Shown one piece after another: positions 1 through 64,000 of a DNA stretch of 64,000 nt. A program made the position numbers and the translations under genes. A model generated the notes under the pieces. That model saw nothing but the letters and a program-made list of their open reading frames with translations, had not been told where the DNA came from and did no database searches. This stretch comes from Fragilariopsis cylindrus CCMP1102 (Eukaryota > Bacillariophyta > Bacillariophyceae > Bacillariales > Bacillariaceae). Numbering within the stretch: the first letter of the stretch is position 1; every line of letters starts with the position of its first letter. The DNA lies in assembly GCA_900095095.1 (NCBI GenBank), contig FMBT01000502.1, positions 1 through 64,000 on the forward strand. Reading direction: 5' to 3'.

Positions 1-974
1 ACCAGTTGCAGAAACCAGTTGCTGAACCAGTTGATGAACCAGTTGATGAACCAGTTTTTGAACAAGTTGATCTCTGTGGCTGCCACGGTGGCTCTCAACT
101 CAATGAGATCGAGTGTAGTATCTCCGGCGCCCACTTCTGTCCCGGCAACATGGAGTGCACGACTGCACCTGAAATGTTGTACATCCCTGGTAGTGATTTT
201 AATTTAACTCCTGGTAGTGAGTGGGTCTCGCTCTGCGTGGTAGTTGCAGAACCAGTTGCAGAACCAGTTGCTGAACCAGTTGATGAACCAGTTGATGAAC
301 CAGTTTTTGAACAAGTTGATCTCTGTGGCTGCCACGGTGGCTCTCAACTCAATGAGATCGAGTGTAGTATCTCCGGCGCCCACTTCTGTCCCGGCAACAT
401 GGAGTGCACGACTGCACCTGAAATGTTGTACATCCCTGGTAGTGATTTTAATTTAACTCCTGGTAGTGAGTGGGTCTCGCTCTGCGTGGTAGTTGCAGAA
501 CCAGTTGCAGAACCAGTTGCTGAACCAGTTGATGAACCAGTTGATGAACCAGTTTTTGAACAAGTTGATCTCTGTGGCTGCCACGGTGGCTCTCAACTCA
601 ATGAGATCGAGTGTAGTATCTCCGGCGCCCACTTCTGTCCCGGCAACATGGAGTGCACGACTGCACCTGAAATGTTGTACATCCCTGGTAGTGATTTTAA
701 TTTAACTCCTGGTAGTGAGTGGGTCTCGCTCTGCGTGGTAGTTGCAGAACCAGTTGCAGAACCAGTTGCTGAACCAGTTGATGAACCAGTTGTTGAACCA
801 TCTGCTGGTCCTATTGTGATTGGTACTGGAGGAGGAGATGATGGTCCACCACCAACTGCTGGTCCTATTGTGATTGGTACTGGAGGAGGAGATGATGGTC
901 CACCACCATCTGATACTTTGCAGAATTATCTGATCCCGAGACATGTATTCCAATTGAAACTTTTGCACACCTAG
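1..974 (+). CDS. Cys-rich tandem-repeat protein, 5' end outside window
   Basis: The reading frame is open from the left edge to a TAG at 972-974. It holds three copies of an 83-residue unit (249 bp, apparently identical at DNA level). Each unit has an acidic-proline stretch of EPVAEPV/DEPV type followed by a Cys-rich part that begins CGCHGG and has about six cysteines. The tail has two copies of an 18-residue motif (IGTGGGDDGPPP) and a short unique end. I recognise no catalytic family; the composition suggests an extracellular or cell-wall protein, which is inference. Near position 14 the repeat has one extra A (GAAACC where later copies have GAACC), so the frame left of that point differs from the rest: either an indel or the edge of a diverged unit. 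The last 20 residues after the repeats may be intron read-through. Confidence 0.6.
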   Translation, partial: QLQKPVAEPVDEPVDEPVFEQVDLCGCHGGSQLNEIECSISGAHFCPGNMECTTAPEMLYIPGSDFNLTPGSEWVSLCVVVAEPVAEPVAEPVDEPVDEPVFEQVDLCGCHGGSQLNEIECSISGAHFCPGNMECTTAPEMLYIPGSDFNLTPGSEWVSLCVVVAEPVAEPVAEPVDEPVDEPVFEQVDLCGCHGGSQLNEIECSISGAHFCPGNMECTTAPEMLYIPGSDFNLTPGSEWVSLCVVVAEPVAEPVAEPVDEPVVEPSAGPIVIGTGGGDDGPPPTAGPIVIGTGGGDDGPPPSDTLQNYLIPRHVFQLKLLHT

Positions 975-1614
975 ATCAACTGGTCTTCAACTATCTCGAT
1001 GTTGTGTTGGATTAGTTTGCACTTTAGGGAAGTGTGAACAAATACAAATTTAAACAAAAACAAATAGAAAGAAGATTTGTTCCAACCGAACTAGTTTTTT
1101 CTACTTGTACAATGTGATTACTGTATGTGATAATCTATATACCTATCTAGGCTAGCTTACTAATTAGTACTATGCGTACTGTACTGTAGTACACATACAT
1201 GATATATAATAATCAATAACACAAATTTGATTCGAACTCGAACTCGGTTTCGAACTCGTTCTCGTACTTGTTCTCATACTTAGACTGTACCAGCTATAAA
1301 GCTACCTACTCCATTACGTTTTTGATTTAATTTAATTTACTTTACTTTACTTTAATTTAATTTGTACACTACTACTTTTAATACCGTATGGTACAGTACA
1401 GTACAGTACAGTTAAGTATCGTATTTTTCTAATAGCCTACTACTTTTGTACTACTATATATTATACACTATTTTAGTACTATCTTTTTGGTTCTGTTTTT
1501 GTTTTTGTTTCTGTTTTATTGTACTGTGTGTGTCATGTATTCCACACAATTGTTAAACTGTGGTAAAAAACTGTGGTACGACACTTACACACTTTACTAC
1601 ACTTACTTCTTTCC
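975..1614. other. intergenic, AT-rich
   Basis: I see no gene. The stretch holds short tandem words (TTTAA/TTTAC around 1320-1365, TCGAACTCG-like words around 1230-1265) and GTAC/ACAGTA palindromes around 1160-1200 and 1390-1415. It separates two convergent genes, so it should contain two 3' ends. Confidence 0.5.
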
Positions 1615-3045
1615 TTACAATCTAAAATGACGTTCTGTATCAAATCGTATCCGTACCAATCGTTCAATGGTGGTCCATAATAATAATAATGATGAATCCT
1701 CATTCTCATTATTATTATTATCACTATTATCGGAACTACTACTGACGACGACCACGCTGTTGTTATTGACATCATCATTGTCATTGTCATTGACTTTGAT
1801 GGTTACCAGTTTTGGCTTATTATCTTCGTCTTCGTCGACGTCTGCATTTACGTTATTATGATCATCATCATTGGTTTCACTATTACTACTATCACCAAGA
1901 TTCTCCCAATCATCATCATTTTCTTCTTCCTCACTATTATTATTATGATGATGATGATGATGATTGTTATTTCTTTTATTGTTATTTCGATTTCGATTAT
2001 TTCGACCACTACCACCACCCCCATATACTTTCTTACTATTACTACTTGAATTCTTATTATGATTATTATTCTTTAAATTTAAGATACGTGGACTTAATAA
2101 TTCCGAGGAAAAATGTTGTTGGAGTTGTGACGAGGTCACACCAACAAATTTCGAGAGAAAATGTTTTGATAAAAATGGATACAGGTATAAATATAATTTC
2201 GATATTTTCGATGGACAGTCGATGACACAGATATCATCGACCTTGATGGGATACGAATCTCGTAATAATAACCGACCACCTATATATATCTCGGAGGTTG
2301 GTTTTATTATTGTAGTAGTAGTTGTAGTAGTGACAATATTATTACTATTATTCACTCCATTTGTGGTTGATGAACTACTAGTAGTGGATCCTAATTCAAT
2401 ATCTTGTAAATCACCAATCCAGACTGTCCCCATTCGTATAGAATCTACTGTTGGTTGGATACACCATAATAAATAATACAATGCTTGAAATCGTTCCGTA
2501 TTATTATGATTAAAGGGTGGTGATTCCGTCCAACGTAATTCACATAATCGAAACATGATCACTACCCTGTTATGTTTATCAATACCAATTTTTTGTAAAA
2601 AATTTGGATAGGCTACTAAAAAAACTTTTTTCATTATTGTTACTATTCTGGTAATAATTTGTTCATTGTTTTCATTTTCATTGTTTTCATTTTCGTCTTG
2701 TCCTGTTGTACCATTAAAGTCAGATATTTGATACATCGTTTTAAATTGTTTTAAACGACGTATTCGTTTTAATGATTTGGAGATATTCCCTTTCGAACGT
2801 ATGGCATGTGCCGCAATTTCTAAATCCGATGGTTTTCCATATAATAATAATGCTGACTTTGAGTTTGTTTTACTACTGCTACTACTGCTACCGTTGACGT
2901 TGACATTCACGGACGACGACCCTCTATTAAATAGTCGAGATCCGAAACGACCACCACTTCTACTATTATTGTCATTATTATAAAGTGCTTCTTCTAATTT
3001 AAATGCCCAGTCACGTTCACGTTTTGTTAATTTACTACCACTCAT
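1615..3045 (-). CDS. CRAL-TRIO (SEC14-like) lipid-binding protein
   Basis: An intact 476-residue frame starting MSGSKLTKRERDW. A helical CRAL-TRIO N-terminal region (about residues 75-110, KGNISKSLKRIRRLK) is followed by the lipid-binding core at about 150-315: RVVIMFRLCELRW, then GTVWIGDLQDI, RLLLRDSYPIKVDDICVIDCP, and the closing LYPFLSKHFLSKFVGV pattern. These match the beta-strand and gate-helix signature of SEC14/CRAL-TRIO proteins, which bind or exchange phosphoinositides or other hydrophobic ligands on membranes. An Asn/Ser/Thr insert interrupts the core at about 225-255, and the C-terminal 150 residues are Asn/Asp/Ser-rich low complexity. No membrane segment is visible. The ligand cannot be deduced. 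Confidence 0.8.
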   Translation of the reverse strand: MSGSKLTKRERDWAFKLEEALYNNDNNSRSGGRFGSRLFNRGSSSVNVNVNGSSSSSSKTNSKSALLLYGKPSDLEIAAHAIRSKGNISKSLKRIRRLKQFKTMYQISDFNGTTGQDENENNENENNEQIITRIVTIMKKVFLVAYPNFLQKIGIDKHNRVVIMFRLCELRWTESPPFNHNNTERFQALYYLLWCIQPTVDSIRMGTVWIGDLQDIELGSTTSSSSTTNGVNNSNNIVTTTTTTTIIKPTSEIYIGGRLLLRDSYPIKVDDICVIDCPSKISKLYLYLYPFLSKHFLSKFVGVTSSQLQQHFSSELLSPRILNLKNNNHNKNSSSNSKKVYGGGGSGRNNRNRNNNKRNNNHHHHHHNNNSEEEENDDDWENLGDSSNSETNDDDHNNVNADVDEDEDNKPKLVTIKVNDNDNDDVNNNSVVVVSSSSDNSDNNNNENEDSSLLLLWTTIERLVRIRFDTERHFRL

Positions 3046-4129
3046 GATTTATTTTACTTATGTTATACTTTATTATTTGTTTCGCAAAAGCAAGAACAAC
3101 AACAACGACCAATTGATTAATCGTCAAGTCAAGTCAAGTCAAGTCAAGTCAACGAAGCGTGGATTTGATTTAATTCTAATTCTAATTCTAATTTGAATCC
3201 TAATTAGAAATACTAGTACGTCCGTAAATAATGTTGTTCTTGTTGTTTGATTGGCTTTGACTTGTTTGTCTCTTCTTCTTCTTCTTCTTCTTCTTCTTCT
3301 TCTTCTTCTTCTTCTTCTTTTGTTTTATGATGTTGTTGTAATCCTTTTTGCTGATTTCTCATACAGTAACGTTACGCTTTTATATATATCAATATTTTAT
3401 TCAATCTATCATCTCTCTTTATTGTTCGCTCAATTATTTCGTCATGACCAATTGATGAATGACTTTAATTTTTATGACTGCTTTCAATAGTCGTGGATGC
3501 TCACATTTACCCCTTTTTAAATTGTAAAACTTTTCATCCTCGCTCCGATCGATCCCCCAAATTAATAAAAATTGTTCAATTTCAAAAAAAGGTCGACCTA
3601 CAGACTGTACATGTACTTTAAGTACATATTCCTACTGTATGTACTTTAGATGGTTTGTAGTACTACGGTAGTCACGTACATTGAACAGTAGAAATGATCT
3701 ATTGGTGTATGTACTGTAAGTTAGTCCTACAGTGAGTGGTACTGTAACAGGACTATTCTATCCATACACAGCAGTACAGTACGAGGCAGTTTACTGTAGC
3801 TACTTTGTGCGGGCGCTTATTCGGGACTGAAAAACCTTAAATTAAGGCCCAAAGAAAGAAAAAAGAAGTGAAATAAGAAGAAGAAAAAAAATGATTTAAC
3901 TTCCTGTTATTTCCTTTTTCACTTCAAGAATGAATGAATCGAATCCAAAAAGAAGACAACATCCATTACTATTGCGTTTTCATACACAGTAAACACAGGA
4001 ACAGTAACATAACAGTAACATAAAACATAATGAATCGAATCATCAAATAATACCTACCTAATTATATACACAAACCCAATTTTAACAACGCCCATAACAT
4101 CGCATCATACATACATCCATACTTTTTAA
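3046..4129. other. intergenic between divergent genes; microsatellites
   Basis: No gene supported. It contains GTCAA x6 (3123-3152), a pure TTC run (about 3271-3319) and a dense patch of GTAC/ACTGTA palindromic words (3600-3800). It must include the promoters of the minus-strand CRAL-TRIO gene and the plus-strand sulfotransferase-like gene. Confidence 0.5.
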
Positions 4130-7055
4130 ATGGTCTTATTCGTCCGTCATAATCCACAGCAGTTGCTGTTATTGTCATCGTTCATTTTACTATTATTCTC
4201 TTCCGTCGTCGTAGTCTATGTTAGCTTTTGGCGAGGTTTTCATGATATTTTATTCTATTTTATTATTTTGATGCCATTATCATTATCAACTGTTTGGAAC
4301 AAAAGTCAGTCGTATTATAATACTACTAATACTAATACAAATACAAATAAAAGTAATACTGCTGTTATTATTATCCGTATTTTTTTTATTACTTCTATCA
4401 TAATAACATGTTTACAAATAATACGTATTCATAATATTAATACAGATAATTCTTATGGCAATCATTACGAACAACAACAACACCAACAACACCAACAGCC
4501 GAATGGTAAAAATAATAGTAACAAGACGTCATCATCATCATCATCATCGTCGTCGTCAGAAGAACCAATAAAGAAAATGAGAAATAAAAATAACAGTAAC
4601 CACAACCACAACAACAAAAATAAGAAGAAAAGTTTTTTGTTCTACATATCGGTCCTAGTAAGACAGGTACCACATCTATCGTAAGTTGTACTGTACTTTA
4701 CTGTACATATACTGTACTCTCAATCAATGCGTATTGCATTGCATTGCATTGCATTGCATTTTGTACGATACATACACAGAGCAGAACAGAGCAGAGCAGA
4801 GCCAGGTGTGAAGAAATAATAATATGAACTATTTCTTTTCTTTTCTTCGTCTCTGTGATAAAGTACGATAAAATAGGATTTCGATTCATTCATTCATTCA
4901 TATGCACTCTCACATTTCTGATTTTTGTTCAATTTTTTTTCTTCCGTTTCGTCATATTCATACACAAGCAAAAAGATTCAGGTTCGAAGATTTTTATACT
5001 GAATTACAAAAAGATAATACAATATATGTTGGTAAATTTGCGGATCCCTCCAATACACGTAGTGATTCGGACATACAAAATGTATGGAATAAATCTAAAA
5101 ATTGTATGATACAATTTTATAAAAAAGAAATTTCTGGAAATAGTAGTAAGAATAAGAATGATAATAATAATTATAATAAAAACGAACAAAAGCAACGAAA
5201 GTTTACGAGTATACAAAAAGAATATTATAGAAAATTACTTCTACAAAAATGTTTACCGATTGAATATCAATATATATTACAAGAAGTAATAACAATGAAG
5301 ATAGTAATCAAAATGATGACGACGGTATGAGTGGTATGAGTACAGGAATGATGAATATAATTGATAGTGATGAACGATATTCCTATTATAAACCAGATGT
5401 TCGTGACTTGGAAGAAATCACCAATATATTTATACATATATTTGATTATACTGAAATATTATTAGTTGGAAGTTATCGACAATATAGTAATTGGATTATC
5501 TCGACCTATGGGAATGGTCACGTCAAAAATGTTTGAAAAAATATCTTTATTTTCCTAGTATGCAACAAAAAGAGTTAGAGATCGAGTTATTAGAGCAAGA
5601 GCAAGAGTTACTATCAATTTCGGATAGAACGATATCGAAATCAAAATCAAAGTCGAAAACAAAATCAAAATCAAAAGTAAGTTCTATCAAATTAAATTCG
5701 AAAAAAAATTCTGGTACCTGTCCAAATATCTGGTCCTCGTATATAATGGATCATGTGAATGGTTCCTATTCTAAAAATAATTATCGTGGTCGATATACAT
5801 TTTATAATAATATTGATACTACATTAAATTTAATATTATCCAATACTAATACTAATAATGGAATAACAACGAATGTGAATGTAAGCAATAATAGTAATGC
5901 AAGCAACAACAACAACAGCAATAGTAATAGTAACAATCTTAGTAGCATTCCATCAGGAGTTAGTATACATATATTAAATTTTTTTCAACAGTCGCCAGAT
6001 AATTCAAAATCAAAATCAAATTCAAATTCAAATTCGAATGATTCAAAGTCAAATAATTATAATCATAATAGTATCACCACTGAATTTTATTGTAAAATAT
6101 TAGGTATCCATAGGACACCCAATACATGTCAACATTCGAAAGAAAGAAAAGTAAAGGATATTATTAGACATCGAGAAATGGGTACTTATAACTTAGAAAG
6201 AGTATTATATGATACGATTAGTATTGAATTATTTAAACGACTACGGTATAATAAACGTTATCGTTATATTGGTGGCGCTGGTAGTTCATTATTAGTAGAT
6301 ACAAAAGTCATCCACAACAACAACAACAACAACAACAATAATAATGTTGGAAAAATAAGAAACAGCACCGCTGCCTTGTTATCAGATCGTTTAGAATTAA
6401 GAAAATATATCCATGATTATCATCGTCGTTATATAATCGAATCATTGTCGTCTGAATCTAAATCTGAATCTGACTCTGACTCAGTCAACAACAGTACTAC
6501 TAATACTACTAGTAGTAGTATTAGTATGGTGAATTATTTACCATTACTATGTCCATCCAAAATGGAATTACATCTATTACTTAATAAATCAATTCAATTT
6601 GAAGAATTAGTGATACCATTCCTAATATTTGATAACAATAACAATAACAATTATGACACTAACAATGACAATAACGATGACAATAACGATGATAGCACCA
6701 GTACTACTAATAGCAGCGCAAATAACGGTATTATGAACAACAACAACAACAACAATGAGTTGTCTCGTCAACAACAACAAAGTCAAAGTCAAAGTCAATT
6801 AAGATATAGACAACAAAGAATAGTACAAATGAAAAAAGAACATATCTCAAATTTTTGGAATATATTAGTAATAAGAAAAAATCATTTTGTTGGATTGATA
6901 TACCACGTTTATTTGCTATTATTGATAATAATAATACCGAGAGTATTACTTCGTCATCATCATCAATATCATCATCGTTATTATTATCATTGGATGATAT
7001 ATTAGATACATTATTTACTACTACAAAATGGACGACGACAGTTATAGCTGACTAA
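4130..7055 (+). CDS. sulfotransferase-like type II membrane protein, frame-disrupted
   Basis: The N-terminus (from 4130) has hydrophobic stretches (LLLLSSFILLLF) then an Asn/His/Lys-rich stem, as in Golgi sulfotransferases. At about 4639-4680 another frame reads VLHIGPSKTGTTSI, the 5'-phosphosulfate (PAPS) P-loop of diatom sulfotransferases. A GTAAGT donor follows at 4681 and the next exon starts near 4982 (FEDFYTELQKDNTIYVG). Later parts (SYRQYSNWI near 5480, a His/Cys/Arg-rich core, IPRLFAIID near 6900) continue the protein in changing frames. One-base shifts are needed at the T6 run 4633-4638, near 5281, near 5500 and at a T-run near 6850; the intron phase also fits only the unshifted first frame. 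Either a decaying pseudogene or several consensus indels. Acceptor substrate unknown. Confidence 0.55.
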
Positions 7056-7404
7056 GCTAATAGCTCATTAATTAATTACGTTGCTACGTTAGACTATTAC
7101 TACCGTATTCCAAAAAAAAACGAATAACCCATCTATAACTACGCACCGTACCGAACTTGACATAACTTAGTACTGTACATACTGTACTGTTTATACAATG
7201 GACGACGAATTACTGTACACTCCTCTATTAGCTAGTCCTACTTTAGTATACTACAGTATTGTAAGCCAAAACGGAGTATACTGTACAAGTATTGAACGAA
7301 AAAAATAGAAAGATAATAAACTATATATACATTACAGTATTTGACTGACTGACTGACTCTGTTGACGTTTTCAAAAATATACCATTCTATTTTGTTTCCG
7401 TACT
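7056..7404. other. intergenic between convergent genes
   Basis: No gene seen. Contains GTAC/ACTGTA words and a short GACT x4 repeat near 7341-7357. Confidence 0.5.
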
Positions 7405-7986
7405 TTAGTTTCCATAATTATTATTATAAACATCGTTATTCCAAAAATCATCATCAAATTCAACCGCTACTATAGTGCTTGTTGCTGTACCAATTACAAT
7501 TGCTGCTATAATGAATGGTAATATACAACAAATGAATATAGTTAATAGTACAATAGAAGTAATTCCACAACAAGTCCAACCTGTACAGCATTCTGAATTA
7601 TTATTACGTCTACTGGTAGTAGTAGTAGTAGCAAAATATTGAGTCGTAGATGTTGGTGTTGGTGCACCTGTCGCAACAGCGACAGAAGATGACCGTGACT
7701 GTGGTGGTGGAGGTTGTGGTTGTTTTCCGGTAGAATAAGCAATTGGGGTCCTCTGAGCAGCATTAGTTGTAGTAGTTGTTGCACTAGCATTATTATTACT
7801 ATTTAGTTGTCCGTATCCACTATTAGCAGCTGTTGTTGATACAGTTGTGGCGTGTGCAAATGGAATATTGTCTTCATTGAAGACGTCGATAGCGTTCACG
7901 TTAAAAGCTACTGCATCTGTTTCTTCTGTTGGCGCTGATGATGCAAATGATTTATCATTACTATTATTATTATTGCGGATCGTCAT
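7405..7986 (-). CDS. small single-pass membrane protein, Thr/Pro-rich
   Basis: I chose the ATG at 7986 (MTIRNNNNSNDK) because the upstream extension is low-complexity and untypical; this gives about 193 residues. The protein has an Asn/Ser/Thr/Pro-rich N-terminal half (PPPPQSRSSS), then a Cys-pair motif (ECCTGWTCCG) leading into one long hydrophobic segment (SIVLLTIFICCILPFIIAAIVIG) and a short acidic/Asn tail. The Cys motif next to the membrane suggests palmitoylation or a zinc/disulfide cluster, which is inference. Family not recognised. It resembles in style the tetraspan protein at 57 kb (CC motifs next to membrane helices) but I cannot claim homology. Confidence 0.5.
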   Translation of the reverse strand: MTIRNNNNSNDKSFASSAPTEETDAVAFNVNAIDVFNEDNIPFAHATTVSTTAANSGYGQLNSNNNASATTTTTNAAQRTPIAYSTGKQPQPPPPQSRSSSVAVATGAPTPTSTTQYFATTTTTSRRNNNSECCTGWTCCGITSIVLLTIFICCILPFIIAAIVIGTATSTIVAVEFDDDFWNNDVYNNNYGN

Positions 7987-8788
7987 AATATTAATGATAA
8001 TACTTGTTGTACAGTAATAGGCAATCAATCTCGTCTTGGTAATGTAAATGGTGTTATTGTTATATATATATATTGTGTTACGTGTGCATTGTTTACTTCC
8101 GAGTCTACAGTACATACAATACACACGGAGCGCGTAATACGGTAGTAGTTTCAAAGAAGAAGTGTTCAGAGATGAAGTGTCTGGTTGATTTCGTTTGTGC
8201 CTTTTTGTTAACATGATGTAATCTGTCGTTAGTTAGAATCAATCGTTAGTCGTAGAGGTCAAGTCGTGTATCATTATTTAATCTTGCCACGCAAATATAA
8301 ATTTTTAGTCGTGTTTGACTTTGACTTTCTTTTTTTTGAATCGAATCTCTCTCTTCGGTAACAAGGAGTTACTCTTTTTAAACACAGTGAAAGGGATTGT
8401 TTCTGACATACGGTACGCCACTTAGATTTTTGAAATATTTGAGATTGTATAGTAAAAGTTTGTAAAAACTCAAATAATATCTAAACGTTCTATTTTTTAG
8501 TCCTTTTTTAATAGGAGTGTTCATCTTATCATGCATATGCCAACAAGAGTGGATTACCTAAAAATTACATAATATGGATTATGTACAACGACAAAGTCGG
8601 CAGTTGTTTTTGGAGAGATCAAAGACATATCGTAGATTATTTGTCCTTGTACATGGACCTTATAATCTTATATTTATTAAATAACCCACGATTTTACACA
8701 CGACTAAGATCAATCGGTTGATATATGTATATATGTATATGTATGCATTCACGTTCACAACAACAACGACCACTACACCACTACTGTA
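7987..8788. other. intergenic, upstream of small membrane protein
   Basis: The stretch includes the likely 5' region of the 7405-7986 gene and the 3' flank of the hydrolase gene. No repeat or RNA signal seen beyond short TATATG words near 8725. Confidence 0.4.
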
Positions 8789-10103
8789 CTATACTACTGG
8801 ATGATGTTTTTCCAAAAATTCAACACATTTTTGTAACGCTAAAATTTGTGCTTTGTGAATATCTTCATCTGCAAGAGGATCACCACGAGTCATCCATCCA
8901 TGTTTCATAGTTGGAAATTCCATAGATACCTCTTGTTGGGATACATTTCTTGCCTTTGCCATAATTTGTACACAATTTACATCATTTGTTTCTTTTTCAC
9001 CACCACCACCACCACCTTCACCTTCACCTACATCTACATCTACATATATATTTATTGCAATTTTAATAGCATTACTATCATTTCCAGCAGGCATAAGTAA
9101 ATATGGAAATGAACCTGGTATTTGTTTGGCCAATGATATTTCTGATCCACCATGAATCTGTTCCAACGTAAATGCGGGATGCATTCCAACACCACATTTC
9201 CATAATTGTTGTTGCTGCTTCTTCTCCTCATCCTTGTCGTTGTCCTCTTTCATAACTGCTGCTGCTGCTGCTGCTGCTGCAGTTTTTGCTACAACCCATG
9301 TTCCGAAACAAAATCCGACAGATGAAAACGATACCACGTTTTTGTTTTTGTTTGTTTGGTTGAGGAGGTAGGGAATAATAAAATTATTCGTGGTTGATAC
9401 AACATACTTCTCGTTGAATACAAATTTGCATTTGTAGATCATTCTTGTATAACTTAACGTTCCACCCAGAGAAGAGGAGGATAAAAAGGAGAACGGCCAT
9501 AATGACAATGGTTTCATTGGTGGATCTCCACGAAAAAGATCAGGTACAACAACAATCGTTGTAGTTGTTGTTGATGTTGTATCATCGTTCTCACTATCAT
9601 CGTTATTCCTATTCTTGCTAGAATTATTGAGATCTTTGGCAAGATCATCCGCAAATTGAAAATGACGACCAGAAGAATATCCGTAAACATCCGAAAAGAC
9701 AACAATAATCCGTTTGACATTATTATTATATTCAAATAATGATGAAAAAGAGGATGACGAGGATGATGAAGATTCTACCGCCGATGGATCTAGTTCCTGC
9801 AACAATTGTCGTCGTTGTCCGGAGGTAACATACATATCCATAGAGGCATGATTCGATGTGGATGGAATTGTTACAATCGTACCAATATTACTACTATTCT
9901 TATTATTCTTTATTACTATTATTGTTATTTGGCAATCCTTCAGTAAAGAGGGACGTTACTGATTTGATACTGTTGCGCATGTGCTCTTTGTACACGTTGT
10001 CCGCTGAGTCATACCTAAAAGGAGTAATAGGAGTAGCAGTAGTAGCAGCAGCAGCAAGTGGACCGTGTGAATTGGCCGGGCAGCACGGTTGATTACTGTT
10101 CAT
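8789..10103 (-). CDS. dienelactone hydrolase family protein
   Basis: An alpha/beta hydrolase of the DLH family. In the 350-residue frame that starts at 9841: IIVVFSDVYGYSSGR (oxyanion strand), VVVPDLFRGDPP, the nucleophile elbow GFCFGTW with Cys178 in the usual DLH position, the acid PAGNDSNA and the base in MKHGWMTRGD. DLH enzymes hydrolyse dienelactones or related esters in the cytosol. The true start is probably 10103: the frame from there reads MNSNQPCCPANSHG, the family's typical N-terminus, and the bases just above 9841 continue it as GTIVTIPS...MDMYVTSG. The two frames are offset by one base inside an Asn-coding microsatellite near 9900. Inserts rich in Ser, Asn, Ala and Gln separate the core blocks. 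The natural substrate is unknown. Confidence 0.8.
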
Positions 10104-11400
10104 AATAATGCTATGATATTATATATAACCAATCAATTAATTAATAGTACTGTATGCTAAATTTACGCAATATATGAGCGGCAGCCTATACTAATGATGA
10201 GATGGAGTTGCAAACGAGTACGTAATAGAATACAGCATATAATTTCCTTTGTTTTATGTACGGCTAGCTTATGATGTGATGTTTCAATATTTAATTTCAT
10301 CGATTGATTCGTGTATGCTGGCTGCTATCTGCGATCTGCGATAAATTGTTCTGTCGTTTCACAATGTAAGGTAACTCACCGGTATGTTTTTGTTTTTGTT
10401 ATTTTATTTAAATGTTTATTTGAGGTCTAATAAATTTAGAAAGGGGGGGGGGGGGGGGGTATCGGTACAAAATACTTTACTACAACTACTTCTCCGTACT
10501 GTACATCGAAAATTGCGCATTGCTACTCGTACTCATTCATAAACTGTATTTATGTACAGTATTACCTAACTGCCGGTAGAGGAAATCAAATAAAAACTAT
10601 GAAGGAGAACAGTATTAACCTAACTGCCGGTAGAGGAAATCAAATAAAAACTATGAAGGAGAGTGAAGGAGGAAATATGGGAACTTGAAGTCGCGCAGGG
10701 ACAAATGGTAAACTATCTCTAAAAACAAGCGAATCCCGTATACTTTTACGTAAGACTGTATTGGACAGGAACCGCAATAAATCTCGTACAGTATGGCGTT
10801 ACGAATCAATGCGGTCATCGTCGTCGTTGAGTCAAGTCGCTATCGTCGTTGTTGTCGCCGTTTATATACATATATGGAAATTTCCACGATCTAAATGTCA
10901 ATGTCGCATTTTTAAAATACAATGACGAGAAAAAAGAAAATGAGAAATCACCAGTCATTTTTTAACAAGTACACGTACAGTATTTGAGGGATCGCAATAA
11001 TGAGAAATCACCAGTCATTTTTTAACAAGTACAGTATTTGAGGGATCGCAATAGCCTACGACGACGACGCGACTACTAGTAGCACGTTTTCTATTTTTAA
11101 TTAGGGCGATGTTTAGTTTAAAAATATATACGGAGTATGTTCCCGGTTACATATATAGGACCTAGCCTATATTTTATATAGGATTTATATGCTAAAGACA
11201 TAATTTGTTTTCCATACCTCTCTCAATGCTGCAGAGAAGATTACAGAGACAATATAGGACATAATTTGTTTTCCATACCGTACCTCTCTCAATGCTCCTA
11301 GAGAAGATTACAGAGACACTCTCCCCAATCAAATTCATCATCAACCAGCATACCGTAATCATAAAGAGAAGTACGGTCCAGCAGAAATATAAATGGAGAG
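10104..11400. repeat. upstream region with G17 run and three local tandem duplications
   Basis: No gene seen. Contents: a G17 homopolymer at 10443-10459; a direct repeat of about 48 bp at about 10563-10610 and 10617-10664; a second pair of about 55-60 bp at about 10940-10997 and 10998-11053; a third pair of about 55-60 bp at about 11198-11250 and 11258-11316. Each pair is nearly identical and head-to-tail. The region is the likely promoter of the large Pro-Ser protein. Confidence 0.7.
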
Positions 11401-14400
11401 ATGTACACCCCAACATTGATGAGATATTGCCGTAAAGAACACGGCAGAAAGCAACCACGACAATCACATGATGACGATGATGACGATGATGACGATCAGC
11501 AGCAAGAACTTCGATCGCATTGTGTTAGAAGAAGTAATTCATTGTTATCACTTATATCGGTGTTACTTGCAGTTGTAGTTATTGGATCAGGTATCTTTTT
11601 TACCAACACCCTTCGTACCAGCGGTGATATTCTTCGTCCAAGTCTTCGTTCGGGTAAAGAAAATGTTCATCCCATGATGATTGATACAACCATTACTAGT
11701 TCTAACAGCAACAACACCGCCACCGCAGAAGCTTTTGTCTTGTCCGTCAAGGATATCTACCAAGAATTATTACAGAAATATACGAAAGTTGTCAATGTCA
11801 GCGTCCATGAATATGAATATGAATATGACGGTTTCTATCTTGATAGCAACTACAGGAAGGACAATATGTTAGAACGCGAACTAAAAAGTTCAAAGAGCAG
11901 CAAGAGCAGCAAGAGCAGCAAGAGCAGTGAGATCAGCAAGAGCAGCAAGAGCAGCAAGAGCGGTAAGAGCAAGATAAAACGTCCAGTAATGAAACGCCCA
12001 GTAACGAAACGCCCAGTAACGAAACGTCCAACTAATACACCTACACCATTCGATACATTAGATATTGCAAGTGTTGATGGTCTTGCTGGACCACCTACTC
12101 AAAAGAGGACAAAAAAAAAGTTAATAGATGATCTTACAGGAGTAACAAAACGAATTTTAGGTATTGATGATGGTCAATCCCCCAATAGTGCTTTACAATC
12201 ACCCAATCCCTTTGAAGATTGTTCTGTGAATGTTGTTGTACCAAGAACAACCAATTGTATAAATGTATATCCTGATGGTATTCCTATACCTGTAACTACA
12301 TGTTATGAATATACGATTAGTATCTCAGATTATGGTGGATCTTGTAATGTAAATGACGCAAATGAATTAGTTACAGCAGAAATATTATTTGAGGAATATA
12401 CAGATGATCTTGCTTTTGTTGTTATATTAAGACCATCATCTGTACCAACATCTCATCCTAGCATACTAAGAGAGCCATCCAATCAACCAACATATCAAGA
12501 TCGTGGTAAATGTAAAAATTCACAGTTATTTCGTTTTGAAGGAAACCCCTTAAGGACATGTGATACGTATGTTGCAAAAAACCCATCAAGAGATGTGTAA
12601 AGCTGCAACCTGGTACCGGAAAGAAAGTTAGATTCTTTTGTCCATCAACATGCAACAAAAAGTGCAAGAATACCGACTCACCAACATCATCACCAACCGT
12701 TTTACGTGGTCCATGTGAAAATTCGGATTCATTTGGATTTGATGGCAATCCCTCAAGGACATGTGATACGTATGTTGCAAAGAAACCCATCAAGAGATGT
12801 GTAAAGCTGCAACCTGGTACCGGAAAGAAAGTTAAATTCTTTTGTCCATCAACATGCAACACAAAGTGTAAGACTACTGATTCACCAACATCATCACCAA
12901 CCGTCTTACGTGGTCCATGTGAAAATTCGGATTCATTTGGATTTGGAGGGAATTCCTCAAGGACATGCGATGCATACGTAGCTGAAAAGCCCACCAAGAG
13001 ATGTGCAAAGACACAACCTGGTACCAAACAAAAAGTCAAATTCTTTTGTCCCGCATTATGTACACGTAGATGCAAGAATACGAATTCCCCAACACTCTCA
13101 TCCTCTGTTACTCCTACAACATTAGCCTCTGATTCTCCATCCACAAGTTCAAGTGATACACCGTCCGCTTCACCACGTGATTTACCATCTTTTTTGCCAA
13201 CGCCATCACCCACTGTTTCCGCAAGCTCAGAACCCAGCTCTATTGCCGGTGGTGTTCCTAATTTTGAAATGAGTGCTATCCCCAGTTCTGTTCCGAGTGG
13301 TATTCCTAGTATGGAGCCAAGTTTGATTCCAAGTGCTACTCCTAGTATAGAGCTCACCGCATTACCGAGTGAGTCAATGAGCCCAACAAGTACGGAGCCA
13401 AGTTTGTTTCCAAGTGTTGCTCCGAGTTTAGAGCCAAGTGGGTTACCCAGCTCTATTCCAAATGGTGCTCCTAGCACCGCACCAAGTGTTGATCCGAGTT
13501 CTATCTCCAGTACATCATCTGCTCCAAGCGGAGCACCAAGGGTTAGCTCAAACCCGACTGGTGGGTCAAGTCTCAGTTCAGCTCCTAGTCGGTCGTCTGT
13601 TCAAAGTGGTGCGCCAAGTTTAAGCGCTAATCCTAGTCTTAGCTCTGCTCCAAACATATCTTCTGCTCCGAGTGTTATACCAAGTCATAGCTCAGTTCCG
13701 AGTGGTAACCCAAGTCTCAGTACTGCCCCAAGTACTGGTCCTATTTCTAGTATAAAGCCAAGTGAATCACCAAGTAAAAATCCCAGCTCTGGACGAACTT
13801 TACTGCCGAGTGCTGCATCCAGTTTCATCCCAAGTCTTTATCCGAGTACTGTCCCAAGCCTTGCTCAAAGTGATGATCCGAGTACTATTCCTAGCCTTGC
13901 TCCAAGTAATGATCCGAGTACTATTCCTAGCTCCAAGCCCAGCCTCGATCCAATCAGCGCTTTGATCTCTATCCCAAGTACTGTCCCAAGTACTGGTCCT
14001 AGTTCTAGTATAAAGCCAAGTGAATCACCAAGTAAAAATCCCAGCTCAGAACCAACTTTACTGCCGAGTGCTGCACCCAGTTTCAACCCAAGTTTTTATC
14101 TGAGTACTGTCCAAAGCCTTGTTCAAAGTGATGATCCGAGTACTATTCCTAGCCTTGCTCCAAGTAATGATCCGAGTACTATTCCTAGCTCCAAGCCCAG
14201 CCTCGATCCAATCAGCGCTTTGATCTCTATCCCAAGTACTGTCCCAAGTACTGGTCCTAGGTCAAGTTCAAAGCCAAGTGAATTTGAAAGTAAAAATCCC
14301 AGCTCAGAACCAACTTTACTGCCGAGTGCTGCAAGCACTGCCCCTAGCCTTGCTCCCAGTAAGGTTCCTACTTCGGATCCTAGTGCGGATCCAATCGCAG

Positions 14401-17400
14401 CACCAAGTGTTGATCCGAGTGCCTCTCCTAGCTCTGCTCCAAGTCTGGATCTGAGCGGCGCACCAAGTTATGTCCCAAGTTATGTCCCAAGTGCCATTCC
14501 AAGTACTGCTCCTAATTCCAGACCGAGTATCGAGCCCAGTCTTTCAACAAGTTCTCTTCCGAGTTCTGCTCCTAGTCTTTCATTTAGCTCTGATCCGAGT
14601 GGTGCACCAAGTTCCGTTCCTAGTCTTCTACCTAGCTCTAATCCGAGTAGTGCACCGAGTTCTGTCCCTAGTTTGGAACCCAACTCCATTCCAAGTTCCA
14701 TTCCGAGTGCTAATCTGAGCGGGGAGCCAAGTAATTTGCCCAGCTCTCTTCCAAGTGTAGTTCCAAGTGGTGGTCCTAGTTCTGATCCGAGCGGTCTTCC
14801 AAGTGGTAGTCCTAGTTCTGCTCCAAATTTTGACCCCAGTTATGCTCCAAGTCTTGACCCAAGCACAAGTCCCAGTCTTTCACCAAGTAGCTTGCCCAGT
14901 TTGGAACCAAGCTTATTGCCGAGTGCTGCACCAATTTCCATCCCAAGTCTTGATCCGAGCGCTGCCCCCAGCCTTGCTCCAAGTGGTGTTCCTAGCTCCA
15001 CTCCTAGTGTTGAGCCAAGTTCCATCCCTAGTCCCATCGCTAGTTCTTCGCCCAGTAGTCTACCCACCTTAAGTAATGCACCAACCACAAGTGCTGCACC
15101 TAGTTCTGTACCAACCAAAACTGCGGAACCAAGTGACAGTCTTGCACCCAGTTCCCTTCCAAGTCTTTCACCAAGCGCTACTCCTAGTTCCCTTCCAAGT
15201 CTTTCACCGAGTGCTGCTCCTAGTTCCCTTCACAGTCTTTCACCGAGTGCTACTCCTAGCTCTATCCCTAGTCTCGATCCGAGTGGAGCTCCGAGTCATG
15301 TCCCCAGTTCGAAACCGAGTTCAGTGCCTAGTGTTGTACCAAGTTCATTGCCAAGTCTTTTGCCGAGTATGGTACCAAGTTTTGTCCCGAGTTCGAAACC
15401 AAGTTCATTGCCTAGTACTGTACCTAGTTCTATTCCAAGTCAAATACCAAGTCTTTTGCCAAGTATGGTACCTAGCTCTATTCCTAGTCTTGATCCGAGC
15501 GGCGCACCAAGTTTTGTTCCGAGTTCAAAACCAAGTTCATTCCCTAGTGCTGTATTAAGTCAAAAGCCAAGTCTTGCACCAAGTATGGTACCAAGTGTTG
15601 TCTCAAGCTCAAAACCAAGCTCCCTACCTAATGCTGTTCCAAGTCAAAAGCCAAGTCTTTTGCCGAGTATGGTACCTAGCTCTATTCCTAGCTCTATTCC
15701 TAGCTCTGCTTCTAGCTCTGCTCCTAGCTTTGATCCGAGTGTTGCACCAAGTGCAACTCCTAGTTTGTCGGTCAGTGCTGCTCCCAGTATTTTATCAAGT
15801 TTCAGTCCAAGTCTTGCACCAAGTGGTGTTCCTAGCTTCACTGCTAGTGTTCATCCTAGCGGCGCACCTAGCTCCGTCCCCAGTTTGGCACCAAGTTCTT
15901 CGCCCAGTAGTCTACCAACCTTAAGTAATGCACCCACCACTAGTGCTGCACCTAGTTTTGAACCTACTGCAACTGCGGAACCAAGTGACAGTCTTGCACC
16001 CAATTCTCTTCCAAGTCTTTCACCAAGTGCTGCTCCTAGTTCCCTTCCAAGTCTTTCACTGAGTGCCGCTCCTAGTTCCATTCCGAGTTTTGTGCCAAGT
16101 GATGTTCCTAGCTCTGTTCCTAGTCTTGAGCCAAGTGGAGCTCCAAGTTCTGTCCCAAGTTCGAAACCAAGTTCATTGCCTAGTGCTGTATTGAGTCAAA
16201 AGCCTAGTCTTGCACCAAGTATGGTACCAAGTGTTGTCCCAAGCTCAAAACCAAGCTCCCTACCTAATGATGTTCCAAGTCAAAAGCCAAGTCTTTTGCC
16301 GAGTATGGTACCTAGTTCTATTCCTATCTCTGCTTCTAGCTCTTCTCCTAGCTTTGATCCGAATGGTCCCAGTGAGGTTCCTAGTTCAGATCCAGGTACA
16401 GCTCCAAGCGTTGATCCGATTAGCACTTTGATCTCTGTTCCAAGTACTACCCCAAGTACTACCCCAAGTACCGATCCTAGTTCAAGTTTAAAGCCAAGTA
16501 AATCACCAAGTAGGATTCCCAGCTCGGAACCAAGTTTATTGCCGAGTGCTGCACCCAGTTTCATCCCAACTCTTTATCCTAGTACTGTCCCTACCTTTGC
16601 TCCCAATGAGGTCCCTAGTTTAGATCCAAGTACAGCTCCAAGCGTTGATCCAAGTACTGCTCCTAGCTTCGACCCAACCGGCGCTCCGAGCTCTGTCCCA
16701 AGTACTGCTCCTAGTCTCAGAGCGAGCTTTATACCTAGCCTGTCACCAAGTTCTGTTCCTAGTTTCGAACCTAGCTTTTATCCAAGTAGTGCCCCAAGCT
16801 CTCTCCCTAGTGTGAGACCCAGCTCGATTCCTAGTTCCTTTCCTAGTCTCAATCCGAGCTTGAATCCGAGTGGGAAGCCTAGTGTTTTGCCAAGCTCAAA
16901 ACCCAGCTCTATTCCAAGTGGTGTTCCTAGTTTTGAACCAAGTGCTATCCCCAGTTTTATTCCAACTGCTATTCCAAGTATGGAGCCCAGTTTGTTTCCA
17001 AGTTCTGCTCCTAGTTTTGAGCCCACCGGATTACCTAGTGAGTCAATGAGTAGCTTGCCCAGTTTAGATCCAAGTCTTTCACCAAGTACGGAGCCAAGTT
17101 TGTTTCCAAGTGTTGCTCCGAGTTTAGAGCCAAGTGGGTTACCCAGCTCTATTCCAAGTGATGTGCCTAGCACCACACCGAGTGTTGATCCGAGTTCTAT
17201 CCCAAGTACAATTCCAAGCGGAGCGCCTAGTTGGGGAACTCGCCCAGTGACAGATACATTAATTACGACCAAAACGGCGAATGATAATGCGGTATCGGTA
17301 TGTTTCGTAGAATCCCTAAATTCTGCGACTGCAACAGCTCTTGCAACAGTGAGTACATCATCGCTTGATGTATCAACGGGAATAGCAGATGCTTCAGCAG

Positions 17401-17702
17401 AAACACGAGCAGTGTCTGAATCTGGAACAATAACAGCGACATCGACATCGACCGCAACAGTAACAGTTACCGGAAAACCGTCAGGAATAGCGCGTGCAAC
17501 AGCAACAGCAAAATCGACTGCTATAGCATATGGACCACCGAATGTTGAGGTATGTGCAGAAGTGACTGTAACTGCAACTGCAACAGCAACTGCAGCACCT
17601 TTGAGTTTTACAGACACAGATACTGATACCAAAAAAGTGTGTGCAAATGGATTCGCAACAGCTACATTAGAGCTTACAATAACTATCGATACTAGTTTGT
17701 AA
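11401..17702 (+). CDS. giant membrane-anchored Cys-rich / Pro-Ser repeat protein
   Basis: The first part (11401-12600) has an Asp run, one signal-anchor segment (LLSLISVLLAVVVIGSGIFF, about residues 48-67), SKSSKS repeats, an RPVTKRP basic stretch and a Cys-rich region. It ends in a TAA only because the first of three Cys modules lacks one base near 12578-12590; the second copy at about 12776 shows the intact text (KKPIKRCVKLQPG). The second frame is then open to 17702. The modules (about 60 residues, six Cys, ending FFCPSTC..KC) are followed by about 1,300 residues of xPSxxPS repeats and a Thr/Ala/Val-rich C-terminus with a few Cys. Such proteins are common in diatoms and are thought to be cell-wall or frustule associated. 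No enzyme domain. Internal 258-bp (86-residue) direct repeats begin at about 13751, 14009 and 14268. Confidence 0.75.
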
Positions 17703-18532
17703 CTTGATATTTATCATATTAGCTGTTTTTAGCAAGCCAGCAGTCGACCTACCATTTTACCACTATACATCTCTAGAAACTTTAAGTGCTCATTCTGTCG
17801 TTCCTCTTTATCTTTTACTGGCCTTATTCTACTAGTCGAGAGTTTCTTTCCAACTACTTATACCTTAAATATACAGTATGCGACTCAATCGTTGGTGCCT
17901 TACTTACTGATCGACGTTTCGATATTACTTGAAACATACTATAGCAGTCAACTGATTGTCCATCAGTAGGAATATTACAACGAAAATATCAATCGAAAAC
18001 CAATAGTAGGAATTCTATAGTAGTGTTACAGTATTTAAAGTTGGTGCTCGTCTCATTAAGTATGACAGTAACCGTTTTCAGCCTTAATGCAAGAGAGAGC
18101 AATAAGAATGCTCGTACAGATAGTAGAGTATGCTGTCATCCTATGTTTCTGCTCATTGATTTTTGTTGTTACTGTACAGTAGAGGAGAGTCATTTTCTTA
18201 ATATTCTCTCCATGTTCCCCTCTCTCCCCCAAAGCATCCAAATCATCCATTTTTTTATTTGACTTGATTGATTCACTCGACGCAACAACCAGGAGAGATT
18301 TTTTTTTGAATTTTAACCGCGCCGATGACATAAAAATGAAAATTGAATGACTTGACACTGACTGACTGACTCACTCACTCACTCACTCATCACACAACTG
18401 ATGCAGTACGTAATCAATGGACACACACAAGACATAAGAAACATTACAAATACAAATATTCGTTCCTTCTATTTGTAGCAATAGTAATATTTTTCTTTTG
18501 AAATAATCCTAAGTTACAGTCGTAGTCGTAGT
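17703..18532. other. intergenic between tandem plus-strand genes
   Basis: No gene seen. Contains short CACT/GACT repeats near 18357-18390. It should hold the 3' end of the Pro-Ser gene and the promoter of the epimerase gene. Confidence 0.4.
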
Positions 18533-19895
18533 ATGAAACTTCTTTGTACCGCTGGACGAATCCGAGGAGTCGTCGCGTCGTCGTTACAGAATACGTCTTC
18601 GTCGTCATTATTATCAAGAAGTAGAGCGAGTGTCGTAGTATTTCCATCATCATTAGTATCCGGACGATTCTCAACAATGAGTACTGATGATACTCAGTCA
18701 ACATCAATGTCATCCAAATCTAAATATTATACTATTGGTATAACAGGATCCACGGGTTTAATTGGTACAGCATTACAAAATGAGATACTGTCATTAGGAC
18801 AGGAACCCAATAAAGGTATTAATAGTGGCAGCATAAGTGGTGGTGGTGGTATTACTGTAAATGGTAAACCTGTCCGTATAATTACATTTCATAGAGGGAA
18901 CGAAGCAGAAATTTTGAATGATCCAAATTCCTTTTTTAATGATACAACATTTACTAAAAAAAAATCGATTACATGGAATCCATATGCTAATGCAAATACA
19001 AATAATGACGACAACGACAACGACAACGCTGTTACTATTGATACAACCGTTATACAACATTTAGATGCAATTATTCATTTAAGTGGTGAAAATATATCGA
19101 CTGGTGAAGGCATGTTAGCACCATTCGGTATCCGACCATGGACGGAATCGAAAAAAAAAGAAATTATTCATTCTAGAACAATTACAACATCGGCATTAGC
19201 ATCTGCTATCTCAAAAAGTGGAAATACAAATTGTGATTTTATAGTAGCCTCTGGTATTGGTGTATATGGGAATGATTATTTCAAAAATGATAATGATAAT
19301 GAAAATAATGAAAATGAAAAAGAAGCAGCGGATGAAACAATGGATATAACAAATACAACAGGATTTTTAGCTAATGTATCCAGATTATGGGAAGCAGCAT
19401 CCAAAATACCGGAACAAGCAGAAGGAAGTAATAGTAATAGTACTAGTACTAATCGTGTCTGTCAATTACGGAATGGTGTAGTATTATCCACACTTGGTGG
19501 TGCATTAGGGAAATTATATCCCATATTTTTGTTGGTGGTGGTGGTATTGTGGGTGATACGAATGGGAATCAATATTTTCCATTTATATCTAGTCGTGATA
19601 TGTCACGTGCAATCCTACATATATTACAAACATCCGAATTAAATGGTGTGATTAATATAAATGCACCCATTCCAGCAACAAATAAAGATTTTACTTTGGC
19701 AATGGGTATATCATGAATCGACCGGTAGTGATCCCATTTCCCAAAATTTGCTGTACAATTATTATTTGGTGAAATGGGAGAAGAAATTTTATTAGGTGGT
19801 ACAAAAGCCACACCCAAAAATTAGTAGATTCTGGTTTTCAATTTTTAGATCCAACTGTCAATGATGCGGTACGATTTGCTATTACAGGTGAATAG
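18533..19895 (+). CDS. SDR39U1/YfcH-type NAD(P)-binding epimerase, frame-disrupted at 3' end
   Basis: Starts MKLLCTAGRIRG; the Arg/Ser-rich first 45 residues look like an organelle-targeting leader. The Rossmann core has TIGITGSTGLIGTAL (about 62-76, glycine-rich dinucleotide loop), DAIIHLSGENI, RPWTESKKKEIIHSR, FIVASGIGVYG and RNGVVLSTLGGALGKL, all typical of the TIGR01777 epimerase family. The C-terminal DUF1731 part is present but in other frames: GEMGEEILLGGTKATPK and LVDSGFQFLDP run to a TAG at 19893-19895. Apparent indels: a missing T in the T5 run 19526-19530, one base near 19716, an extra A near 19746, and a missing A in the A5 run near 19818. The reaction is unproven in this family. 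Asn/Asp inserts occur as elsewhere in the window. Confidence 0.75.
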
Positions 19896-20699
19896 AGAAT
19901 AGTAATAATAGTAGTTAGTTAGTACGGTAGTGATTGATCTATTGATAATATTGATAATATTGATATATTGATATACTGAATGATAAATTTAAAAGCGTAC
20001 AAATACATAAATGTAGAAGAAAGTTTCTACTTTGGAGATTAATTCATTAATAGATATTTCTTTCAATTTTTATATCTATTACTATATCTCTAATTATTTA
20101 CCTTTTTCGTTTTCATAAATGTAGACAGTAGTAATAGATACTTGTGGTTTGACATTCATGGTGGTTGTGGTTGAGGTTGTGTTGTATTGCTTTGCTTCGT
20201 TTCTTTTTTTTTGTCTACTGCCTGTTCCTTTTGAGGAAAATATTCTGCATACGACGACAGCAAAAATATATCAAAAGTGGAATAATACTTCTAGTACAAC
20301 CAACGGCATCCAATAATAAATTTTACTCAATGACTTGGTTGAAGCTATGACATAAACCCAACAACAATAATTGTTGGGATATCTAGTACTTTAATAATAC
20401 AGCTTAGCCATCCAGTACATTATTATTTGTAAATGATTTACAATATTATTATCCTTTTTAAAAATATTTTCTACATCATCATCGCTTGAGATTTTCTTTT
20501 CCTCCGACTTCTTTTATTGTGCCTCTCTATAGCTCTTGACGACACGTTCGGATTCTTTGCTGGTCTTCCAAAACTAGACGCCAGCGAACTCTACAGGATG
20601 CAGAAATTAAGTTTGGATTAACTGCAATTGTAGTAGACTATTATGGCTGGCGCTATTACAGAAGAAGCTGGGGTAGACACGACTGGTCTTCGGTGTGTA
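19896..20699. other. intergenic, AT-rich
   Basis: No supported gene. Short open frames here have no family features. The last 150 bases before 20700 may be the decayed 5' part of the Pro-Ser relic that follows. Confidence 0.4.
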
Positions 20700-21430
20700 G
20701 CTGTTCTCACAACATTCACTGTTTCAGTTCGAGTTCCAGTACATCAATTGAGCCAAATTTAAATCTAAGTGATGAGCTGTGAGCTTTGCCGATTGATGTT
20801 CCCAGCTCGAGGCCCAGTATTCCATCAAGTTATCTTTCGAGTTTCATCCCAAGTCTTGACCGACCCAAGTGGAGCTCCCATTATCGAGCCAAGTGGTTTT
20901 CCTAGTGTTGACCAGAGTGGTTTTCTCAATGCTGTCCCGAGTGCTGAGCTTTGAGTTTCATCCCAAGTCTTGACCGACCCAAGTGGAGCTCCCATTATCG
21001 AGCCAAGTGGTTTTCCTAGTGCTGACTAGAGTGGTTTTCTTAATGCTGTCTCAAGTGCTGTACCCAGTACTATACCTACCGCAACGAATAAACCAATTAT
21101 AAGCGCTGTACCTAGTTCCATTCCAAAGTCTTTTGCCGAGTAGTATACCTGGCTCTGTCCCAAGTCTTGATCCGAGCGGGCACCCCCGAGCTCCGAACCG
21201 AGTGTATGTACTCTAGTGCTCTCTACCAAGTATTGAGCTAATATTATTGTGCCAAGTTCCAAAATACCGAGTCTCAATAAGCCAAGTCATTTTTCATCGA
21301 GTGATATTTTAAGCTCTGGTCCCCAGTCTTGATCCAAGCGGTACTACCCCAAGTTTATAGTCCCGAGTTTCAAACGCGAGTTCATTTTGCCTAGTACTAC
21401 ACCAAGTAAGAGCTGTACCAAGTTAAATAC
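20700..21430 (+). pseudogene. decayed Pro-Ser repeat gene relic
   Basis: Fragments of the xPSxxPS repeat (for example DPSGAPIIEPSGFPS at about 20869-20913) run through this stretch in all three plus frames, broken by several stop codons and many indels. The DNA words (CCAAGT, CCTAGT, GAGCCAAGT) are those of the large gene at 13-17.7 kb. A segment of about 65 bp (TTTCATCCCAAGTCTTGACC onward) occurs twice, at about 20845 and about 20947, so a further local duplication happened inside the relic. Unlike the other frame-broken genes here, this one carries many independent nonsense and length changes, so it is a true relic. Confidence 0.7.
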
Positions 21431-22286
21431 CAAGTCAAAAGTTAAGTCTGTATACTACGTATCAATAGTAGTCCTAGTGCCACTAATATTCCTTTCTTTT
21501 TCTTCTTCTTCTTCTTCTTTTTAGCTGTCATTTTGGTTGTTGTTGCTATTGTTGTTGTTATTGTTGCATTAGAACAAGTAATACAACGAGTTTGTTATCG
21601 TACTATTAATGCTATCATTTTTTGTACTTGTATTTGTATATGTATTGCATATTCCATTATTACTATTGCTTCCGTCGTGCTGATGTTTGATGGTGGTTCT
21701 TCTTCTTCTTCTTCTTCTTCTTGATGCAGATTAATAACATTAAGTAAAAACTTACTTAACGTACGCAATCCATTATAACATAGTAGTGTAGTTTAATCAT
21801 TACAACACACATTCCCTCTTACTTCTTAAATGGATGATAAATGAATAATACAGTATGATGATCATAATAAAATAATAAATCCCAAAAATTTGATGAGATG
21901 ATGTAGCAAGATCAAAGAAATACATCATAATGCATTTAGATATTTTCTACAAAAAATGTACAGTACACTAAAATGGTAGATCAATGGTTGTAGTTATTTC
22001 TTTTTATTTTATTTTTATTTTGCGTCACAATGGACGGGCTGGGCAACACAGCCAGTGTATCTTCTTTGTCCCATGTATGTATGAATAATATGTAATATAG
22101 ATATAAATATGAGGTGCATTGTACCTCTTTCCTAAAGATTGTTTCACAGTTCTCTGTTTCTGTACTACTTTCAATGCTTCATCAATATTGTTGATGTTTC
22201 TTTGGTATTGTTTATATTCAGTTCTGTACATAACAATTTCTTTCTTGTCATTAGTTATTGATGTACCATATATGCATTGCTATAAC
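21431..22286. other. intergenic with microsatellites and a dispersed repeat
   Basis: TTC/TCT runs near 21495-21520 and 21700-21722. A segment starting TGCGTCACAATGGACGGG at 22021 recurs with changes at 29864. A hydrophobic plus-strand frame at 21533-21724 ends in a Ser run and shows no family features, so I do not call it. Confidence 0.4.
22021..22135. repeat. dispersed repeat, copy 1
   Basis: The first about 55 bases align well with 29864-29918 (shared TGCGTCACAATGGACGGG, CCAATGTATCTT/CCAGTGTATCTT). Similarity then weakens. It could be the end of a mobile element; no ORF or terminal repeat identifies it. Confidence 0.4.
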
Positions 22287-22441
22287 TTACAATTTCTTGG
22301 ATTTCTTCTTGACTTGTTTCCTTGTTTTCTTGGTACTCTTTTTCTTTTGTCTCTTTGTAGTTGGTGAATTTGTGGGAGAAGTTGTTGGAGGCTTTGTGGG
22401 TACATCAGTTGGCTTTTTGCTTGGGAAATTAGATGGCTGGT
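22287..22441 (-). pseudogene. C-terminal piece of a Pro-Thr/Lys-rich protein
   Basis: On the minus strand 22441 to 22287 reads a coherent tail: FPSKKPTDVPTKPPTTSPTN followed by a Lys-rich end (KRQKKKSTKKTRKQVKKK) and TAA. Just upstream, two stops interrupt similar text (SSETPNQ). The bases above 22465 also reappear near 23865. It is either the last exon of a broken gene or a relic. Function unknown. Confidence 0.35.
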
Positions 22442-23088
22442 CTCATTATTGGTTGGGGGTTTCTGATGATTGATGCTTTACTATCTGTAAATATCTTGTG
22501 TCTTCGTTTTCTTGTTTGTTTTATTGAAATTATGTGCTTTTGCTAATCTGAATTTGAAAATGTCATGCATTTTACTGTACGTTTGCTAGCGTAGCCGGTA
22601 CGGTACAGTAGTGTTTTTTATTTTGTTTCCTTTCTTTTCCGGAAAAAGCTTTCAAATCTTCTCTTTCCTCTATTTCGCGCTACCGTTTATTAGCGCATTC
22701 TTTTACGGAAAAAAGCTGTTGTTTTTTAATTAGAGTGCTCATTTCCTATATTCTTCTTTTTTTATCACTTCTTTTTCGCTCTAGCAGTTTAGCGCTACCA
22801 GTTTAGTATCGGCAATACTGTACGGTACAGTACACGGTTATTTTGAGACAAACACAAGCAAATAATCGAAACAAGCATAATATATATATTCATACTTTTT
22901 GTCGACAGCAATACAAGCCGTATCGCACCGTGACCGTACCCCCAAGACGTTCCTACCGTACCGTTTCAAGAACACGACGTATCGAACGATTTTCAGTACA
23001 CAAAACAAGCGAAATACTTCGTAAATAAACGAAAAAATACAATACAGTATTTCTATTTATTATTTCGTTCATCAACACCGGTATCACG
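22442..23088. repeat. repeat module A and promoter region
   Basis: From about 22465 to 22810 the DNA matches, with changes, 23865-24130 and in part 24160-24320 (shared words: GTTTGCTAGC, TTCAAATCTTCTCTTTCC, TTAGCGCATTCTTTT, GGAAAAAAGCTGTTG). The right part precedes the Cys-protein gene at 23089 and probably holds its promoter. Confidence 0.55.
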
Positions 23089-23634
23089 ATGGAGAACACG
23101 GCACTCAACGGCACCACCAACGCCACCAAGAATCAAGAATGGAAGACGAAGAAAGGATACGGTCCCAGCCTCGTTGCTGTATCCCTTGCGCTCCTACTTT
23201 CCTTGTATGCGGGTGGTTATCTTCGTAGTGGCACTAATCTTCCTCCTTCCCTTCATCGTGATGAGAAGGGGATGACGAACGCTGTGGCATCATCCTCGTC
23301 CACGTCTCTCGTGGGTTCGGGTACCGCACAAGGAGGATCCAGCTCACGCTGTGATGGTTTTGGTTGTATTATTTCGGCTTATGTGGAGAAATTCTTCAAC
23401 GAAGAATGTGATAAATGTCTTAATTTTTTTGAAAACGCTCAACAATTAACCCGAAAGGAACAGTCTTCATTGTGTCAAGAAATAGTGTCGTTAGTTGTAG
23501 GCAACAACGACCTCTCCGAGGAGCAGGAGAAGGATGGGTTGGCATATTGTACGTTGGTATTAATGCCGTGTGCATCATCCACAGCCACACCATCGGAGTG
23601 TTGCCAACAACAATCAAAAGGCTTGTGTTCCTAG
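23089..23634 (+). CDS. small anchored/secreted Cys-rich protein
   Basis: An intact 181-residue frame, more GC-rich than its surroundings and without homopolymer inserts. The N-terminal 25 residues are hydrophilic; one hydrophobic segment (SLVAVSLALLLSLYAGGYL, about 27-45) makes it a signal-anchored or secreted protein. After a Ser/Gly linker the lumenal part has nine to ten cysteines, including RCDGFGC, EECDKCLNFF, YCTLVLMPC and ECCQQQSKGLC, spaced as in a disulfide-bonded helical domain (saposin-like pattern possible, not proven). Family not recognised. The different base composition may reflect expression level or origin; I cannot tell which. Confidence 0.65.
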   Translation: MENTALNGTTNATKNQEWKTKKGYGPSLVAVSLALLLSLYAGGYLRSGTNLPPSLHRDEKGMTNAVASSSSTSLVGSGTAQGGSSSRCDGFGCIISAYVEKFFNEECDKCLNFFENAQQLTRKEQSSLCQEIVSLVVGNNDLSEEQEKDGLAYCTLVLMPCASSTATPSECCQQQSKGLCS

Positions 23635-25268
23635 AAACGGGAATAACAAAATCCCAAAACAAGATGAAGAAGAAGAAGAAAGAGTGACGACAGTGGCGGA
23701 TGGAAAAAAAATTGCAATGTTGGATTGAAGACGATAAAATCCTTCTTTCAATAAATACAGTACTACAGTATCAACAATATTGTCTCAGGCGATGATCATT
23801 CCACTTAAGGTGCGCGAGTAAAAGCACACACACTGTACATACGTCGATGTTGGACTTTCCGATGGTTGATGCTTTATTATTTGTAAAATGTATCTTGTTG
23901 GTCCTTTTCTTTTTGTTTTCTTTTTTCTAATTTGAATTTAAAAATGTCATATATTTTACTGTACGTTTGCTAGCATAGCTGGTACTGTAGTGTTCTTTAT
24001 TTTTCGCAAAAGCTTGGTAGTTGTTTCAAATCTTCTCTTTCCTAAGTATTTCGCGTTTACCAGTTTTATTAGCGCATTCTTTTTCGGAAAAAAAACTATT
24101 ATTTTTTTATTAGATTCTTCACCCTTTGGCATTCCTATATTCTTCTTTTAATTACTCCTTTTTCGCAAAAAAAAACTTTCAAATCTTCTCTTTCCTAAGT
24201 ATTTTGCGCTTACCAGTTTTACTATCGCATTCTTTTTCGGAAAAAAGCTGTTGTTTTTTAATTAGATTGCTCACCCTCTGTCATTCCTATTCTTCTATTA
24301 ATTACTCCTTTTTCGCGTACGACGATCATAAAAAGTTGGATTGAAAATGATAAAACCCTTCTTTCAATAAAGACTACAAACAGTGTCTCAGGCGATTCTT
24401 CCACTTAAGGTGCGCAAGTAAAATTCACTGTACGACGATCATAATAAATATTATGAAACAAGAAGAAACAAAAGAAATGAGAGAGTAAACTTTACTTAAA
24501 GCACACACTGCTGTACGACGATCATAATAATAAAATGAGCGAGTAAAATTTACTTAAAGCACTCACTGTACGACGATCATAATAATAAATATTTAATATA
24601 TTATGAAACAAGAAGAAACAAAAGAAATGAGCGAGTAAACTTTACTTAAAGCACGCACTGTACGAAGATCATAATTTCTTCGAGTCGTGCGCCATAGTCC
24701 ACTCACATACCATCTTCTCGTAGATGGTTTAAAAGGAACACATTCAATGTGAAAGTTTGCTACCCACATGGCAAAAAAAAAATGGGAATTGTGAAAGATT
24801 GGATTTGTCACCCGGTTCATTGTGTTATCGAGAAACGAATGCAAGACTCTACTACTGTACAAACTCGAATAAAAAGGGGGAACAGAACGAAGGGGGAATA
24901 CAGGTTTATTTCTACTACGGAAGGAACTGGATTCGAACTACAGTACTTTACTGTACAGTTTATATATTAATTACGTAGTAGGGGAGAAAGCAAATTCCAA
25001 AGAAAATCGACTCAACCCACCAATCAATAACTGATACACATACAAGGTACTGTATCTGCAGGCCACCATTGATTTTCTTAGGTTTTTCGCGGTGTTGCTT
25101 AAGATTTTTTGTTTAGCCATCAATTATTAATTTTATTTTACAACTATAATGAACAAACATACACACCATAAAACATACTGTAACTGGATCGATTCGATAG
25201 CGATCAGAAAAAAATGGCAAACGTCAACAAGTGATATAATAAGTTAAACAAACAAACAACAGCTAAAA
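23635..25268. repeat. repeat-rich intergenic region
   Basis: No gene seen. Segment 23725-23850 recurs at 24335-24440 (shared CCTTCTTTCAATAAA, TGTCTCAGGCGAT, CCACTTAAGGTGCGC). Module B/C of the 22.5-kb repeat lies at about 23865-24130 and 24160-24320. From about 24405 to 24680 a unit with TTTACTTAAAGCAC and TGTACGACGATCATAAT is repeated about four times in tandem. Segmental duplication of the 3' flank of the 23089 gene is the simplest reading. Confidence 0.6.
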
Positions 25269-28200
25269 ATGGATGCTACTAGTAGTAACGAATACGCCCA
25301 TCATGACGACGACGAAGAAGAAGAAGCACAAGATCAAGCACAAATAAATCAAGCACAAATAAATCAAGTACATCATGACGAAGATGCTCAGGACGAAGAA
25401 ATTACAACTACTACTGCATCATCACAACTACCAGTAAAAAAATCTGGAAATCAAAAAACGAAGAACGCTGAAACTGAAACTCATAATCAGGCTGCTTGTG
25501 CTACTGATGCTAATGCTAATGCTAATACTAATACTAATACTGATGCTAAATGTAAATATGGTATAATATTATTTTATAAATATCATCCATTATCTGATTG
25601 TCGTACAAAAATTGAATTATTTCAAATTGCACTCCAAGAATTATGTGTATCACTGGAATTGAAAGGTCGGATCCTGATCGGATGTTCGAAATATCAATCC
25701 GAAGGTATTAATGGTACATTATCCGGATCAATAAACAATTTAAAAATATTTGTCAATGCCTTTACGAGTACTACTACTGCAATAATAGAAAAAGAAAAAG
25801 ATGACGACGAAATTACCACACAACTACTGTCTTTAGAAAAAGAAGAAGAAGAAGAAGAAGCTACACCAAACTATAATAGAACGAAAAAAGAGGAGAAGAA
25901 AGTAGAAGTAATAGTAACTAACGACGACGACGATGATATAGCAAACGTCGTTGCTATAGCTGCTTTAAGAAAATTTCATCAGGATTGTAATGAATTTTAT
26001 CGTATAGCAGATTGTCCCTATCCATTAACAATGACAAAATCAGAATTTAAATGGAGTCATATAGACAAGAAACAACAACAGTCGTCGAGTGATGAGAAGT
26101 CATCACAATCATCACAACCACACAATTTATTTCCTGATTTAAATATTAAGATTGTGAAGGAATTAATTGGTACGGGGGGTGTATTATCGAAGATACCATT
26201 AACCGAATTACAGAAAGGATATTTAACACCAAAAGAATGGCATGAACGTTTAATCAAATTAGAAAAAGATACAAATAATGCATCAAAGAAGAACAACGAG
26301 GATTCAACTGATAATAATGATACAGTATTAATTGATTGTAGAAATACAAAAGAACATGCTATTGGTAATTTTGGTGCAACAGCAATTAATCCAAATACAA
26401 CCACCTTTAATCAATTTCCAAAATGGGTTCATGATAATCAACATAAACTGAAAGGGAAAAATGTTTTGATGTATTGTACGGGGGGTATACGATGTGAAAA
26501 AGCATCGGCTTATATAAGAAATACTCTCAAGGGTGATAATGGTGTGAAAGATGTTCATCATTTACAAGGTGGTATACATAAATATATAGAACAATATCCT
26601 GCAGGTCCAAATAGTGGTGGTAGTGGTCCGAATAGTAGTGGTAGTGGTCGAAACGATAGCGGTAGCGGTGGCAACAATAACAATAACAGTAACGACAACG
26701 ACAGCAATCCTTCACCGTCATCATCATCATCATTATGGAGAGGAAAGAATTTTGTTTTTGATGGTCGTGGTAGTAGTAGTAGTAGTAGTAGTAGTGCACA
26801 TATCGGTAGTGCACATAATGGTAGTGGTTTAGGTGATGGTGATCGTGGTGGAACAACAACAACAACAACAACAACATTGGAACCATCGAACGATAACAAT
26901 AACGACAATAACAAGAATTGTGTTGTTGGAGAATGTCGATATTGTAATTCATTCTATGATACATTTGATCCACATTGTATCTGTACTGTTTGTCGTGAAC
27001 CAATATTAATTTGTATTAATTGTCAGCAGCAGACACAGGCAGAACGAGGTATTGGTGTAGGTGTAGGTGTAGTAGTGTTATTCAATAATACTAATACTAA
27101 TGAATATCATTGTAAAACACATCAACATTTAGAAACATGTTATTATACAAATTTACATCAATTTTCAATACAAGAATTAACAAAACAATTAAATGAACTT
27201 GGTATAATTGGTATTGATATTGCGGTTGGTAAAAAATATAAAAGAAAACGTAAAACATTAACAAATCAATGTCTAAAAATACAAACACGGATAAAAGAAT
27301 TATTACTATTGGAAGGTAGTAGTGCTGAGAACAGTGGCAGTAGTGGCAGTAGTGCTAAGAACAGTAGTGGTGTTGGCTTGAAATGTCGTAATTGTGAACA
27401 ATTGGATTGTTCTGGTAAATGTTGGGGATTTCATAGTTTAAAAAGAAAACGTGTATTAGATGAACAACAACAACAGCAACAAAAACACGAAAAGGTGGTA
27501 CTAGACCACGAAAAATTCAAGAACATGATTCAAAAGGCTACTCGTCAAAATCAAAATGAAATTTTGAAACAAGATAAACAAATTAAAAAACAAAAACATA
27601 TCAAGGATTTAATTCAATTAGGATTGATATTACAAGGTCCAGAAATTGGACGTGATCCTAACACAGGATTACGGACACCAAAACCTTGTCTAAGAATTAT
27701 ACAAACCACCACCAAAGGGAAATGGTGTGGAGTATCATTATTAAAAGTATTACAACAAGAATTTTTTAATAACAGTACTAATAGTGGTAGTGGTAGTGGT
27801 AAAGGTTGTGGTGAAAATAATAATAATGACAATGATATTGATAATGATATAGTATTACGTCAATTATTAACCAATGGTTTAATACGTGTGAATGGTATAG
27901 CAATTGCAAGAACATTTGATGAGGCAAATGACTATAAGTTAAAAAATATGGATATAATTGATCGAATAATCCATTGGCATGAACCACCAATTTTCTTACC
28001 ATCCTTACAAATTGATGTTCAAAAAATTAGAGTACCAAAAGAATTACTCCTAAGAAGTAACAGCATTAGTAACAAAAAGAAGAAAAAGAAGAGGAAAAGG
28101 AAGAAAAACAACAACAACAACAACAACAACAGTAATGATGAGGATATTGATGATACTCTTCCTACAGCTGTCGATGATAGAACTCTTGTTGATGTCGATA

Positions 28201-29723
28201 ATGACACTGACATTGATAGTAAAAATGATAATTTTCTATATGTTTGTAATAAACCATGTACTGTTCCCGTACATCCAACTGGACCATATTTATCCAATAC
28301 ATTAACAATGTTAGTGGAAGGTCAAAACGATCTTAATTTAAAACCAATGACATTGATACCATGTCATAGAATTGATCGTGTGACATCTGGTATGGTAATT
28401 TGTTCTACGAATAAACAAATTGTATCATTAATTTCACAAGCAATGAGTAGTAATACTGCTACAAGTACTATTACTACTGCAAATACTGCAAATACTAGTA
28501 CTAGTAATGGTTGCAACAACCACAATGGCAGAAGTAGTAGTTATGTTCGTAAGCAATACTTAGCGAAAGTAATTGGTAAATTTCCATCACACAACGAACG
28601 TGTAATAAGTAGTAGTGGATGCTCTGCTTTACCTATTTTATCCTCGTCCCCCGCCGACGGCGGCGGCAGCAGTGCCACATCCGCCTCCCGTAATGATGGC
28701 AACGATGATGATCATACTACTACTAGTATCGCGCAATGGGAATGGATTATTGATAGAAATGATGGCAATGATGGCAATAATGATAACGAAAATGATACCG
28801 TCATGGTCGACAATAATAAGATATATGATTCTTTTTCTTCGTCTTTATCATCATCATTATTGTATAATGTTGCAACATCAGACAATGCTACTACAACCAC
28901 TACAACGACAACAAAGACAATGAATAATAATAATAATAATAATACTAATATGACATTAAAAGTGAATGGACCAATTGAAACAATTGATCCTGCAAATGGT
29001 ATACGATCCATTACATCCAACGGTAAACCATCCATAAGTTTATTTCGTTTATTGAATTATGATTCAATAAGTAATACATCTATAATTATTTGTGAACCCA
29101 AAACAGGTAGGAGTCATCAATTACGTGTCCATCTTCAATGGTTAGGTCATTCAATTTGTGGTGATATATTATATGGTGGTGATGGTAGTGATAGTGGTGG
29201 TGACAGTGGAGCTGCTGGTTTTGGTTTTTGTGGTTGTAGTATTACAAAACTTATTGATGATCCGAATGCTGGTATCAATCGTCTATTAGATAGTATTAAT
29301 GATGATGATGATGATGCTAATGGTAATAGTGCTAATACTAATAGTACGTCAACAACGTTGTGTAGTGGTGAAATTACCCAAAAACAAGCACATGCCGCAA
29401 AGGAGGTTTGTCCAACATGTAGCGGAATTCATAATAGTAGTAGTAGTAATAATATTAATAGTAGTGAAGAAGGTCGTCGAGATGATGGAGATGGTGTAAG
29501 AAATGGAAAAGGAACAGGACATCCATCTACATCGTTTACTTCAGCTCAATTATTACAAGGTGGACATGCTATATGTTTACACGCATTTTGCTATAGTCTT
29601 GTGTTTCCGAATACTATTACTAGTACTACCGCTGCTGCTACTGCTTCGTCGTCGTCATCGTCGTTCAAAATTGATCTAAAGGTAGACCTGCCACCATGGG
29701 CATCCCATCTAAGAAACAAATAA
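25269..29723 (+). CDS. TrhO-type tRNA uridine hydroxylase fused to RluA-type pseudouridine synthase
   Basis: An uninterrupted 1,484-residue frame. Residues about 95-170 and 240-265 are the UPF0176/TrhO N-terminal domain (FYKYHPL, EGINGTLSG). The rhodanese domain (about 345-440) has VLIDCRNTKEHAIGNF and active-site loop CTGGIRCEKAS with Cys403; TrhO uses it for O2-dependent hydroxylation of tRNA U34. Two Cys clusters follow (about 555-640 and 705-725, zinc-binding in appearance, as in TSTD2-like proteins), then an S4-like segment (about 865-895). The RluA domain starts near 985 (VCNKPCTVPVHPTG), with catalytic HRIDRVTSG (Asp1036) and GRSHQLRVHLQWLGH..GDILYG. Long Asn, Ser, Gly and Lys inserts separate the domains. 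Joining two tRNA-modifying activities fits a tRNA maturation role. No clear targeting peptide. Confidence 0.85.
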   Translation: MDATSSNEYAHHDDDEEEEAQDQAQINQAQINQVHHDEDAQDEEITTTTASSQLPVKKSGNQKTKNAETETHNQAACATDANANANTNTNTDAKCKYGIILFYKYHPLSDCRTKIELFQIALQELCVSLELKGRILIGCSKYQSEGINGTLSGSINNLKIFVNAFTSTTTAIIEKEKDDDEITTQLLSLEKEEEEEEATPNYNRTKKEEKKVEVIVTNDDDDDIANVVAIAALRKFHQDCNEFYRIADCPYPLTMTKSEFKWSHIDKKQQQSSSDEKSSQSSQPHNLFPDLNIKIVKELIGTGGVLSKIPLTELQKGYLTPKEWHERLIKLEKDTNNASKKNNEDSTDNNDTVLIDCRNTKEHAIGNFGATAINPNTTTFNQFPKWVHDNQHKLKGKNVLMYCTGGIRCEKASAYIRNTLKGDNGVKDVHHLQGGIHKYIEQYPAGPNSGGSGPNSSGSGRNDSGSGGNNNNNSNDNDSNPSPSSSSSLWRGKNFVFDGRGSSSSSSSSAHIGSAHNGSGLGDGDRGGTTTTTTTTLEPSNDNNNDNNKNCVVGECRYCNSFYDTFDPHCICTVCREPILICINCQQQTQAERGIGVGVGVVVLFNNTNTNEYHCKTHQHLETCYYTNLHQFSIQELTKQLNELGIIGIDIAVGKKYKRKRKTLTNQCLKIQTRIKELLLLEGSSAENSGSSGSSAKNSSGVGLKCRNCEQLDCSGKCWGFHSLKRKRVLDEQQQQQQKHEKVVLDHEKFKNMIQKATRQNQNEILKQDKQIKKQKHIKDLIQLGLILQGPEIGRDPNTGLRTPKPCLRIIQTTTKGKWCGVSLLKVLQQEFFNNSTNSGSGSGKGCGENNNNDNDIDNDIVLRQLLTNGLIRVNGIAIARTFDEANDYKLKNMDIIDRIIHWHEPPIFLPSLQIDVQKIRVPKELLLRSNSISNKKKKKKRKRKKNNNNNNNNSNDEDIDDTLPTAVDDRTLVDVDNDTDIDSKNDNFLYVCNKPCTVPVHPTGPYLSNTLTMLVEGQNDLNLKPMTLIPCHRIDRVTSGMVICSTNKQIVSLISQAMSSNTATSTITTANTANTSTSNGCNNHNGRSSSYVRKQYLAKVIGKFPSHNERVISSSGCSALPILSSSPADGGGSSATSASRNDGNDDDHTTTSIAQWEWIIDRNDGNDGNNDNENDTVMVDNNKIYDSFSSSLSSSLLYNVATSDNATTTTTTTTKTMNNNNNNNTNMTLKVNGPIETIDPANGIRSITSNGKPSISLFRLLNYDSISNTSIIICEPKTGRSHQLRVHLQWLGHSICGDILYGGDGSDSGGDSGAAGFGFCGCSITKLIDDPNAGINRLLDSINDDDDDANGNSANTNSTSTTLCSGEITQKQAHAAKEVCPTCSGIHNSSSSNNINSSEEGRRDDGDGVRNGKGTGHPSTSFTSAQLLQGGHAICLHAFCYSLVFPNTITSTTAAATASSSSSSFKIDLKVDLPPWASHLRNK

Positions 29724-30423
29724 AAAGTAATATACTTTATTATACCACATATCTTCTAAAATTATTACTTTTTGGGGGGGGGGCTACTATTTATTTAAGA
29801 CGTAGGAGAAATTTTGCCTTTTTAAATATTTTTTTTCCATGAATAGAGGTCATAATCGTATTTTGCGTCACAATGGACGGGGTCGGCGACGAAGCCAATG
29901 TATCTTTTTTGTTCCACATAGTATAGTACACTGTATATAGGAATAGAAATGAAGTGATATCGTACGGTACTCCTTATAAGAAAGGAAAACGTGCTTGAAC
30001 ATTTTTTAGATTCAGATATATTTACAGCTACCGTATAGAAAGTATAAAAAATGAGTGATAAAATGCTCTTTGGATGCTTTTTATTATGTTCATTCCACTG
30101 CTTCTGTGCAGTAAGTAGCAAGTCCTACCTCGAGGCAAACCTTAGGAGCTAGAAGCTGCTTCGGCAGTGCTGCGCCTTCGTGAGACGGTACTCGAGCCAC
30201 GGGCTGAGCGTTTCGGAAGGATTTAAATTAGATATTTATATTATTATTAGAAAACACGTTCTCAATGGGGTACCGCAACTTCGGCGAACGGTTCTGGCCT
30301 TAGATGGTCGAGGATCATCTTACAAATCATTCTGAACGATGTACTGTTACATCACGTGTATCATTATTATTACTACTATCATTACTATTATTATTACTAT
30401 CATTGGTTGCGGTGGTGATCGTG
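29724..30423. other. intergenic; dispersed repeat copy 2 and a GC-richer hairpin
   Basis: A G-run at 29773-29782. The second copy of the dispersed repeat begins at 29864. From about 30120 to 30330 the DNA is GC-richer than its surroundings and includes a CTGC-TTCG-GCAG stem with a UUCG tetraloop (about 30156-30169). No protein frame was recognised, so an RNA gene is possible but unproven. Confidence 0.4.
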
Positions 30424-31623
30424 TTAATCAGTACCAGCAACCTGAACACGACCGATTCCTGGTAAAATAACGGATTCAGGAAGATGTCCATGTTTATATT
30501 CATACCAGACACAATACATTCGTGGACAAATTAAAAACCAAATAGGTAGAAGTGATTGCAATACCAATATAGTAGTAATTATACTAGTAATCAAGAAAGG
30601 ATTTATTTGTGCATCTTTTATTTCCGGCATTAAGGCAAAATCTACAATAATTGCAATATCTAATACCACACCCAAGATAATTAGGATGAATATCTTCCGA
30701 CTTTCACTTATTTCTTCATTTGTATTCCGCACCTTCCATGCCAGAACCAATATACCCAAGCCAATTAAGATATCAATAGTGAACATAGTAATATTTAATA
30801 TCTCCAAACCAGTACATTGACAATATCTATCTGTAGGATCATGAATATTGATTATAGTGCTATAATGCATCGGTGATGTGACAGCTAATGCAATGAGTAC
30901 CGTGGCGCTAAAAACGATTGACATTATGTATGGACCAAGTACATTCCGTGGTTTAATTGTTTGATTCCTTCTAAACAATGTTACCTTGTAAACACGATAG
31001 GTTTTTGCAAATAATACAGTATTGGTCAGTACAATTCCAATCCAACTCACCATTACAACAAAATTGCATCCAATATTGTACGCCATTTGTTGTCCTGATG
31101 AAATGATACCAGTATTATCAAAAGTAATAAGTGTTTCATTATTATTGTTGGTGTTGTAGAGTACTACAGATGACGTCCCTTCGTCATCATTTGTTGTATT
31201 AAGAAACACACCTTCAACATCGATATAGTTACTTAATGTTCCATTCGTATTGAAATACACATTCGTTCTGGTTGAAAAATTATCACACGTTAAAAATGCA
31301 TTAAAAATCAAAGGAGATACTAATAAAATACCCGCAATGCATAACTGATAAAGATATACTGTTTATTTTCATTTGTTTGAAGAGAGAATTGTGAATTTGT
31401 TTATGTTGTGTTAGTACAATATGTCCAGTACATATGATAGAATGTATGCGTTGTAATGGTTACATCATGTATTATGTTTGATCCAATCAAAAAATTAAGA
31501 AGAACACATACCTGGTTGACCTAATGAAACAATCACTTTCTTTCGATTGTAGTATACAAAGATACATGATCCGATACAAAATAAAACTACGAAAACATAT
31601 GGAATAATGAGAATCATGCTCAT
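30424..31623 (-). CDS. class C (GABA-B-like) G-protein-coupled receptor, two exons
   Basis: Exon 1 (31623-31512) starts MSMILIIPYVFVVLFC and supplies TM1. A GTATGTG donor follows, and the intron is 31511-31359. The acceptor AACAG at 31361-31359 restores the frame exactly, reading SLGQP|VYLYQLCIAG, and exon 2 runs 31358-30424; total 348 residues. Seven hydrophobic segments are visible, with the 7tm_3 signature AKTYRVYKVTLFRR after TM3, LAVTSPMHY near TM4-5 and IGLGILVLAWKVRNTNEEISESR between TM5 and TM6. The large Venus-flytrap ligand domain of animal receptors is absent; TM2-TM3 are joined by a long Asn/Thr-rich extracellular loop with several N-glycosylation sequons. Likely plasma membrane; ligand unknown. 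Both exons are frame-intact. Confidence 0.75.
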
Positions 31624-31867
31624 TGTAACGATTGATTGATAATAGTTAGTTAGTTAATGTTAATACGCTATCGCTTACACTTTACACTAAAGTCGATGTT
31701 GTCTAGTGAAAAAAAATTATTTCAAAAAGTCGTTCGGGATTTTCTATTAAGTGCAGTACTTTTGCGGATCGGGCTATCTCTTAAAAATTAAGAAGCGCTA
31801 AGGACGGAGAGTGATTCGAAATCTTTCAAAATCTCAATTTATTTTTTTAATTTCCTATTGTTTGGAA

Positions 31868-31915
31868 ATTTTCAGCCGATAGCGCGCGGTCAATAAGCGC
31901 TCGCTGGAGGAAGTA
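31868..31915. repeat. solo terminal inverted repeat of the 32-kb MITE family
   Basis: The words GATAGCGCGCGGTCA, ATAAGCG and CTGGAGGAAGTA match the right terminus of the element at 32041-32432. A partner end is not obvious nearby, so this is a remnant or a diverged second element. Confidence 0.6.
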
Positions 31916-32040
31916 CTAGCTAGACACTTTTGACAGTGCAACAAGGCCCAATGACGCTGCAAAGGATATGTGTTGCAATCCTCAGTTCGCACCAATAGGG
32001 AGTGCACTTATTATTTTTACGCGCTTAAAGTTTAGTTTAG

Positions 32041-32432
32041 TACTTCCTCCAGTCAACGCTTAATGACCGCGCGCTATCGTCTGAAAATGTTGCGTGTAAT
32101 TAACACGATATCACTCAAAAAACTAAATAATGCCCAAAAAATAACTAGCAAATACTAGTAAAACTATACATCATTCAACTGTGTGAAATTCTATCAATAA
32201 ACAATTTCTTTCAAAATTTGAAGGTTCCATCTAAACCATTATTCTACACAGATTGCATATATCAACATCCATAAGGTTCTACCCTAGCTGAAATAGGCAA
32301 CCTGATAGACTAAATTAGCATGTGTGAAATGCACGTTAAAAAAAATCAAGATTGACCTTTGAACGTGTTAATAACACACGCTAAATTTTTACGGGATAGC
32401 GCGCGGTCATTAAGCGTTGACTGGAGGTAGTA
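32041..32432. mobile_element. Stowaway-like MITE, about 392 bp
   Basis: The left end reads TACTTCCTCCAGTCAACGCT and continues TAATGACCGCGCGCTATC; the right end, on the opposite strand, reads TACTACCTCCAGTCAACGCT and continues identically. Similarity of the two ends extends inward to about 65-70 bp (GCGTGT..TTAACAC). Both ends begin at a TA, the target-site duplication used by Tc1/mariner and Stowaway elements, whose plant members also start CTCCCTCC. There is no transposase inside, so it is non-autonomous. It lies between the GPCR-like gene and the sedolisin gene. Confidence 0.75.
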
Positions 32433-32828
32433 TGATAATAATTTGTACATTACTGGCATAGATGAGTAGGGTCACGTGTACTGTACCTCCTCCCACTTTT
32501 CTTCACTTAAAGAACACATCTTTTTAATGTCGAAGTGCCAAAAATGAAGAAGAAGTAAGTAATTGAAAGAACGCGGAGAAAGGTCTAAAGGTCGCAAAGG
32601 GATAAAGATACCGAAAAGAACATGCAAAACAAGCTGTCCTTTGTGATACAATATTAGTGGTGTAAAGCTCACCTCCACTACCTAAATATACACACACATG
32701 TAAAATCAACTTGATTGATTAGCAATAAGAGAAAAGATCGCACAGCTTCATAATTTATAGAAAAAACAATCTTTAATAACCGAAACGACTACAGTCTGTC
32801 TCAAAAAAAAAACACTGAAAGTAGCACA

Positions 32829-35634
32829 ATGGAAGAGTTGATGAAAAAGATTATGGGAAGGAAAATGAGAATTAGAATCGGAATATTCTTTTTCCTTTGT
32901 GGTGTTCTTTGGCCGATCGATTTCGTGATAGTAAGTGTGATGATATAAGTGTGATGATGTATAAAAAGGAAAATACAAAAAAATGGATTTGAAATGATAT
33001 TCATTTCATACACTAATAACATTCTTCCAATAAATGCATTTCCCTTTTGTGACTTTCATTATATAATAACTGTAAAACTTTAGGCTGCGTCTCATCGCGT
33101 TCGTGTAGACTTAAAGATCCGATCGCCGGAACTACTAAGAGAAAAGGCAGAGGCAATGTCAAAACCTTTCCCCTATCGAGGCAATCCTTTATCTTGGGGT
33201 GAGATTATTGATATAGCTGGTCGTACCCCACAAGAAATGAAACAATTGGTTTCCAATATCAACCATATCGGTGGTCAAACATCAAGGAATGTCTTTCTAG
33301 ACAATGCATTGTAGCAGATATTGAGGTGGACGACAACGACATTAATGATGACGGTATTATTAATGTACTAACGATGGAGACCAAGCTATTGGCAAAGTAG
33401 AGATTTAGTTCATAGACGTCTTCAACGTCACTCCAAGATTCTGCCAGACCATACTATTATCAATCGCATCCTCGGTCTCGGTCATCTTCCCCAAAAAAAA
33501 ATCACGACAAGGATGGAATCAGTGATACAAATCAGGATGTTGATAGTGGGTAAAAAAACTGCCAAAATGAATGGCGTCATATCAATGATAACGACGGATA
33601 TGACTAATAGTCGACCGATGTAACTGAAAGATGACCGAGAACAGTTAAATGATATGGAAATTATGAAGATTTTTCTTTGGTTGCAGGCATTTGTGATTAT
33701 ACAACACAACAGGTTATATTTCGATGGAAAACCCAGATAAAGATTGTCCAACAGAATTAACTGTTACAGCATATCCATGGTATGCAGAAGAATTGCAGTT
33801 AGTCAAAAGAGTCGTATACTTTCTCAACGGGTGATCTCAAAACAACCGCACCCTGCTCGCAATATAATGGGACAGTGAGTACTGAAGATTTAAAGCAACA
33901 ATTTGTTTTTTTTGGTAAATTTTTTTGTTTAATTTCACATCTCATATTAATTTTACATTATTATAACTGTTTGTATGTTTGACTGCTTTATTTTAGGTAT
34001 GCAAAAATTCACTAAATCCACTTTTTAAAGCGAATGATGGTTCTAATGTTACAATGAAATTTAGAGATGATACTGTTCTTCGAATCATAGAGTTTGGAGA
34101 ATTATTTAAACAAGGTGTGGCTTATTATAATATCGAGATTACATACACAGAACATGGCATTTCTAGTGATATAGATACAAATTATGCAATTGGACCCACG
34201 ACTACGTAAGTCTTGAATTAGACTTACATTTTTATTCATGTGCACATTATGCCCAATAAAAGAGATTCTCACACACTCTTTTCTTGAAGGCCTAAATATG
34301 GAAACAAAAGGTACAATGTTCCTGAAGGAAGTACAGGTGCCGGTCTTGGTGTGACTGCACTAGATCACTCAATGTATATTCAAAAAAGGCCCTTTCTACG
34401 TTCCTAGAAGGCTACGCGTTACCAGTACCAGAAATAAAGCTATTTGAATCATCGATGTATCCACAGACAAACAATATTTCTGCGTGTTCAGTTGCTAATT
34501 CTGATTGTGTAGAGTCGAATTTAGATGTTCAATCCATAACGTCGTATGGCTCTGGGGCTGATTTCGGATTCATACCCATCGGAAATCTGAAGATTTTAAC
34601 TCCAACATGAGTGTTTACGAAATTTCGTTTATATCGTGAAATCTTTATTGAAAATGATGTCGCACCAGATGTTCTTTCTTTATCTTGGGGTGAACCCCTG
34701 TATTCTTTTCCCCGAGATCTTGACAATATCCTAGAAGAGTTTACAGCAATGGAATCACTGTGCTGATGGCTACAGGTATGAAAAATCCGTTGAAATCGTT
34801 ACTATTCATCAGGATAAAAATGGTGATATTTGTATTCTACTTTGTTGACTTTAAATGTTGTTTTCTTCTTTTGATTAATTCTCATCTTTAAAAGGTGATT
34901 CAGGTACAGGCGGAGACTCTGGAGTTTTTGATGATGATCAACCATGCAGTCCAGATAAATATGTCGATTATAGCCTGACTGCTTCGTCTCCATGGATACT
35001 TGCTGTCGGCGCAACTATGGATGCTGATGTAACCGATAAAGATAAACTGGAACCTGTTGCATGCATGGGTCCTGTTGGTTTATCTATTACCTCTACCGGA
35101 GTTATCAGTCCTTCTGATATTGTAGAACTACCAGAATACCAAAAGATGCAGTTGAGGGATACTTGAGTAGTGAAGCCTTCCGAAACTGGCCTTTTCAACC
35201 AAGGTCCATTCCCTCACCAGGGCGCGGTATACCAGATGTTAGTGGGTATGGAAGTAACATTCCACGGTTGAGGAAGACTCAGACGGAAATTTAAACATTC
35301 ATGGCGTAGGTGGAACAAGCGCATCTACTCCTGCATTTGCAGGACTGTTACTCAAAGTTCGGAAGGCTCTCCTTGATGATCCTAAATGCAAAGGTATTGA
35401 TGTCAAATTTGGACATATCAATCCAATGATCTATTGGGCAGCAGAAAATAGACCTGATGCATTTACTGATATTACATTGGAACTAATGTTTTCGATGCAA
35501 CTCCTAATGCCATTTCAAACTGCGGACAAGGATTTGTTGCCACAGATGGATGGGATCCCGTAACAGGCGTTGGAATGATGAACTTCCCTGGTTTTGTGGA
35601 AGCTGCTATTGAGTATTATTGTATTGGAATTTGA
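32829..35634 (+). CDS. sedolisin (S53, tripeptidyl-peptidase/kumamolisin-like) serine protease, frame-disrupted
   Basis: Exon 1 (32829-32930) encodes a 34-residue leader with a hydrophobic core (GIFFFLCGVLWPIDFVI). A GTAAGT intron (32931-33083) leads in phase to the activation domain (HRVRVDLKIRSPELL, NHIGGQTSRNVFLDNA). At least two more introns follow (near 33875-34000 and 34206-34290). The catalytic core is recognisable: ESNLD (Glu and Asp four apart, near 34510), ATGDSG (oxyanion Asp, near 34890), and GGTSAST near 35309 with the catalytic Ser. The tail reads DPVTGVGMMNFPGF. The frame changes by one base at about ten places (for example near 33313, 33380, 34600, 34750, 35160, 35270, 35490). 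The product would be a secreted or lysosomal acid protease. Family firm; whether the locus is live is uncertain. Confidence 0.7.
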
Positions 35635-36515
35635 AGATAAATAGTAATGTACGGCAAGGAAAAAACGAAGGGAAAGAGATGCACGCAATTTTTTTATTCC
35701 AAAATAATACATAGGCATAGTAGCATACTTAAATAATATACGAATTGACTTCGATCCTCCCAGAACAAAAAAATATATCGACGCCAATTTCGTTAACTTG
35801 TATCGTTAATAGACTACTGTGCCGTACTGTATCGTACCGTACCGTATAGCATTGTTTCGTCTTCTTCTGTTATTTCAATTCTATACCGTATTTGATGCAT
35901 AATTGTTTTCTTCTCTATTCTTCTTCTTCTTCCTTTTGTTCTTCCTCTCCTCTCAATCCTTTCCCTCACTTGCGATGATGATGACATTGACATTGACATA
36001 CAACAACAACGAACAGAAGATAGATCAAACAAAACGATAGGATAGAATACGATAGGATACATACGATAGAATACGATACGATACGATAATCTGTTAAATA
36101 TATACATAATTCAAAAAACTGAGATGTACAGAAAAAAAGGCCAGCAATGATTGACGCGATGTCTATTTTTCTTTTGGTTCTTACAGCGAGGATCGAAGAC
36201 ATTTCGTATACAGTATTACTTGTGCGTAATAGAAATCACGAAATCTAGTCTGTTTGTTTTTGTTTCTTTCTGGATCATGCATTTTTGTTGGACGTATCGT
36301 ATAATATCGTATGTTATCGTATCGTGGGATCTACTGCATGCACTGAGCACTGTTAAGTGTAAGAAAAAATTCTCTATAATGTCTATTTATTGTTACTGTT
36401 ATTGTTACTGAATTGAACTGACCTGTATCGTACTGTACTGACCTTCACTTATCTAACTGTAGTAGCTTACGCTAATTCTGAATTTCTTTCTAATTCTTAT
36501 TTATATTGTTATTTA
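35635..36515. other. intergenic between convergent genes, GATAC/GTATCG repeats
   Basis: No gene seen. Imperfect tandem words CGATAGAATACGATA around 36030-36090 and GTATCGTAT words near 36295-36325; these two patches are partly complementary and could pair. Short frames on both strands here are low-complexity. Confidence 0.4.
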
Positions 36516-37993
36516 TTAACGAATAGTTATACTACCACGTGTCGAATCTAATAATCGTTCCTTTATAGTTGGAACAACATCACAATCACAAATTAAATTA
36601 AAATTATTAAAATTATTACTATCATTACTAATAATAATAGCATTATATTTTGAGGCAATATCATATAATTGTCCAACATATTTAGGTTGTAAATTTTCAA
36701 TGATTACTGTTTGTTTTGGTATAATGATTAATTGATGTTGTGTATTTTCTTGTAATACTTGTCGTGCTGTACCACCATAGGCTCGTATTAAACCACCGGC
36801 ACCTAATTTAATACCACCCGAATACCGTATCACCATTACTACCACATCGATTAAATTCCCTTCCGTCTTTAAGGAATTTAATATTGGTTGTCCAGCCGTA
36901 CCAGTTGGTTCACCATCATCACTGGCTCTTTCTGTTATTGTTGTTGATGTTGATGAAGCATCATCGACACTACTACTACTGCCGGTATTATCGTCAGCTT
37001 CATCATCATCAGCTTCATCTTCTCCATCTGTATCAGCTTCACTACCACTACCACTACCACTATTACCACCGGATATTATACTACCACGATATGCGAAACA
37101 CCAATGCCGGGCTTTGGGATGTACTTTTGTTTTAATTTCATTTATAAATTCGACTGCATCATTCCAATTATTTGCATATCGTGCCAATCCAATAAATCTG
37201 GATTTTTTGATGGTTTGTTCTGATTCATATATATAGTATGGTAACTTATTGTTTGGGGGTGTTTGCGTCGTCGTTATTAGATTCTGGACGACTCGTCGTT
37301 GGGTGATATAATAGGTTGTTTTGCTAGTGTACGTTGAATTTCAGCAGGTATTGATTCTATGCCCGCTACTGCTTCCAATGATGATGAGGATGATGAGAAG
37401 AGTGCTGATTGTGATGATGATGCGTTGTCGTTCTTTTGATGGAAATTACGTCGAGCAGATGAAGTAGCATCAAATTGTAATGTAGTCATACTTCTTGTCG
37501 TCGTCCTTCTGTTTTGTACTTGTATCCAACTTCTAGTACAAGTTGCTTTGCTAGTAGTATCGCCAATGATTTTGTTGCAATTGCTGCGAACAGTAGTGCT
37601 AGTAGTAGGTGCGATAACATCAACGAAAGCAGCTGCGCCTGATAATGATACTGCTGCAGTTATAGGCGATCTATAACTATTATTACTTGAAAACCAATTA
37701 TTATTATATCTCAGGTGTCGTCGTCCTGTTAATTTATTAGTAGTACTGCAACAAGCATTATTTATCGTTGTCGTTGTCGCCGACGTAGTAGTTGCCGTCT
37801 TTGAATTATAAACAACAGCTTCATCATCGTCATAAGAAGTAGCATCTCTCAAGTATTTGTGGGGTAGAATAAAATAAATTCTTGGGGATAGACTTATAAT
37901 TACGACAACGATTGATTCATTCTTTTGAATATATCTTGATCTGCTTGATCTACAGTACTTCCTGTACTGGCTGATGTGGGGATGTGATGTCAC
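36516..37993 (-). CDS. IMPACT/YigZ (UPF0029) family protein with targeting leader
   Basis: The conserved domain reads SRFIGLARYANNW, HPKARHWCFAYRGS, then after an Asp/Ser/Gly insert EPTGTAGQPIL and VVVMVIRYSGGIKLGAGGL, the hallmark of the IMPACT/YigZ N-terminal domain; a degenerate C-terminal ferredoxin-like half follows. Yeast and animal IMPACT proteins regulate GCN1/GCN2 signalling; YigZ function is unsettled. Upstream, a 238-residue Ser/Thr-rich frame (from 37993) ends 37277. The conserved frame runs open through the same point (YYIYESEQTIKKSRFIG), so the two probably form one protein, with one base lost near 37280. The leader contains LSGAAAFVDVIAP, which resembles a diatom plastid-type cleavage context (inference). 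If not joined, the domain starts near 37230. Confidence 0.7.
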
Positions 37994-38749
37994 GTTTATG
38001 CTTTATTATTTTGTAAATTGTAATTGTTTGTGGCATTTATTTGTGATGTTTTCTTCGCAATTTTTTTAAATTATTTTCTACGTCTTGAATAAGCAATATA
38101 CAAAAGGGGGGATTTGAAAAAACTTTCCCCTCCCTGCCTGAGTCGAGGGCTCGTCCACAAGAAAACCTGAAAATTCAATATTAAAAAATATTTTCAAAAA
38201 TGCCGACACACGGAGACATATATGTTTTTAACTAACATAAATTTACTTCCGTCGAAACATATCGTACCTGGTAGTGAACAAAACAAATTAGGCATTCAGA
38301 AAATTCATCACTTCTCCCAATTTTCCTCCTCCGTTGCGTATGTTCTTGTGTGTATGAGTGCATTTGTGCGTTTTCAATTGTTTGATAGTGTAACACAAGT
38401 CTAACTCGGTCCCGGAGCGTAATATAACGGAACGGATCAAAAAAGCAAAGTAATAACGATAAACGAACCGTGGACACTCGTTACAACGATGAGTGGAGTG
38501 AATGACACTTCTCGTTTCGAAAAGTTAATTCTTCCATTCTGTTTACGCTGTACTATATTCATCACTAATACTACGACACCTCTACAGCATTCAATTTAGA
38601 TACTGAGATTTTCTCCTTTGTTTAGAAAAAAATCATAACCATTATATTAATTTACTACGACTATTCGCTATCCACGGATAAGAAGATAGAAATTTCGAAG
38701 AATCGTCGGATTGGACAACATCTACAAGAATACAATATTGTGTTGTACA
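37994..38749. other. intergenic between divergent genes
   Basis: No gene or notable repeat seen. It should contain both promoters. Confidence 0.4.
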
Positions 38750-39916
38750 ATGTACACTAGACAGGCAAAAAGGCGTCGGCTTATTGCAGATGAAAACGAT
38801 TTATTCTTTTCAAGTCTTCTTCCAATCGTCAACAGCGGATACATTAGTACCAAAGATCTTGGTCGATTGGCCCAAACTAACAAAGTTATGAAAACTGCCG
38901 TTATTGATGATAAAGCGATATGGGTTTCATTATACAAACAAATGAATGGTGTTGAATACGGCATTCCAAAAGAAATACTTGACAAGGTTGGACATATGTG
39001 GCTTGTCATCCAAATGCAGAAGAAAACTCCTCCGGCACGTTCCCTTGCCCCTCCGACACATACCGAAAACGATCTTGTCCTGCAGGAAAACAATCTTCCA
39101 GCTCGTTCCCTTGCCCCTCCGACACATACCGAAAACGATCTTGTCCTTATCGGCGAAATGTCCTACAACTCTGATAAATAGAATAATATAAGACACAAAG
39201 TAACCCGAAGGTTTTCAATTACCGGGGAAGATTTGATACCTTTTTTAAATACTGGTGGTATTGAATTCAACTTTGATGAACCAATTATTGTTGCAGATGC
39301 CGAGATGATAAATATGTGTCCTGTATTGGATGAACTTTATGGCAATGATAAACGAAGAGAAGTTGGACCAACGGATATTCCTTGGAGGAAAACTATTGAC
39401 TTTCAAGTACGTCTACTTCGTCTCGGCGATATGAAAAGTTGCTGTTGTTGTTTCTTCGATCCCGAATCTAACGAATTTATGCCAGAGGAGTGGCAATATA
39501 CTTCGTTAAGGCCACTAGACTTGTCGTTAGATCCTTCTAAATGGAACAATAGCGATATTGATAAACTAGACTTTGGGAGGAATATAAATGAAGGATTTGG
39601 TCGCATTTGCAGTGGGTTCTTTGCTGAAAAAGGTCTACCTCTCCAGGACTCAGTGCAGGCAAAAGAGATCAAGGCAAGATTCCCGCACAGATTTTGCTTT
39701 CTCGCAAACATGACGTTTGGTGTTTCATTAAATAAAAAGATAATAATCACTGGATGTAGTATTTATTCTCAAAAAGCCGGTGAAGTTAATGGTAACTGGT
39801 CTATTGAATTTCAGAATGAAGGGGAAGAGGAAGAGGGATATGAAGAGGAAGGAAAAACAAACAATGGGGTAACTGTTGCTCATATTTTATCCGAACTTTA
39901 TTGCCCGGAAGATTAG
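38750..39916 (+). CDS. F-box-like protein with an in-frame TAG
   Basis: Start ATG at 38750 (MYTRQAKRRRLIADEN). The N-terminal 60 residues resemble an F-box-type helical motif (ISTKDLGRLAQTNKVMKTAV, IWVSLYKQM), which would recruit SKP1-type ubiquitin ligases; this is a weak call. A 20-residue unit, PARSLAPPTHTENDLVL, is present twice (DNA repeat about 39036-39087 and 39102-39153). A TAG at 39179-39181 interrupts the frame, but the same frame then stays open to 39916 with sensible protein (VTRRFSITGEDLIPFLNTGG, CCCCFFDPESNEF, an acidic C-terminus). No splice sites that would remove the TAG stand out. Possibilities: nonsense allele, consensus error, or two genes. Confidence 0.5.
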
Positions 39917-41092
39917 GAACAAATTGTTATCTGAGGGCCGTTTCAGATATGACTATGACTAAGAAGACAATATATTCGAGTGAAGTCGACGATCATCATT
40001 ATTGTCTATGATTTCTCATTCCCAAAATAATACACTATGTCTATCTCTTTTCCTGGTATTGTGAAGACTTGAGTCGTCCTCGCTTTAAATGTAGTTATTA
40101 ATACCTAGCTACTATAACAAAATATTAAGTTCACGCAAAAATAGTTGGACAAGATAGGAACATAGCGAAGATAAATATATAGTAGATTTTAGGTTGTATG
40201 AATTCGTATCTTAAAGTATTTTTAGTATATCGTTAGATCCTCTGACACAAGCGCAATATCATCGTGTGAAATTAAAAACGTGATTGATTCGATTTCAAGT
40301 CCCGGGAAAGAGTTTGTGCTCTCATCATCACAAAGTAAAAATAATTGCCTGGTGTTAGAAAGATGCATTTTTGTTGGATGGGCACATAAGTATGTTTCTT
40401 CAGTACGTTGACGATTCAGTCAGTCAGTCAGTCGGACAGTTGTACATTACTTAGTTTGTGAAATGAATTTCTAACGGCTACCTACCGTACTAGCTAAATG
40501 AAAATGCGTATTCAGTGTACAGTATGTAACGTTAGTGTGAGCGATGTTGTGAGCGATGTGTGATTGTTGTTCTTCTTGGAGCGCGCTTACTGTACTTGGC
40601 TACTTCGCTCACGTCCATGTTAGCACGTGCTGCTCTGCTATTACGTGCTTCTGTCATCATTGTTGGAAGAAGTGCAAGTAAAAGAAATGAGACCCCCAGG
40701 CAGTACCGTACTACTGTAACTAACTCTACAATACTACTTACTTAGTACAGAGCAGTGGCATACTCCTTCTGTGACGTATCGTATCAAATTGTGCTCAAGA
40801 AGTTGTGTAGCATTGGGTACGCACCAAGAGGTATATGTGCGAGAGAAGAGTTTCACTCAACGCCAAAGAAAAAAAGTAATAGACAAAAGCGAGGAGCTAG
40901 GAAAACGAGTACAGTAACGTACTATTACAATTAGGAGAAGACAGAAAGGCAACTGGAATTGCATTGTATTGCATTGTAGAGGGAAGAAGAAGGCAGAATC
41001 AATCGTTATCGTGACGTGCGTGCGAAAAAGAGGAACAAAGATCTATCGATTGATTCATTTGTCTAACTAACTAACTAAATAACTAACTGACG
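39917..41092. other. intergenic between plus-strand genes
   Basis: No gene seen. Contains CAGT x4 near 40421-40434 and GCATTGTATTGCATTGTA near 40960-40978. Probably holds the promoter of the SET/aminopropyltransferase-like gene. Confidence 0.4.
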
Positions 41093-44000
41093 ATGAAGTT
41101 GTTTGGAACAACAGTAAGAAGACGAAGACGACAACGAGCATCATCGTCCTCGTCATCGTTACCTGTTACTACAATGATGATCAGTGGCATGAGTGTAGTT
41201 AGTGTGAGTTTAGTACTACTGGTAATGATGACAATAGTCTTCCAACGAACGTCCGTCGTCGTGACTGCGGCAGCAGCAGTCACAGTCGAAGACGTATCGT
41301 CATCTTTGAAACATGAACAAATAGTTATGCCAGATAATGATGGACCAACAGCAGCAGGCGTAGAACCAAATAAAATTGAAGATGAAGAGGAAGAGGAAGA
41401 GGATGAAGATGAAATTAATCCGCATGTACGTGTTATGATGTGGTTAGAAAATCGTGCATTGTATGCAGAAAATAATTTTTATAGGAATTCATGGGAAAAT
41501 TATAAAGACGAAGATGAAGATGAAAATGATGATGGAGAAGAATATCAATATCTGAATGGATATTTCTTTTCCCATCAAAATTTAAAATTAGATATACCGG
41601 TAATATCTTCTTCACCACGAATTGTTGCAAGACAAGATATACCAAAAGGTACATTATTAGTAAGTGTACCATCCAATACATTTTTATATAAAACGAATGA
41701 TGAAAGTAAACGTTCGAATCAACAATTACATCCATGTGATGTTGTTACTACAATTATAGATCCAGAAGAAACATCATCTACTCCTCCTTCACCTGGTAAT
41801 TTGAATTTTGTACAACCATTTATAGATTCAATATTAAAATTATATGAGACTGAAACTGATACTGAAACTAAGGACAAAGATGAAGGCGGCGAGACCGAGA
41901 CTTTCGACGAGCACCAAAAAATTCTATGGTCTGATAAACAAATTGATATATTATCTAAAATTTTAGGGAATGAATTAGAACCAAAATCAAATACATTAGG
42001 ATTGTTTCTTCGGTCCAATAAGTCCAACAATAACAACAATGAAACAACAACTACAACTACAACTACATTATGTGAAACTCCTATTAGTGGTGATCAACAA
42101 CAACAACAGATGAAGAAGAAATATCATTATTCATACAATCCAACGAAACATCCAATAAAAAAATTAAATCTATTTAAGAATGCATTACATGCTGTTATAA
42201 CAAAAGGATGGAATTCTCGTATGGTACCAATATATCACTGGATACCACGAAGTAGTGGAAAAAGTAATAGTGATCAGAATAATAAAACAAAAACAACAAC
42301 ATTATTAGTAGCAAATGTACATCATTCTGTGATAGAAATTGATGAATCCACAATGTATGATTCTGTTATAGAAGAACGTGAATCAATATCAAACGTCAAA
42401 CAGAATCATTATCAAAAATGGGAAATTATATATAGAACCATGGGTGGATCCAACAGCCTATCAATTGCATTCCTCACGTCTTATAAAAAAAGGTGAAATT
42501 TTAGTATTACCATATCATTCAATAGCACAACAATTTGTATCAACTGGTACGGGTAGTACTGGTACTGGTACTGGTACTGCTGTTACTGAATCTGAATCTG
42601 AATCTACTCCAATACGATTTTGGATACAAACATTACATGATCAAACTGGTAGTGATATTAAATATGATAGTAATAGATTAGATCCATATGAATCATTCTT
42701 ATCATGGGATTATTATCCAGCTACTGGGACCGGTAGCACTGGTACTGGTACTGGTAGTAGTGCTAGTAGTACTAGTAGTCGTATTGTTTGGATTGATAAT
42801 TATACTGAAAAACCAGTTTTTGATCAAGAACAAAAACAAATACTACTACGTGATACACAAAGAAATATATTACATTCGCAATATATGAGATTACGTCAAA
42901 TGGAAAATGAAATTCAACAACAATTATTATTATCTACAAATGATAATGATGCTGATGATGATGATGATGATGATGATGCTGCCGATAATCGTGCAATATA
43001 TGAATATTATCAATCATGGACAGATTCGTTAGGACTAGTATTAGCGCATTCACGTCCACAAAGAAATAATGGACTATCGTCTAGTAGTAGTACTACAACA
43101 ACTACAACATGCAGTAACAACAATGACAATAACAATGAAGAAACGTGTTCTACTAATGATGATGATGATGATGATGAAATGTCTACTACATTGTATTCAC
43201 TATCACTGCCCTCAGCACGGTATGATAATTTAAAAGTACGTCATAATGGGGATGGTATGAATTATAATGGTGTAACACTCGCACATGATTGTACACATCA
43301 ATTTGAACAGACCATATATGAAGAAACTAGTACACCCTATGCTAAACTTGAATGGACGAGATCGTATATCGGTGGTGGTAGGTTAATCAATGATGAAAGC
43401 GCCGGCGGCGAGGACAATGGTGGCATCAATGATGATGATGATGATGATGAACGTGAACAAGATACGTGCTTGCATTTAAATGGTGTCCTACATTCATGTT
43501 TAGCATTTCGACCACATGTTCATGAAACATTAATACATTATCCAGCAAGTTTTTTACCTAAGGATAGTCTAAAAAGAGTTTTATTTGTTGGTGGTGGTGA
43601 TCTTGTTATATTACATGAAATTTTACGTTACCCATCTGTGGAACTAGGTAAGTACGGTTAACAGATTTTTGATACTTCATTATTTGATTGATTCTCCTTC
43701 ATTTTTTTTTCAAAAGCTTCTCACACTACGAATACGCGGTTTAAAAAAAATTCTACAGTAATCGGGATGGAATTAGGTAAGCGGTGAAACAGATTTTTTG
43801 ATACTCCTATTTGATTGATTCTCCTTCATTTGTTTTTAAAAGCTCACACTAAGAATGCGTTACTATTTGATTGATACGAACGATGATCAAAAGATCAAAC
43901 TGTTTTACGTTCGTCTTTAGACATTATGGAATACAACCAAAATTTGAAGATGAACGTGTACATTGGTGGTTCGGGGATGGATCTAAAAGTTTAACGATGC

Positions 44001-46616
44001 TCCCACCGGAAGAATATTTTGGTACATTCGATTTAGTCTTGATCGATCTCGTTTGTGAAATTTTTGATTCCCTTCGAGTCGGTGATCATAATGAACGATT
44101 GGTCGATTATATGATGAAATTACTCAAACCGGAAGGAATATTGGTCCGTCAGGAGGATTGGGCGGAACACAATGTTGTTGATTTTGCAAAGCATACAGTC
44201 GATTTGAATGTATTCGGCATGCCACATTCATGTTCACAATTCTTTACGATGGGTAGTAATGGAATTGATTTTGCGAATCATGAACGTGTCGATCATGGAT
44301 TAGAAGATTTAATATGGTACGAACCAAACGTTGATGATAACAATCATACTTTGGTATGGGGAAATTATCGTAACAACCTGGATCCACCTGACCGGATTTG
44401 TCTACAAGATGATGATCGCGAGGACAGCATTACGGACGAGTTTTTCACGGAAAACAAAACTCGAGCAGCGACGAATAATGATGCATCACGTTCAAGTGTT
44501 GGAATCTTTGTAGCTATTGAGGCGGAAAACGTAACTATTGATCTCGATGACGATTCATTGGTAGTAACTACCGTGAAGAAAGCATTGGATGAAATCGGAT
44601 TCGTCGATACTAAGCTGAATGTCAATTCGCTCAATTCAACGTTCAATTCTTTTGTCTTCATTTTTGAGGAAGGGTACTTAGCGATGCGGACGTGGTCGGA
44701 AGATAAATATTGTTTAATGGATCTTCAGCTATGGAATACCATCGCGAATCATGAACGTGCTGTTTCGAAACTAGTTACAGCTGTCGGTGGAAATGTCGAA
44801 GCGGGTTCTACGTCGTCCTTTCTCATAACTACCGGAGGTATGTTTGGTATCCGTAATAATCTTCACGACAACGAACGTTCCAATGAGATCATCCCTTCGT
44901 CGTGGTGTGGTCAAGACGACTCCGACAATGAAAGTAGCGACAAAATAGTTGATGGTTATTCGATTGAATCGACTCTGTCACAACTGCAAGGACTTGATAT
45001 CGTTCTCAGCGAGATGCTGTCAAGTTTTTTCACCAAGATCGATCCCACCGTGATAGTGTTATGTCCAGATAAATCATCTCCGTGCAGATCCTTCGACGAC
45101 GTAGATTACGGACAGGCGCAGGTCATCCCGCTGTATGCATGTCCTGATATTATCGATGGTGATGATTCTACTTTGGGTCGGTGTGAACAGGAGATAATGC
45201 AAAATATCCGTGACATGCTATCCTTGTCAAAAAGTGCAGAGAAGATTGAAGCAATGGTCATCGATTCCGAAACTCCACGGGAATTGGGGCAGATAGTTAA
45301 TAGAATTTTTGTTAATGGTGCATCAAGTTTCCAATGGTTGTCTCATGATTATGTTGTGCTGGTACCATCACCCGCTACGGGTCCTTTGGACAAGAATCAC
45401 GATACTTCATGGAGATATCAATTCCTAGAACGCTTTCGAACGGATGCTATTGAATTCAATCCAGTATATCATGCCACTATCGCCTTCACCGCTCTTTCTT
45501 CGAGCAGCAGCAAGTGGAATATTGGCGTGCTGCGGACTGGTAATTCTTGGTTTTACGATCAGCTTATCGAATCAATGAATAAGATCCGACGCACAGTGGA
45601 TTTCGAGGATGTTTCCCTTCTTGAGTCAAAAACTGGAGTTATCTCTCATATTCCTGACTATCAACCAAGCAAGTGGGCAACCCCATCCGATTACGATATT
45701 CAACCTGCTACCAATCAATGGTCGGAACAACGTCCACTTGGACGACAACTCCTTGCACAATACGAGAAATTACCAACACTTCCTGATGATATTTCTGTAG
45801 GTGCGGATGTTATTATTTATCGTGAGCTCTATGACGATTGGTGCATAGTAAGTACTTGCGTTGAAATATTGACCCCTTCCTTTTATGATTTGTTGTATGT
45901 TGCTAGACTGTGAAACTAACTGTGTGTGTGTGTTTTTCTTTTCGATAGGGTTCCGTATACGATATCTGGGAAGAGACAGAAGATGAACTGCAGTATACGG
46001 TTCGTTGTGCTGGGAGAGAGGCATCGTTTCAAGACGTAGGACGAGATTTACTTGCCGAGCTGGATGACGACATTCAAACAACAAATATAATTCCTTTTGG
46101 TTCTACTGTCATTGCAGATGGTGAAGAAAAGTGGCTCTTCGTATCTGGTACGAAGCACAAATAATTGGAATGAATGATGAGGGGAAATATAAAGTATATT
46201 ATCTCGGTAGTGGAGAGATTTCTTTTCTCGATCGAAGGCAGGTCATCCAGAGTCCAAGTACCTACTTGTCATCATTACCGACATACGTCAAAGCATTTAC
46301 CACGTGCGCTGATTTCGAACAATTTTTGTTAGATAATAAGATTCTTCCTAACGGAGTAGATAATAATATATCCAACCAAAAAGTTGGTGATGGCTGCATC
46401 GTACTAACATCTTTTTCCTCTACTAAAAGAGAAGGTGGTGATATCACTACGATTATAGTTACGTACGATGGAAGGAAACACATTGATCTGAATGTCTACT
46501 CACCAGAGAATGCATCATCTGTGAATAATATCGCAAATGAACTAGCCCTACGGGATGATATTCCAGGCTTTATGCGAATCCAGAATGATTCCCACCCACG
46601 CGGATATGGTAGGTAG
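41093..46616 (+). CDS. anchor + SET-like + aminopropyltransferase-like + dead AdoMetDC-like + Tudor-like protein
   Basis: Starts MKLFGTTVRRRRRQR with one membrane segment (about 30-50). A SET-like region follows (RIVARQDIPKGTLLVSVP near 41615; RLIKKGEILVLPYHS near 42480). A spermidine-synthase-like domain has CLHLNGVLHS, the SAM loop VLFVGGGDLVILHEIL, VIGMELDQTV and VHWWFGDGSKSL; the usual DxxD catalytic pair is changed to IDLVCE. From about 44490 an AdoMet-decarboxylase-like fold reads SVGIFVAIEAE and GYLAMRTWSE; the pyruvoyl Ser and catalytic His of the family are Gly and Arg. The tail (YEAQIIGMNDEGKYKVYYLG) is Tudor/Agenet-like. Introns: 43648-43758, 43777-43893, 45850-45949. One-base frame shifts near 42412, 43917 and 46142. 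Polyamine pathway origin is clear; present function is unknown, possibly polyamine or SAM sensing. Confidence 0.7.
43648..43893 (+). other. twin introns flanking an 18-nt microexon
   Basis: Intron A is 43648-43758 (GTAAGTACGG to TCTACAG) and intron B is 43777-43893 (GTAAGCGGTG to TCAAAAG). The 18-nt exon 43759-43776 supplies VIGMEL in phase, reading SVEL|VIGMEL|DQTV, which matches the acidic ribose-binding strand of SAM-dependent aminopropyltransferases. The two introns share their first about 90 bases almost word for word (ACAGATTTTTGATACT, TATTTGATTGATTCTCC, TTCATTT, AAAAGCT, CACACTA, GAAT, GCG). Confidence 0.8.
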
Positions 46617-47251
46617 TAACGTTTGGAGAAGATCTCCACAAGCCCTACTTTGGAACAAAATACCCAGCATCCATAGAATAACAATTTAGACAACAACAAC
46701 AATATAGAAATTATTAATCGTATAACCATACTTTAGCTTGCATATACATCTCACAAATCACTGGCATAGTTTTTTATTGCTTATTTTATTTTTTACATAC
46801 ACCGGTACCTATATGCATTATACTCGACTGACTCGACTGACTCAAATATATTCAACGAAGAATGCCATCGAAGCAAGAAATCGAATCAATCATCATTTCA
46901 ATCACGAACGCATTTTGGTTAGTGTGACTGCGCTCTCATCAAATCACGAGCCATCGAGTCAGGAGTCTCCCATTTCTTTTGAGAAAGGATCGCGGAAGAT
47001 GATGTTTCAACTTGGGTGCTTGCTGTCTATCCGTATGTATGCTTCAATATCGAAAAATCATTTGTGCATGTGTTTACGCACGCGAACATCACACGCAGTG
47101 TTCCGAAAAGGCACGACAGGAGCTGTAACAAGGAGGCAAGATGATATGCTTTGACAGCGAACTTCGAAGTTCTGTGTTTCCTTCTTCAGTAATTAAACTA
47201 CACAGTAATCAAGCATTCGTTATATTACTTGTACAATAATACTATATCACC
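46617..47251. other. intergenic upstream of FCP gene
   Basis: No supported gene. GACTC/GACTGA words near 46825-46842. The right end is the likely FCP promoter. Confidence 0.35.
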
Positions 47252-48318
47252 ATGAAGCTATCAATCCTTCTTTCTTAGTCGGCTCTGCGTAAGTACTTGT
47301 TAAATTAAATTCTAGAGATAAGAAATCTTAGTCTAGACGAGATTTAAAGAACGGATGCAACGAGAGAAGAAAAGGATGCACCTTTACAGAAACTGCCTTT
47401 TTACTCAATAGGGATCGATCGGGGAATACTGTAGGACTGTAAATTTCTCCAGGCATTATTGTGCTGCTGCGAATTCCCCCACGTCCATCCGCAATTTTCT
47501 GAAATAGTTTGTACTGTATTTAGAATTGCTGCTGCTCCCATGCCATCTCTCTCTTGATTTTCTTTTCTTTGAATTATTAAATTTGAATTCGATTTCTAAT
47601 ATCTCTCTCTCCTCCCTCTTCTTTCTTCCCGTGTAAATGATGAAACCGCGCCATTCGTTACCGTCTCATCTCGTTTCGGAATCTATCACACGATATATCT
47701 TCCTGTCGAAAATTTCCCTTCTCTCGCTTTTCTTTACATACGCGATTCGAACTCCCCAAAACAAAAACAAAAACCAGCGCCGCATTCGCTCCTGCTCAAA
47801 CATCACAAAAGACAACAAGTCTTTCGGCATGGAAAGATGAAACAGTTGTTGGTGTTACAGCACCTATGGGTTATTTTGATCCATTAGGATTATCACGAAA
47901 TAAAGATGATGCAACCATGTCCATGTATCGTGAAGCTGAATTAAAACATGGTCGGGTTGCTATGGCCGCAACATTAGGTTGGTATTTAAATGCTGCTGGT
48001 GTACATCCAGCATTCCAATCATCATTATCAAATAATCCATTAGAGGCCGCAAAACAATTACCTGCTGTTGGTTGGGTTCAATTTGTGTTAGGTTGTGGTG
48101 CAATTGAATGGATGGCGGAAAAAATTAAAGACCGTCCTGGATATAAGGCTGGTGATGTGTTAGGTGCCGCATATTGGGTAGATGATTCCGATGAAGGTTG
48201 GGTCGACTATCAAAATAAGGAAGTTAATAATGGTCGACTTGCAATGGTTGCTTTTATGGGTATTCTTACACAAGATTTATACTTTGGTAATTACGGTGAT
48301 CAAATTTTTCGTCATTAG
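47252..48318 (+). CDS. fucoxanthin-chlorophyll a/c binding protein (FCP/LHC), two exons
   Basis: Exon 1 (47252-47288) encodes a plastid-ER signal start MKLSILLS. To read on as LVGSA one T is missing (TTCTTAGTC where TTCTTTAGTC is expected). A GTAAGT intron of 489 nt (47289-47777) joins in phase to AAFAPA, the ASAFAP-type transit cleavage site of diatom plastid proteins. The mature part has WKDETVVGVTAPMGYFDPLGL, helix 1 EAELKHGRVAMAATLG with chlorophyll-binding Glu/His/Arg, a middle helix (VQFVLGCGAIEWM) and helix 3 NKEVNNGRLAMVAFMG, ending at a TAG. It binds fucoxanthin and chlorophylls a/c in thylakoid antennae. TCTTTCTTAG would also make a good splice acceptor, so an alternative first exon is possible. 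Confidence 0.85.
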
Positions 48319-49546
48319 AGAGAACTGAACTACTACTAGTATAGAACTATTACCGTAGAACCCATCCACGTAAAATGAATATAATGTACACCACCGGCGG
48401 CGGCTTGAAAACATGCATGGGTAAAAGTATAACCCCTCTCGTTTCTTTGTTTTGCTAACGGAATATACAGTGGAAGGCACGTAATTGCTCTCACAACATA
48501 ATGTCTGTTTGGACCCCGTAACCCTTCAATAGAGGCGCGATACGAATAATTAAAATAATAATAATAATAGACAACAGACTTTTTGTAAACACACCATACC
48601 AATAATAGCCATCTCTTTTTTTGTATTGTTTTGCTTTTTGTACAGTAGTATTGATATCATACTACCTCCATTCCCCGTATCGAATCATTAATGCACACAG
48701 CTTTAGCTAGAGTAGAATCGAACGCATGCATGTTCTCATAGCATACATAGGAGCAAAAGCCCTACAGTATCTACCCATCAATTTATTTATTATTATTTCA
48801 TCATGTAGAGCAAAAAATATGACACTTCACTGCTACATACCTTTAGAAAAGAAGTATGCCTTCCACTACACTTTTCCTAACATTATTATATTCCTAGCCT
48901 TCCAGTTGTTACACTAGGACCTAGCTAGTCGATAGGTGATATACTTCACTGCACTGCATTGCATTGTTGCAACATTGGCACTTACTTGCACATTATTAGT
49001 ATTAGTAGGCCAGCAGTTAGTTGCTGTCCATTAACATTAACCCCCATATAGTGAATGTTTTGGCGGGGTCATTGGCAATCCCTCTGAATTCTATGCATTT
49101 GTGCATTCATTCATTCATGCATTCATTGATTCCTGTTGATAATATTAATTTTTGATGTGATGTGTGCTGGTATGGTATGGATGTGAGTGTGTAGTACTGT
49201 GCAGGGGATGATTGCAGTATGGAAAGAAGACAACATCATCAAGTCAGTATATAATATGGATTTATTCACAGCATACCAGCATTGAATGATTTTTTCTAGT
49301 TAACAACAACAACAACAACAACAACCAATTCATAGTTAGGCAGGAATGACATGTTATAATTCTTACTTTGAATCAATTTACTTTTGCTTTGTCCAACTAA
49401 GCAGGGTGTGTGTACCATTTAGTCAAAAAGTCATCATGTATATAGTCTAAGCCACCTGTATTGCTGAGCGCTCTGTTCCTGGTTACTCCAAAACATGTTA
49501 TATATACTTTTTTAAGAAGTAGTGTGTAAAATGGGCTGCAGTAGCA

Positions 49547-49580
<34 letters not shown>

Positions 49581-51599
49581 AATATCATATAGCAACTGGG
49601 AACATGATATGTCCATTTCTATTTCCTGCAGTGCTTTATACTCACACACTACACACCACACTACATCATGCAATTCAACTAGGTAGGTCAGTAAGCGACA
49701 ACAATGGTAGATCTTGCAAGCAAGCGTGGTTAAATATCTTTGGTACACAGGTGTGACAACCACAGTGAATCTTAATTACATCTAGTCATCCATCTAGTCA
49801 TCCCTACAGGCAGACAGGCAGACAGAGGCAGGTAGCTAGAGATTATACACTGGGAAAAGTCAAAGTTGAATCAAAAGGGGATTCTACCATTAGCAATGAA
49901 TAAGATAACAACCCCCTACAGTTTATCCCTTCCTAGTGGTATAGCATATGCATAGTGCACATAATCTTCTTCAAGAAGAGGTGTGCAAAAGAGAGTAAGT
50001 AGTAACAAGAAATTTAGAATGAATAACTAAAATACTAACTAACAACCAAGCAAGATAAAAGTGTTGCCTCTTAATAGCACAAAGATAAAAAAATGTTATA
50101 TACAATAGCAAAATTCCTCATATCAACCTGACAGAGGGAATTCATTAATAGGAAGGAAAAGTCACTGTAATTTGGTCATTTAGAAAAAAGTCAGAAATAG
50201 ATGATGGAGTATCTCCGCAACAAATCACTCCGTGAACCAAATTAGACTGCACCTCTTCCTCCCTAGTATTATGTTTATTTTTCCAAAAATAATTCACTCC
50301 TGTAATAATCCAACCAGTAGCAGTGGATGTTGGATCCATATGGGTACTAAGGTGTTGAATTTAAATATTAACCTTTTTGATTAAAAAATCAGGGTTCACC
50401 AAACAACAGTAGGGTTCAGTTCTGTTCTTACTTCACTTTCTTTACTATAACAAAGCCATGATTATGCTTAGAGTCAGAACCCTTGATGGTAATGCAACCC
50501 ACCCCCACATGCAGGTATACTCTAAGGTTTGCAAATTAGCTGTGTGCACCCCAAATAAGACAAGAAGTACACATTTCAATCGGCCATCCCTGTCTTTGAT
50601 GAATACCTCTCCACATGCTGAAATCTTGTGAGGAATAAACACACACAAGTCACAAAAAGTCATCAACTAACTTGAGCAGCTGTATACTAAGTGATGTATA
50701 GAGGAGGGTAAAATAAATTGTGAATAGTGAATCAGCATATATTGTATTAAAAACTAAAACTATAGCCTCATAATTAGGAGTATGGCATGTCATATACTCT
50801 TTTCTGACCTTATTGTGGTTAGTTGGTGCAATGGAATGTATGTGTACTCTGCCATTTACTTGTACAATCCGTCTGTGCGTAACAACTATCATCAGACTGG
50901 TTGTTCTTACCTACCTGCCCCCCCAGGGGTAATAATCTATACGGGGTGCGTCACTGCGCGATTTTGATTGAAGCTATGCTGTACCCAAATAAGAAAATTG
51001 GACCCAAATTAATTTTTCACATTTTTTTCAACTAGATATTACTAGTTAACTATACCATTTTGGACCACATATAACATACAAAAAAAACAAAAAATAAAAA
51101 ACACTTTTGTGGACCGTATTTTATGCTGATTCTGAAAATACCCTCTATTCATGGCTAACTTGAGTTGATCTGCTCCTTGAAAATTGCAGAAATTATGAAG
51201 TTGTTTTTACAGTGAGTTTAGTTTTGAGTCCCACAAACTTGAGTCATGATTTGGTTAATAAAACCCTGTAAAAACAACTGCATAACAGATAGCAACACAT
51301 ATTATGTGTTTCCATCTATCTACACACACACACACACACACACATATAAAAAATACGCACAGAAGCTTGTACTAAATAATATGAAAAGTCCAGGTAAAAG
51401 ATGATAGAGATATAGCCTCAATATACTATTACATCGTATTACCCAACCACAACATCCGGCCAATAGTATGCATGCATGAGTTTGGGTGTCTGCTGGAAAT
51501 CTTAGTAAGTTAGAGACAGACTGACTATAGATTATCTTAGAAATAGCGAAAAAGTACTATTACAGCAAAAATTATTCATTAAGTTACATTATCAATTAT
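48319..51599. other. 3.3-kb region without a recognisable gene
   Basis: Frames are short and show no family features. Simple repeats: TG repeat at 49549-49579, AAC repeat near 49303-49326, CA repeat near 51323-51343, ATTCATTC words near 49105-49130. Base composition is more even than in the gene-rich parts. It could hold RNA genes or decayed elements, but I see no diagnostic structure. Confidence 0.4.
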
Positions 51600-54500
51600 T
51601 TAAGCAAAGAATGAAAAGCTATCAGCACTAGTATTAGAAAAAGACCGCCCTAGTGAAGGTAATTCTGTAGCAGCATCACTACTGGTGCGACGTGTCATTA
51701 ATGCACCTCTAACATCTATTCCTTTTTTCCAACGCGTTAATCCGTGTTCACTAACAGCTTTAGCAACCTCTTTTGCTTCACGTGTTTCATCATCATCATC
51801 GTCGTTGATGGTCAAAGTTACATTCCCCAATTCACTTTTTAATTTATGATTTGATACCTGGAGTGCATCAACACGATTTTGTAATGCCTTCATCTGTTTC
51901 TGATGTATTTCATTAGGAATATCTTTCTTTTGGTTACATATTGTATTAACCATTCGAAGAGATAAGCTTTTGGGTAGACCTCGTACAGCTTTATTGTTTG
52001 TTTCTAAATCACCAGCACCAGCACCTCCAGCACCACCACTAACGCTAAAATCACGTTCACCTTTTTGATTTCTCATATGCTTTAATTCCTCTGAAAGAAC
52101 CGCAACTCTTCATCTTTTTGTTTTAATTTTATATCAGCCTGTGCTTTCTCAACACCCATTCTACCTAACAATGTTTTATTTTCATTCATTAATTCTGTTA
52201 TTTGTTCAACTAAATGATCACTATTTTCACCATCACTATTACGTTTTGATATTTCGTTTTGTTGATGTTGATGCAGCTCCAATTGTTGCTCTCTTAAAAC
52301 CTTTTCTTTTTCATCCAACATTGATTTCAAGATTTGATTTCTATATCTAATTTTTGTTTTTCTTTGGTTGCCATTTGGAATTGTGACTTACTTTTTTTCG
52401 TCTCACGTTGGGATTCTTTTAATTGTCGTTGTACTTTTTGGACCATTTGCAGTGGTGTATCAAGATCAGGATCAGAATCAACATCCACTATACTTGATTC
52501 CGATGATGGTTTCTGTTTTCCATCATTTTTTTCGGATTGTTTCTTGATGGGAGTCTGTTTACATTTTGGATGCAATCGATCACGAATAATTTCGGTTTCT
52601 TGCGATTGTCGTCGTTGTGGTAACCTCGGTGATATATCAAGATATGAATCACAACTATCGTTAAAGTCAAATACGCTACTAGCACCAAAGACGCTGCTAT
52701 CTTCAAAAATTCCGCTCGTGTTACTAGTGTTACTAGCATCCAAATTGATTTTGACGTTTTCGGACGTTGTTCTTTTTCGTCCTCTATTATTACTATTACC
52801 GTTACCATTTTGTCCAACAGATTTTGATCGACCATGACCCCGTTTGCCCCCTTCTCTACCGCCAACACCATCACCATCATCATCACCGTCGCCTTCACTA
52901 CCGGTAGTGCTGCAACTTCCACCACTATTTTTACTATCGCGACGACCCCCCGCACGAACACTTCGACTACGCCGATTGTTATTACCACCAACAGTGGAAT
53001 GACCGGTCGTCGATGCGGCACGAGACTTCTTTGATGACACTGATAATGTTGATTGATGTATTCTTTCCATACAGCTTTTGTTGTCGCCATTACCATTGTC
53101 AATGTCATTTTTTTTACTGCTACTGCCTCTACGAAAAAATCACCTAATGTTCCTGGGGATTTCATCAAAGATGGTGCACCACCTTGTAATTTCTCTCTTT
53201 TTGTACATTCATGAATACTTTGACTCATTAATACGTCTAATGAACCCACACTATGTAAACTGGTATCCAAAGATTTAGCACGTCCTGATTGAGGTGCCTT
53301 CTTCTTCTTGCGTTGTGCTGGAGTTGCTAAATTCCTGCCATACTGTGTGAACCAGAATCCGAAGATTTATTACGTCTTGGTTGATTATTATTAAGACTTA
53401 TTTGATGATGCTGCGTTGTTGCAGCAGCAATAATAACAGGTGCAGCCTTCTTCTTGCGTTCTGCTACTGGAGTTAACATACCCATACTACGTGAACTGAG
53501 ACTATGTTGTGAACTGGAATCCAAAGATTTATTACGTCGTTTTACCTGTGCTCTTTTTGATATTATTGACGACGACAACGACGACGGCGACACCGGCTTT
53601 GCTATTGCAGTAGTTGTTGCAGCATTGATGACAGCAATTTTCTTCTTTCTACGTGCTACTGGAGTAGGAGTTAACATTCCTCCCATACTTATTTTCTTCT
53701 TGCGTTGTGCTCTTGGTGTTGATACAATTCCTCCTGTACTATGTGAACTAGAATCCAATGATTTATTACGTCTTGTTCTAAATGGACTACTTGGATATTT
53801 TTTGTGTTGTTTGAACCAGATGAAGGTGAAGGTGGTGGCGTCGCTTCTGATGATCCAGATAATGATAAAGTCAATGATCGTAATGACGAACTTTGACTGA
53901 TATGTAGATCTTGAAAGGATTGGCTCATAGCAGTAGTGCCAGTATCAGAATAAGATTTACGTCGTGGTCGTACTGCTTTTTTTATTGTTTTGGTCCCCCT
54001 AGTATTAGAAACTACTACCGGTGACAATGGTGTCAATGCAACTAGTGTATCCAGTGCAAACGACGCTGAAGAATCTTGTAGTTCAGCTAACAATAAAGTA
54101 GACGGACTAATAGATACTTCATCATCATTATCATCTTCGATAGCAGCAGTAGTAGTAGTAGTAGTAGTGCCTGAACCATGATTATCTTCGGATGTTGCTG
54201 TTGCTGCTGCTGCTGCTGCTGTTGCTGCTGCTGTTGTGTCGATGATTTTCGTTTGATTTTTTTTTCTTTAACAACACGTTTTGTAGAAACTACCCTGCCC
54301 CCCGATGATGACATATCGTCGGTAGTAGGAGTGCTAGTGGTGCCGTTCCCTACTGAAACATCATCATCATCATCACCATCATCATCTGTTGATGCTGATG
54401 CCGATGAATTCTTTTTTGTTACCCGTAGTTTGATTTTTTTACCTTTGTTAACACGTTTGATAGGTTCATCAGTAGTTTCTTCATTGACCTGCGATAAAAC

Positions 54501-54647
54501 GCCACCATCAATTTCTTCTACTTTGCCTTTGTCTTTGTCTTTCGTTGCCTGCTTCTGTTTCTTCTTCTTTTTCTTACTGTTAATGGAAGAGGAAGTGTTG
54601 ATGGATGAGGAAGTGTTAATGGAGGAGGAAGACGACGGCGACTTCAT
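51600..54647 (-). CDS. Ser/Lys-rich coiled-coil protein, frame-disrupted
   Basis: Six minus-strand frames abut and read as one protein of about 1,000 residues. N-terminal part (54647): Ser and Lys-rich, then poly-Gln (about 54188-54238) that changes to poly-Ala frame. Middle: repeated ML-TPVA-RKKK and RRNKSLDSSSHS units (three to four times, 53327-53760), a motif repeat of unknown role. Then a Gly/Arg-rich part, and a C-terminal coiled coil (VQRQLKESQRETKK, EKVLREQQLELHQHQ, ALQNRVDALQVSNHKLKSEL) ending SFSFFA. One base appears lost at an A6 run near 53797, near 53290, near 53080-53130, near 52335 and near 52100; one shift is at the poly-Gln tract. Likely a scaffold or cytoskeletal protein; no catalytic domain. 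Confidence 0.55.
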
Positions 54648-55248
54648 CGTGTTTTGTTTTGTTTTGCCCGCCTTTGTCTAAGTTGTTCTTGTTCAGTTGT
54701 GTCGGAGTGTGGAGTCCGTGTTACTACTATTCTAGTAGTGATGAAGTACCGTAGATCTGAGGCAGAAAAGAGGAGAGAGATAGAGAGATGCTGAGACTAA
54801 ACTCGACTCGACTCGACTCAAGGCCTTTCTGAGTAGGAATTAGTCGTGGTTTGTTTTTAATTCGCTGCGATATTCTTTCTTCTCTTGCTGGCTACCGTAC
54901 GTTCATCAACTAACAGCAAACTTACTGTACCGTACTGTATGCCTGCCGTTTTGTTTTGTCTTTGATTGTGTTTCTTTGTTTCTTGGTAAAGAATTTTTCT
55001 AAAAAGTTATATGCAGTATTGTATAATATATTATTATATTCATGCTGACAGTTGTGCATTGGTACAGGTGGCAAAATTAATCGTACAGTAGAGGAGGAAA
55101 GTGCATTAGTTATTATTTTTAAAAGCACAAACAGCACAACACGTAGTGTTTCTTCGCCGACATGCATCAACGACTAACGGATAGTGTAGGCAGTTAAGTA
55201 CGACTACTCCTAATTGTACTTTAAGTACTATATTTTTTGGATTTAACT
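54648..55248. other. intergenic upstream of coiled-coil gene
   Basis: No gene seen. GACTCGACTC words near 54799-54820 and GTAC palindromes near 54896-54940. Confidence 0.4.
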
Positions 55249-55839
55249 GGAGCACCCGATCGAAAAAAATTAATCGTGGAAAACGTTGAAACACGCGCGA
55301 CCATTGATTAATTTTATTTCGCCGAAAAGGGGATAATATTATGCCCCCAAAACGAGACGGTCTAATTAAAATTAAAAATTAGAAAATATTAGAAACTGAA
55401 AACCAATATTTAGAAGAATTTAGAAGAATTTAGAAAAATTTAGAAATTTTTAGAAAAGTCTAGAAAAACATAGAAAACTTTAGAAAAAAATCGAAGGGAA
55501 CTTCTTGATAGTTTCTCATATACCCCGCGATCAAAAGTTCTGGTCGCAGTACCGGTTTCTTTTCGGGGGCATAGTAAAATCGCCATTCAAAATCTTTTTA
55601 TTAATTAGAAAAGTTTAGAAACTTTTAGAAAAACTTAGAAAGATTTAGAAAGATTTAGAAGGAATTAGAAAAAATTAGAAACGCGACTGACAAAATTAGA
55701 AAAAATTAGAAACATCTATGCCAAATTAGAACCCTAATAAGGGGCATATAGTTTTCCCCCTTTTCGGCGAAATAATTAAACAATGGTCGCGCATGTTTCA
55801 ACCGTTTTCCACGATTATTGTTTTTGGATCGGGTGCTCC
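55249..55839. mobile_element. non-autonomous DNA element with about 105-bp terminal inverted repeats
   Basis: The left arm begins GGAGCACCCGATC and continues AATAATCGTGG-like, GTTGAAACA, GCGCGACCATTG and TTTCGCCGAAAAGGGG (about 55249-55350). The right arm (about 55740-55839) is its inverted copy: CCCCTTTTCGGCGAAAT, CAATGGTCGCGC, TGTTTCAAC, CCACGATTATTG, GATCGGGTGCTCC. The core (55380-55735) is a degenerate array of TTAGAAA/TTAGAAAAA words interrupted by a short GC-richer block with CGGTTTCTTTTCGGGGGC. No protein frame inside. No clear target-site duplication could be read at the ends. The length and symmetry fit a MITE or foldback element. Confidence 0.75.
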
Positions 55840-56141
55840 TGTATGTGGCATATTTGTTTTTGAACATTGGCTTAATGCGGCTAGGTCATAAATCATTATT
55901 TATTCGAAAAAATATCGTTGAAGAGACGTTAGGCTTATTTGTTAAGTTCGGCATCACATTTAAGTCACGAACCCGATGGATCAACCCTAACCTTAAATAG
56001 TAATAAATGTTTGTACCTTTTTTCGATATTCACGCGCTACTATAGCTGAAAAAGTTAAAAGCTTCTCACATTCCGTGACCGTATTCTGAATAGCAGTAGT
56101 TCCTAATCATCACTCAATGAACGAATCTTGCCTCTTCAAAA

Positions 56142-56859
56142 ATGACTGCATCACCCTATGTATGGACGATAGATCAAGACACTTTTTCTCTGTTTCTATG
56201 TCCCGCTGTAGGATCTAGTACACTATCTACACCATCATCATCATCATCATCATCGAAGTTAACGTCAACGACAACGCCGACGCCTACCCTATGCAAGCCA
56301 TATAAAAATATAGATTTATTCGAAATTTGCTACAAGTACCAACACAACCTGCCTATCGTAAAATAAAGGCGATTGATTTCATTTGAAACTCAGTTAAGCT
56401 CAAGTCTCCTCTACATTGACGAGCTAGTAATAGTAACAACAAGAAAGATCGTAGAACGTCCGTCGTCCGTCTACTCTGCCGATGCCGTCAACAACCAAGT
56501 GGTGATGATGTTGTTGTTTTTGCGCGTAGAACACAACAGAGTGGTGAAAAGAAAGTAGCGATAATGACGCCATTATCAAAATCAAAATCATGATACAGTT
56601 GGGATGATTTATTATTATTACCAACACTCATTACGACTGGAATTATTTGTTGGTTAGATCAGGCAAGTCTTGTGGAGATGAGTCCAGTTTTGAAACAATT
56701 ACATGTCATACATCAGTTGAAGTAAAGATTGTCCTGGAAAGTAAAAATGAAATTATTCCTGTATTTGAAGTTAATGGAAATTCAACACAAATTTTTTATG
56801 CAATGTACGTGACTATTATTAATTCAACAATCAGAAGTTACAATCCTATCCTCATGTGA
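56142..56859 (+). pseudogene. possible broken membrane-protein gene
   Basis: Starts MTASPYVWTIDQDTF with a Ser/Thr-rich tract, then a plausible continuation in other frames: LLLLPTLITTGIICWLDQASL near 56600-56660 (hydrophobic) and KIVLESKNEIIPVFEVNGNS near 56725-56785. Several stops and shifts separate the parts. No family recognised. It may be a relic or a gene with unrecognised introns. Confidence 0.25.
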
Positions 56860-57068
56860 GATTCATTAGTCCAAACAAATTTGAGATTAAACCATTTGAT
56901 ACGACTAATATTGGTATGGTTCGAATGGAATGATCTGAAAACAAATTATTGGATTGAATGTACCGTATGAATATTGTAGTACAGAACGATGGGTACAGCA
57001 GTAGTAGTATTCAATCGACACGGACTAGACCGGACAAAAAATTGGCATAACTAGCGTATATCAAAAAT

Positions 57069-57430
57069 TCATTCCTGTAAACATAAACAACAAATAAAAT
57101 ACATTGCAAGAATGAAAGTATGAACAATCATAACAATACCAGCAATAGTACATGTTATACCGGCTAACGTCGAAATTCCTACCGAAACAAACAATCCAAT
57201 TTTACTTTGTCGGCAACACCAAACTAGTTGAAGGAATCCTAAACTAATTAAACCAAAAATTAATGTTACCCAACATAACCATGAAAGTAAGAAGGCTAAA
57301 ATGGAAATTATTTGTGCAGTGATCATACAACTGTCTTTGTATATGGTAAACGCATACATATACGAGTTCCGCGTTTTTGACCGCAACCGTAGCAGCAGCC
57401 ACTGCTAGTATCCTCGGAGCAACAATTCAT
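57069..57430 (-). CDS. small tetraspan-like membrane protein
   Basis: From the ATG at 57430 the frame reads MNCCSEDTSSGCCYGCGQKRG, a Cys-rich cytosolic start. About one base is missing near 57335, after which the other frame gives three to four hydrophobic segments (MITAQIISILAFLLSWLCW, LIFGLISLGFLQLVW, IGLFVSVGISTLAGI, IAGIVMIVHTFILAMYF) ending at 57069. WCCRQSKIG lies in the central loop. No enzymatic motif; family not recognised. The Cys-rich start could be lipid-modified (inference). Without the shift, the frame alone would begin near 57386. Confidence 0.45.
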
Positions 57431-58081
57431 TCTATCATTTTGTAATGGATATGATATATTATGATAGTCTCCGTCGTACTTTTATGATGTTTATGATGTT
57501 CTTCATGTACATCATTACACCACGAATATAAATTAAGTATCACTACTACAGTAAAATCATGCGGAAATATAGTACAGACGCTTCGGAGAGGTCGGTGAAG
57601 CGATTTGGCTTCCCTTTGATAAGCGCTAACTTTTTGGTCGATGCTGGGGTTGGGTTGTGGTCAATACCGATTAATGGTCAACCCAATACCATTGTCTGTA
57701 ATTTGGTTGCATTTGCTATCTGTTGTGTCGTTTCATATACACTTGTGTAGTTATAACAGGAATTGATAGAACTGTGTTTTGTGCTTCTACGACGATTGAA
57801 GCGGTCTGCATTATATTTCCGCAGTTGTCCCGCCACTTCAATTCTTTTCACGGCTCGGAAGGGTGCCTGCTGCGACACCGGATGCACACGCTTTTTCAGA
57901 TATAGTAATATGTATTGATAATAAACTAAACTAAAAAAAGGAAAACGTTTATAATGAAATTAGAATAAATAAAAAATTAATGCACGCTTTAATATTAACG
58001 TTACTATAGTTCGGTAGGAACAACTACACGATGACGTGTGTTCTATTGTAGTTAGTCCAAAGGTCTTTCTTTTTTCTAATT
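57431..58081. repeat. intergenic with an inverted repeat
   Basis: Arms at about 57559-57585 (TGCGGAAATATAGTACAGAC, GCTTC) and 57798-57824 (inverted: GAAGCGGTCTGCATTATATTTCCGCA). The interior of about 210 bp is GC-richer than its surroundings, with open frames on both strands that show no family features. This may be a small foldback or MITE remnant. Confidence 0.5.
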
Positions 58082-58995
58082 CTAAAACGTAACAGGAAGA
58101 GAAGTTGGATCAAAAGTATCAGGTGCTAAACCAAGATGGACAAAGATTTCTTTCCCATCAATAAGTTCTTGTGCAACAATTCCAGCAACACCAAGCATAG
58201 CTAATCGTCCATTATTTAATTCCTTGGTGGACATAACTGAGAATTCTTCAAAGTTATCAGGCTTCAATCCGAATGGATCAAATCCGACATCACCTGGATA
58301 ATAACCTTCCTTTAAAATATCTAATTCAGCATTACCAGGTGATTCCCATCCACGAATGGATCGTGCAAATTCAGCTGCACCAATAGCAACCGCTAATAAT
58401 TCAAAGAAGAAGGGTGTAGATGCTCGGACTTCATCAAGATGACGGATGGCAGGACCAATATCCTTACCGGCTGTATCAAATAATGGATGGAAACTAAATG
58501 GTTGTTCCGTAATAATCAAACCAAGAAATGCTAACATAGCAACTCGACCATGGGTTGTTTCTGACTCACGGTAGGCCTTCATTTGAACCAAGTCGGCTCG
58601 TTCCACAAATCCAAATGGGTCAAAATCCTTAAATGGGTCCTATTTGTTTTAAAGAAAGAGGAATAGATAGTATAAATATAGATTGTAATTTGTGAGTGAG
58701 TCGACGCAGATAGTTCGTACAATTTTGTCTGTCAACGAATGACGCGACGCCACCGATGCATGGCGTGAATTCGAATTCGAATGTGAAATGAATAAATATT
58801 TTGAATTGAAAAACTTACCACCGATCCAGGTAAGCCGTAACAAAATTTGGTTGTTGAGTCCTCCGGTGACCATCCATTCATATAAGTTTTTCCAGCATTC
58901 AACGTGGTGGTAGAGGATCCTTTTGTCGTCGATGGTGCAAAGGCTGTGACAGCAGGAATTGCAAGAGCAGTAAGAACGATTTGAAACGATTGCAT
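58082..58995 (-). CDS. fucoxanthin-chlorophyll a/c binding protein (FCP/LHC), two exons, intact
   Basis: Exon 1 (58995-58819) encodes the leader MQSFQIVLTALAIPAVTAFAP with a TAFAP-type cleavage site, then WSPEDSTTKFCYGLPGSV. The GTAAGT intron (58818-58640) joins in phase zero to DPFKDFDPFGFVERADL. Exon 2 (58639-58082) holds helix 1 ESETTHGRVAMLAFLG, a long lumenal stretch (FHPLFDTAGKDIGPAIRHL), middle helix (FFFELLAVAIGAAEFARSI), GDVGFDPFGLKP and helix 3 STKELNNGRLAMLGVAG. Total about 244 residues, with no frame break. It is a thylakoid antenna protein. The CYGLPGS..P segment before helix 1 resembles LHCR-related clades rather than the short Lhcf type or the photoprotective Lhcx type; clade assignment is tentative. 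Confidence 0.88.
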
Positions 58996-60476
58996 TTTGT
59001 TTTATTTTTGGTTTATTTTAGATTATTATTTATTTGAATATGATTGATTCAATATTAATTTTATGAGTGGACAGAATGTAAACGGCTAATCAATTAATTA
59101 TTTCACAATGATCTAACATTACTAGTTAATCGTTATTGTACATTGCTTGTACTGGTATGCATCATCAGATGTGGTCATCAGATGTGGTCATCAGATGTGG
59201 TCATCAGATGACGATATGAGTCGACGCTGGTCATAAGATTCTTATCTGATTCATTCATTCATTCAATCTTTTTGTTTTGTTTTTCACCATATTGATGTAG
59301 ACAACTTTCTATCCAATAGAAATACCCTAATAGTAATCACACGTCATACAGTACAATCAATCGAACTGTTTCGTCAAGGCACCACCATCAATTATGTGAC
59401 GACGCGTCGTCATTCGCGATTGTAAAAGTCTGATTCATTCATTCATTCATTCAATCCTTATGTCTTTTCATGCATCGACTGCATCGACGTACTGGGTTTT
59501 TATTTTTCGTCAGGCAACATTTTAACTCGTAGTAAACCAGCCAAGTGCGCATACCTTCTGGTTGAAAACAGAACCACAAAGCATTCTTCTTGTAGATAAG
59601 GACTCGTCGTCGTAGTCTCTTGCACTACTGCCGTTCAAGCACTCGTCAGTAAGGTAATTCTTATATCATAAAAGAATATCCCTACCTAGTCAGAAAAGAA
59701 AGCATTTTTTGTGCTTTTTGATTTTTTGATGGTTGTGTGTGATGTATGTTCTTCAAAAGATGACAGCGCATAACAACGGGATCGATGCACGATTGAAAGA
59801 TTCATTCGTAAAACCCACCATCGTACGGTACTGTACGCCGTTCGCATTTTTTGTTGTTTGTGATATTATAATACACTACTTCGAAGTAAGTTAGATCTAA
59901 GTTAACTGTAAGGGGAATGAATGAAATCTCATTCCCCAAACACACATCAGCCACACATTTTATTTGCACATCACTTTTCTACGGGACTCCTAGACTATGG
60001 TAGTGTTTAGATCACATCAGGTTATGAAGCCCTTTCACATACGTGCGTTATTTGAAAACTCCTTTTTAGATAAGCCTTTACACAGCAATACTGTGTTGAT
60101 TGCTTATCTTGTGTTTGTTTGTTTCGTACCTACTGGTAAGTTTGGCTTTCTTCAATAGTAGATTTTTTCTAGATTTGCTGACACCAAATACTGATAAGTG
60201 TGGATAAGATTGTCCAAATTGTCCATAGTTGCTATTACACATTTGGCAAGTTCGATTCAAGCAAGACAGTATAGAACAACTTTTTCTCAATCATGGTGAG
60301 TCAAATTTGTTTGTGGTGATGTCATTGGACAATACGTGACAATTAGATTGTAATATATATTGGTATTTAAATAAAAGTTTACTCTGTATCAATGTTCGAA
60401 TATAATATAAGTCAGTTGCATATAAATTATTGTATTTTAATTCTATGATTTGCATCTATGTTGTGTTGTATGTACA

Positions 60477-60517
<41 letters not shown>

Positions 60518-60753
60518 ATAACTAAGTACTAAATAAATTATCTTAATCTAGCTAAAGGTTGTAATATGAATGGTGTTCTGCTCAAGGTTGGTCCCCGTGG
60601 ATAGGATGAGAGGGTTAGTGGGGTCATTTTGTGCTTGGTGTTGGGATACCTCCACTGTAACCACCATGAAATATTACTTAGTATTCAGGGGAGTTGAGAG
60701 TGGAGTTGTGAAGGTGGAGGTGGTCAGTGTGTATATATGGATGGGTGGTGGTG
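58996..60753. other. intergenic; tandem 13-mer and T33
   Basis: No supported gene. A 13-bp unit GTGGTCATCAGAT repeats about three to four times at 59160-59210; ATTC repeats occur near 59252-59262 and 59432-59452; T33 at 60482-60514. The left end is the FCP promoter. Confidence 0.45.
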
Positions 60754-61080
60754 CTAGCGGACAATTCTATAGAGGCCGGCGCCTGCACCGTCCTCCCATT
60801 GAATTTGTCTGCTCATTGTTTTGAATGGTATTCGAGAACCTCTCAGACATTGATTGGAAGCTCGCGCACAAGCAATGCTGATACGTGAGCGGACTATTCC
60901 ACATGTAACTGAATAAGGCTTATTCCATTTATCTGCTAAGCGTTTTGATAGTTGCTTTAGCACATTGCTGGCCTCGTAACCAATCAGGCCGTCCACAGAG
61001 ACAACGAAAGGGGTAAAGGCTCGACGTATACCTATGGCCTGATTAGTGATCTGTACGTTGAAGAATCTGTATGTTGAAGA
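60754..61080 (-). pseudogene. 5'-truncated reverse-transcriptase-like retroelement fragment
   Basis: The minus-strand frame reads FTPFVVSVDGLIGYEAS, LKQLSKRLADKWNKPYS, GIVRSRISIACARASNQC, LRGSRIP and QWEDGAG before a stop. From memory of algal and diatom retroelement polyproteins, the series (V-DG-LG-EA, LA-KW-KPY, R-S-A-RA, CLRGSR, EDGA) is the C-terminal signature of non-LTR-type RT proteins; I could not check it here. Nothing of the RT catalytic core (YxDD) lies upstream, so this is a dead 3' fragment. Confidence 0.55.
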
Positions 61081-61207
61081 TTCTTCGATTCCATTTGTAG
61101 GAAACTAAATAAAAGGTAGCCATTTGTGGAATAATTTGGACTTCGGATATTTTAGACTAGTTTGTAATAACTTAAATAGGTAGAGTATTGTTGTACTATC
61201 TAAGTGT

Positions 61208-62017
61208 CTATAACTGGTGAACTTGTTGGTTGCGTTGGTTGCAAATGGTTTTACGTTGGTTAGTAGATATGGGAGATTCTGGAACCAAAGTAGAGGATCG
61301 ATGAGAATCGGGTTGGAAATCAATGCGAGGTGGTCGTACTAACCGTGGTCGTACTAAGCGATTGCGAGGATGAGGAGGACGTCTGATCACTTTCCGGTTT
61401 GGGTCTCTGAGAGGATACGAAAAATGTTGGAAAATGGAGGAATAGTTGCGATAGCCATTCGTAATAGTAGATTTCAAACCTTTGTATGCTTTGTGGGAAC
61501 ATAGGCAAGACGGTGGAATGATACCAGCGCATTTGGTGTGGTGCGCATTTGGACATCTCGAGCAAATAGTTACGTTTTCTGACAATGGTAGACCGCATGG
61601 TTGGCAGTTTGCATTCTGTATACACACGCATAAGCTGTTGGCCAACGGCAATATGTACTTTGTTTGTAGCGTTTTTCCGTTGTTTATCTTCTCTATAAGT
61701 GTGGGTGGGTGGATGATCAGATCTTTGCCTTGGCGAAAAACGGCCATTGTTTGATGTAAAATGAAGAGAATGTGCTTGCAAGCTTGATGCTGATCAGGGC
61801 ACGTACAAGAAATGGAGGTGGGAGTAACATGAAGTTCGTAGCCATTACCGGAAGCGCCAATGATGTGCAAAGTTGGTGTTCCTTGTAGATAAGAGGGTGT
61901 GTCTAGTATGTACATTGGATGCTTCCTCGAACGGGATAAACGATGAATGTCGCATCTGAATTGTATATGGTCGTTACCAGGCGCAACACGAAGAATGTCG
62001 TTGATCGGAATACTCAT
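61208..62017 (-). CDS. SWIM zinc-finger protein
   Basis: An intact 269-residue frame starting MSIPINDILRVAPG. The SWIM motif is CTCPDQHQACKH: Cys71-x-Cys73-x6-Cys80-x-His82, the CxCxnCxH zinc site found in MULE transposases, ZSWIM proteins and some ubiquitin ligases. A second Cys cluster follows at about 129-172 (CVCIQNANCQPCG, CSRCPNAHHTKCAG, PSCLCSH), like a short RING or zinc ribbon. The C-terminus is Arg/Pro-rich with a VRPRLVRPPR-type repeat. No Asn or Ser runs occur, and codon use and base composition differ from neighbouring genes. With the RT fragment next door, it may come from a mobile element; a host ZSWIM-type E3 adaptor is the alternative. Confidence 0.65.
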   Translation of the reverse strand: MSIPINDILRVAPGNDHIQFRCDIHRLSRSRKHPMYILDTPSYLQGTPTLHIIGASGNGYELHVTPTSISCTCPDQHQACKHILFILHQTMAVFRQGKDLIIHPPTLIEKINNGKTLQTKYILPLANSLCVCIQNANCQPCGLPLSENVTICSRCPNAHHTKCAGIIPPSCLCSHKAYKGLKSTITNGYRNYSSIFQHFSYPLRDPNRKVIRRPPHPRNRLVRPRLVRPPRIDFQPDSHRSSTLVPESPISTNQRKTICNQRNQQVHQL

Positions 62018-62624
62018 CGGATTAGAATTTGGGATAAGAATAATAATACATTTGTGAGAAATTTAAGGGATTGGCAAAGGACAATCCAAAAGGACTATCC
62101 TCAAAAAAAACTAGGTTGGAGCCAATCGCCTATTTAAATTAATGCTTTATATACAGATATGTAGATACCACCTATTTGAGCACGTGTGTGCATAGGATTG
62201 AACAGGTTTTAACGGTTTTGACATAAAATGACTAATAAATGACCGGTTACGCGATCAAGATGACTATTTCAATAACAGCAATGACTGTGTGCATAGGATT
62301 GAACACCGAGAGGGTGAAAGGGCATCAGACTGGACATCCTCTACCTTTTTGTGGGTTATTGATTATCGCTCGCGGGTGCATTGAGGGCAATAATACACTA
62401 AATAAATAAACATTCTTCATTCGCTTCGCTTCACAAAAGCACATACTGTACTGGCTGTAGTACCATTATCTATATCTTTTATTTTATATTCCTAAACTGC
62501 TTCGAAGCAATATAAACGCCAACGTAAAAAAAGACTGTAATGATATTATAATAGGACATCATCGTATCATCATAAACAAGTGCTGCTCCCAGAATAATAA
62601 AGGACGATCGTACCGGTATTGACA
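62018..62624. other. intergenic between divergent genes
   Basis: No gene seen. GTGTGCATAGGATTGAACA occurs twice (about 62185 and 62287), about 100 bases apart. Promoters of both flanking genes should be here. Confidence 0.45.
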
Positions 62625-64000
62625 ATGGGAATCAGTAATAGAATACTTCGTAATAATAAAACTGAAAAGAATAAGCAGAATAAGCAAAAGCTATTACGAC
62701 AAACACAAAAAACAACACACTACGTAGTAAATAGCGGTACAAGTACACGTAACAGCAATAACAATAACAATAACAACAATCAGAATAGTAATAATAGTAG
62801 TAATAATAATTGCATCCGACTACTATTATTACGACCTATATTATTGTTAGTAGTATGCATTATTATTGTTGTCAAACCTTTCATCGGTACGAAGAAACTA
62901 ATGGCAATAACTATGCCAACAGATCATCAATTTAAAACAACCTCCATTATTATCGAAGTCAAAGACAAAGCCGACAACAACAGCAACAGCAACAGCGGCA
63001 GCATCGAAAACGAAAACGAAAACGAAAGTGACAGCGACAGCCATAACAATAACCGCAGTAGTAGTGATACTACTACTGCTGCTACTAATAATAATAATAA
63101 TAATAGACAACAATATGTCTATTTAATTCATTATCATAAAACTGGACATGATATATCAGTACAAATGAGAAATTCTATATATAATATTATAAATGGAATG
63201 GAATTAGATCTAGATTTAGATTTAGACTTAGAAAATGATAGTAATGACAGTAATGACAGTAATGATGATAAACTACGACTCTCATTAAGACGAAAACAAA
63301 GAAGAAAGAAACTGAAATCTGCCGTGGAATGGAAACGAAAAAGAAATAGTAATAATAATAATCAAAAAAAAGAAGAAGAGGATGATGATGATGATGATAA
63401 ACTTCTCAGTAATAGTACTCCTAGTAAAAAATTCATACTTATTACTACTACTACTGGTAATGTCCTTGATGCAGGACCACAAAAACGAAGACATTATTCT
63501 AAAACAGGATGTTCAAGATACAACTTATTTGATAGTGATAATGATAATGATAATGATAATGATAATGATAATGATCATTACAATGATAATGATAATGATA
63601 ATGATAATAGAACGACGAAAACGAGTAAAATGATAACGAGAAGGTCGAAAGTGAGAGAGGAACGACGTGGACGAGAGAGTAGAGGCGGGAGTAGTAGAGA
63701 TGATTCTACAACAACAACACAACTACTACGTAGTACTAATAATAGCAACAACAATACCGTTGTACCATATTATAGGAATGTACTTTATTTATATCCAATG
63801 ACAGCACCAAATTTCTTTTGTGCACTTGATAATGAAAATAATGATAGTAATATAAATGATAATGGTAATGATAATAATAATGAATCATCAATAATGCAAA
63901 AATTGAAACAACAGAAACAAAAAAATGATAGTAATACTAATACTCATGTCAAATTTATTCATATGATACGTGATCCATTTGATATGGCAATCAGTTATTA
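62625..64000 (+). CDS. sulfotransferase-like type II membrane protein, 3' end outside window
   Basis: The frame is open from the ATG at 62625 (MGISNRILRNNKTEK) to the right edge (458 residues). An Asn-rich cytosolic tail precedes one signal-anchor (LLLLRPILLLVVCIIIVV, about 66-83), as in Golgi type II enzymes. An Asn/Asp/Ser stem leads to YLIHYHKTGHDIS (near 63127), the PAPS 5'-phosphosulfate loop, and near the edge FIHMIRDPFDMAISY, the 3'-phosphate binding motif with the conserved Arg and Ser. An NDNDN microsatellite (63540-63608) lies between them. It would transfer sulfate from PAPS to a glycan or protein in the Golgi; the acceptor is unknown. Unlike the relative at 4-7 kb, no frame break was found. 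Confidence 0.75.
   Translation, partial: MGISNRILRNNKTEKNKQNKQKLLRQTQKTTHYVVNSGTSTRNSNNNNNNNNQNSNNSSNNNCIRLLLLRPILLLVVCIIIVVKPFIGTKKLMAITMPTDHQFKTTSIIIEVKDKADNNSNSNSGSIENENENESDSDSHNNNRSSSDTTTAATNNNNNNRQQYVYLIHYHKTGHDISVQMRNSIYNIINGMELDLDLDLDLENDSNDSNDSNDDKLRLSLRRKQRRKKLKSAVEWKRKRNSNNNNQKKEEEDDDDDDKLLSNSTPSKKFILITTTTGNVLDAGPQKRRHYSKTGCSRYNLFDSDNDNDNDNDNDNDHYNDNDNDNDNRTTKTSKMITRRSKVREERRGRESRGGSSRDDSTTTTQLLRSTNNSNNNTVVPYYRNVLYLYPMTAPNFFCALDNENNDSNINDNGNDNNNESSIMQKLKQQKQKNDSNTNTHVKFIHMIRDPFDMAISY

Follow-up and report, generated by a model that had tools for sequence, protein, structure and literature searches.

A diatom gene family joining SET-like and aminopropyltransferase domains to an AdoMetDC-like domain without catalytic residues

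Results

A family of eight fusion genes

We analysed a window of 64,000 nt of Fragilariopsis cylindrus CCMP1102 (contig FMBT01000502.1 of assembly GCA_900095095.1, positions 1-64,000, forward strand) and found that the gene at 41093-46616 is, as judged from sequence, one of an eight-gene family whose predicted products carry a hydrophobic N-terminus, a SET-like region, an aminopropyltransferase (APT) domain, a class 1b AdoMet decarboxylase (AdoMetDC)-like domain without its catalytic residues and a Cys-bearing tail. The explanation that we favour overall, with slightly less than even confidence, is that of a lumenal family concerned with silica-wall amines, in which the dead AdoMetDC would serve as a module and the window copy as a partner or scaffold. 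The seven sisters in the same genome (C253a, C253b, C307, C351, C500, C531 and C767) all place the APT before the AdoMetDC-like domain, with a SET-like part readable ahead of them in six; the SET part of one family member reads N in the assembly. The genome also contains AdoMetDC-first genes, in which AdoMetDC lies ahead of APT. No relatives outside the diatom genome were found by tblastn in viral contigs and in genome contigs; in plasmids tblastn hit five records, of which four carry a speE annotation and each spans 11-17% of the query.

Gene model and frame breaks

Open frames with coding signal run throughout the gene, with codon signal in every segment, and the coding sequence is split over several frames rather than held in a single one. 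Our model has three GT-AG introns and an 18-nt exon; it also needs the reading frame to slip by -1 close to 43917 and 46128, and within 42378-42435 the change of frame requires either an intron or a frame break. The features are as follows.

41093..42377, + strand: exon 1 of the model, with N-terminal anchor or signal, acidic linker and start of the SET-like region (open frame and codon signal, in that frame only)
41186..41242, + strand: hydrophobic segment, residues 32-50, preceded by an N-terminus rich in Arg; either a signal peptide or a signal anchor (19-residue Kyte-Doolittle mean 2.43)
41600..42540, + strand: SET-like region (MAFFT alignment with six sister proteins)
42378..42435, + strand: 58-nt GT-AG intron or, alternatively, a -1 frameshift within the A homopolymer 42414-42418 (frame change)
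43518..44311, + strand: APT (Spermine_synth) domain in three exons (Pfam, family alignments, PDB profile search)
43648..43758, + strand: intron GTAAGT...CAG (gene model)
43759..43776, + strand: 18-nt micro-exon, which completes VELVIGMELD (reading frame and sister sequences)
43777..43893, + strand: intron GTAAGC...AAG (gene model)
43916..43918, + strand: -1 frame break at TTT, between DQTVLRSS and RHYGIQP (gene model)
44492..44860, + strand: AdoMetDC-like domain, catalytic residues missing (Pfam, NCBIfam, PDB profile search)
44672..44674, + strand: Gly codon in the column of the pyruvoyl-forming Ser63 (alignment to solved AdoMetDCs)
44687..44689, + strand: Arg codon in the His68 column (same alignment)
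44732..44734, + strand: Trp codon in the Cys83 column (same alignment)
44942..45790, + strand: tail domain of ~280 residues, with four Cys shared by all seven sequences compared (family alignment)
45848..45948, + strand: intron GTAAGT...TAG (gene model)
45949..46255, + strand: weak Tudor/Agenet-like part (Pfam Agenet 0.012 and TUDOR 0.036, both under cut-off)
46127..46130, + strand: -1 frame break at AAAA, inside the Tudor/Agenet-like part (gene model)
46300..46616, + strand: C-terminal domain, IGDG...WDGR.HIDVN...D..PRG, conserved in all eight genes (family alignment)

The two introns on either side of the micro-exon have a 34-nt repeat in common (94% identity). The frame breaks of the window gene are located in short homopolymers. 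Three sister genes have frame breaks too (C531, C253b and C307; our visual reading of frames that overlap), and two HSP70 loci (C693 and C70) and three silicon-transporter loci (C600, C639 and C77) show consecutive matches whose frames overlap. Because breaks thus also occur in sisters and in unrelated loci, assembly indels are a simpler reading of them than gene decay. A further copy of the window gene, by which the breaks might have been judged, was sought in the assembly and not found. In the sister C253a most of the SET part and the APT, AdoMetDC and tail lie within a single 1202-codon frame, which argues that the window sequence is likewise one gene and not several.

The AdoMetDC-like domain has lost its catalytic residues throughout the family

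The original prediction, made from the DNA letters, was of an APT-like and an AdoMetDC-like domain in one gene, and both were recovered by profile search, which also supports their derivation from polyamine-pathway enzymes. Pfam AdoMet_dc matched positions 44540-44788 with an E-value of 1.4e-04 in hmmscan (22.6 bits, cut-off 25) and reached 26.0 bits, above the cut-off, in a six-frame search of the genome. The NCBIfam model SAM_DCase_Bsu gave 1e-4 and 22.6 bits, far under its cut-off of 75.65. When a profile of the eight family domains was compared with the PDB, the top four matches were class 1b AdoMetDC sequences (E 0.0047); the match to this class (SpeD; PDB 2iii, 1tlu) extends over ~60-90 residues. 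Among the sisters, AdoMet_dc scored over the cut-off in one of seven (C767), with E-values of 4.8e-4 to 5.5e-3 in four and 0.066 in C307, and did not match C500. In these matches the likeness to class 1b AdoMetDC in the window gene and its family is weak but consistent. Against it, hhalign aligned the eight dead domains with three active ones at a probability of only 36% (E 3.7e-4), and the window domain scored only 3.9 bits with a profile built from the active domains of this genome, the best of its shuffles reaching 1.7. A single-sequence AlphaFold model of this part had a mean pLDDT of 35.9, a confidence too low to inform on the fold.

Class 1b enzymes have Ser63, His68 and Cys83, and alignment to solved AdoMetDCs confirmed that in the window motif GYLAMRTWSE (encoded at 44672-44701) the Ser and His are replaced by Gly and Arg; the Cys position, previously given as Trp or Asn, is Trp. 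Lacking the Ser, the domain has no residue from which to form the pyruvoyl cofactor. Across the eight family domains Ser is replaced by Gly and Cys by Trp in every case, and His by Arg in seven (Leu in C307), with further invariant residues around the three positions. The genome's seven strong AdoMet_dc matches, all in AdoMetDC-first genes, keep Ser, His and Cys without exception. Since the triad is lost across the eight fusion genes and kept in these seven matches, the predicted loss of AdoMetDC activity is a family trait. Moreover, that the eight genes share the same substitutions, with few or no exceptions, favours a retained non-catalytic role over decay by chance.

The APT domain retains part of its active site

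The Spermine_synth matches flank the introns on both sides (9.1e-07 and 1.3e-03). In a PDB search the best matches were spermidine synthases (1.1e-15); this value comes from a profile without the canonical diatom spermidine synthase, which we preferred, as including that enzyme inflates the result. The window APT keeps GGGD, ELD and GDG; of the DxxD pair it retains the leading Asp and has lost the other (GGGD...IDLVCE), in agreement with the earlier description of a kept SAM loop and an altered DxxD pair. All four SAM-site acidic residues, which we take to be D104, E124, D155 and D173 in human SPDS numbering, are present, and most sisters keep them as well. Compared with spermidine synthases, the window copy lacks the second half of GGGDGG as well as the second Asp, and the equivalent of Tyr79 is Val; six of the seven sisters keep the tyrosine. 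A standard DxxD is absent from all seven APTs aligned over that stretch, so even the sister proteins may not be aminopropyltransferases, and a standard GGGDGG occurs in none of the family members aligned. At otherwise invariant APT columns the window copy departs at 3 of 41 (the other six scored range from 0 to 9), and in the APT tree its branch is shorter than those of three of the other six; this part of the gene does not plainly look to be decaying.

N-terminus, SET-like region and tail

A signal anchor had been proposed, and a hydrophobic 19-mer is indeed present. Similar segments were found in all five sister N-termini examined, from seven sisters (Kyte-Doolittle 2.17-2.86), and thus in six of six examined in the family of eight. 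The proposed SET-like region is supported by alignment with the sisters; Pfam SET by itself scores E=0.16 (residues 177-272). In the sisters Pfam SET exceeds its cut-off in C253b (4.2e-08), C500 (9.9e-07) and C351 (6.6e-05), falls just under it in C253a (2.7e-04), gives 0.034 in C531 and does not match the scanned piece of C307. The window copy has lost the SET motifs, with PRSSG for NHRNG and GEILVLPYH for the GEQIYxSYN of most sisters; in the alignment with six sisters NHRNG is kept in four and SYN in five. By its motifs the SET-like part may be of LSMT/SETD type; a phmmer search of a sister SET domain against the PDB gave no match up to E 0.01. The same genome has SET relatives without APT, C27 and C599, and C27 (Pfam SET 1.6e-09) has a signal-like segment at its start and HDEL at its end.

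The Cys-bearing tail lies between the AdoMetDC-like domain and the Tudor-like part, and its sole PDB match up to E 1 was at 0.39. At its invariant columns the window copy departs at 3 of 12, tied for the most (others 0-3). The Tudor-like tail of the original prediction gave two weak profile matches, both below cut-off. In the C-terminal domain the window copy departs at 2 of 10 invariant columns, the most of the eight (others 0-1). By eye we had suspected a second AdoMetDC-like domain in this C-terminal part (WDGR.HIDVN), but hhalign against the AdoMetDC family gave it 1.1% probability and nothing in the PDB matched it at E-values as high as 10, so we dropped the idea.

Discussion

Diatom AdoMetDC-APT(-SET) fusions have reportedly been proposed for long-chain polyamines (Michael 2011, FEBS Lett 585:2627). 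Such fusions, some with a histone N-methyltransferase domain, have been put forward for LCPA synthesis (PMC3820600, PMC12029483), and as those sources describe them they resemble the window family in domain types per gene, diatom host and many paralogues, but differ in having AdoMetDC first, whereas here the order is SET-APT-AdoMetDC, with the triad lost in all eight genes and an extra Cys-bearing tail. C253a and its family join AdoMetDC, APT and SET in one gene, but not as an active AdoMetDC ahead of APT. In human spermine synthase, an APT is likewise fused to a catalytically dead AdoMetDC-derived domain, which lies at the N-terminus and serves dimerization (PMC12803844, PMC11203672), and in animal spermine synthase generally AdoMetDC function is described as lost and the dimer role as retained (PMC12803844). 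The human protein has the AdoMetDC part before the APT and the window family after it. To our knowledge, human spermine synthase has no SET domain, hydrophobic N-terminus or tail. We infer that the window gene is a variant of the diatom AdoMetDC-APT machinery, its AdoMetDC a non-catalytic module like that of human spermine synthase. Diatom-specific SET methyltransferases were reportedly tied to wall formation by Nemoto et al. 2020 (cited in PMC11554505, PMC11151724); compared by description, they differ in that SET is here fused to APT and a dead AdoMetDC. A 2025 paper lists APT-containing diatom fusions as needing study (PMC12803844), and in the literature searched, as far as the sources extend, we found no description of the SET-APT-dead-AdoMetDC order, which we do not claim as unpublished.

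In the explanation that we favour, the family proteins would act inside the secretory pathway, in its lumen or that of the ER, and their targets would be silica-wall amines: long-chain polyamines in free form, or the lysines of silaffins. We propose a lumenal setting because of the hydrophobic N-termini, the four invariant tail Cys and the signal-like start and HDEL of C27, and a silica setting because the genome has 27 silicon-transporter matches. Decarboxylated SAM would be supplied by the AdoMetDC-first proteins, whose catalytic residues are intact, and the dead AdoMetDC domain would support the APT structurally or help it to dimerize, by analogy with human spermine synthase. The window copy, with SET motifs degraded and APT tyrosine lost, would assist its active sisters as partner or scaffold and would not itself be an enzyme. 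Several observations count against this explanation: the domain order opposite to that of human spermine synthase, the lack of a standard DxxD in the seven aligned APTs, the low hhalign and profile scores of the AdoMetDC-like part, its poor or missing Pfam match in C307 and C500, and the frame breaks and the tail and C-terminal departures of the window copy. A more specific version, which we consider unlikely, is that the family forms part of the missing lumenal apparatus of the ER by which silaffin lysines receive their N-methylated polyamine chains: SET would methylate and APT would aminopropylate protein-bound amines, the dead AdoMetDC would dock or dimerize, and the window gene would be a pseudoenzyme subunit partnering with active sisters.

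Other readings have to be weighed against this. The AdoMetDC-like domain could sense a ligand or regulate allosterically in the manner of a prozyme, binding a polyamine, SAM or its decarboxylated form and so modulating the APT, the SET part or the active AdoMetDC proteins. The replacements are fixed rather than random, with invariant residues around them, and trypanosomatids offer a precedent for dead AdoMetDC regulators: their prozyme, a retained dead AdoMetDC relative, pairs with and regulates an active AdoMetDC. However, it is a separate protein of the eukaryotic AdoMetDC class, the window domain is class 1b-like and fused to APT, human spermine synthase and the diatom fusions are nearer precedents, and we found nothing in support of such regulation; we consider this reading rather improbable. 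About as doubtful is a reading in which the family is functional and the window copy is decaying or a pseudogene, as its two or three -1 frame breaks, its lost SET motifs and tyrosine and its C-terminal departures might indicate; against it, the breaks recur in sisters, HSP70 and silicon-transporter loci, codon signal persists in every segment and the APT departures are not unusual.

The original prediction held the protein to be probably non-enzymatic, which fits the AdoMetDC part without its triad but does not extend safely to the whole protein, where the APT has its SAM-site acids and most sisters retain SET motifs and tyrosine. The same evidence bears on the view that APT, SET and AdoMetDC are non-catalytic scaffolds in the whole family, for example lumenal adaptors that bind silaffins or polyamines unmodified. 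No aligned member has a standard DxxD or GGGDGG, and a membrane protein from a fungus that carries an APT-like domain is reported to have yielded no spermidine or spermine on expression, its authors allowing for expression problems (PMC12803844). SET motifs in most sisters, the APT tyrosine in six of seven and SAM-site acids in most would, however, be unexpected of pure scaffolds, and we regard this view as quite unlikely.

Eight lumenal-looking genes with the same AdoMetDC loss, in seven of which a SET-like part can be read, are named candidates for making and attaching the polyamines that shape diatom silica, and they suggest a split between suppliers of decarboxylated SAM (the AdoMetDC-first genes) and its possible users (the SET-APT-dead-AdoMetDC genes). 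The family would also be a further case, besides animal spermine synthase, of a dead AdoMetDC retained in fusion with an APT.

The AdoMetDC-derived domain of a SET–aminopropyltransferase gene family

The following frames were read in the window:

12564-17699 (+), 1712-codon frame with PT-type disordered repeats
25248-29720 (+), 1491-codon frame with UPF0176_N, rhodanese and RNA pseudouridine synthase domains
41093-46616 (+), the window gene, a fusion of a SET-like part, an aminopropyltransferase (APT), an AdoMet decarboxylase (AdoMetDC)-like domain and a tail

The window gene belongs to a SET-APT family whose AdoMetDC-derived domain lacks the residues for decarboxylation. Across the locus the frames are open, the coding codon signal is confined to one frame per segment, and the longest open frame has 680 codons; when its DNA was shuffled 300 times, no frame exceeded 184. 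The domains run in the order hydrophobic N-terminus, SET-like, APT, AdoMetDC-like, tail. Pfam matched Spermine_synth on both flanks of the introns (9.1e-07 and 1.3e-03), AdoMet_dc under the cut-off (1.4e-04), SET at 0.16 only, and Agenet (0.012) and Tudor (0.036), these two likewise under the cut-off. The APT is recovered (...RYPSVEL-VIGMELDQTVLRSS...) in a gene model with three GT-AG introns and an exon of 18 nt. Two adjacent introns carry a 34-nt repeat (43681-43714 and 43808-43841), whose copies are 94% identical and flank the micro-exon. A chlorophyll-binding antenna gene lies directly downstream; this gene and the 27 silicon-transporter matches of the genome identify the source as a diatom.

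We ran a protein search of the genome (67.9 Mb in total, including C587, the contig of the window) with the 658-residue exon of the window gene. The ten matches, which include the window gene's own and those of two split genes, identified relatives in seven other genes (sisters C531, C351, C253a, C253b, C307, C767 and C500), of which C253a and C253b are neighbours on C253. All seven sister loci, when read, had APT followed by AdoMetDC, and six of them had a SET-like part before APT; the sequence upstream of C767 is N. The original prediction had placed all of these domains in one gene, and the doubt whether there is one gene or several is answered in its favour, as far as DNA can, by C253a, in which a single 1202-codon frame holds most of the SET part together with the APT, AdoMetDC and tail parts (Pfam: Spermine_synth 5.2e-20, SET 2.7e-04, AdoMet_dc 5.6e-04).

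The frame of the window gene is broken by a one-base shift after RSS at TTT 43916-43918 and by a second shift at AAAA 46127-46130; the frame change within 42378-42435 can be explained by an intron of 58 nt or by another such shift, which would be the third. Similar breaks, judged by eye, occur in three sisters (C531, C253b and C307). Consecutive matches in different frames were also found at the HSP70 loci C693 and C70 (overlaps of 11 and 8 bases) and, among 27 silicon-transporter matches in the genome, at C600, C639 and C77 (7, 193 and 55 bases). These abutting or overlapping frames point to indels in the assembly, and we read the breaks of the window gene as assembly indels as well, although this is not provable here; the genome search did not turn up the window gene a second time.

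Loss of the catalytic residues

AdoMet_dc exceeded the Pfam cut-off in one of the seven sisters (C767, 1.2e-06). It scored 4.8e-04 to 5.5e-03 in C253a, C253b, C351 and C531 and 0.066 in C307, and the Pfam scan of C500 gave no AdoMet_dc match. Of the eight members of the family, a six-frame genome search recovered three, namely the window gene, C253a and C767. When a profile of the eight domains was compared with all PDB sequences, the top four matches were class 1b AdoMetDC (E 0.0047-0.042; next match 0.49), and the family sequence EGYIAARIFPE...DVQLW aligned with ESHISIHTWPE...DVYTC of AdoMetDC. Two results go the other way: hhalign of the eight family domains with three active domains gave a probability of only 36% (E 3.7e-4), and with a four-sequence active-domain profile the domain of the window gene reached 3.9 bits and its best shuffle 1.7. 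The predicted structure of this part of the window protein was uninformative (pLDDT 35.9). In all eight domains Ser63 is replaced by Gly and Cys83 by Trp, while His68 is Arg in seven and Leu in C307. Judged by these residues, all eight genes carry a dead AdoMetDC domain, inactivated in the same manner.

The genome also contains seven strong AdoMet_dc matches (62-85 bits, including the near-identical pairs C679/C262 and C90/C597), all of which retain Ser, His and Cys and are followed by an APT match. As the triad is kept in these AdoMetDC-first genes whereas it is replaced in the SET-first genes, the genome holds two gene types, with and without the catalytic residues. We scanned the downstream part of three AdoMetDC-first genes for SET, which was over the cut-off in C265 (1.4e-05), weak in C99 (0.015) and absent from the scanned piece of C679 (Pfam).

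Two further APT genes, C171 (L055) and C47 (L056), have an N-domain reading GRGHISLTLWPYQKKLMADFFIG. This N-domain has no AdoMet_dc match in Pfam and scored 3.9 bits against the active-domain profile; tentatively, it may represent a further and independent case in which AdoMetDC chemistry was lost ahead of APT.

The APT and SET parts

A family APT profile, built from four of the eight members with the canonical enzyme excluded, had spermidine synthases as its best PDB matches (1.1e-15). The window APT retains GGGD, ELD and GDG; of the DxxD pair the first Asp remains and the second is lost. The equivalent of Tyr79 is Tyr in six of the eight, Val in the window copy and His in C500 (residue numbers and roles we take to be those of human spermidine synthase). 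A small tree with C351 omitted separated the SET-first APTs from both the canonical enzyme and the APTs of AdoMetDC-first genes (local support 1.000). The branch of the window gene (0.47) was shorter than those of C767 (0.51), C307 (0.65) and C500 (0.87) and longer than the other three. Departures, counted by leave-one-out at otherwise invariant columns, were 3/41 for the window APT (others 0-9), 2/13 for the AdoMetDC domain (others 0-4), 3/12 for the tail (others 0-3) and 2/10 for the C-terminal domain, the most of the eight (others 0-1).

SET was over the Pfam cut-off in C253b, C500 and C351, just under it in C253a and weak in C531 (0.034), and the scanned piece of C307 gave no SET match. 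NHRNG is retained in four of six sisters and SYN in five of six; the window copy has PRSSG and GEILVLPYH, and its losses in the SET part are greater than in most sisters. Among SET relatives with no APT match, C27 (L058) encodes 378 codons with Pfam SET at 1.6e-09, a signal-like start and an HDEL end; C558 has the same score, and C599 ends in DGDEL. HDEL-type ends are ER-retention signals, and the C27 protein is likely an ER-lumenal methyltransferase.

Location and possible role

All six family N-termini examined (of eight) contain a hydrophobic 19-mer averaging 2.17-2.86, and four tail Cys are invariant in the seven sequences compared; both fit a lumenal protein. According to PMC3820600 and PMC12029483, both of which cite Michael 2011, the AdoMetDC-APT fusions of diatoms may make and methylate long-chain polyamines, and some of them carry a histone N-methyltransferase domain; PMC6356823, citing the same work, also mentions the fusions. 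An excerpt of PMC12803844 (2025) reports 32 APT-containing fusion proteins in Nitzschia inconspicua, likely for long-chain polyamines and needing study, and notes that animal spermine synthase has lost AdoMetDC activity yet still needs the domain as a dimer part. Diatom-specific SET methyltransferases are tied to wall formation in passages of PMC11554505 and PMC11151724, citing Nemoto 2020.

Most likely, the AdoMetDC-derived domain would work as a structural module for APT, within a pathway of the lumen that handles polyamines or silaffin lysines, and the window copy may be a non-catalytic partner.
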